Origin: Candidatus Gastranaerophilales bacterium
Lineage (GTDB): Bacteria > Cyanobacteriota > Vampirovibrionia > Gastranaerophilales > Gastranaerophilaceae
Direction: 5' to 3'
Assembly: GCA_947589705.1 (NCBI GenBank)
Contig: CANQCO010000007.1
Span: forward strand, 1-36,184
DNA: 36,184 bases
The notes under the pieces were generated by a model. The model saw only the letters and a list, made by a program, of their open reading frames with translations, had not been told where the DNA came from and did not search any database. The number at the start of each line of letters is the position of its first letter. Position 1 is the first letter of the stretch. Shown piece by piece: positions 1 through 36,184 of the stretch. The position numbers and the translations under genes were made by a program.

Positions 1-1
1 T

Positions 2-754
2 TCTCAGCTTTATCCTAACAATATTTCCATTAAAGAACAGCTTGATTTAGGAATTGCTTTATCTAAAAAAAAATATAAAGCGCAAAAATTCTTAGCTTAT
101 TTTCAGGCTTATACCAATACCTATAAGCCCGTTAATGAACTCGAAAATATTTATAATCAGGCATTATCTCATGATGATGTTATCGGCATGTCTATAGGTA
201 CACGTCCTGACTGTGTCGACAGCGAAAAACTTGACCTGATTGCCTCTTATACAAAAAATCATTACGTTTGGCTTGAATACGGGCTTCAAAGTATTCATGA
301 AAAATCTTTAAAATTTATCAATCGGGGACATTCTTTTGAAACTTTTTGCATTGCTCTTAAGGAAACTCAGAAAAGAAATATTAATGTCTGTGCACATGTA
401 ATTTTAGGGCTGCCGAACGAAACTAGAAAAGACATGCTTGAAACTGCTAAAGTTCTTGGCGATTTAGGTATTAACGGTGTTAAAATCCACCTTTTATGCG
501 TCTTAAATAATACAAGGCTCGTAAAACTATATTATCAGGGCAAAATCCCGATGATGGAAGAAGATGAATATGTTGAAACAGCATGCGACTTTTTAGAAAT
601 GCTTCCGCCTTCCGTTACTATCCACCGCCTAGCCGGTAACGGCTTAAAACCTAACATGCTGGCTCCTGCTTGGCTCAGCAAAAAATTTGTTGTTTTAAAT
701 AAAATTGATAAACTGCTTGAAAACAGAAATTCTTATCAGGGTGCTAAATTATAA
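2..754 (+). CDS. Radical SAM protein, TIGR01212/YhcC family (5' end outside window)
   Basis: The ORF track starts at an internal ATG (188), but the same frame is open to the window edge and reads family-typical sequence (KFLAYFQAYTNTY, then GMSIGTRPDC). The true start and the CxxxCxxC iron-sulfur motif therefore lie upstream of the window. Later motifs WLEYGLQS, HVILGLPNE and HRLAGNG fit the TIGR01212/YhcC branch of radical SAM enzymes, whose members are suspected of RNA or sulfur-transfer chemistry without a settled reaction. The TAA stop overlaps the stop of the convergent aldolase gene (ttataa), with no room for a separate terminator. The family call is firm; the substrate is unknown. Confidence 0.88.
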   Translation, partial: SQLYPNNISIKEQLDLGIALSKKKYKAQKFLAYFQAYTNTYKPVNELENIYNQALSHDDVIGMSIGTRPDCVDSEKLDLIASYTKNHYVWLEYGLQSIHEKSLKFINRGHSFETFCIALKETQKRNINVCAHVILGLPNETRKDMLETAKVLGDLGINGVKIHLLCVLNNTRLVKLYYQGKIPMMEEDEYVETACDFLEMLPPSVTIHRLAGNGLKPNMLAPAWLSKKFVVLNKIDKLLENRNSYQGAKL

Positions 755-1366
755 ACTTGATTTTTTCAAATTTATCAAATCTTTAACGTCTTTTTTTGAA
801 AGTTTTTTTGCTCCGCCCAAAAGCATGGTATTTAGCATTACCTGTGCATAATATTCTGCCGTTTCAAGTTTAAAAAACGCATGCTTTAAATCTTTTGCAA
901 TCGCAACTGCCCCGTGGTTCGCCATCAGAACAACATCTCTGTCTTCTAAATATTTTACCGTATTTTCTACAAGTTCCATGCTTGAGGGCATGGCATAAGG
1001 CGCAAGGGGTATATCTTCAAAATATAATATATTTTCTGACATAATGGGTTCATTTAACGCCAGATTGCATGCCGCAAATGATGTCAAATATACTGGGTGT
1101 GCATGTATTATTGCATTAACATCTTTTCTTCTTTTATATATTTCTATATGCAGCATTTTTTCTGATGAAGCTTTTTTATCTTCCAGTTCTTTTCCTGTTT
1201 CATCCGTCAAAACTATATCATCTTTATCAAGAAATCCCAAAGCCGAACCCGATGTTGTTATTAAAATCCCTTTTTTTGTCCTCATACTTATATTCCCTGA
1301 CGTCGAAAAGGTTAATTTTTTTTTATAAAGCAATTCCCCAATATTTATTATATCTTCTTCTTTCAT
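749..1366 (-). CDS. Class II aldolase/adducin family protein (FucA-like sugar-phosphate aldolase)
   Basis: At 205 aa this is the usual length for a single-domain class II aldolase. Visible motifs are TSGNIS (about 22-27) and TSGS (38-41), which form the phosphate-binding loops; SSE with the probable catalytic Glu69; HAHP with zinc ligands His88 and His90; and NHG with the third ligand, His151. The family includes L-fuculose-1-phosphate aldolase, L-ribulose-5-phosphate 4-epimerase and MtnB dehydratase, so the substrate cannot be fixed from sequence. Because mtnA lies 9 kb away, 5-methylthioribulose-1-phosphate cleavage (the DHAP shunt) is a reasonable hypothesis. A clear AAGGAG precedes the ATG. 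The gene is divergent from recF and convergent with the radical SAM gene. Confidence 0.85.
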   Translation of the reverse strand: MKEEDIINIGELLYKKKLTFSTSGNISMRTKKGILITTSGSALGFLDKDDIVLTDETGKELEDKKASSEKMLHIEIYKRRKDVNAIIHAHPVYLTSFAACNLALNEPIMSENILYFEDIPLAPYAMPSSMELVENTVKYLEDRDVVLMANHGAVAIAKDLKHAFFKLETAEYYAQVMLNTMLLGGAKKLSKKDVKDLINLKKSSL

Positions 1367-1399
1367 ATTTTCTCCTTAATTTAATATTTATATTAACAG

Positions 1400-1405
1400 A
1401 TTATA
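1400..1405 (-). promoter_or_regulatory. -10 box for the class II aldolase gene
   Basis: TATAAT on the minus strand, placing the transcript start about 27 nt before the ATG with an AAGGAG Shine-Dalgarno in between. It sits back to back with the recF promoter in a 63-bp divergent gap. No convincing -35 is seen. Confidence 0.55.
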
Positions 1406-1414
1406 TATATTTTT

Positions 1415-1423
1415 TGCTATAAT
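1415..1423 (+). promoter_or_regulatory. Extended -10 promoter of recF; probable leaderless transcript
   Basis: TGCTATAAT is an extended -10 element. Only 6 nt separate the TATAAT from the recF ATG, so the expected transcription start falls on or next to the A of the start codon. No Shine-Dalgarno is present. No -35 match is seen at 16-18 bp, which is compatible with an extended -10 promoter. Confidence 0.65.
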
Positions 1424-1429
1424 TTTCTT

Positions 1430-2569
1430 ATGTTCATTAAGAAATTAGGGATAAAAAATTTCAGAAATTATTCTGATATTGAGCTTGAATTAAACTCAAA
1501 TAAGGTTCTTTTTATAGGTAAAAACGCTCAAGGGAAGACTAATTTACTTGAAGCTGTTTATTATCTTTCTTCTTTAGATTCCCTAAGAGCTAAAACAGAT
1601 AACGAATTAATAAAATGGGGTGAAGATTTTTGCACCATTAAAGCACAAATAAATAAATTTGATATTGATACTGATTTAGAGGTATTAATAAATCCGCCAA
1701 ACAGAAAAAAATTAAAAGTAAACGGAATAAATAAAAATAAATCTTCTGAGTTTATAAGTAATATTTCTGCGGTTTGTTTCACAACAAATGACCTTTTACT
1801 ATTAAGAGGAACACCCGATGACAGAAGAAAATGGCTTGATTCTGCCATCAGCCAGATCTTCCCTGCTTATATTGACAGACTTAATAAATATAATAAAATT
1901 AAAACTCAAAAAAATAATTACCTTAAAAACTTAAAAGGTAATTTATCAGCTGATACTTCTGTTTTAGACATTTGGAACGAACAACTCGCAATCACAGGAA
2001 GCAATCTGACATATATAAGAATTAATTTCCTATATGAACTTCAAAAAATTGCAAAAGAAAAACACTTAAAAATTTCTAATACCGAACACTTAGAAACTAT
2101 ATATAATTCAACTATAATAGGCGATATAAACTCCAAAGAAAAATTTGAGTTTAATAATGAATATATTTTAGAAAATTTTAAAAATAAACTTGAAGAAAAG
2201 AAACCCGAAGAAATAATAAGAGCGCAATCGGTTGTTGGTGCGCACAGGGACGATGTTTCTTTCTTTATAAACAATAATGAAGCTAAAAAATACGCTTCTC
2301 AAGGCCAACAAAGAACCATAGTACTATCTTTAAAACTGGCGGAACTTGAACTCATCAAAGAAAAAATCAACACTAATGCAATTTTGCTTCTTGATGATGT
2401 TTTAGCCGAACTGGATGATTTAAGGCAAAATTTCCTTTTAGATGCAATAGGAGATGAAACTCAAACAATTATTACATCCGTAGACACTCTGCATTTTAAG
2501 GAAGAATACTTAAAAAATGTTGAAATTTTTGAGATTAAGGACAATCAGGTAATAAGAAAAACAACTTAA
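1430..2569 (+). CDS. recF: DNA replication and repair protein RecF
   Basis: 379 aa, the usual RecF length. It is an SMC-like ABC ATPase that loads RecA onto gapped DNA with RecO and RecR. The protein opens with FIKKLGIKNFRNY, followed by Walker A GKNAQGKT (about 30-37), the D-loop region WLDSAIS, the signature-like YASQGQQRT (about 288-296) and Walker B LLLDDVLAELD (about 319-329). The start is fixed by the family N-terminus and an ATG lying only 6 nt after a TATAAT. In many bacteria recF sits next to dnaN or dnaA; here it is far from dnaA and flanked by unrelated genes. The stop overlaps the stop of the convergent R3H ATPase gene by 3-4 nt. Confidence 0.95.
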   Translation: MFIKKLGIKNFRNYSDIELELNSNKVLFIGKNAQGKTNLLEAVYYLSSLDSLRAKTDNELIKWGEDFCTIKAQINKFDIDTDLEVLINPPNRKKLKVNGINKNKSSEFISNISAVCFTTNDLLLLRGTPDDRRKWLDSAISQIFPAYIDRLNKYNKIKTQKNNYLKNLKGNLSADTSVLDIWNEQLAITGSNLTYIRINFLYELQKIAKEKHLKISNTEHLETIYNSTIIGDINSKEKFEFNNEYILENFKNKLEEKKPEEIIRAQSVVGAHRDDVSFFINNNEAKKYASQGQQRTIVLSLKLAELELIKEKINTNAILLLDDVLAELDDLRQNFLLDAIGDETQTIITSVDTLHFKEEYLKNVEIFEIKDNQVIRKTT

Positions 2570-4158
2570 CCCGCATTTTTAAAATCGCTGCCGCCAACGA
2601 TTCTTAAGCGTCTTTCACTGCCTTCACCTATACTTTCGCTTGAGAGATTATGCTGTTCAACGAGTTCATGCTGAAGTTTTCTTATCTGCTGGTTTTGAGG
2701 ATGAAGTTCAACATTATCGGCACCTGCCAAAATCTTTTGTATTGCAGCTTTTGCTTCATCGAGTGCACGTTCCGCATCATCATAATAACCTTGCAAAGTT
2801 TCTGAATCCGTTATATGAAGCGCTTCTTTTACAACTTTCTGCACCTGCGACATAGAATTTGAACGTACATAATATATAGGCAGTTTATAATCATTTGCAA
2901 TGCTTAAAATTTTTGTTCCGCCTTTTGCAAATGCCTTATGAACTATAACTATATCGGCTTCTTCTATGTTCCTGGTAATTTCCGCCTGCAAGTTTAAACG
3001 CTCCAAAACTTTATCCAAAACAGTTCTTGAAACCGCATAAATATATATTTTTTTAAAATCTTTAACCTGTTTTACGTACTCTTGACGGGAAAAACTGAAT
3101 TTTAATTTCTGACTTGCAAGAGTTTCTTCTTCCTGCTGCACTTTTTCCTGAACTATTTCTTCTTCATCTTTTGTTTTATTTTCATAAACCTGATCGACTT
3201 TTCTTATTTCAGGTCTTATAGGCCAGCCTCTTAATATGTAGTCAACAGCTTCTGCGGTATTTTTGTACACGGCAAGAGTATTTCTGTCAATAATTTCAAT
3301 AACTATATCAAAAGTCGGTTGTTTTTCTCTTTCAAGAACCGTTTTTTGTGAGCCTCTGCGCTTAGCTTCATCGTCACCTAACGTAACAGAACTTACTCCA
3401 CCGACTAAATCCGATAACGTAGGGTTTTTAATAAGGTTATCAAGAGTATTTCCGTGAGCTGTTGCAATAAGCATAACCCCGCGTTCTGCTATCGTTCTTG
3501 CTGCCTGAGCTTCTTCTTCCGTACCTATTTCATCGACGACAATTACTTCAGGTGTATGGTTTTCAACCGCTTCAATCATAATATCTTTTTGATATATCGG
3601 CTGAGAAACCTGCATTCTTCTTGCTCTACCTATTGCAGGATGTGGAGTATCACCATCACCTGCTATTTCGTTTGAAGTATCAACAATTACAACTCTTTTA
3701 CCCAAATCATCCGCTACCAGCCTTGATATTTCTCTTAATTTAGTTGTTTTACCAACCCCCGGACGTCCTAAAAATAATATACTTTTATTTTGAAGTACAA
3801 AATCCTTTATACACGCAATTGTTACAACACGTCCTATTCTGCATGTCAACCCTACAACTTTGCCTTGTCTGTTTTTTATGGCACTTATTCTGTGAAGTGT
3901 TCCCGCAATTCCCGAACGATTATCATTTGTAAACGGCTGTATCCTTGATGTAATATATTCTATATCCTCTTCTTGAATAATATCACTGCCTATAAAATCT
4001 GTCCTTTTATCCGAATAACGTATTTCCCCGACTCTACCTAAATCAAGCACCAATTCTATTGCATCATCCAAATTGTACGGCTTTAGTGCTTCCACTATCT
4101 TTGGAGGTAAAATTTCAATTAACCTTCTTAGGTCATTGTGAAATTGTATCTTATCCAT
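2566..4158 (-). CDS. AAA ATPase with C-terminal R3H domain (Ycf45/slr0374-like)
   Basis: 530 aa. The N-terminal part (about 1-125) resembles the SpoIIIAA/PilT-like region. The ATPase core has Walker A GRPGVGKTT (about 132-140), Walker B VIVVDEIGT (about 205-213) and TAHGNTL as a sensor-like segment. After a Glu-rich linker (about 325-350), a second module (SRTVLDKVL to AFAKGGTKI) precedes a C-terminal R3H single-stranded nucleic-acid-binding domain (LHPQNQQIRKLQHELVEQHNL to ERRLRIVG). This architecture is characteristic of cyanobacteria and of algal plastid ycf45; the function is unknown. An AAAGGG Shine-Dalgarno supports the start. The mRNA appears to carry a roughly 100-nt structured leader (separate entry). 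Confidence 0.9.
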   Translation of the reverse strand: MDKIQFHNDLRRLIEILPPKIVEALKPYNLDDAIELVLDLGRVGEIRYSDKRTDFIGSDIIQEEDIEYITSRIQPFTNDNRSGIAGTLHRISAIKNRQGKVVGLTCRIGRVVTIACIKDFVLQNKSILFLGRPGVGKTTKLREISRLVADDLGKRVVIVDTSNEIAGDGDTPHPAIGRARRMQVSQPIYQKDIMIEAVENHTPEVIVVDEIGTEEEAQAARTIAERGVMLIATAHGNTLDNLIKNPTLSDLVGGVSSVTLGDDEAKRRGSQKTVLEREKQPTFDIVIEIIDRNTLAVYKNTAEAVDYILRGWPIRPEIRKVDQVYENKTKDEEEIVQEKVQQEEETLASQKLKFSFSRQEYVKQVKDFKKIYIYAVSRTVLDKVLERLNLQAEITRNIEEADIVIVHKAFAKGGTKILSIANDYKLPIYYVRSNSMSQVQKVVKEALHITDSETLQGYYDDAERALDEAKAAIQKILAGADNVELHPQNQQIRKLQHELVEQHNLSSESIGEGSERRLRIVGGSDFKNAG

Positions 4159-4259
4159 TATGTCCCTTTCGCTAATGTACGCGCTCAGGTGATTTTTTCT
4201 TGTACCAACTATAGGACCTTTTTATTTTTTTCTCCTGCCCTATAATTGGGGCTGACTAC
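4159..4259 (-). promoter_or_regulatory. Structured 5' leader of the R3H ATPase mRNA
   Basis: From the predicted start near 4259 the minus-strand RNA forms an 11-bp helix with one G-U pair: CCAATTATAGG (plus 4239-4249) with CCTATAGTTGG (plus 4205-4215). The 23-nt purine-rich loop contains an AGGAG. About 45 unpaired nt follow before the gene's own AAAGGG Shine-Dalgarno. No T-run follows the helix, so it is not a classical terminator. It does not match a riboswitch class I recognise. Confidence 0.5.
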
Positions 4260-4265
4260 ACTTAT

Positions 4266-4274
4266 ATTATACCA
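4266..4274 (-). promoter_or_regulatory. Extended -10 promoter of the R3H ATPase gene
   Basis: TGGTATAAT on the minus strand, identical to the elements upstream of the HNH gene and the POTRA gene. It predicts a transcript start near 4259 and a leader of about 100 nt. Confidence 0.6.
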
Positions 4275-4362
4275 CTTTTTCTAAACTTTTCCACATTATA
4301 TTACTATATTTGTAGTAATGTTAAAATCACAGCAATTATCGACAATATAAACTTTTTTTTAA

Positions 4363-4400
4363 CAATAAAAGACGGCTGTATATTTGCCGTCTTTTTATTG
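4363..4400 (-). terminator. Terminator after fusA
   Basis: GACGGC (4371-4376) pairs with GCCGTC (4386-4391). The helix extends outward through AATAAAA/TTTTATT with one bulge and is followed by a T-rich stretch in the fusA reading direction. The remaining bases between here and the R3H promoter (about 4275-4362) are AT-rich, and I see no gene in them; a single TTTTCCACA lies at about 4287. Confidence 0.75.
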
Positions 4401-4453
4401 TTTTACTGCTCATTGCATATCAGCTTCACTTTGTTTCAGCCTATACAAAATTG

Positions 4454-6538
4454 TTATGCGTTAGCACCTGCTTTTGAAATGATTTCTTCCTGAACATTCA
4501 TCGGAACTTGTTCATATTTCAAAAATTCCATAGAGAATGTGCCTCTGCCTTGAGTATTAGAACGTAAATCTGTTGCATAACCGAACATATTTCCTAAAGG
4601 AACAGTAGCTCTTACAATTACGTTACCGGTATTACCTAAAGGTTCTTGACCTTCTACACGTCCTCTTCTTCTTGAAATATCACCAATAATTGTACCTGTG
4701 TATTCATCAGGAATTTCTATTTCTACTTTCATCATAGGTTCAAGTATGCAAGGTCTTGCTTTTTTACATCCGTCCTTAATAGCCATAGAACCTGCAATTT
4801 TGAATGCCATTTCAGATGAGTCAACTTCGTGATAAGAACCGTCATAAAGTTCAACTTTAACGTCTATCATCGGATATCCTGCCAATATTCCGCCTTCAAG
4901 AGCTTCTTCCATACCTTTTCTTGCAGGTTCGATGTATTCTTTCGGAATAGCACCACCGACGATTTTGTTTTCAAATACGAAGCCTTCATTTTCGCCTGCA
5001 GGTGAAATTCTGATTTTAACGTGTCCGTATTGACCTTTACCACCTGACTGACGAATAAATTTAGAGTCTTGATCAGCATTACCTAAAATAGTTTCACGAT
5101 ATGCAACCTGTGGTTTACCTACATTAGCGTCAACTTTAAATTCTCTTAACAGACGGTCAACAATAATATCTAAGTGAAGTTCTCCCATACCTGATATGAT
5201 TGTTTGTCCTGTTTCCGTATCAGATTTAACTCTGAATGAAGGATCTTCTTCTGCAAGTTTTTGAAGGGCAATACCCATTTTATCTTGGTCTGCTTTTGTT
5301 TTAGGTTCAATAGCAACTGAAATAACGGGATCAGGGAATTCCATTTTTTCCAATATAATAGGTGCATTTTCGTCACAAAGCGTATCACCTGTTGTTGTAT
5401 CTTTTAAACCGACCGCTGCACAGATATCACCTGCATATACTTCGGTTATTTCGTTTCTTTGATCTGCATACATTTGTACTAAACGTGAGATACGTTCTTT
5501 ATTTCCGTTTGTAGCGTTTAATACATAAGAACCTGCGGTTAATTTACCCGAATATACTCTTAAGAATGTTAAACGTCCTACATAAGGGTCTGTCATAATC
5601 TTAAATGCCAATGCTGAAAAAGGTTCTGCTTCAGATGAATGTCTTGCAACTTTTGTTCCGTCCTCAAGTTCACCTTCAATAGCCTTTACATCAACGGGTG
5701 ACGGCATATAATCCATAACAGCGTCAAGAAGTAATTGAACACCTTTATTTTTAAATGCAGTACCGCAAGTAACGGGAACTATTTTGTTTTCGCATACAGC
5801 TTTTCTTAATACTTTCTTAAGTTCTTCTATTGTAGGTTCTTCACCTTCCATAAATTTCATCATTAAGTCATCATCAAATTCAGATATTGCTTCAACGAGT
5901 GCTGCATGATATTCTTTTGCTTTATCCATCATATCTGCGGGAATATCTTCTTCTCTGATATCCGTACCTAAGTCATTGGTATAGATTTCAGCTTTCATAC
6001 GCATAAGGTCGATTAACCCTGTAAATTTATCTTCCGCACCGATTGGTAATTGGATTGGAACGGCATTTGCGTTTAATCTATTCTTAATTTGGTCAACAAC
6101 TCTGTAGAAGTTAGCACCTGTTCTGTCCATTTTATTTACGAATACCATTCTCGGTACTTCATATCTGTTAGCTTGTCTCCAAACTGTTTCTGATTGAGAT
6201 TGAACACCGCCTACTGCACAAAATACAGCAACAACACCATCTAATACACGGAGTGAACGCTCAACTTCAATAGTAAAGTCAACGTGCCCAGGGGTATCAA
6301 TGATGTTAAATTGGTGATTTTTCCACATTGCAGTAACAGCTGCCGATTGGATTGTAATACCTCTTTCTCTTTCCTGATCCATAAAGTCGGTTACAGCTGC
6401 ACCATCGTGTACTTCACCGATTTTATGTGTTTTACCTGTGTAGAATAAGATACGTTCGGTTGTTGTGGTTTTACCTGCGTCAATGTGAGCTGCAATACCA
6501 AAGTTTCTTACTCTCTCTAAGGGAACTTGTCTTGCCAT
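4454..6538 (-). CDS. fusA: Translation elongation factor G
   Basis: 694 aa, full length for bacterial EF-G, the GTPase that drives translocation and, with RRF, ribosome recycling. G1 is [19 protein letters not shown] (about 17-35), switch [11 protein letters not shown]3 DTPGHVDF (about 84-91) and G4 NKMD (about 138-141). Domain IV ends with the typical [10 protein letters not shown]. The start has AAGGA about 8 nt upstream. rpsL/rpsG/tuf do not adjoin it, so it is outside the usual str operon in this window. Its upstream gap (6539-6742) is very AT-rich, with a minus-strand TATAAT at 6706-6711 as a possible -10. A hairpin terminator follows the stop. Confidence 0.97.
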
Positions 6539-6707
6539 TTTCTTTTTCCTTTATTATCTCTACTTTAATTATTCTTAGCTTTCGCTTTATTTTTAATCTT
6601 TACATAAAAATAATTTTTTTTAAAGAATATGGTTAATATTCTGTTAATTATGAAGAAAACTTAATATATAAAATTTTTTTCTAAAGTTTTTTATCTGCAT
6701 TCCGAAT

Positions 6708-6713
6708 TATATT
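6708..6713 (+). promoter_or_regulatory. Candidate -10 for the 68-aa gene
   Basis: TATATT lies about 30 nt before the ATG of the small gene; an overlapping TATAAT is read on the opposite strand toward fusA. The rest of the 204-bp divergent gap is A/T runs with no clear -35 for either direction. Confidence 0.35.
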
Positions 6714-6742
6714 TTATTCAGTATTTTAAAGGAGATTTTATA

Positions 6743-6949
6743 ATGGATAAAAACAATTATAAAAACATATTTGGAGATACAGAAAAAATAATAAATGCCA
6801 TACAAAAATTCCTCGAAAAAGGTAAAGAAGATGAAGAAAATTTAAATAAAATAGAAGAATCTTCTGAGCTTTCTATAAATAAAATCATTGACTCTGTTGT
6901 TGATAAAGAAGTTAATGAAGCTATAAAACAAATTATTGATAAAATTTAA
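6743..6949 (+). CDS. Small acidic hypothetical protein (68 aa)
   Basis: I do not recognise a family. An ideal AAGGAG lies 8 nt before the ATG, which argues for real translation. The product is soluble, lysine- and glutamate-rich and predicted helical throughout; residues 4-25 and 40-67 look like two amphipathic helices joined by an acidic linker (KGKEDEENLNKIEESSE). There is no signal peptide, cysteine or metal motif. It lies between divergent fusA and codirectional asnS, and asnS has its own promoter just downstream, so it is probably a monocistronic gene. A small regulatory or ribosome-associated protein is possible, but nothing in the sequence proves it. Confidence 0.6.
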   Translation: MDKNNYKNIFGDTEKIINAIQKFLEKGKEDEENLNKIEESSELSINKIIDSVVDKEVNEAIKQIIDKI

Positions 6950-6977
6950 ATATTTTATTTAATTTGTAATCTAAATA

Positions 6978-6986
6978 TGTTATTAT
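6978..6986 (+). promoter_or_regulatory. Extended -10 promoter of asnS
   Basis: TGTTATTAT predicts a transcript start near 6993. The ORF-track ATG at 6977 overlaps this element and would not be transcribed from it, which supports the downstream start at 7019. Confidence 0.55.
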
Positions 6987-7018
6987 TAACCCGCCGATAT
7001 TTTAGAGGGGTTAATTTT

Positions 7019-8302
7019 ATGAAAAAAATTTGGATACGTGATATTAAAGACTATGAAGGACAAACCGTTACACTTCAAGCATGGCTTTATAATAAACGCT
7101 CTAGCGGTAAATTACATTTTCTTCAATTAAGAGACGGTACGGCAGAAATTCAAGCTGTTGTTTTTAAGGGCAATGTATCTGATGAAGTTTTTGATTTGGC
7201 AGACAAAATTCCACAGGAAAGCTCCGTAGAAGTAACAGGAACAGTAAAAAAACATGACCGCTCAAAAATAGGTTTTGAACTTGATGCAGCTGATGTTAAA
7301 GTTATGTCTGTTGCAAATGATTATCCTATTACTCCAAAGGAACACGGGACACACTTTTTAATGGAACATCGCCACTTGTGGCTTCGTTCTTTAAAACAAA
7401 AAGCTATTTTAAATGTACGTCACAGAATTATTAAATCTGTTCGTGACTTTTTTGATTCACACGGTTTTACTCTGGTTGATGCACCTATATTTACTCCTAA
7501 CGCTTGTGAAGGAACTACCAACCTGTTTGAAACAGATTATTTTGATACAAAAGCATATTTAACACAATCAGGACAATTATATATGGAAGCTGCTGCAATG
7601 GCTGTCGGTAAAGCATATTGTTTTGGTCCTACCTTCAGAGCCGAAAAATCCAAAACACGCAGACATTTAACCGAGTTTTGGATGGTTGAACCCGAAGTTG
7701 CATTTGCAGACATCTATGATGATATGGATTTAGCTGAAGAGTTTGTTGAATACATAGTTCAGCAAGTTTTAGAGCATAATAGGGCAGACCTTGAAACTCT
7801 TGAACGTGATATTTCCAAACTTGAAAATATAAAACGTCCGTTCCCTAGAATTTCTTATGACGAAGCCATTGAAATTCTTCATAAGAAAGGAAATGATACG
7901 CCTTGGGGTGAAGACTTCGGCGGTGATGAAGAAACTTTAATCTCCGAAGAATTTGACAGACCTGTTATGATTCACCATTATCCCATGGCAGTTAAAGCAT
8001 TCTATATGAAACAAGATGGAAATAAAGCTGCATGCGTTGATGTTATAGCACCTGAAGGCTACGGTGAAATGATTGGCGGCGGTCAAAGAGAAGAAGACCT
8101 TGATAAACTGCTTGCTAAAATTAAAGAACAAGGACTTTCTGAAGAAGTTTTCGACTGGTACTTGGATTTAAGAAAATATGGTTCTGTTCCACATGCCGGT
8201 TTCGGTCTTGGTATAGAAAGAACTGTTGCTTGGATTTGCGGTTTGCCTCACGTTCGTGAAACAATTCCATTTCCAAGGTTAATGGATAGAATCAGACCTT
8301 AA
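7019..8302 (+). CDS. asnS: Asparagine--tRNA ligase
   Basis: 427 aa class IIb aminoacyl-tRNA synthetase charging tRNA-Asn. An N-terminal OB-fold anticodon-binding domain ([23 protein letters not shown] onward) precedes the catalytic domain with motif 2 [21 protein letters not shown] and motif 3 [13 protein letters not shown]. The RRHLTEFW form distinguishes AsnRS from AspRS, and a separate bacterial-type aspS lies at 27.2 kb. The track start (6977) adds [14 protein letters not shown]; the ATG at 7019 has GAGGGG 8 nt upstream and lies downstream of the predicted promoter, so I use it. A direct AsnRS suggests no need for the tRNA-dependent Asn amidation route. Confidence 0.95.
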
Positions 8303-8310
8303 AAATAAGA

Positions 8311-8340
8311 AAAACTGTTTATTTTTATAAACAGTTTTTT
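8311..8340. terminator. Bidirectional terminator between asnS and the 233-aa gene
   Basis: AAAACTGTTTAT (8311-8322) pairs with ATAAACAGTTTT (8327-8338) around a TTTT loop, with A and T runs on either side. It can serve asnS and the convergent minus-strand gene, whose stop begins at 8339. Confidence 0.85.
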
Positions 8341-9040
8341 ATTTTTTTAGATTTGCTAATATCATTTCTTCTATGGATGAAAAAACTACTTCATTCAACA
8401 TTGTTGATAATAAGTCTACTTTTCCATTTTTATCATAAAATGTTACTTTTGATTTTGTTACAGGATTACTATCATCATCGTCCATTTCTATAGTTGTATC
8501 AACTACTCTATATGAACCATCTTTATCATATATTGTTTCTTTTATATTTGATTTATATCCTGAATCCTTATTATCTGTATTATTAACAACAGCTTCTTTA
8601 TTAATAGAACCATCAGTATTATATAAAGTTACTACATAACTTCCATCGCCTTTATAATAAGTTTTTTTAGTAAGTTCATTTTTTTTATTATATTCTTCAA
8701 CAATTTTTTCAGGAGTTTTTTCTGAGAGTATATTACTTATAGCTTTAGCAAAAGAGATATTTTCTTCTTTTACAACAGTTGTTTTTCCATTAAAACCATT
8801 ATGTTTAGTACAGTTAAAATCTCCTTCTTTATATGTTTTATCCCAAATATATATAGAATCAGATGTAGGAGTTAACCCTTCCATTGCGAAATATATATTA
8901 ATTTCATTTTCAACCTTCTCTTTATAATCAGCAGAATTTTGTTGTATAACATCACTATCTTTATTTCCTGCTGTTGAAGAAGATTTTGTACTGCCAATAT
9001 TTGAAACACCATATGTTGAATTTGGTTCTATAACGTTCAT
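8339..9040 (-). CDS. Hypothetical protein with YDKDGSY-type repeats (233 aa)
   Basis: Not recognised. The N-terminal 40 residues are Ser/Thr/Asn-rich and probably disordered, with no signal peptide or membrane segment. The C-terminal half carries three related segments, YYKGDGSYVVTLYNTDGS, IYDKDGSYRVVDTTIE and FYDKNGKVDLL, each with an aromatic-D/K-DG turn. This resembles short beta-hairpin repeats such as YD- or MORN-like modules. A GAGGA Shine-Dalgarno precedes the ATG. Base composition is more AT-rich than the neighbouring housekeeping genes. It could be a secreted or filament-associated protein exported by a non-Sec route, but that is speculation. It is divergent from ruvC and shares the terminator of asnS. 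Confidence 0.65.
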   Translation of the reverse strand: MNVIEPNSTYGVSNIGSTKSSSTAGNKDSDVIQQNSADYKEKVENEINIYFAMEGLTPTSDSIYIWDKTYKEGDFNCTKHNGFNGKTTVVKEENISFAKAISNILSEKTPEKIVEEYNKKNELTKKTYYKGDGSYVVTLYNTDGSINKEAVVNNTDNKDSGYKSNIKETIYDKDGSYRVVDTTIEMDDDDSNPVTKSKVTFYDKNGKVDLLSTMLNEVVFSSIEEMILANLKK

Positions 9041-9155
9041 ATTTATTATCCTCGTAACTATATAAAAAATTTTTGAAGATAAGAATTGACTTTTAACATC
9101 AAAAATAAACTATTTGTAACATAACTTAAAAGGTGGTTTTTAGATAAAGTCGATT

Positions 9156-9161
9156 TATAAT
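9156..9161 (+). promoter_or_regulatory. -10 box of ruvC; probable leaderless transcript
   Basis: TATAAT ends 6 nt before the ruvC ATG, the same spacing as at recF. There is no Shine-Dalgarno next to the start (AAAAGA only), and RuvC homology begins at this Met. Confidence 0.6.
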
Positions 9162-9167
9162 AAAAGA

Positions 9168-9644
9168 ATGAGAATATTAGGAATAGATCCGGGGCTTGCT
9201 ATTGTAGGCTACTCTATATTAGAAATTAATAAAGATGAAACAATGCTTGTTTCATCAGGTTCAATACAAACGGATAAAAATAAATCAGACGCCTCAAGAT
9301 TATATGAAATTCAAAGTGATTTAATAACAATTATAGAAAAATATAAACCACAAGCAGCCAGTATTGAAAAACTTTTTTATTTCAAGAATCAAAAAACGGT
9401 TATTCCTGTAGCTGAAGCACGAGGGGTAATACTTTCTGTTCTTGAATCTAAATCTGTTCCGATTTATGAATATACTCCGATAGAAGTAAAACAAATGATT
9501 ACAGGATACGGCAGAGCTTCAAAAGATGAAGTGGCTAGAATTGTTGAAATGTCAATAAAATATAAAAAGCTTCCAAAACTAGATGATACATTAGATTCAA
9601 TTGCTATTGCACTTTGCTGTTCACGAACTAATAATATAAATTAA
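9168..9644 (+). CDS. ruvC: Holliday junction resolvase RuvC
   Basis: 158 aa, the normal length. RuvC is a dimeric RNase H-fold endonuclease that cuts Holliday junctions with RuvAB. The acidic catalytic residues are visible: Asp7 in ILGIDPGLA, the Glu in SIEKLFY (about 66), and the Asp pair in KLDDTLDSIAIAL (about 141 and 144). The start is fixed by the conserved N-terminus; it lies 6 nt after TATAAT with no ribosome binding site. Two genes follow at 12 and 2 nt (a membrane protein and mtnA), suggesting one transcript. ruvA and ruvB are not in the window. Confidence 0.95.
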   Translation: MRILGIDPGLAIVGYSILEINKDETMLVSSGSIQTDKNKSDASRLYEIQSDLITIIEKYKPQAASIEKLFYFKNQKTVIPVAEARGVILSVLESKSVPIYEYTPIEVKQMITGYGRASKDEVARIVEMSIKYKKLPKLDDTLDSIAIALCCSRTNNIN

Positions 9645-9656
9645 AAAGAGAAAATT

Positions 9657-10091
9657 ATGGAACAAAAATCATTAATTAAGATAATTACTATAGTTTCTGT
9701 ATTAACGGGTGCAATTACAGGTGTAGTTTCTGTTATACCGTTTTTATCTTTTCTTTTAATGATAACAGTAATGTTTTTTATGGCGCCTTTTATAATTATT
9801 TATCTTAGACATTTAAATATAATAAAAGATACACAAATTGATAAAAGCATGATTTATGGTGCAATATCAGGTTTTACAGGTTTTATCGGATATTCTTTAA
9901 CTTTCTTCCCGATTGCTTTTATAATTGACAGCATATTTAAAACTCAAACATTTTTTTGGGTTAAAGTTGTATGTCAGAACTTTTTATTTACTTTAACACT
10001 CATATTTTGTACTTCATTACTTTGTGCAATGTTTAATGCTTTTTCCGGCTTTTTAACTTCATATACAATACAATATATAAATAAGAGGTAA
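9657..10091 (+). CDS. Four-helix integral membrane protein, unknown function
   Basis: 144 aa, not recognised. Four hydrophobic segments are evident at about 7-28, 30-50, 66-90 and 103-135, with short charged loops (RHLNIIKDTQIDKS, KTQTFFW) and a basic C-terminus (NKR) that would lie in the cytoplasm. Glycine-rich patches (AISGFTGFIGY) suggest tight helix packing. No catalytic motif or periplasmic domain is seen. It sits 12 nt after ruvC and 2 nt before mtnA and is probably co-transcribed with both. Its role cannot be deduced from these neighbours, which belong to unrelated pathways. Confidence 0.75.
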   Translation: MEQKSLIKIITIVSVLTGAITGVVSVIPFLSFLLMITVMFFMAPFIIIYLRHLNIIKDTQIDKSMIYGAISGFTGFIGYSLTFFPIAFIIDSIFKTQTFFWVKVVCQNFLFTLTLIFCTSLLCAMFNAFSGFLTSYTIQYINKR

Positions 10092-10093
10092 AC

Positions 10094-11149
10094 ATGACTT
10101 TTAAATCAAAAATAAAAACAATTGAATGGATAGATAATTGTTCAAAAATGATAGATCAGACAATTCTTCCAAATGAGTTTAAAACGGTAGATATAAAAAC
10201 ATCGGATGAAATGTATTTTGCAATAAAAAATATGATAGTAAGAGGAGCGCCTGCTATCGGTATAGCAGGCGCCCACGGTATGGCATTGGCTGCAATTGAA
10301 CTTGAAAAAAACACTTCCAAAAAAGAAGAATTTATAAGGAAATTAGAAGAAAGAGCAGATTTTATAAAATCATCCCGTCCTACTGCCGTAAATCTTATGT
10401 GGGCTGTTGATAAACAAATGAAGCTCGCAAAAGAAATTCAAGGTAGTATTAAAGAAATAACACAAGCAATTATTGAAAACGGTATTAAACTTGAAAATGA
10501 AGACATAGAAATAAATAAAAGAATGGGAGATTTTGGAGCCGAAGTTGTTCCAATAGGAGCAGGAATATTAACACATTGTAATGCAGGCGCATTGGCAACT
10601 GTAGGATATGGCACGGCACTTGGAGTTATTAGAAGTGCTTTTGCAAAAGACCCTTCAATAAAAGTATTTGCCGATGAAACAAGACCAAGACAGCAAGGTG
10701 CAAGACTTACAACTTGGGAGCTTACACAAGACGGTATTCCCACTACTTTAATTACGGACGGCATGTGTTCTTACTTTATGTCAAAAGGCTTAATTGATAT
10801 GGTTGTAGTCGGGGCTGACAGAATTGCCGCAAATGGTGATACCGCTAATAAAATCGGAACATATACCGTAGCTATTGCTGCAAAATACCATAATATACCA
10901 TTCTATATAGCAGCACCTCTATCAACTATTGATATATCAATTAAAACAGGAAAAGAAATTCCAATAGAAGAACGCTCTCATGATGAAGTTACACATATCA
11001 ACGATGATTGGATTTGTGCTAAAAATGTTAATATTATTAATCCCGGATTTGACGTTACACCTAATGAATTGATTACAGGAATAATAACAGAAAAGGGAAT
11101 ATTAAAACCAAACTTTACTGATTCAATAAAAAAAGTTTTTGAAAAATAA
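10094..11149 (+). CDS. mtnA: S-methyl-5-thioribose-1-phosphate isomerase
   Basis: 351 aa, full length. It converts 5-methylthioribose-1-phosphate to 5-methylthioribulose-1-phosphate in salvage of methylthioadenosine, and belongs to the eIF2B-alpha-like superfamily. Diagnostic motifs are MIVRGAPAIGIAGAHG (about 48-63), GILTHCNAGALATVGYGTALG with the catalytic Cys, ADETRPRQQGARLTTWEL, and VVGADRIAANGDTANKIGTY with the catalytic Asp. It is third in the ruvC operon. The rest of a classical methionine salvage set (mtnB/C/D or mtnW/X) is not visible; the class II aldolase at 0.75 kb might act on its product. No terminator is seen before the ompH promoter. Confidence 0.93.
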   Translation: MTFKSKIKTIEWIDNCSKMIDQTILPNEFKTVDIKTSDEMYFAIKNMIVRGAPAIGIAGAHGMALAAIELEKNTSKKEEFIRKLEERADFIKSSRPTAVNLMWAVDKQMKLAKEIQGSIKEITQAIIENGIKLENEDIEINKRMGDFGAEVVPIGAGILTHCNAGALATVGYGTALGVIRSAFAKDPSIKVFADETRPRQQGARLTTWELTQDGIPTTLITDGMCSYFMSKGLIDMVVVGADRIAANGDTANKIGTYTVAIAAKYHNIPFYIAAPLSTIDISIKTGKEIPIEERSHDEVTHINDDWICAKNVNIINPGFDVTPNELITGIITEKGILKPNFTDSIKKVFEK

Positions 11150-11161
11150 ACTACAGGTTAT

Positions 11162-11190
11162 TTGAAAAGAATAAAGAAAAATGTTATAAT
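11162..11190 (+). promoter_or_regulatory. Promoter of the first ompH-like gene
   Basis: TTGAAA (11162-11167), a 17-bp spacer, then TATAAT (11185-11190) with an upstream TGT giving an extended -10. This is one of the best sigma-70-type promoters in the window. An AAGGAG lies at 11204-11209. Confidence 0.8.
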
Positions 11191-11215
11191 TTGCATAACG
11201 TAAAAGGAGAGAAAT

Positions 11216-11692
11216 ATGAAAAATAATTTAAAAGTATTAACGGTTGCAATCGCTGCATTTGCTCTAGGTCTTGCAGCAGGTAATTATGCTATATCTGCAG
11301 TTCCAGCAACAACACCAAACTTTAAAGTTGCAGTTGTAAATGTTCCTCTATTAGTTGAATCTTCAGCTCAAGTTAAAGCTTTAAAAGCTCAAAATGAAAA
11401 AAACCTTCAAGAACTTAAAAAATTAAGTGATACTGCTACAAAAGCAATCCAAGCTGAAAAAGATAAAACTAAACAAAAAGCTTTACAAGACAAATATCGT
11501 AAAGATTTTGATACAAAAAGAACAACAATGGCTAAAAGCTATGAAACTAAACTTGTTGAAATAGATAAAAGTATTTCGGCTATAATTAATACACAAGCAA
11601 AAGCAAAAGGTTATGATTTAGTTTTAGCTAAAGGGGCAGTATTATCAGGCGGAACTGATATTACAAATGAAATTGCCAAACAAGTTAAATAA
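11216..11692 (+). CDS. OmpH/Skp-family periplasmic protein (copy 1)
   Basis: 158 aa. An N-terminal hydrophobic segment (about 7-27, ending AISA) is a signal peptide or anchor. A beta strand KVAVVNVPLLVES opens the OmpH domain, followed by a long Lys/Gln/Glu-rich coiled coil (about 58-125), then the family's closing GYDLVLAKGAVLSGGTDITNEIAKQV. Skp-like proteins form jellyfish-shaped trimers that hold unfolded outer-membrane proteins. It has its own strong promoter, a good Shine-Dalgarno and a hairpin terminator, so it is likely well expressed and monocistronic. A shorter relative lies at 12864, on the far side of the DAHP synthase gene. Confidence 0.85.
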   Translation: MKNNLKVLTVAIAAFALGLAAGNYAISAVPATTPNFKVAVVNVPLLVESSAQVKALKAQNEKNLQELKKLSDTATKAIQAEKDKTKQKALQDKYRKDFDTKRTTMAKSYETKLVEIDKSISAIINTQAKAKGYDLVLAKGAVLSGGTDITNEIAKQVK

Positions 11693-11710
11693 ATAGAAAT
11701 CAATATAAAA

Positions 11711-11740
11711 AAAGAAAGGCTTAAAGCCTTTCTTTTTTTT
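11711..11740. terminator. Bidirectional terminator between ompH-like 1 and DAHP synthase
   Basis: AAAGAAAGGC and GCCTTTCTTT pair across TTAAA, flanked by A and T runs on both strands. Confidence 0.88.
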
Positions 11741-12751
11741 TTAGAATTTTTTCTTAACCACTTCAGCGAGAGCTTTTAAGTCTTTAAATAAAATTGCGAA
11801 ATCATCGGGATAAAGTGACTGTGCGCCATCACAAAGAGCGCAATCAGGATTATTATGAACTTCTATAATAAGTCCGTCACAACCTGCAGCAACAGCAGCT
11901 TTTGACATAGGAGCTACTTTATCTCTTAATCCCGTAGCATGACTTGGGTCTACAATAATCGGCAAATGGCTTATTTTCTGTACAACAGGAATAGCTGAAA
12001 TATCCAACGTATTTCTTGTCATATGTTCAAATGTTCTTATTCCTCTTTCGCAGAGTATCACATCTCTATTCCCGCCCGACATAATATACTCAGCCGACAT
12101 AAGCCATTCTTCAATTGTTGCACTTAAGCCTCTTTTTAGCATTACCGGCTTTCTTACTTCTCCTAAACTCTTTAAAAGGTTAAAATTTTGCATATTTCTT
12201 GCACCAACCTGCAAAATATCAACATATTGAAGGAACATAGGTATTTGAGAAACTTCCATTACTTCTGATGTAACAGCCATATTATATTTATCAGCAACTT
12301 TTCTTAAAATTTTAAGTCCATCTTCGCCAAGCCCCTGAAAAGCATAAGGTGAAGTTCTTGGTTTAAAAGCACCGCCCCTTAGAATTTTAACACCGCAATC
12401 ATGCAGTTTTCTTGCAGTTTCATCCACCTGTTCATAAGTTTCAACACTGCATGGACCTGCTATCATCCCAATATTTCCGCCGCCAAATTTAACTCCGTTT
12501 ACATTAATTACGGTATCTTCCGGTTTAAATACTCTGCTGACAAGTTTATACGGAGAAGTTATCCTTATAACCTCTTCTACTCCTTCAAGCAGTTCTATAT
12601 CACGTTTATCAATAACTTTTCTTCCGACACATCCGATTACCGTATGGTCTTCACCTTTTGATACATGCGCATCAAAACCTTTTTGTTTTATAAAATCAAT
12701 AACTTTATTTATCTTTGCCTCATCAGCCTGACGCTGCATTACAATAAGCAT
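11741..12751 (-). CDS. aroF: 3-deoxy-7-phosphoheptulonate (DAHP) synthase, type I-beta
   Basis: 336 aa. It condenses phosphoenolpyruvate and erythrose-4-phosphate, the first step of the shikimate pathway. The N-terminal ~65 residues form a ferredoxin-like/ACT-like regulatory domain (LIVMQRQADEAKINKVIDFI) as in the Thermotoga-type enzyme. The TIM-barrel motifs are GPCSVE, LRGGAFKPRTSPYAFQGLG, MLKRGLSATIEEW, LCERGIRTFE and VDPSHATG. The regulatory domain implies feedback control by aromatic amino acids, as known for this subtype. An AAGGAG precedes the ATG, and a minus-strand TATAAT at 12777-12782 would start a leader of about 20 nt. No other aro gene is adjacent; both flanks are OmpH-like genes. 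Confidence 0.94.
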   Translation of the reverse strand: MLIVMQRQADEAKINKVIDFIKQKGFDAHVSKGEDHTVIGCVGRKVIDKRDIELLEGVEEVIRITSPYKLVSRVFKPEDTVINVNGVKFGGGNIGMIAGPCSVETYEQVDETARKLHDCGVKILRGGAFKPRTSPYAFQGLGEDGLKILRKVADKYNMAVTSEVMEVSQIPMFLQYVDILQVGARNMQNFNLLKSLGEVRKPVMLKRGLSATIEEWLMSAEYIMSGGNRDVILCERGIRTFEHMTRNTLDISAIPVVQKISHLPIIVDPSHATGLRDKVAPMSKAAVAAGCDGLIIEVHNNPDCALCDGAQSLYPDDFAILFKDLKALAEVVKKKF

Positions 12752-12812
12752 ATTCTTAACTCTCCTTTGTATATTGATTATATTACAGACATAAAAAATT
12801 TGAATGTTAAAC

Positions 12813-12841
12813 TTGTCTTTATTATTTTACTTTGTTAAAAT
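12813..12841 (+). promoter_or_regulatory. Promoter of the second ompH-like gene
   Basis: TTGTCT, a 17-bp spacer, then TAAAAT with an upstream TGT. The predicted start near 12848 lies after the track ATG at 12804, supporting the downstream start at 12864. Confidence 0.6.
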
Positions 12842-12863
12842 TGTATTAATAAAGGAGGATATA

Positions 12864-13316
12864 ATGAAAAAGTTTAAATTAATTTTAGCCGCATTAATAA
12901 TAATGTTTACAGTTTCATTAACAGCTAATGCCTATACTATTGGTTATGCCGATTTCCAAAAAGTTCTCTCAGAATACAGCCTTGCTAAAAATACCTATAA
13001 AGACTTAGACAATAAAATTCTTGAACTTCAACAATATTCAATTGATAAGGATAAACAATACAAGACAATTGAATCACCAATACAAAGAAAAACTTTTGAA
13101 GATCAAGTAAAAAAAGAACTTGAAACAAAAGAAGAAAGAATATACAACTTAAAAGTAAGTAAAGAAAATGAAATAAGAAATAATATTCTTGCTGCGTCAA
13201 AAGCCGTTGCCACTAATAAAAAATTAGATGTAATTTTAGATTACGGAGTTGTTTATGCAGGCGGTGTTGATGTTACTAACGATATTATTCAATATTTAAA
13301 TTCGCAAAAGAAATAA
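12864..13316 (+). CDS. OmpH/Skp-family periplasmic protein (copy 2)
   Basis: 150 aa from the ATG at 12864, chosen because AAAGGAGG lies 6-7 nt upstream and a clean signal peptide follows (FKLILAALIIMFTVSLTANA, cleavage probably before YTIGYADF). The track start at 12804 adds 20 residues ahead of the promoter. The mature part has the opening strand TIGYADFQKVLSE, a charged coiled coil (about 40-115) and the closing LDVILDYGVVYAGGVDVTNDIIQYL, parallel to copy 1. It is probably a paralogue of copy 1 with a different signal type: cleavable here, possibly anchored in copy 1. It probably acts as a periplasmic holdase. A terminator follows directly. Confidence 0.85.
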   Translation: MKKFKLILAALIIMFTVSLTANAYTIGYADFQKVLSEYSLAKNTYKDLDNKILELQQYSIDKDKQYKTIESPIQRKTFEDQVKKELETKEERIYNLKVSKENEIRNNILAASKAVATNKKLDVILDYGVVYAGGVDVTNDIIQYLNSQKK

Positions 13317-13334
13317 GATTAATTAAACTAATAT

Positions 13335-13368
13335 AAAAGAAGCCCGAAACTGTTTAAGGCTTCTTTTT
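13335..13368 (+). terminator. Terminator after ompH-like 2, just ahead of deoA
   Basis: AAAAGAAGCC (13335-13344) pairs with GGCTTCTTTT (13358-13367) over a 13-nt loop, then a T-rich tail. The next ATG (13390) follows by only about 22 nt. The downstream gene must therefore rely on readthrough or on a promoter overlapping this hairpin; TAATAT at about 13330 is the only candidate. Confidence 0.75.
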
Positions 13369-13389
13369 ATTTATTTTTTAGGAGTTTGT

Positions 13390-14691
13390 ATGAAAATTAT
13401 TGATATTATTGAAAGAAAAAAACTTGGTTTTGAACTTAGTGAAGACGAAATAAGATTTTTTATTAACGGAATAATGGATAATACCATAGAGGATTATCAA
13501 ACAAGCGCACTGTTAATGGCAATATATTTTAAAGGTATGACGCTTGATGAAACGGCTTATCTCACAAAATATATGGTAGAATCCGGAGAAACTCTCAATT
13601 TATCGGATGTTTCAAATAATATCATAGACAAACACTCAACAGGAGGAGTAGGAGATAAAATAACATTAATTTTCCTTCCTTTAATGGCAGCAAGCGGAAT
13701 GTATACGGCTAAATTATCAGGGAGAGGTCTCGGGCATACAGGTGGAACAATTGATAAACTTGAATCAATCCCCGGTTTTAGAACAGATTTATCCATAAAA
13801 GAATTTAAAGAAAAAGTAAAAAAATATAAAACTGCCATAGCTGCACAGACTTTGTCTTTAGCACCTGCCGACGGTAAATTATATGCCTTAAGAGATGTTA
13901 CTTCGACCGTTGATATTATTCCATTAATAGCTTCATCAGTAGTATCAAAGAAAATTGCTTCAGGTGCCAATCATATAATATTGGATGTAAAATACGGCTC
14001 AGGAGCTTTTATCAAAACTCCTCAAGATGCAGTTAAACTGTCTGATATTATGGTGCAAGTCGGCAAACGTTTAAACAGAAATATTTGCGCTGTTATAAGC
14101 TCCATGAATCAGCCTCTCGGAAGAGCTATAGGTAATTCTGTAGAAATTCAGGAAGTCATTGAATTTTTAAAAGGCAATATAGAAGACGATTTAAAAGAAA
14201 TTACATATACACTTTGCCACTGTGCTTTTGAAAAAGCAGGTAAATTTAAAACAAAAGAAGATTCTTTCAAATATCTTGATGACTTAATTTCAAGCGGAAA
14301 AGCTCTTGAAAAATTTAAAGAAATTATAATTTCCCAAAATGGAGACCCTGATATTATTGATGATTATTTAAAACTTCCTCAAGCCTCAATTAAATATGAA
14401 ATAAAATCCGAAAAAGACGGATTTATCAAAAATATCGACGCACTTAAAATAGCAAAAGCTTGCAAAAATTTAGGCGCAGGACGAGAAAAGAAATCGGATT
14501 CAATAGACTACAGTGCAGGGATTTATTTAACACAAAAGCAATCTGAACCGGTTAAACAAGGTGAAACTATTGCCGTTTTATACACCAATAAAAAATCGGC
14601 AATTAAAGAAGCAGAGAAACTGGTTCTCTCTGCTTATGAAATTACCGATAAACAATATAAAAAATCTTCTCTGATATATAAAATTATTTAG
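13390..14691 (+). CDS. deoA: Pyrimidine-nucleoside/thymidine phosphorylase
   Basis: 433 aa, matching Bacillus-type pyrimidine-nucleoside phosphorylase (Pdp) more than E. coli DeoA in length. It cleaves thymidine, deoxyuridine or uridine with phosphate to base plus (deoxy)ribose-1-phosphate. The phosphate- and substrate-binding motifs are KHSTGGVGDKITL (about 81-93), KLSGRGLGHTGGTIDKLESIPGF (about 107-129) and LYALRDVTSTVDIIPLIASSVVSKKIASG. The C-terminal alpha/beta domain (about 340-433) is complete. AGGAG lies 5 nt before the ATG. It follows the terminator of the ompH-like gene closely, and its end overlaps the convergent gene by 8 nt. Confidence 0.92.
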   Translation: MKIIDIIERKKLGFELSEDEIRFFINGIMDNTIEDYQTSALLMAIYFKGMTLDETAYLTKYMVESGETLNLSDVSNNIIDKHSTGGVGDKITLIFLPLMAASGMYTAKLSGRGLGHTGGTIDKLESIPGFRTDLSIKEFKEKVKKYKTAIAAQTLSLAPADGKLYALRDVTSTVDIIPLIASSVVSKKIASGANHIILDVKYGSGAFIKTPQDAVKLSDIMVQVGKRLNRNICAVISSMNQPLGRAIGNSVEIQEVIEFLKGNIEDDLKEITYTLCHCAFEKAGKFKTKEDSFKYLDDLISSGKALEKFKEIIISQNGDPDIIDDYLKLPQASIKYEIKSEKDGFIKNIDALKIAKACKNLGAGREKKSDSIDYSAGIYLTQKQSEPVKQGETIAVLYTNKKSAIKEAEKLVLSAYEITDKQYKKSSLIYKII

Positions 14692-15106
14692 CACTTATAG
14701 TTTTGGCATTATTGGCAACAAGTAACTCTTCAAGGATATCACAACACTCGGAAACCAATAAAGAACAATGATGTCGTCTGTCTTTTGAATGAAAATCACT
14801 ATAACCGCTGCTCAAAACTTTACAACATGTAACTTTATGTTTTTGAATAAATTTTTCATAAAATTCTTTAGCAAGTGCTCTTGCTTTTTTCCCGTCACGG
14901 CTGTCATTTCTGCCGAACATCGCACCTAAAACCATTTGTGAACCTGCTACTGCACCGCATAAACATCTTACGCCCATACCGCCTGAAAATGATGTTGCTA
15001 TACTAACAGCCTCCTCTGATATATATCCTTCATCAGCTGCCGCTTTTACTATCGACTCCGAACATGAATAGCCCTCCATAAAATATTTTACTGCTTTCTC
15101 TTTCAT
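14684..15106 (-). CDS. C_GCAxxG_C_C family protein (Cys-rich, probably redox)
   Basis: 140 aa. The family's spaced cysteines are present: YSCSESIV (Cys15), GVRCLCGAVAGSQMVLG (about 48-64), VTCCKVL (about 96-97) and HHCSLLVSECCDILEELL near the C-terminus. Members often stand near redox or metal genes, and some are thought to bind iron-sulfur or other metals; no reaction is established. No signal peptide is present, so it is cytoplasmic. GGGAGG before the ATG is a strong Shine-Dalgarno. The gene converges on deoA with overlapping ends. Upstream lies a 243-bp gap occupied by a repeat-like stretch. Confidence 0.82.
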   Translation of the reverse strand: MKEKAVKYFMEGYSCSESIVKAAADEGYISEEAVSIATSFSGGMGVRCLCGAVAGSQMVLGAMFGRNDSRDGKKARALAKEFYEKFIQKHKVTCCKVLSSGYSDFHSKDRRHHCSLLVSECCDILEELLVANNAKTISAK

Positions 15107-15132
15107 GTTTTCCTCCCATCTTGTTTATTCGG

Positions 15133-15240
15133 TATCGTAAATTTTTACTCAGCTAACGCATACAGGCTCAGTCATCCTCACTACGTTGCGGTGCTTCGCT
15201 TTGTAACACCTTAGGCTTATCGTAAAAATTTACTCGGACA
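15133..15240. repeat. Repeat-like intergenic element with two TATCGTAAA..TTTACTC copies
   Basis: Two near-identical direct copies of TATCGTAAA(TT/AA)TTTACTC lie at 15133-15150 and 15218-15235. Each core is itself nearly palindromic. They bracket a locally GC-richer segment (about 15171-15210, CACTACGTTGCGGTGCTTCGC) unlike the surrounding AT-rich gaps. Part of this resembles 16573-16618 and 24061-24117. It has no ORF and no transposase. The remainder of the 15107-15349 gap is AT-rich and carries the promoter of the next gene. Confidence 0.5.
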
Positions 15241-15298
15241 ATTTTATTCGTACAATTTATATTTTACTTATTTTTTCTTTATAAAACAACTATAACGC

Positions 15299-15327
15299 TT
15301 GAAATTTCATGAAAAATATGTTACAAT
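15299..15327 (+). promoter_or_regulatory. Promoter of the phosphodiester glycosidase gene
   Basis: TTGAAA (15299-15304), 17 bp, then TACAAT (15322-15327) with TGT in front, an extended -10. AAGGA follows at 15336-15340, 9 nt before the ATG. Confidence 0.75.
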
Positions 15328-15349
15328 TGTAGTATAAGGAAACATTAAT

Positions 15350-16573
15350 ATGTACGCATTGGCTCAGGAACAAAATATTTGTTTCGAGAAAATGGCAGGC
15401 AGACTGGGACTGATTATTTTGGCACTAGCTGTTTTCTCCGGAGGAGGTATGCGTTTAAGTGCGGGAGAAAGCACTATAAATTACTATATTCAAAATGAAA
15501 TTAAACAAAAAGAGCAGACTAATGCTCTTTTTTTATTGAAAAAACAGTGGAACAGCGAAATTAAACAAAAATATAAATTACATAAAGTAAGAGAAATATC
15601 TGACGGAATAGTATACGTTGGAATAACAAAAAATATCAAATCAAGAAAAATAAAAATAAATGTAGCGGAAATCAACAGAAATATAAATCCGAATATAGAA
15701 ATAGCACCCAAAATGGCTTCAAATAAACTGCATGCCAGAAGTAAGATAAACAACATAGCAGGTAACACAAAAATTGCGGTAAACGGAACATATTTCAAGC
15801 AGGATACGGGAACTCCGTTAGGAACGCTTGTAATTAATAATAAAATAATAACGGGACCTATATATGAAAGAGTAGGACTTGGAATAGGAAAAAACGGGTT
15901 TAAAACATCAAGAATAGCATTCACGGGTAAAATTAAAAAAGGTGAAAGAGAAATAAAGATTAACAATATTAATCAGCCGAGAATGTTATTTTCACAAGTA
16001 TTATTATACACAAACGTATGGGGCGAAAAATCACCGTTAACAAAAGCACAAACAAAGCATATTGCGGTTAAAGGAGGTATAATAACGGCAATATCAAATA
16101 ATCCTGTATTAATACCTAAAAACGGGTATGTTATTTCCGCACCGAAAGAAAAAGTTCAAGGTTTAAAACTCGGAGACAAAATAGAGATAACGTACGGAAT
16201 TACTCCAAAATGGAAAGGAATAAACCACATAATAAGCGGCGGACCTTATTTAGTAAAGGACGGTCAAATATATATTGATGTCAAAAGTGAGAAATTTTCT
16301 TCCATAACAGGCAGAAACCCTAGAACCGCAATAGGATATACAAAGAATAATGTATTGATTATGGTAACCGTTGACGGAAGAAAAGAAGGAACAACGGGTG
16401 TTACATTAACAGAACTAGCAAGTATAATGAAACATTTAGGCTGTTATGAAGCAATTAATTTAGACGGCGGAAGCTCGACAGTGATGTACGTGGACGGCAA
16501 TGTCATATCAGGCAGCAATATTAAAAATTCCGCTGCAATAAGTAATGCGCTTACCGTAAGAGTTAAAGCTTAA
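15350..16573 (+). CDS. Phosphodiester glycosidase (NAGPA) domain protein, envelope-anchored
   Basis: 407 aa. A hydrophobic segment at about 20-34 (LGLIILALAVFSGGG) after a short charged tail suggests a signal anchor. The linker includes a Lys/Gln-rich stretch (about 48-70). The PF09992-type domain fills the C-terminal ~290 residues, with VNGTYFKQDTGTPLGTLV, HIISGGPYLVKDG, RNPRTAIGYTKNNVLIMVTVDGR and INLDGGSSTVMYVDG. The family is named after the lysosomal uncovering enzyme, and bacterial members act on exopolysaccharide or wall glycan phosphodiesters. The substrate here is unknown. The gene is monocistronic with a good promoter, has no hairpin terminator, and has repeat-like sequence on both sides. 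Confidence 0.88.
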   Translation: MYALAQEQNICFEKMAGRLGLIILALAVFSGGGMRLSAGESTINYYIQNEIKQKEQTNALFLLKKQWNSEIKQKYKLHKVREISDGIVYVGITKNIKSRKIKINVAEINRNINPNIEIAPKMASNKLHARSKINNIAGNTKIAVNGTYFKQDTGTPLGTLVINNKIITGPIYERVGLGIGKNGFKTSRIAFTGKIKKGEREIKINNINQPRMLFSQVLLYTNVWGEKSPLTKAQTKHIAVKGGIITAISNNPVLIPKNGYVISAPKEKVQGLKLGDKIEITYGITPKWKGINHIISGGPYLVKDGQIYIDVKSEKFSSITGRNPRTAIGYTKNNVLIMVTVDGRKEGTTGVTLTELASIMKHLGCYEAINLDGGSSTVMYVDGNVISGSNIKNSAAISNALTVRVKA

Positions 16574-16620
16574 TCCACTGTCTTAGCCCACTGCGTTGTG
16601 TGAAAATTTTCTCGGACAGC
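16573..16620. repeat. Degenerate partner of the 15.2-kb intergenic repeat
   Basis: CACTGCGTTGTG followed by TGAAAATTTTCTCGGACA resembles CACTACGTTGCGGTG and GTAAAAATTTACTCGGACA at 15179-15240. It occupies the whole gap between two convergent genes, with no T-run to make it a standard terminator. Confidence 0.4.
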
Positions 16621-17106
16621 CTAGAAGAAATTAGCTTCTTTATATTTTCTGTATTCTGATAATTTTGCATAAAAATCGGGCCACCAAACTTTAATAAGTC
16701 CGTCTATAATACCTACATCATCATAATATCTTGGCGCATCTTCGCCTCGGGGATTAATATATCTTGAATTAAAATTATCCATCATCATAGGAGTCATGGC
16801 GGTACCTCTTAAAGCAACTTTTGTACTTTCAAGCCTCAATGTATTAAGTCTTTGGGTAGGACTGCCTTTTTGAATAGAATCAAACAAGTCTAATTCTAAT
16901 CTTTCAATCCTGTCCATTGTATTATCATTGTAATAAGAATGGTTATAAATTCTTTTTTCAATCGTATCAAGCGACCTGAATTGCTGGGGAGTAAGATTGA
17001 CCAATCTGGGATTATCGGCAGTATTTTCAAACTCCGAACAAAAGGCGCTAATCGGAAAAAACAATATAATAAAACAGACAAAGATATTTTTCGGCAATTT
17101 GCCCAT
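16621..17106 (-). CDS. Small secreted protein of unknown function (161 aa)
   Basis: The track start (17142) adds 12 residues; I prefer the ATG at 17106, which has GGGAAG upstream and opens a standard signal peptide (GKLPKNIFVCFIILFFPISAFC, then SEFENTAD). The mature region has LDTIEKRIYNHSYYNDNTMDRIERLELDLFDSIQKGSPTQRLNTLR. In it an IEKRIYN-to-RIERLELDLF pattern repeats weakly in QRLNTLRLES, recalling short 'E-x-x-x-F/Y-G/N ... RL-x-RLE' repeats I associate with melainabacterial envelope proteins. That link is from memory and unconfirmed. The C-terminus is aromatic-rich (DGLIKVWWPDFYAKL). The POTRA gene lies upstream on the same strand, about 130 nt away, possibly in the same transcript. Confidence 0.65.
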   Translation of the reverse strand: MGKLPKNIFVCFIILFFPISAFCSEFENTADNPRLVNLTPQQFRSLDTIEKRIYNHSYYNDNTMDRIERLELDLFDSIQKGSPTQRLNTLRLESTKVALRGTAMTPMMMDNFNSRYINPRGEDAPRYYDDVGIIDGLIKVWWPDFYAKLSEYRKYKEANFF

Positions 17107-17233
17107 AACACACTTCCCGCAAACTATAATTAATTCATACAAAACATTCTTTCTCAGTTTACGGTTATTTTATGTCTTTTTAATTATCCGATTGGCTGTT
17201 TAAACGGTATAATATAAACTTTAATAAAATTAT

Positions 17234-17698
17234 TTACTCAACAGTAATAGAGTTTCTGCCGCCTTCTTGAATATCAAAAATAAGCTCGCCCGAAGATATA
17301 TTTGAAGTATTGGGGAAGGCAACAGCGGAATAAAATCCTCTGTTTTGATAAAATCTGATGATTTTTTTTCTCAGCTCCGCAATATTTTCTTCCGTAGCAG
17401 GTTCATTTAACTTATAATCTACAACCTTTAATAATTCTTTTTCCGTGAATGATTTATTATTAATAAATTTAAAAGATTTGATATCGGAAGCAGTTTCAAC
17501 AACAGTAGCAGGTTCTTGAGACTTGTTAATAATAGCATTATCATTCTTATATTTACTACGGGTAACCATTTCATGCATTCTTAAATCTCTTGAATATTGG
17601 CTGTTTAACGCTCCTGCGTCATATCCTCCGAAAGCAGACGCCATTACAGTATTTGCCGTTAACGAAATAATACACATTACAATAAACAATTTTTTCAT
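17234..17698 (-). CDS. Secreted protein with a single POTRA-like domain, no barrel
   Basis: 154 aa from the ATG at 17698; the track begins at a GTG that lies inside the Shine-Dalgarno (GTGAGGA), so the ATG 6 nt further is correct. A signal peptide (KKLFIVMCIISLTANTVMA) leads to about 60 residues of low-complexity linker. A POTRA-like domain (about 75-150) follows: FKFINNKSFTEKELLKVVDYKLNEPATEENIAELRKKIIRFYQNRGFYSAVAF to GELIFDIQEGG. POTRA domains normally precede a BamA/TpsB beta barrel and bind client polypeptides. Here the protein ends right after the domain at a plain stop, and no barrel follows. It may act as a soluble periplasmic adaptor or be a remnant. Confidence 0.75.
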   Translation of the reverse strand: MKKLFIVMCIISLTANTVMASAFGGYDAGALNSQYSRDLRMHEMVTRSKYKNDNAIINKSQEPATVVETASDIKSFKFINNKSFTEKELLKVVDYKLNEPATEENIAELRKKIIRFYQNRGFYSAVAFPNTSNISSGELIFDIQEGGRNSITVE

Positions 17699-17722
17699 AA
17701 AAATCCTCACTTCTTAGTTAAA

Positions 17723-17731
17723 ATTATACCA
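17723..17731 (-). promoter_or_regulatory. Extended -10 promoter of the POTRA gene
   Basis: TGGTATAAT on the minus strand; predicted start near 17716 and an 18-nt leader containing GAGGA. Confidence 0.6.
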
Positions 17732-17791
17732 CAACAGGATATAATCACCAGTATATATTTTATAGAAAGTACTCCAAATTGTCTATTTTAC

Positions 17792-17818
17792 TTGAAAGAA
17801 TTATATTTGTGTTATAAT
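17792..17818 (+). promoter_or_regulatory. Promoter of the tig-clpP-clpX operon
   Basis: TGTTATAAT (17810-17818) is an extended -10; TTGAAA at 17792 is a possible -35 with a short 15-bp spacer. The leader to the tig ATG is about 67 nt and contains a second TATAAT (17844-17849) that could be an alternative promoter. Confidence 0.6.
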
Positions 17819-17891
17819 CTTATCTGTAGTAGAATAGTCATTCTATAATAATGGGCATGTGTATAAATCGAATAATTAGAAAAGGTGAAAA

Positions 17892-19193
17892 ATGACAGTT
17901 ACAATTGAAAAATTAGACAACAACGAAGTAAAATTAAATATCGAAATTGAACCATCGGTTACTCAATGGGAATATGACAAGGCATGTAAAAGATTAGCGC
18001 AGAGAGTTAATGTACCGGGATTCAGACAAGGTAAAGCACCAAAATTAATCCTTGAAAAGTATGTAGGTATAGCGGCACTTCAAAGAGAAGTTCTGGAAAG
18101 CCTTCTTCCTACTATATTTGAATCAACAATAGAAGAAAATAATTTTGATATAATAATAGCTCCTAATGTTGAATCTTATGAGTTTGCAGATGATAAATCA
18201 CTAAAAGTTGTTGCTAAACTTGAACTTAAACCCGAAGTAAATCTTTGTGAATATAAAGGCATGGAAGTTGAAGTTGAAGAATTTAAAAACGCTGATGATG
18301 CTATAGATAAAGAATTAAAAGCACTGCAAGAGAGATATTCAACTTTAAACGATATAACAGACAGAAAATCAACAAATACAGACCTTGTAAATATAGATTT
18401 TGACGGTTATGTTGACGGTGAAGAAATAAAAGGCGGAAGCGCTAAAGGATATTTACTTGATTTAGCTCATTCTAATTTTATTCCGGGATTTGCAGAACAA
18501 CTCGTTGATAAAGCCACAGGTGAAGAATTTAAAATAAATGTTAAATTCCCTGATGAATACCACGATGAAAAACTTAAAGGTAAAGACGCAGAATTTAACA
18601 TAAAAATTAATGCCATAAAAGAAAAAGTTCTTCCCGAAATTAATGATGAATTTGCTAAAAAAATAAACTCGAAATTTGAAACACTTGATTTATTAAAAGA
18701 AGATATTCAAAAATATCTTGATAACAGTGCAAAAAATGAAAATGAAAAAAGAACAGCCGAAAAAATATATGATACATTGTTTGAAAAAATTAATATAGAA
18801 ATACAAGAAACAATGATAAACAGAGAAATTCAGGCATTAATGGGCGAGTTTAAACAAAGAGTTAACATGCAAGGCGGTAACTTCGATAAAATGCTTGAAC
18901 AGGAAGGTCATCAAAAGATTTATGACCAAATGAAAGAAGAAGCCGTTAAAAGAATTAAAACTTCTTTAATCATTGGTAAAATAGCACAAACAGAAAAAAT
19001 CAACGTAACACAAGAAGATATTCAGGCAAAAATAGGCGGTTTAGCACAAGTGTACCGTACAACCGCAGATAACATTGTTGCTGAAATTCAGAAAAATCCT
19101 AATATTTTACAGCAGTTAAATCAACAGGTAATATCGGAAAAAGTTACGAAATTACTTCTTGATAATGCAAAAGTAAAATTTATAAGTAAATAA
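17892..19193 (+). CDS. tig: Trigger factor (ribosome-bound chaperone and prolyl isomerase)
   Basis: 433 aa, full length. The ribosome-binding domain (about 1-115) carries the signature [19 protein letters not shown], in which FRxGKxP docks to ribosomal protein L23. The FKBP-type PPIase domain (about 155-240) reads [17 protein letters not shown] to [24 protein letters not shown], and the C-terminal helical cradle fills the rest. It binds nascent chains at the exit tunnel. It is first in the classic tig-clpP-clpX operon, 23 nt ahead of clpP. The Shine-Dalgarno is moderate (AAAGGTG). Confidence 0.95.
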
Positions 19194-19216
19194 CTCTTAT
19201 TAGAAAGGGAAAAGAG

Positions 19217-19825
19217 ATGAGTTTTGTACCGGTAGTTATAGAACAATCATCAAGAGGCGAAAGGTCATTTGATATTTTCTCAAGATTATTGAGAGAAAGA
19301 ATCATCTTTTTAGGCACTCCGATTGATGATATGGTAGCAAACCTGATAGTTGCTCAATTGCTTTTATTAGACAGCGAAAACCCCGAAAAAGATATTATGT
19401 TATATATCAATTCACCCGGAGGAAGCGTTACTGCAGGTTTTGCAATATATGATACAATGCAGCACATTAGAGCTGACGTATCAACAATATGTTTAGGTCA
19501 GGCTGCTTCAATGGGGGCATTCTTACTTTCATCAGGTACTAAAGGAAAGAGAATGGCATTGCCTCATTCAAGAGTATTAATCCACCAGCCTTTAGGCGGA
19601 GCTCAAGGTCAGGCTACCGATATTGAAATTCAAGCAGCTGAAATTATCAGAATTAAAAAATCTTTAAATGAAATTTTAGCTAAAAACACAGGTCAATCAA
19701 TTAAAAAGATTGAAAAAGATACCGACAGAGACTATATCATGACACCTGAGGAAGCTTTAGAATACGGTATGATTGATAAAGTTGTTACGGTAAATACAAC
19801 GCCAAAACCAAGTCAGGAGATATAA
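19217..19825 (+). CDS. clpP: ATP-dependent Clp protease proteolytic subunit
   Basis: 202 aa. The serine peptidase catalytic triad is in place: Ser98 in [11 protein letters not shown], His123 in [11 protein letters not shown] and an Asp in the [13 protein letters not shown] region. ClpP forms a double heptameric barrel fed by ClpX. The N-terminal axial-loop region ([23 protein letters not shown]) is typical, so the start with GAAAGGGAAA upstream is accepted. It sits between tig and clpX (3-nt gap to clpX). It is the only clpP in the window, though cyanobacteria often have several. Confidence 0.97.
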
Positions 19826-19828
19826 TTA

Positions 19829-21154
19829 ATGGCAGCACATGATGACAGTCAGTTAAAATGTTCTTTCTGCGGAAAAACTCAGGAGCAGGTAAAAAAGCTT
19901 ATAGCCGGTCCTGATGTCTATATTTGCGACGAATGCGTAGAATTATGCAACGAAATATTAGACGAAGAATTTCTTGAAAATAAAGAAAAACAACCGACAG
20001 AAGCAGAAGTTAAAGAAACGGATTTAACCAAACTGCCAAAACCGCATGAAATAAAAAAATATCTTGATGAATACATTATTGGTCAGGACGATGCAAAAAA
20101 AGTACTTTCGGTAGCGGTTTATAACCACTATAAGAGGATTGCACACAATGCTTCCATAGATGAAAAACAGGTAGAAATCCAAAAAAGTAATATTCTGCTC
20201 GTAGGACCTACGGGAAGCGGTAAGACATTGCTTGCTCAAACACTTGCAAAAATGCTTGACGTACCGTTTGCAATCGCAGACGCTACAACATTAACGGAAG
20301 CAGGATACGTCGGTGATGATGTTGAAAACATTTTGTTAAGACTTTATCAAAACGCTGATTTTGACGCTCAAAAAGCTGAAAAGGGTATTATCTACATTGA
20401 TGAAATAGATAAAATCTCAAGAAAATCGGAAAATACAAGTATAACAAGAGACGTATCGGGTGAAGGCGTTCAGCAGGCGCTATTAAAGATGATAGAAGGC
20501 ACTGTTGCAAATGTTCCGCCGCAAGGGGGAAGGAAACATCCTCATCAGGAATTTATACAAATTAATACCGCAAATATTTTATTTATTGTCGGCGGTGCGT
20601 TTGTAGGACTTGATAAGATTGTTGAAAGACGTGCGGGAGATTCCGCTACAATAGGGTTTGGTGCTTCTGCGCCTAAGACTCAAGCCGAAAAAGAAATTGA
20701 AGCTGCAAAAATGCTTAAGAAACTGCAGCCCGAAGACCTTTTAAAGTTCGGTTTAATACCTGAATTTATCGGCAGAGTACCTGTTTATGCAGTATTAGAC
20801 CCGTTAGACGAAAGCACGCTTAAAAATATTTTAACTCAGCCCAAGAATGCTCTGTTAAAACAGTATCAATGCTTATTAAATATGGACGGTGTAGAGCTTA
20901 AGTTTGAACCCGATGCCGTTGATTTGATTGCGGAAGAAGCGATAAAACGTAAAACGGGCGCAAGAGCTTTAAGGTCTATTGTTGAAGAAATAATGCTTGA
21001 TATTATGTATGCACTGCCCGAACAAAAAGACGTTAAAGAATTTGTTGTAACGGCAGATATGGTTAAGAAAAAAGAAGGCGGTGCGGAATTAATAAAACTG
21101 CCGACGAAAACGGAAAATACCATAAAACCCGTTAATAATGAAGAAATAGCTTAA
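19829..21154 (+). CDS. clpX: ATP-dependent Clp protease ATPase subunit ClpX
   Basis: 441 aa AAA+ unfoldase partner of ClpP. The N-terminal zinc-binding domain has Cys11, Cys14, Cys33 and Cys36 ([14 protein letters not shown]). Walker A is GPTGSGKT (about 129-136), the pore loop GYVGDDVEN, Walker B IIYIDEID, and sensor 2 lies in [12 protein letters not shown]. An IGF-loop variant is visible as TIGFGA. Third in the tig-clpP-clpX operon, with its Shine-Dalgarno (AGGAGA) overlapping the end of clpP, which indicates coupled translation. A hairpin terminator follows. Confidence 0.97.
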
Positions 21155-21160
21155 TAAAGA

Positions 21161-21187
21161 AAAGACCTCAAAAAGAGGTCTTTTTAT
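21161..21187 (+). terminator. Terminator of the tig-clpP-clpX operon
   Basis: AAAGACCTC (21161-21169) pairs with GAGGTCTTT (21175-21183) over an AAAAA loop, followed by a T-run. Confidence 0.9.
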
Positions 21188-21233
21188 TTTTCTTTATATG
21201 TTAGAATTTTTATATTACTAAAGAGTTTAAATT

Positions 21234-22541
21234 ATGAAATTTAAAAAATATTTAGCTTGTTTTTTTATTTTAATATTATTAAATTCAATTTGTCCTATGG
21301 AAGTTCTCGCAAAATCTTATAAGGTTGATTTCCTATATAGAAAAAATATGTATAAAGTTCATGATAAAAAAAACAAATACGGAATTGTTACAAAGTCAGG
21401 AATTGTAGTTATTCCCGTGGAGTATTCAAATCTTGCATTTTATGATGATTATATTTTTGCTGATAAAGACGGGAAGCGAGCTTGTTTTTCCCAAAATGGC
21501 AGTGTAATTATTCCTTTAAAATATGATAAAATTATTCCCAACACTCAATTTTTACCTGTAAACATTGATAATAAATGGGGTATTATTAATTATAATGATG
21601 AAATAATATTACCTATTGAATATCCGTTATTGAAAACTTCAGGTTATAACTATATATTCCAAAAGGAAGGTCAATTTGTATTTTTAAATCAAAATAATCA
21701 GTTTTTCTATATCAATGAGTTTAACGATATGAATTTTCTTAACCTCGGAAAAAATTTATTCGTTGTAGAAAAAAATCAAAAAAAAGGTGTTTATGATCTC
21801 AAACAAAAGAAAATAGTAATACCTCTAATATATAACGATGTTCAATATTTGTATGATAACCTGATTACAGTAAAAAACAAAGACAGATACGGAATTTATA
21901 AAACAGACGGACAAGTTTTATTTCATACTGTTTTAAAAAATATTTTAATGAATCATTGGACAACACATTTTATTGTTCAAAAAGAAAATAATTTATATGA
22001 CCTTTATAATTTTAGTGATTTAAAAAAGATATTTTCAGATATGGAAGAAGTGGGAGATGTTATTTCTAATAATGAAATTACACATATTAAAGCGAAGAAA
22101 AACAGTTTTTGGGCTTTAGAAGAATATAATAATAAAACCGGAAAAATTAGAAATATTTTACCTTATATTAATGAGGAGATATTGCATGATTCTATTATTA
22201 GAGAATATTGTTTAGCAAAAACAAACGGTAAATGGGCAAGTTATAGTACTAAAACAGGTGAAAAACTTATTCAATTTGATAATGATTTTATTGGCAAGGA
22301 TCCTTATTTTACAGGCTACATTTTATATTTAAACGGAGATAAAGTTTTATACGATATAAATACAAATGAGTACAAAGATTTTAAACAAATAAAAGCTAAA
22401 AGTAACAATGGAGCTATTGCTTTTGCGATATTTGGTGTAGTATTAAAAGTTGTTTGGTGGAGTTCTATAACAATTGATAAAATAGTTAATTGTAAAGAAT
22501 ATAAAAGAAATGCTGTTCCAAAGAAAATAAAAGTTTTGTAG
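21234..22541 (+). CDS. Secreted WG-repeat protein
   Basis: 435 aa. A signal peptide (FKKYLACFFILILLNSICPMEVLA) is followed by several WG/KWG-type beta repeats of about 35-45 residues: KYGIVTKSGIVVIPVEYSNL, GKRACFSQNGSVIIPLKYDKI, KWGIINYNDEIILPIEYPLL, KKGVYDLKQKKIVIPLIYNDV, RYGIYKTDGQVLFHTVLKNI and a late KWASYSTKTGEKLI. WG repeats form beta-propeller-like binding surfaces, usually extracellular. A hydrophobic stretch near the C-terminus (IAFAIFGVVLKVVWWSSITI) then a basic tail could anchor it. The start lies after an extended -10-like TGTTAGAAT (about 21199-21207); the Shine-Dalgarno is weak (AAGAG). No terminator is visible in the 95 bp before the convergent HNH gene. The ligand is unknown. 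Confidence 0.82.
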   Translation: MKFKKYLACFFILILLNSICPMEVLAKSYKVDFLYRKNMYKVHDKKNKYGIVTKSGIVVIPVEYSNLAFYDDYIFADKDGKRACFSQNGSVIIPLKYDKIIPNTQFLPVNIDNKWGIINYNDEIILPIEYPLLKTSGYNYIFQKEGQFVFLNQNNQFFYINEFNDMNFLNLGKNLFVVEKNQKKGVYDLKQKKIVIPLIYNDVQYLYDNLITVKNKDRYGIYKTDGQVLFHTVLKNILMNHWTTHFIVQKENNLYDLYNFSDLKKIFSDMEEVGDVISNNEITHIKAKKNSFWALEEYNNKTGKIRNILPYINEEILHDSIIREYCLAKTNGKWASYSTKTGEKLIQFDNDFIGKDPYFTGYILYLNGDKVLYDINTNEYKDFKQIKAKSNNGAIAFAIFGVVLKVVWWSSITIDKIVNCKEYKRNAVPKKIKVL

Positions 22542-22636
22542 TTTTGATTTGACTACTTTTGCCAAAATTTGTCGCATGGATTATTTATAGCTTTTATATA
22601 ATAGTGAGTTTGACAAAGAACAATGCTTTAAAAGAA

Positions 22637-23143
22637 TTATGCTTTGTAATTATGATTAACCTTATTATGTATACTTCTTGGCAGATAAACAATATTTTCA
22701 ACTCTGTTATCACCATAATTGTATATGTGATGTACAACAAAGGTTTCTTCTGGATATATTAGCTGAAGCTTATCGTATTCATTTTTCATACATGCAAATG
22801 CAACAAAATTATAAACTTTCGTATATTTTGCTAAATTTTTATAATTAGTTGTATCTAAATATATATTGTTTAAGTCTTCATTATTAAAATTACCTTTTTT
22901 CTGAGGAATTATATCTCCGTCTTGATTTATTCTTACATTTCCCCAATTACTTGCATAATAAAAATCTTTTGTTTTTCCTATTCTCCAAGCTTTATTATAT
23001 TTTTCTTTATCTTTTGAGGATTTTTCAAATTCTTTAGCAAGTTTTTTATCATTTACACTGTTATTTAATAATTCAATTAATTTTTTTTCGTCTTTTTTTT
23101 CCAATAATTGAATAATTTTTTCCTTTACTGCTTTTAAAGTCAT
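22637..23143 (-). CDS. Free-standing NUMOD4/HNH endonuclease
   Basis: 168 aa from the ATG at 23143, which has GAGGGGG just upstream. The track start at 23182 falls inside the -10 box (ATGTGGTATAAT read as MWYN) and cannot be on the same transcript. The N-terminal ~50 residues are charged helix. A NUMOD4-like segment (WRIGKTKDFYYASNWGNVRI) follows, then the HNH core VVHHIYNYGDNRVENIVYLPRSIHNKVNH with three candidate catalytic or metal histidines. This layout is typical of phage- or intron-linked homing endonucleases. No group I intron, intein or split host gene is apparent beside it. It could be a domesticated selfish gene or a defence nuclease. Confidence 0.8.
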   Translation of the reverse strand: MTLKAVKEKIIQLLEKKDEKKLIELLNNSVNDKKLAKEFEKSSKDKEKYNKAWRIGKTKDFYYASNWGNVRINQDGDIIPQKKGNFNNEDLNNIYLDTTNYKNLAKYTKVYNFVAFACMKNEYDKLQLIYPEETFVVHHIYNYGDNRVENIVYLPRSIHNKVNHNYKA

Positions 23144-23170
23144 AACCCCCTCACTCTTGTAAACAAAGTA

Positions 23171-23179
23171 ATTATACCA
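23171..23179 (-). promoter_or_regulatory. Extended -10 promoter of the HNH gene
   Basis: TGGTATAAT on the minus strand with a predicted start near 23164, giving a leader of about 20 nt that contains the strong Shine-Dalgarno. A TTTACCCAACA repeat unit lies immediately upstream of it. Confidence 0.65.
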
Positions 23180-23181
23180 CA

Positions 23182-23199
23182 TTTACCCAACAAAAAGCG
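23182..23199 (+). repeat. Direct repeat unit TTTACCCAACAAAAA-GCG (copy A)
   Basis: Matches copy B at 23392-23410 over its full length apart from one inserted T; a shorter relative (TTTAACCCAACA) lies at 24174-24185. The 190 bp between A and B hold AT-rich sequence with no ORF, plus a hairpin (ACACTGT 23362-23368 with ACAGTGT 23378-23384). Confidence 0.5.
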
Positions 23200-23391
23200 C
23201 AAATTCGGGAAGGAAGCAGAATGTAACAAAATCTTAGTATACACGTTTAAAATTTAAAAAAAACGGGAATATTATAATTAAGCCAAACTACGGACAATTT
23301 TATATAAATTAAATACGAATATAATATATAAATTTTATAAAAAAACTAAGAATATTTATGAACACTGTATGAAAATGACAGTGTAGATATT

Positions 23392-23500
23392 TTTACCCAA
23401 CAAAAATGCGGTTAAAATCAAAATTTTTAACCCCAAAATAGTTACGACGCCACAATTGACGCCAATATTTTGGTGCAAAAAAACAGAAAGGACTTTTATT
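23392..23500 (+). promoter_or_regulatory. Two-hairpin region upstream of the 165-aa gene
   Basis: Repeat copy B (23392-23410) runs into GGTTAAAA (23410-23417) paired with TTTTAACC (23425-23432). Directly afterwards CCAAAATA (23433-23440) pairs with TATTTTGG (23466-23473). The 25-nt loop of the second hairpin contains GACGCCA twice (about 23446-23452 and 23459-23465). AGAAAGGA, the Shine-Dalgarno, follows at 23485-23492. A TTGACG at 23456 could be a -35, but no good -10 follows, so whether the hairpins act in RNA or as DNA operators is open. Confidence 0.5.
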
Positions 23501-23995
23501 ATGGAACAGAATAAATTTTTAAATGAAAACCCGGAACAAGTTGTAATATTCCCTACCCCAAGGCAAATTATAATACATAGAGCAATACCAGAAAGAGCAT
23601 ACGGACTGTTTGACTCTGAAACAGGCAAACAAGCGGGAGATTTTAAGAAAGGTACAGACGGACAAGTTGAATTTACCAACTTAGACCCAAGTAAGCACTA
23701 TGATGTGGGAGCTATTGAAGGTATGGGAGATGAAAAGCCTCAATTTAGAATAAATTGGACCCAAAAAATGCGTGATAACACAGACACTATATTAAATAAT
23801 TCTGATAACCTGCCTGTAGAATTTCCTTGTGCTTATTACATAATAGATAACCGCAATAATTCAAATAACGCTTTTGACCTGGTTGATGATAATGGTGATA
23901 AGGTAGGAGAAGTTGCAAAATTAGCACCAACCGGTGATAAACCAAGATTTGTACAAGTTAATACTTTCAAAATGAAAGACGACACACAAAAATAA
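23501..23995 (+). CDS. Hypothetical protein, possible two-module beta protein (165 aa)
   Basis: Not recognised. The start at 23501 has AGAAAGGA 8 nt upstream; the track start (23456) adds 15 residues across the hairpin region. The product is acidic and soluble, without signal peptide or membrane segment. Two segments look related: AYGLFDSETGKQAGDFKKGTDGQVEFTNLD (about 33-62) and AFDLVDDNGDKVGEVAKLAPTGDKPRFVQVN (about 125-155). Each has a strand, an SETG/DDNG turn and a closing strand. The first resembles part of an Ig-like or Cna-B-like sandwich, but the resemblance is weak. It is a single-gene unit with an elaborate leader and a very stable terminator, which suggests high or tightly controlled expression. 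Confidence 0.65.
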   Translation: MEQNKFLNENPEQVVIFPTPRQIIIHRAIPERAYGLFDSETGKQAGDFKKGTDGQVEFTNLDPSKHYDVGAIEGMGDEKPQFRINWTQKMRDNTDTILNNSDNLPVEFPCAYYIIDNRNNSNNAFDLVDDNGDKVGEVAKLAPTGDKPRFVQVNTFKMKDDTQK

Positions 23996-24016
23996 AAGGC
24001 TAGACACAAAGCTGAT

Positions 24017-24046
24017 AAGAAGCACCCCTCCGGGTGCTTCTTTGTC
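24017..24046 (+). terminator. Strong GC-rich terminator after the 165-aa gene
   Basis: AAGAAGCACCC (24017-24027) pairs perfectly with GGGTGCTTCTT (24032-24042) over a CTCC loop, then a T-rich tail. It has the longest perfect GC-containing stem among the terminators in this window. Confidence 0.92.
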
Positions 24047-24048
24047 TT

Positions 24049-24198
24049 TAAATTTAATCTGGTGTCGCAACATTACACTTGCTCGTTTTGTAACCTTTTA
24101 AAAACGCCACTCGCAAAATTTGAAATCACAGTTTGTAACATTAAAAATTAGACTTATTTACGGCAAATTTGATTTTAACCCAACATTTTCACTACATG
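24049..24198. other. Gene-free stretch with weak similarity to the 15.2-kb repeat
   Basis: No ORF with a ribosome binding site is seen. The segment TTGCTCGTTTTGTAACC (about 24079-24095) resembles TGCTTCGCTTTGTAACACC in the 15.2-kb element. TTTAACCCAACA (24174-24185) is the third member of the ACCCAACA repeat. The rest is unremarkable AT-rich sequence up to the promoter of the structured RNA. Confidence 0.4.
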
Positions 24199-24227
24199 TT
24201 TAAAGTGTTATTAAAATTTGTTATAAT
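24199..24227 (+). promoter_or_regulatory. Promoter of the structured RNA
   Basis: TTTAAA (24199-24204), 17 bp, then TATAAT (24222-24227) with TGT in front. The predicted start, 7 nt after the -10, is G24234, exactly the first base of the long terminal helix of the RNA. Confidence 0.7.
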
Positions 24228-24233
24228 GTATTT

Positions 24234-24318
24234 GATAGAATAATTGATAGTCCCAATAAATCGTACAGGGCGGAGTAATTTCTGTTATAGGGCATAACGA
24301 ACCCACAATTATTCTATC
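24234..24318 (+). ncRNA. Candidate novel structured RNA (about 85 nt)
   Basis: GATAGAATAATTG (24234-24246) is perfectly complementary to CAATTATTCTATC (24306-24318), a 13-bp closing helix that begins at the predicted transcription start. The 59-nt interior is GC-richer than the surroundings and can form GTTAT-AGGGC-ATAAC (about 24281-24295) and ACAG/CTGT. Two GGGC and two CCC tracts (TCCC near 24251, GAACCC near 24300) offer alternative or pseudoknot pairings. No reading frame with a start and ribosome binding site is present. No T-run follows the helix, so it may be a cis-element or an RNA processed at its 3' end. It does not match 6S, SRP, tmRNA, RNase P or any riboswitch core I can recall. 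Confidence 0.55.
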
Positions 24319-24397
24319 ACCTTATAATCAGTTTTTATGTCAGGTTACTTTCCTAAATAAAATTGTAATAATCATAATAAAATTAACCGATACGCCT

Positions 24398-24426
24398 TTT
24401 ACAAAAAAGATTTATAATTGTATAAT
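24398..24426 (+). promoter_or_regulatory. Promoter of atpD-atpC
   Basis: TTTACA (24398-24403), 17 bp, TATAAT (24421-24426), the closest match to consensus in the window. A second TATAAT overlaps at 24413. It yields a leader of about 24 nt with AAAAGGTG before the ATG, so atpD need not depend on the upstream structured RNA. Confidence 0.8.
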
Positions 24427-24438
24427 AAACTAAGGTAG

Positions 24439-25863
<1,425 letters not shown>

Positions 25864-25871
25864 GCAAATTT

Positions 25872-26279
25872 ATGGCAGATAAGACCATCCATTTTAAATT
25901 AATTACACCTGAAAAAATTGTTTTTGAAGACGATGTTGACGCCGTTTATGCTATGGGGCAAAAAGGCAGTTTTGGAATACTTCCCAATCACATCCCTTTT
26001 ATGTCCTCGCTCGCCGTTGATACCGCAAAAGTAGTCAAAAACAATGAAGAAATATATTTTTCAATTATAGGCGGTGCCTTCCAGTTCAAGAATAATGAAG
26101 CTATTATTCTTACGGAAGTAGCAGAATGCGGAAATAATATTGATACAACAAGAGCTAAACTCGCTAAAGAAAGAGCGGAAGCAAAAATTATGACAGCAGA
26201 AACTCAAAGAGATTTGAAACTTGCAAATGAAGCGCTTCAAAGAGCTATGGCAAGATTAAAAGCTGCATCTAAGCAGTAA
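25872..26279 (+). CDS. atpC: F-type ATP synthase subunit epsilon
   Basis: 135 aa. The N-terminal beta sandwich (FKLITPEKIVFEDDVDAVYAMGQKGSFGILPNHIPFMSSL) and the C-terminal two-helix segment (AKERAEAKIMTAETQRDLKLANEALQRAMARLKAA) are both present, so the regulatory arm that can inhibit ATP hydrolysis is retained. It starts 8 nt after atpD with no strong Shine-Dalgarno, implying translational coupling. yitT follows 25 nt later and may be co-transcribed. Confidence 0.95.
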   Translation: MADKTIHFKLITPEKIVFEDDVDAVYAMGQKGSFGILPNHIPFMSSLAVDTAKVVKNNEEIYFSIIGGAFQFKNNEAIILTEVAECGNNIDTTRAKLAKERAEAKIMTAETQRDLKLANEALQRAMARLKAASKQ

Positions 26280-26304
26280 AAAATAATTTTAAAAGAGGTT
26301 GAAA

Positions 26305-27156
26305 ATGAAAACTTATATAAAAGATTATTTTTTCCTTACACTTGGCGCTTTGATATACGCATTTGCAATTGAGGGATTTTTAGTTCCGAGTGCAATAATA
26401 GACGGCGGCGTTACAGGTATATCAATGATATTAAATACATTGACAAAACAGCCTTTGGGTATTTTTATCGTATTTATAAACTTGCCGTTTATAATACTTG
26501 CACTGCAAAAACTCGGGAAAAGATTTGTTTTTTCAACGCTGTTTTCAATTTTGGTATTTGCGGGCGGAGTAACATTTTTCTCTCAATTATTCCACGGTCA
26601 CTGCGTTATAGAGAATCTTGAACTTTTCCTTGCCGCAATATTTGGCGGATTAATATTGGGAACGGGAGTCGGATTTATAATTAGAAACGGTGCTTCTGTC
26701 GACGGAACAGAGATTCTGGCTATTTATGTGACTAAAAAGATAAGTTTTTCAGTCGGCGAAATTATAATGTTTATCAATGTTTTCATTTTTACAATAGCAG
26801 GCTTCATATATGATTGGCAGCATGCACTTTATTCTATAATCACTTATTTTGTTGCCTATAAAACAATGGATGTAGTTATTGAAGGTTTAAACGAGTCAAA
26901 ATCGGTATTTATAATAACCGACTATTCGCAGGAAATCGGGAAAGACATAATGGAACACATGGATGTAAGTGTTACTTATGTTGACGCTCAAGGCGGGTAT
27001 TCGGGAATTAACAAAAGAATTGTTTATTGTGTAATATCTCGTCTTCAAGTTCAAAAGCTCAAAGAAATAGCCAAAAACATTGACCCCAGAGCTTTTATCG
27101 CTATCGAAAATGTTTATGAAGTTGAAGGCGTACGTGTAAAAAAGAGAAAAATTTAA
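26305..27156 (+). CDS. YitT family membrane protein (DUF161 plus DUF2179)
   Basis: 283 aa from the ATG at 26305, which has AAGAGG 6 nt upstream; the track starts at a TTG two codons earlier. Five to six transmembrane segments span about 10-175, with family motifs EGFLVPSAIIDGGVTGISMIL, GGLILGTGVGFIIRNGASVDGTEILA and TYFVAYKTMDVVIEGLN. The cytoplasmic DUF2179 domain (about 195-280) carries VTYVDAQGGYSGINKRIVYCVISRLQ. The family is widespread in Firmicutes and other phyla; its function is unproven, with transport suspected. It follows atpC closely, but no functional link with ATP synthase is established. Confidence 0.9.
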   Translation: MKTYIKDYFFLTLGALIYAFAIEGFLVPSAIIDGGVTGISMILNTLTKQPLGIFIVFINLPFIILALQKLGKRFVFSTLFSILVFAGGVTFFSQLFHGHCVIENLELFLAAIFGGLILGTGVGFIIRNGASVDGTEILAIYVTKKISFSVGEIIMFINVFIFTIAGFIYDWQHALYSIITYFVAYKTMDVVIEGLNESKSVFIITDYSQEIGKDIMEHMDVSVTYVDAQGGYSGINKRIVYCVISRLQVQKLKEIAKNIDPRAFIAIENVYEVEGVRVKKRKI

Positions 27157-27235
27157 AATTGTTTTTGAAAATTTAGTATATTTGAGTTAAATTTAAATAA
27201 GAATTTAATGACTAGTGAGATAACAGGAAATAAAT

Positions 27236-29014
27236 ATGATAACAACAACATCAATGAAAACGCATGGGTGCGGAGAAATAACTAAAAATGAAGTAGGAAA
27301 AGAAGTCACGGTTGCAGGATGGGTTAGTGCCGTAAGAGATTTGGGCGGAATTATTTTCGTTGAAGTAAGAGACCGTTCAGGTCTGTTTCAGCTTGTTTCA
27401 GACCCGAAGAAAAATCCCGAAGTTTATGATGTTTTCCAAAAATTAAGAGATGAATATGTTATAAAAGCAAGCGGAATTGTTTCTATAAGACCCGAAGAAA
27501 CATACAATGATAAACTTCCTACGGGCGAAATAGAGGTTTATCCTAAATCTATTGAGATTCTTTCGACTTCACAAGTTCTTCCATTCCCTCTAAACGCTGA
27601 TGATGTTAATGAAGATATCAGATTAAAGTACCGTTATCTTGATTTAAGACAGGAAAAAGTTCTAAACTGTTTAAAATTAAGACACAAAATTGTTACAACC
27701 ATAAGGAATTATTTAAACAGCCAAAACTTTATGGAAGTTGAAACACCTATATTAATTAAAACAACACCCGAAGGTGCGAGGGATTACCTTGTACCAAGCC
27801 GTGTACAACCGGGGAAATTTTATGCACTTCCTCAATCACCTCAAATATTTAAACAGCTTTTAATGGTCGGCGGAATCGAGCGTTATTATCAAATAGCAAA
27901 ATGCTTCCGTGATGAAGACTTAAGAGCCGACAGACAGCCTGAATTTACTCAGGTTGATATGGAAATGTCATTTGTTGAACAGCAAGACATTATGAATATG
28001 GTTGAAGGGTTATTGAGGGATGTATTTAAACTTGTAGGCTATGATACACCCGAAAAATTACCCGTAATTACATATAAAGAAGCCATGGATAAATACGGTT
28101 CAGATAGACCCGACTTGCGTTTCGGGCTAGAGCTGTTTGATATCGGCGATATTATTATGGAATCTAATTTTGAAATAATTAAAGATACACTTAAAGCCGG
28201 CGGTATAGTCAGAGCAATCAAAATCCCAGGTATTGCAAACTATTCAAGAAAAGAAATAGACGATTTAACTAAACTTGCAATTTCCTACGGGGCAAAAGCA
28301 CTTGCCAATATTATGTACTTAGAAGACGGCACGGCTAAATCTCCCGTTCTTAAGTTCTTAACGGAAGAACAAGCTCAAAGAATAAAAGAAAGAGCAAATG
28401 CTCAAGCAGGCGATGTTATTTTCTTCGTTGCCGATAAACCAAAAATTACTTATGATGTTATGGGCAGATTCAGATTATACTTCGGCGAAAAACTCGGATT
28501 AATCGACCCCGATGCGCATGCTCTTTTATGGGTGGTTGATTTCCCGATGTTTGAATTTTCGGAAGAAGACAACAGATACGTATCAGTTCACCATCCGTTT
28601 ACAATGCCGAATCTGGAAGACATTGATAAAATGGAAACAGACCCTGCTAATTGCCGTTCTATAGCTTATGATATCGTTTATAACGGTACGGAATTAGGCG
28701 GCGGAAGCGTCAGAATCCACTCCGCTGAAATACAGCAAAGAGTATTTAAGGCACTCGGATTAAGCGACGAAGAAACAAAAGAAAAATTCGGATTTATGAT
28801 AAATGCCTTTAAGTACGGAACTCCACCTCATGCCGGTTTAGCATTAGGATTAGACAGAGTTGTTGCTCTGTTAGCTAAGACAAACTCTATAAGAGACGTC
28901 ATTGCATTCCCTAAAAACTCAAATGCTAAATGTCTTATGACCGATGCGCCCGCTATGGCTACGGAAGATCAGCTTAGAGAATTGCATTTAAGACTTACAA
29001 CAAAAGTTAACTAA
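27236..29014 (+). CDS. aspS: Aspartate--tRNA ligase, bacterial type
   Basis: 592 aa, the length of bacterial AspRS with the GAD insertion domain. The OB-fold anticodon domain (GKEVTVAGWVSAVRDLGGIIFVEVRDRSG) is followed by motif 2 FRDEDLRADRQPEFTQVDMEMSF, the GAD insert (about 290-420) and motif 3 GLALGLDRVVALLAK. The start has AGGAAA upstream. The gene is followed at 15 nt by dnaA. Because asnS is also present, a discriminating AspRS is expected, but that cannot be proved by eye. A TTGAAA at 27165 might be part of a promoter, with no convincing -10. Confidence 0.96.
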   Translation: MITTTSMKTHGCGEITKNEVGKEVTVAGWVSAVRDLGGIIFVEVRDRSGLFQLVSDPKKNPEVYDVFQKLRDEYVIKASGIVSIRPEETYNDKLPTGEIEVYPKSIEILSTSQVLPFPLNADDVNEDIRLKYRYLDLRQEKVLNCLKLRHKIVTTIRNYLNSQNFMEVETPILIKTTPEGARDYLVPSRVQPGKFYALPQSPQIFKQLLMVGGIERYYQIAKCFRDEDLRADRQPEFTQVDMEMSFVEQQDIMNMVEGLLRDVFKLVGYDTPEKLPVITYKEAMDKYGSDRPDLRFGLELFDIGDIIMESNFEIIKDTLKAGGIVRAIKIPGIANYSRKEIDDLTKLAISYGAKALANIMYLEDGTAKSPVLKFLTEEQAQRIKERANAQAGDVIFFVADKPKITYDVMGRFRLYFGEKLGLIDPDAHALLWVVDFPMFEFSEEDNRYVSVHHPFTMPNLEDIDKMETDPANCRSIAYDIVYNGTELGGGSVRIHSAEIQQRVFKALGLSDEETKEKFGFMINAFKYGTPPHAGLALGLDRVVALLAKTNSIRDVIAFPKNSNAKCLMTDAPAMATEDQLRELHLRLTTKVN

Positions 29015-29029
29015 CCTTTTTTAAAAGTA

Positions 29030-30442
29030 ATGGAAGACTCATTAATTAAAAAAATATGGGACGATGTCCTTGTTATATTAAAGGATACTATTGTAGCTAC
29101 AACCTATGAAACATGGATTGTACCATTAGTTCCGCATTCGTTTGAAGATAACTGTTTCTGCGCTTTATCGGGGCAGAACCTGGCTGTGCAGATTCTGCAA
29201 AAGAACAAAAAAGAAATATCTAAAGCGCTTTCTCAAATTACGGGACAGGACGTAAATTTTAAAGTTATTTATGACGAAGATTTACATAAACAGCTTGAAA
29301 AAGAAAAACAAAAGGCTAAAAAAGAAGAAGAAAAAGAGTTTATAAAAAATCTTGAAAACAGAATAACGTCTTCAAAATATGACGGTTTAAAACAAATGCA
29401 GTCCTCATGTAACTTAAATTTAAAATATAAATTTGATAATTTTGTTGTGGGAAGCAACAATAAATTTGCTCACGCAGTAGCTGTTGCGGTTGCAAAAGAC
29501 CCCGGGAAACAATATAACCCTTTGTTCATATATGGAGGCTCGGGGCTGGGTAAAACTCATCTGCTTCAAGCAATCGGGCATGATATCCTCTTTAACAAAC
29601 CAAAATTAAAAGTAAAATATGTTAAAGCAGAAGAATTTATTAATGACCTTGTTAACTCCTTAGCTAAAGGCATGGATAAAGCAGGGGATAAAAATAAAAA
29701 AATGAATGAGTTCAGGAATAAATACAGAACGGTTGATGTACTTTTAATTGATGATATTCAGCTTATAGAAGGCAAGGCAAGAACGGAAGAAGAAATGTTC
29801 AATACATTTGAAAGCCTGCATAATTCGGGAAAACAAATCGTATTTACATCAGACCGTTCGCCCGATAAATTTGAAAATACTCCCGACCGTTTAAAAACAA
29901 GATTTCAGATGGGATTATTAGCGGATATTCAAGTGCCTGACATTGAAACAAGAATGGCTATATTAACAAAACTCGCAAATGATAACAATATAAAAATGCC
30001 CTCTGATGTCATAGAATTTTTGGCTTCCGTCTATAATAAAAATATAAGAGAACTTGAAGGGGCGTTTAATACGGTTAGTGCTTATACTTCAATTAATGAA
30101 ATACCGTTAAATATTGATAATGTAAAGAAAATAATAGGCTACAGCGAAAAGCGCAAGAACGTTACCGTTGAAGGAATTATAGATATTGTGGCAAGCTTTT
30201 ATAATGTATCCGTTGATGATATAAAAAGTACAAACAGAGCTGCCAAGACTGCCTTTGCCCGTCAAACCGCAATTTATCTGGCTAAAGAAATGACAAATGA
30301 GAGCTTTCCTTATATAGGCAGCTGCTTTAACAGAAAACATACAACAATTATGTATTCCCACCAGAAAGTTAAAACTGATATCAATATTGATAAACATTTG
30401 GCTGACGATATTAAAGCTTTAACCGAAAAAATAAATATGTAA
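29030..30442 (+). CDS. dnaA: Chromosomal replication initiator DnaA
   Basis: 470 aa. Domain I (about 1-85) includes TYETWIVPLVPHSFEDNCF; a charged linker (about 90-120) is domain II. The AAA+ domain III has Walker A GGSGLGKTH, Walker B DVLLIDDIQLIEGKARTEEEMFNTFE and DRLKTRFQMGL. Domain IV is complete (VDDIKSTNRAAKTAFARQTAIYLAKEMTN), but its DNA-reading signature is IGSCFNRKHTTI where most DnaAs have FGGRDHTT: one residue shorter and lacking the base-contacting Asp. No Shine-Dalgarno is obvious, and the gene follows aspS by 15 nt. The 15-bp gap leaves no room for an origin. Confidence 0.96.
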   Translation: MEDSLIKKIWDDVLVILKDTIVATTYETWIVPLVPHSFEDNCFCALSGQNLAVQILQKNKKEISKALSQITGQDVNFKVIYDEDLHKQLEKEKQKAKKEEEKEFIKNLENRITSSKYDGLKQMQSSCNLNLKYKFDNFVVGSNNKFAHAVAVAVAKDPGKQYNPLFIYGGSGLGKTHLLQAIGHDILFNKPKLKVKYVKAEEFINDLVNSLAKGMDKAGDKNKKMNEFRNKYRTVDVLLIDDIQLIEGKARTEEEMFNTFESLHNSGKQIVFTSDRSPDKFENTPDRLKTRFQMGLLADIQVPDIETRMAILTKLANDNNIKMPSDVIEFLASVYNKNIRELEGAFNTVSAYTSINEIPLNIDNVKKIIGYSEKRKNVTVEGIIDIVASFYNVSVDDIKSTNRAAKTAFARQTAIYLAKEMTNESFPYIGSCFNRKHTTIMYSHQKVKTDINIDKHLADDIKALTEKINM

Positions 30443-30444
30443 TT

Positions 30445-30906
30445 ATGGAATATAAGTGTATTTATAAAAGTAAAATCGGTGATATTACCATAACGGCTGA
30501 TGAAAATGCGCTTTTATCACTTCAATTTGGTGCTGAAAATACGGATTTTGCAATAAATCCCGTAATAAAAGAAACAATAAAACAGCTGGATGAATATTTT
30601 TCATTAAAAAGAAAAAACTTTGACTTACCCCTAAACCCAAAAGGAACAGAGTTTCAAAAAAGAGTATGGAAGGAATTAACAAAAATACCATACGGCGAAA
30701 CAAGGACATATAAGCAAACCGCACTGGCAATAGGAAATCCTAATGCTTCAAGAGCAATAGGAAACGCCAATAATAAAAATCCGATTGCAATAATAATTCC
30801 ATGCCACAGAGTAATAGGTTCAGACGGGAGCTTGACGGGCTATGCCGCAGGACTTAATATAAAAGAGTTTTTATTAAAACTTGAACAACAAAAAAAAGAA
30901 TCCTGA
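30445..30906 (+). CDS. ogt: Methylated-DNA--protein-cysteine methyltransferase
   Basis: 153 aa. It repairs O6-alkylguanine by transferring the alkyl group to its own Cys in a suicide reaction. The active-site motif IIPCHRVIGSDGSLTGYAAGL (about 114-134) and the helix-turn-helix segment FQKRVWKELTKIPYGETRTYKQTALAIGNPNASRAIGNANNKNP are intact. The N-terminal domain is short, as in the Ogt branch. It begins 2 nt after the dnaA stop and is likely translated by coupling in an aspS-dnaA-ogt operon. The terminator hairpin overlaps its last codons. Confidence 0.95.
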   Translation: MEYKCIYKSKIGDITITADENALLSLQFGAENTDFAINPVIKETIKQLDEYFSLKRKNFDLPLNPKGTEFQKRVWKELTKIPYGETRTYKQTALAIGNPNASRAIGNANNKNPIAIIIPCHRVIGSDGSLTGYAAGLNIKEFLLKLEQQKKES

Positions 30907-30920
30907 CGGATTCTTTTTTA
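30893..30920. terminator. Bidirectional terminator shared by ogt and accB
   Basis: AAAAAGAATCC (30893-30903) pairs with GGATTCTTTTT (30908-30918) over TGAC. The loop contains the ogt stop codon, so the terminator is built into the end of the coding sequence. Confidence 0.9.
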
Positions 30921-30936
30921 TAATGTATTTATTAAT

Positions 30937-31389
30937 TTATTCAACATACATTAGGACTTGACCGAATTCAACGCTGTCACCGTTTTTAACACAAATTTCG
31001 GTTATTTTACCTGAAGCTTCAGCTTCAATTTCGTTCATAAGTTTCATAGCTTCGATTATACAAACGACCTGACCTATAGCAATATTATCTCCGACGGCAA
31101 CAAACGGTTTTTCATCAGGCGACGGAGATGAATAGAATGTTCCTACCATCGGCGAAGTTATAGGAGTTCCTTTATGTTCATTGGATTTTGTTTCCTGAGT
31201 TTTACTCGGAGAGGAAATAACCTGTGATGTGACCGTAGTCGGCATCACGTTTGAAAAAGGAACCGCCTGAACGGGTTTTTCTCTTTTTAAACTTACTGCC
31301 TGTTCTTCATTTTCAAGCGATATTTCAGAAAGGTCATTTTCATATACTATATTAGCTAACTTTTCTAAATATTCTAAATTAAATTCCAT
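30937..31389 (-). CDS. accB: Biotin carboxyl carrier protein of acetyl-CoA carboxylase
   Basis: 150 aa from the ATG at 31389. AAGGA lies 7 nt upstream and the efp stop 10 nt upstream; the track start at 31437 would overlap efp by 38 nt. The N-terminal helix ([23 protein letters not shown]) and a Ser/Thr/Pro/Gln linker precede the biotinyl domain with the biotin-attachment Lys in [11 protein letters not shown] and the thumb motif [23 protein letters not shown]. It carries carboxyl groups for the first step of fatty-acid synthesis. accC does not follow; the efp-accB pairing without accC is the cyanobacterial arrangement. Confidence 0.95.
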
Positions 31390-31399
31390 TATTAAATCC

Positions 31400-31957
31400 T
31401 TAGACTCTGTCGAGATACTCATTTGTTCTGGTATCAACTCTTATAACAGTACCGTTTGTAACAAAGAAAGGAACGTTAACAACAGCACCCGTTTCAAGAG
31501 TTGCAGGTTTTGTACCGCCTTGAGCAGTGTTGCCCTTTTCAGCAGGCGGAGTATCAACAACTTCCAGCTCTACGAAGTTTGGTATATCAATACCTATAAT
31601 ATTTTTATCGTGGAATAAAATTGCGACATTCATATTTTCTTTTAAATATTTAACGCCGTCACCGATTCTGTCAGCAGGAACCGTTAATTGTTCGTATGTT
31701 TCAAGGTCCATCATAACAAAATCGTTGCCTTCTTTATAAAGATACTGCATATCTCTTTTATCCAAAGTAGCTTTAGCAACTTTTTCGCCGGCTCTGAATG
31801 TTTTTTCAACAACATTGCCCGTTTCTGCATTCTTAAGTTTTGTTCTGACAAATGCAGCACCTTTACCCGGTTTTACGTGCATAAATTCAACAACGTTCCA
31901 AAGTCCGCCGTCTATTTCAAGTGTTAAGCCTGTTTTTAAATCGTTTACAGAAATCAT
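31400..31957 (-). CDS. efp: Translation elongation factor P
   Basis: 185 aa, full length with three beta-barrel domains. EF-P relieves ribosome stalling at polyproline. The tip loop of domain I reads [17 protein letters not shown], with Lys at the modifiable position rather than Arg; no EpmA or EarP-type modifying enzyme is in the window. The C-terminal signature ([20 protein letters not shown]) is typical. AAGGA lies upstream of the start. accB follows after 10 nt and is co-transcribed. Confidence 0.96.
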
Positions 31958-31987
31958 TTATTTTTCCTTTTTTTAAATCTCATTTCA

Positions 31988-31996
31988 AATATACCA
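31988..31996 (-). promoter_or_regulatory. Extended -10 promoter of efp-accB
   Basis: TGGTATATT on the minus strand, predicted start near 31981, giving a leader of about 24 nt with AAGGA. No strong -35. Confidence 0.5.
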
Positions 31997-32034
31997 TAAA
32001 AGTCTAAATTTTCCTAAATTATTAATTACAATCG

Positions 32035-32670
32035 TTAATATTCACATGCCAGATAGTCGAAAACAGGTTCGTTTATCTTCCATAGTGTTTCATCTGATTC
32101 ATCTTCAGGGAGTTCAAGTGTAATTGTCGGAATGTTTCTCTCAACTCCTGCATAGTTACCGAAACTTCCGGGCGTAGGATAGCCTATATCCGCTTGAACA
32201 GGATAATGTGTGATTTCAGAAATCTTTTCAGCAAGCTCTTTAGCCGGCCCATCATAATTAACAATCTTAAAGGGAGCGTGAATTGACAATATCGCATCTA
32301 TTTTATAATCACTAAGAATTTCGGTAATAAATTTTGTTTCAATCTCACTTTCAGGCTTATTCCCACCAAAATATTCTTTATTTTCGGTAACTTTCCAATT
32401 GCGGGTCGGGAAATTTCTATTTAAATCCACTCCGTTTGCATTTTGTCTTTTGTTTAATGCTTTGCCGTCAGGATTTAAACAAGGAACTATTAAAAGCCTG
32501 TTTTTTATCTTTGATAAATCTTTTTTAAGATACTCATTTATGAGGTATTCCCCTTGAGGTTCTTCTCCGTGAAATACCCCTATAATGAGTATAGTCTTAT
32601 CATAGTTTTGATTATTAATTTCAATAAGATTTATTTTATTATTGTTTTTTGTAATAGCTGTTTTAATCAT
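32035..32670 (-). CDS. mpaA: M14-family zinc carboxypeptidase, MpaA-like murein peptide amidase
   Basis: 211 aa, a minimal M14 domain. The zinc ligands His and Glu are in GVFHGEEPQGEY (HxxE), with the third His in ILSIHAPFK. Substrate-binding Asn and Arg are in NPDGKALNKRQNANGVDLNRNFP, and the general-base Glu in ITLELPE. MpaA cleaves the gamma-D-Glu-meso-DAP bond of murein tripeptide in the cytoplasm, and no signal peptide is present, consistent with recycling. The ATG overlaps the pepA stop (TAATG), so the two are translationally coupled. A different M14 specificity cannot be excluded. No terminator is evident downstream before the efp promoter. Confidence 0.8.
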   Translation of the reverse strand: MIKTAITKNNNKINLIEINNQNYDKTILIIGVFHGEEPQGEYLINEYLKKDLSKIKNRLLIVPCLNPDGKALNKRQNANGVDLNRNFPTRNWKVTENKEYFGGNKPESEIETKFITEILSDYKIDAILSIHAPFKIVNYDGPAKELAEKISEITHYPVQADIGYPTPGSFGNYAGVERNIPTITLELPEDESDETLWKINEPVFDYLACEY

Positions 32671-34145
32671 TATGCCGTTAAAAACTCAATTAAACTTCTA
32701 ACGCCGATACCTTGAGCACCTTTAATACCTTCTGAACCTGCATTATCAAGAAAAGCTGTTCCCGCAATATCTAAATGCACCCATGGTGTTTTTTCAACAA
32801 ACTTAGATAAGAAAATTCCCGCAGCGGAAGCACCTCCATTTCTTCCACCCGTATTTTTTGTATCGGCTATATCACTCTTTAAAGAATCGCCATATTCTTC
32901 ATACATAGGAAGCTGCCAGAATCTTTCTCCCGCTTTTTCGGCATTTTCAATAAATTCTTTTATTTTCTTATCGTTATTTCCCATAACACCGCTTGCAACA
33001 GTACCTAATGCCACCATGCAAGCACCTGTCAGAGTTGCTATATCTATTATTTCATCAACCTTAAGTTCCTCTGCATAGCATAGCGCATCAGCTAAAGTAA
33101 CTCTGCCCTCCGCATCGGTATTATCTATTTCTATACTCTTTCCGTTTTTTGCTATAATTACGTCTCCCGGTTTATAACTGCTGCCTGATGGCATATTTTC
33201 GCAAGCTGCAACAAGTGCATGGACTTCTATATCAGGTTTTAATATTGAAATAGCTCTCATAGTTTCAATAACAGCAGCGGCACCTGACATATCATCTCTC
33301 ATTGTAAGCATTGATGACGGTGGTTTTAAGTCAAGTCCGCCCGCATCAAATGTAATACCTTTACCGATTATGGCAATTTTCTTTTTCGCTTTTTCACTTT
33401 TATATTCCATGTGAATGAATTTAGGTTCATGTACACTGCCTTGACCAACTGCAAGAAATGCGTTCATACCCATTTTTTTAACTTGAGCTTTATTATAAAC
33501 GGTTGTTTTTACCCCCGAATTTTTAACGGCATAATCTGCAAGCGTTTCAGGATAAATATATTGAGCAGAATCATTAATTAAATCTCTAGCCCTGTTTACA
33601 GCTTCACCAATAACTAATGCCTTTTCAACACCTTTTTTCGCCTTTTTATATTTTTCTTTATCGGTTTCAGCTATTATAAATTCTTTAACTTTATTTTCGC
33701 TTTTTTCTGACTTATACTTATCAAAATCATAAACTCCTGATAAAACGCCTTCCGTAATCATTTTTGCACATCCTTCGGGACATAACCCTGCTATACCTGC
33801 ACCGTGAAGTATAGATACTACAGTTTTTGCGTTGTCATCTGATTTTAAAGACTTTATTATTTTAGCATTTAAGTTTCTTAATTTTACATAGTCAAAAGAC
33901 TTTTGTTCTCCAAGACCTGCTATTATTATCTTTTTGCCTTCGGCAGTTATGGGAAGTTTATATATTTCGCCGTATTTACCCGTAAATTTTTCTTTTTTTA
34001 TTACAAAATCGGAAATAACCCCCTTATATGCTTTATCAACAATACCCGTAACACCTGCGGGAACTTTAACCCCTTCAAAGAGGTTTACAATAATCACATC
34101 CGCCTTAACATCAAGTATTGATACGTTTTTAACTTCTACCTTCAT
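32670..34145 (-). CDS. pepA: Leucyl aminopeptidase, M17 family
   Basis: 491 aa, full length. The N-terminal macro-like domain (about 1-160) precedes the catalytic domain with metal-binding motifs GKGITFDAGGLDLKPPSSMLTMRDDMSGAAAV (about 254-284) and NTDAEGRVTLADAL (the family signature, about 344-357). It is a hexameric di-metal enzyme removing N-terminal residues from peptides, including Cys-Gly and murein-derived dipeptides in some bacteria. Some PepA proteins also bind DNA; that cannot be judged here. It lies 10 nt after the response regulator gene and overlaps mpaA by one base. Confidence 0.95.
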   Translation of the reverse strand: MKVEVKNVSILDVKADVIIVNLFEGVKVPAGVTGIVDKAYKGVISDFVIKKEKFTGKYGEIYKLPITAEGKKIIIAGLGEQKSFDYVKLRNLNAKIIKSLKSDDNAKTVVSILHGAGIAGLCPEGCAKMITEGVLSGVYDFDKYKSEKSENKVKEFIIAETDKEKYKKAKKGVEKALVIGEAVNRARDLINDSAQYIYPETLADYAVKNSGVKTTVYNKAQVKKMGMNAFLAVGQGSVHEPKFIHMEYKSEKAKKKIAIIGKGITFDAGGLDLKPPSSMLTMRDDMSGAAAVIETMRAISILKPDIEVHALVAACENMPSGSSYKPGDVIIAKNGKSIEIDNTDAEGRVTLADALCYAEELKVDEIIDIATLTGACMVALGTVASGVMGNNDKKIKEFIENAEKAGERFWQLPMYEEYGDSLKSDIADTKNTGGRNGGASAAGIFLSKFVEKTPWVHLDIAGTAFLDNAGSEGIKGAQGIGVRSLIEFLTA

Positions 34146-34155
34146 TTTATGTCTC

Positions 34156-35469
34156 CTATCCGTTATAGTGTTCTTTAAATTTTCTTATCCAGCCAAACAT
34201 TACCGAAAGTTCATAAGGCTTAGGCAGGTATAAATCCGCCCCTGCATTTAATACCATTTCTTTATCATGAACCGTCGTTGTAAATATAATATTCGCATTG
34301 GTATTTTTTAATTCATATTTAATTTTTTTACATATTTCAAGTCCTTTAAGGGTTTCAGCATTACCCGCATCAAGCACAATAACAGCGGGATTAAAAGACT
34401 CAATAACTTTAAATACATCATTAAATTCACTGACTACTTTAACATTATACCCCTGCATTAAAGCCGTTGCCTCTAAAAGTAATGATAGAGCGTCATCAGG
34501 CTCCATAATTATTATGTTTTTATTCTCTTTTTTTTGTTCTACGGCATTATCCGCACTAATTTCAGGACGCTCCATTACATAATTAGAACCTGTATTATAT
34601 TTTGCAAGCTTATGAGTTGATATTAAAGAACTTATAACCTGTTTAATATCAGTGTATTTTTTATATTGATTCGTTATAATACCGATACTTGTTGAAACAA
34701 GATTGATTTTATTTTCCGCTTCATCATCACCGTGCATAAAAATGAATCCTCGTTTTGCATCGGTTTCGGAGTAAAATTTCTCTGCCACGGTATTAAAAGC
34801 ATAAATAAGGTAATTAGCTATTTTTTCTGCCTTATCAGGGTGTGTAATCACTATAAAATCATCTTCCGAAAACTGCCCTATATAGTCAATCGGTTCAATT
34901 GAAGATTTTATAATGGCAGAATACGTTTGAAGCAGTTTATCTGCGGCAAGTTCACCGTAGATTTCTTTATAAAAGCTTAAATTATCAATATCTATAAGCA
35001 TTATTGCCCATTGTTTATTTTCATTTAAAGCTCGTTTTATCATTTTATATGATACCTTTGAATCAAACAAAAGAGTTTTTTCAGAAAAATTACTTTCAAA
35101 ATTGCGTCTTAAATGAGCATTAATTCTGGATTTAAATTCATCGGAATTAACAGGCTCACTTATAAAATCATCAGCACCTGAATCAAGACAATCTATTTTA
35201 TCCTGTATGTGATTTGATTTTGATACCACAGCAATAGCAGGGCGAATATTATATGTTAATACTCTTATTTGTTCTATGGCTTTTTTCAGGTCAAGCTCTA
35301 TGCTGTCAGAAATAATTATCATATCAGGCTCAAAAGAATTTATAATATTAAGAGCCTCAGAAAAATCAACGGCGGTAAAAACGGTTATTTCAGCCGCTTC
35401 AAGCAATTTTTTATATTTTATTGATTGTTCTTTTCTCTTATCTATTAATAAAACAGCTTTTACTAACAT
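34156..35469 (-). CDS. Response regulator: REC - degenerate GGDEF - REC
   Basis: 437 aa. The first receiver domain (about 4-120) keeps a candidate phospho-Asp (IIISDSIE) but has FISEPV where the conserved Lys-Pro is expected, so it is probably not normally phosphorylated. The middle domain (about 135-305) has GGDEF topology (WAIMLIDIDNLSFYKEIYG), but the signature is SEDDF in place of GGDEF, so cyclase activity is doubtful. The second receiver (about 318-437) looks functional: MEPDDAL acidic pair, VIVLDAGN, TTT and YLPKPYEL. It starts 2 nt after the histidine kinase stop and is presumably its partner. No DNA-binding domain is present. Confidence 0.85.
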   Translation of the reverse strand: MLVKAVLLIDKRKEQSIKYKKLLEAAEITVFTAVDFSEALNIINSFEPDMIIISDSIELDLKKAIEQIRVLTYNIRPAIAVVSKSNHIQDKIDCLDSGADDFISEPVNSDEFKSRINAHLRRNFESNFSEKTLLFDSKVSYKMIKRALNENKQWAIMLIDIDNLSFYKEIYGELAADKLLQTYSAIIKSSIEPIDYIGQFSEDDFIVITHPDKAEKIANYLIYAFNTVAEKFYSETDAKRGFIFMHGDDEAENKINLVSTSIGIITNQYKKYTDIKQVISSLISTHKLAKYNTGSNYVMERPEISADNAVEQKKENKNIIIMEPDDALSLLLEATALMQGYNVKVVSEFNDVFKVIESFNPAVIVLDAGNAETLKGLEICKKIKYELKNTNANIIFTTTVHDKEMVLNAGADLYLPKPYELSVMFGWIRKFKEHYNG

Positions 35470-35471
35470 AT

Positions 35472-36184
35472 CTACTCTTTTATCTTCTTTATACCATTAT
35501 CTTCAGGGGTTGCCGCTTTAAAACATACCATAAAACAGCTTCCATTATTGTTACTCTCAACACTTATTGTCCCGTTCATCTTTTCAACAAGTGTTTTTGT
35601 AATATATAATCCGAGTCCGTTTCCGTATATTTTTCTTGTTAACGGTGAATCAATCCTTGAAAATTTATTAAATATCTTTCCTATATCTTCCTTACTTATC
35701 CCTATTCCGTTATCCCGTACGGATATTGAAACAGTATTTTCATCAAAATTTTGTTTAACATCAATTTTTACTTTGCTTCCCTCGGGCGAATATTTTGAAG
35801 CATTATCAATAATATTCAAAAGTATCTGCTGGAATTTATCCGTATCAACAAGTATTTTAGGCAGATTTTTAGCGAAATTACACTCATAATTATGTGTTTT
35901 ATACTTAAGCTTAATCATCTGCACTACAGAATCAACAAAAGAAGGAACATCTACGGATTTGTAAATTAACAAATCCTTATCCGACTGCATTTTTGAAACA
36001 GTCAAAAGATTTTCTACAAGTTTAATAAGCCTGTTGGATTGGTCTTTTATGATGTGGAGAAACTTTTCTCTCTGCTCGGGTGAAAGTTTATCGTAAGATG
36101 AAAGCAGGGTATCCGCAAACCCTCTTATACTGGTTAAAGGCGTCCTTAACTCGTGACTTACCGTTGAAATAAAATCAAGTTGAG
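35472..36184 (-). CDS. Sensor histidine kinase (N-terminal part outside window)
   Basis: The track begins at an internal TTG (36005), but the frame continues to the window edge and contains the H-box FISTVSHELRTPLTSIRGFADTLLSS with the phospho-acceptor His. The HATPase_c domain follows: N-box FQQILLNIIDNASKYSPEGSKV, G1 VRDNGIGISKEDIG, F-box FNKFSR and G2 GNGLGLYITKTLVEKMNG. All autokinase motifs are intact. The sensor region lies beyond 36184, so the signal cannot be inferred. The stop is 2 nt before the response regulator start, and pepA and mpaA follow on the same strand. Confidence 0.92.
   Translation of the reverse strand, partial: QLDFISTVSHELRTPLTSIRGFADTLLSSYDKLSPEQREKFLHIIKDQSNRLIKLVENLLTVSKMQSDKDLLIYKSVDVPSFVDSVVQMIKLKYKTHNYECNFAKNLPKILVDTDKFQQILLNIIDNASKYSPEGSKVKIDVKQNFDENTVSISVRDNGIGISKEDIGKIFNKFSRIDSPLTRKIYGNGLGLYITKTLVEKMNGTISVESNNNGSCFMVCFKAATPEDNGIKKIKE

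What the first reader, a model, noticed from the sequence alone, without database searches (positions are those of the whole stretch)
24234..24318. Uncatalogued structured RNA with its own promoter upstream of atpD
A perfect 13-bp helix (GATAGAATAATTG with CAATTATTCTATC) closes an 85-nt segment, and the extended -10 promoter TGTTATAAT places the transcription start on its first base. A GC-richer interior with two GGGC and two CCC tracts and a GTTAT/ATAAC hairpin suggests a compact, possibly pseudoknotted fold. A riboswitch-like P1 helix, a small trans-acting RNA or a self-cleaving RNA are all possible. It recalls no known class, and atpD has its own strong promoter about 80 nt downstream.
Basis: partly seen in the sequence, partly recalled or inferred. 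Interest (0 to 1): 0.75.

Follow-up and report, generated by a model that had tools for sequence, protein, structure and literature searches.

The report
Orphan RNA partner of phage toxins
The segment is a real, uncatalogued folded RNA that in related gut bacteria and their phages always sits beside a toxin-like RNA-cutting domain carried on a phage head protein, so it is probably an RNA immunity factor, and the copy in this window looks like a leftover whose toxin is gone.

Summary
At 24233-24319 a perfect 14-bp helix closes a ~87-nt RNA with its own promoter, unknown to Rfam. A covariance model found 21 distinct relatives, all in Gastranaerophilales or viral contigs carrying the same phage genes. 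The four-helix fold is supported by covariation (98.6% of cells paired; 17 of 21 pairs changed on both sides). Wobble counts (27 G-U, 0 A-C) place it on the + strand.

Wherever the toxin gene is intact, the RNA is convergent to, and overlaps the stop codon of, the C-terminal domain of a Mu gpF-like head protein. That domain resembles PBECR RNases (invariant His and Thr). All 15 such loci tested carry the RNA; none of 22 MuF loci without the domain do. Two chromosomal copies are just domain plus RNA. Toxin tip and RNA are exchanged together between otherwise near-identical phages.

Most likely this is an RNA immunity factor (type III-antitoxin-like) for a phage-delivered RNase. The window copy is an orphan: antisense to 24309-24341 only '...DYKVIE*' of the toxin remains, and the genome has no toxin. 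It is not an atpD leader or riboswitch. Neutralisation is inferred, not shown.

The parts
24199..24227 (+). Extended -10 sigma-70-type promoter of the RNA (TTTAAA - 17 - TATAAT, TG at 24219-24220)
   Evidence: same -35/-10 in nearly all of the 21 relatives
24233..24319 (+). The RNA: four-helix cloverleaf-like structured RNA, subtype A
24233..24246 (+). P1, 5' strand (pairs with 24306-24319)
   Evidence: in the family 11 of 13 modelled P1 pairs have changes on both sides
24252..24270 (+). P2 hairpin: CCC 24252-24254 with GGG 24268-24270, loop AAUAAAUCGUACA
   Evidence: CCC/GGG, CCA/UGG, UCU/AGG variants in relatives
24271..24284 (+). P3 hairpin, variable in length between relatives (CGGAG-UAAU-UUCUG)
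24290..24304 (+). P4 hairpin: GGG 24290-24292 with CCC 24302-24304, loop CAUAACGAA
   Evidence: GGG/CCC, GUG/CAC, GCG/CGC, GGU/ACC variants in relatives
24306..24319 (+). P1, 3' strand; on the opposite strand it holds the last codons and stop of the (lost) toxin gene
24309..24341 (-). Remnant of the toxin gene's 3' end: codons read D-I-K-T-D-Y-K-V-I-E-stop, compare ...KDYKKIE* of intact toxins
   Evidence: homology to the G020 atpD locus resumes at 24342
24398..24426 (+). Separate atpD promoter (TTTACA-17-TATAAT); not part of the RNA
   Evidence: same motif upstream of atpD in relatives

Best explanation
The window holds an orphan member of a new structured-RNA family that is the immunity (antitoxin) RNA of a phage-borne polymorphic toxin. 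SHOWN: the RNA is a conserved ~85-120-nt four-helix fold on the + strand with its own promoter. It is genetically paired with a C-terminal domain of Mu gpF-like minor head proteins, is exchanged together with that domain, and also occurs with the bare domain on chromosomes. In this genome the toxin is gone except for its last few codons, which overlap P1. INFERRED: the domain is a PBECR (BECR-fold) endoribonuclease, carried in or on the phage head and delivered into the infected cell. The RNA, made constitutively by the lysogen from a convergent gene, binds the cognate RNase domain and blocks it, protecting the lysogen from its own and incoming toxin. Orphan copies such as this one would protect against phages with the matching toxin, or are decaying remnants.
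For: Homologues by covariance model. Covariation: 17 of 21 pairs changed on both sides, score 0.540 against 0.189 shuffled and at most 0.111 slid. Strand: 27 G-U, 0 A-C cells. Linkage: 15 of 15 C-domain loci have the RNA by the model, further loci by eye; 0 of 22 MuF loci without the domain; Fisher p=1e-10. Bare domain plus RNA on chromosomes in G164 and UBA3803. No other gene is universal next to the toxin; in L148 the RNA is all that lies between toxin and tail gene. Co-exchange: G104 and L149 are 94% identical up to the toxin tip, unalignable through tip and RNA, 90% identical again from the RNA's -10 box. RNA similarity follows the tip given the N-part (partial r=0.46, p=0.0006), not the N-part given the tip (p=0.55). 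Domain identity: Pfam PBECR3 in 8 of 11, PBECR2 in 6, MuF_C in 2; invariant H103 and T184 on the helix and last long strand of the model, the PBECR active-site layout of PMC5512222; viral Foldseek hits to MuF C-terminal domain proteins. Orphan: toxin remnant, no toxin domain in G000.
Against: No experiment shows toxicity, binding or neutralisation. Most Pfam hits of the domain are below gathering score, Foldseek against the PDB found nothing significant, and the divergent KHS-type tips hit PBECR only weakly or not at all. Pairing alone would also fit an RNA that is a substrate, a folding or packaging partner, or a regulator. MuF loci with and without the domain partly belong to different phage lineages, so the 2x2 test is not independent. 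The orphans' terminator U-run has decayed, which suggests weakened function. No loop-loop contact is statistically supported.
Confidence: 0.64

Rival explanations
1. The RNA is the toxin's partner but not its inhibitor: a specific substrate, activating cofactor or virion-loading RNA for the PBECR domain.
For: Tight pairing and co-exchange fit any specific partner; phages are known to use structured RNAs in other roles.
Against: Retention of orphan RNAs after toxin loss and chromosomal domain-RNA modules without a head gene fit immunity better than packaging or activation.
Confidence: 0.14
2. A cis-antisense regulator of the toxin mRNA (type I-like): it pairs with the 3' end of the toxin message and lowers expression.
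For: It is convergent and overlaps the last codons and stop of the toxin gene.
Against: The overlap is only about 20 nt, while selection acts on the internal fold P2-P4, outside the coding sequence. An antisense RNA needs no such covariation, and an orphan would have no target.
Confidence: 0.1
3. A DNA recombination element (attC-like folded site) at the end of an exchangeable toxin cassette rather than an RNA.
For: Gene plus structured element at its 3' end, exchanged as a block; single-stranded DNA folds would also show G-T wobbles.
Against: A conserved promoter starts exactly at P1 and a U-run ends it; attC R boxes are absent in 19 of 21; exchange boundaries lie in the coding linker and at the -10, not at a shared core site.
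Confidence: 0.04
4. A chance inverted repeat or local terminator in an AT-rich spacer.
For: AT-rich P1; no covariation can be seen in a single copy.
Against: Twenty-one diverged copies with compensatory changes in all four helices.
Confidence: 0.01

Closest known systems
Type III toxin-antitoxin systems (ToxIN, CptIN, TenpIN, AbiQ)
   Same: An RNA is the proposed antitoxin and the toxin is an endoribonuclease; often phage-related
   Different: Type III loci have tandem 34-50-nt RNA repeats upstream of and co-transcribed with a ToxN-fold toxin, with a terminator between (PMC5086642; PMC12373285). Here: one single larger RNA, convergent at the 3' end, with a BECR-like domain fused to a head protein
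AbiF / RCd22 (phage-encoded ncRNA antitoxin, RF03085)
   Same: Prophage-encoded structured RNA paired with a toxic protein; works by direct RNA-protein binding in cis and trans (PMC12373285)
   Different: RCd22 is upstream of and co-transcribed with an Abi_2/AbiD/F protein and carries two abiF motifs; no Rfam match here
MuF polymorphic toxins of temperate phages
   Same: MuF N-part with exchangeable C-terminal toxin, gene next to portal, small immunity ORF downstream mainly when a toxin domain is present (PMC5576092)
   Different: The proposed immunity factors are small proteins; here an RNA takes that place
PBECR domains (phage Barnase-EndoU-ColicinE5/D-RelE nucleases)
   Same: Helix His plus strand-4 Thr, fused to MuF, predicted injected RNases (PMC5512222)
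   Different: No RNA partner is described for them in the section read
DUF3800-associated RNAs (Rfam DUF3800-I to -XI)
   Same: Small structured RNAs next to one protein family, of unknown mechanism; one sits in the same kind of island in a relative
   Different: Different fold and different partner protein

Membership tests
New structured RNA family (proposed here) | P1-P4 fold supported by compensatory changes | tested here: met
   alignment fitted to the model, but slid controls fall to <=0.111 and at most 46% paired
New structured RNA family (proposed here) | Own promoter at P1 5' end and terminator U-run at P1 3' end | tested here: met
   promoter in nearly all; U-run in toxin-linked copies, decayed in most orphans including the window
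Any Rfam 15 family (riboswitch, ribozyme, sRNA) | Score at or above gathering | tested here: not met
tRNA or tmRNA | ARAGORN or Rfam tRNA hit at the RNA | tested here: not met
   the only tRNA found is an unrelated tRNA-His in L075
Type III toxin-antitoxin | Tandem RNA repeats upstream of the toxin, co-transcribed, terminator between | tested here: not met
   single RNA, convergent, 3' of the toxin
Type III toxin-antitoxin | RNA neutralises an RNase toxin by direct binding | not testable with these tools
   needs co-expression and pull-down
MuF polymorphic toxin (partner protein) | MuF N-domain next to portal, variable C-terminal toxin exchanged together with its immunity determinant | tested here: met
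   (exchange shown; that the RNA is the immunity determinant is inferred)
PBECR nuclease (partner domain) | Helix with His followed by strands with Thr/Ser in strand 4 | tested here: met
   invariant H103 and T184, placed on H98-105 and E178-189 of the model
PBECR nuclease (partner domain) | Pfam gathering score | tested here: inconclusive
   8 of 11 members hit PBECR3 at E<=0.1, best 1.6e-6; the member shown in full scores 28.4 against a 30 cutoff
Integron attC site | R boxes GTTRRRY / RYYYAAC | tested here: not met
   absent in 19 of 21

The most novel reading that the evidence does not exclude
Polymorphic toxins delivered by phage heads can be neutralised by RNA instead of an immunity protein. 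Toxin tip and its folded RNA are swapped between phages as one cassette, and host chromosomes keep orphan RNAs, such as the one upstream of atpD here, as immunity against matching phages.
Probability: 0.42. Interest if true: 0.9.

Novelty: new variant of a known kind. Interest (0 to 1): 0.8.

Why it matters
It would be, as far as I could find, the first RNA immunity factor for a polymorphic or virion-delivered toxin and the first RNA antitoxin for a BECR/PBECR RNase. It gives PBECR head-protein domains, whose targets are unknown, a specific handle. It also suggests that 'orphan' small RNAs in bacterial chromosomes may be shields against phage toxins, which is directly testable with a two-plasmid assay.

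Tried and rejected
Rfam and ARAGORN for a known class: nothing. Other copies in the same genome, as for a MITE: none. atpD leader or riboswitch: rejected by the separate atpD promoter and by relatives that lie elsewhere. Encoded peptide in the RNA: no ORF conserved. A pseudoknot between loops 2 and 4: suggestive (UCGU:ACGA; CUCG:CGAG in G156) but permutation p=0.16. A small immunity protein in place of the RNA: the downstream small ORFs differ in family or are missing. PDB fold search of the domain: no significant match. Domain in annotated phages (INPHARED): none. Model search outside the family (phylum sample): none. Finding phages by the whole MuF protein with peptide patterns failed; the C-domain alignment worked. 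PADLOC: no hit.

Full report
Observation. The 14-bp helix 24233-24246/24306-24319 is exact and is the only perfect inverted repeat of 13 nt or more within 110 nt in the window. The enclosed RNA folds better than shuffles (z=-2.97). Its promoter (TTTAAA-17-TATAAT with TG) ends at 24227; atpD has a better one of its own at 24398-24426. Rfam has no match at any useful threshold.

Relatives. BLASTN among 98 related genomes gave two real homologues, in G009 and G037, neither next to atpD. An exact 20-mer found one viral contig. A covariance model from these four found 14 of 383 genomes in the family; a second, fuller model gave 16 of 383. A 194-genome phylum sample gave only family members. Named records that encode the partner domain are mostly Candidatus Gastranaerophilales or Melainabacteria.

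Structure. Twenty-one distinct RNAs share P1 (about 13 bp), P2 (3-5 bp, loop usually AAUAAAUCGUA-like), a variable P3 and P4. On the model alignment 98.6% of cells are paired, 17 of 21 pairs have changes on both sides, and the covariation score is 0.540 against 0.189 for shuffles and at most 0.111 for slid partners. The alignment was fitted to the structure, which inflates the paired percentage and may inflate the counts somewhat; the size of the gap to the controls makes the conclusion safe. Wobbles are G-U 27 times and A-C never, so selection acts on the + strand. A promoter precedes P1 almost everywhere and a U-run follows P1 in the toxin-linked copies. At least five interior subtypes (A-E, my naming) exist.

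Context. In the phage copies the RNA is convergent to a roughly 430-470-aa Mu gpF-like minor head protein encoded next to portal and terminase genes, and P1 contains that gene's stop codon. The association is with the protein's C-terminal ~200 aa: 15 of 15 loci with it have the RNA by the model, 0 of 22 MuF loci without it do (Fisher p=1e-10), with more toxin loci seen by eye. In G164 and UBA3803 the bare domain stands with its RNA in chromosomal surroundings, near an RNase G/E-like gene (my reading of the ORF), with no head genes. The genes after the RNA vary; in L148 the RNA alone lies between toxin and tail gene.

Co-exchange. Phages G104 and L149 are 94% identical through the MuF part and linker, not alignable through the toxin tip and RNA, and 90% identical again from the RNA's -10 box onward. 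Over 13 loci, RNA similarity follows toxin-tip similarity after allowing for the MuF part (partial r=0.46, p=0.0006) and not the reverse (p=0.55). This is how toxin and immunity cassettes of polymorphic toxins behave.

The domain. Eight of 11 members hit Pfam PBECR3, six PBECR2, two MuF_C, mostly below gathering score. H103 and T184 are invariant and lie on a helix and on the last long strand of a model of mean pLDDT 80, the active-site layout given for PBECR RNases (PMC5512222). Viral Foldseek hits include MuF C-terminal domain proteins at E about 1e-5. PBECR-MuF fusions are proposed there to be injected RNases; MuF toxins tend to have a small ORF downstream, proposed as immunity gene (PMC5576092). 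Here the RNA occupies that place.

The window copy. Antisense to 24309-24341 the sequence reads DIKTDYKVIE*, matching the toxin end ...KDYKKIE*. G037 keeps ...NNYKVIE*, G017 ...QKIYKKIE*, G170 about 35 codons. Homology to G020, whose AtpD is 100% identical in the search, resumes at 24342, directly after the remnant; G020 lacks the RNA there. G000 has no toxin domain. So this is an orphan. P1-P4 and the promoter are intact, but the U-run is decayed (CACCTTAT), so function is plausible, not certain.

Mechanism. I favour direct inhibition of the RNase by the folded RNA, as in ToxIN or AbiF/RCd22. Pairing, exchange, fold and orphan status are shown; toxicity, delivery and neutralisation are inferred. 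It is not a type III system by definition (single RNA, convergent, different toxin fold), though it probably works like one. Literature searches found no report of this RNA or of RNA immunity to MuF toxins; only open-access papers were searchable.

Noticed in passing
L040 about 1255-1360 (G020, upstream of atpD) and L100 411-457 (G003): The same chromosomal region in relatives holds another small RNA with promoter and terminator, similar to Rfam DUF3800-XI (31.6 bits, gathering 37.8, in G003). In G003 it precedes a DUF3800 gene; in G020 no such gene lies between it and atpD, so it too looks like an orphan RNA partner.
   Followed up: partly
window 23456-23995 and L096 6667-7296: A 179-aa protein of no known family lies just upstream of the orphan RNA in the window (subtype A) and, as a homologue, just upstream of a different orphan RNA (subtype C) in G017.
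   Followed up: partly
between rpsI and atpD in this genus (L060-L064, L096, L100): In several relatives atpD directly follows rpsI; in others this gap holds variable islands. Two orphan RNAs (G017, G003) lie beside rpsI.
   Followed up: no
L095, L099, L143, L149, downstream of the RNA: A conserved 37-38-aa membrane-peptide-like ORF (MKNKIKKILNRIL...) follows the RNA of some subtypes, on the toxin's strand.
   Followed up: no
L112-L130: MuF proteins without the toxin domain are mostly followed by a DNA adenine methylase-like gene, suggesting a different phage lineage.
   Followed up: no
RNA promoters, for example window 24199-24216: Many promoters carry two TTTAAA-like repeats about 10-15 nt apart (GGGTTTAAA...TTTTAAAA), possibly a regulator site.
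   Followed up: no
window 22637-23182: 181-aa ORF with a weak HNH_3 match (E 0.015); window 21234-22541 is a WG-repeat protein.
   Followed up: partly
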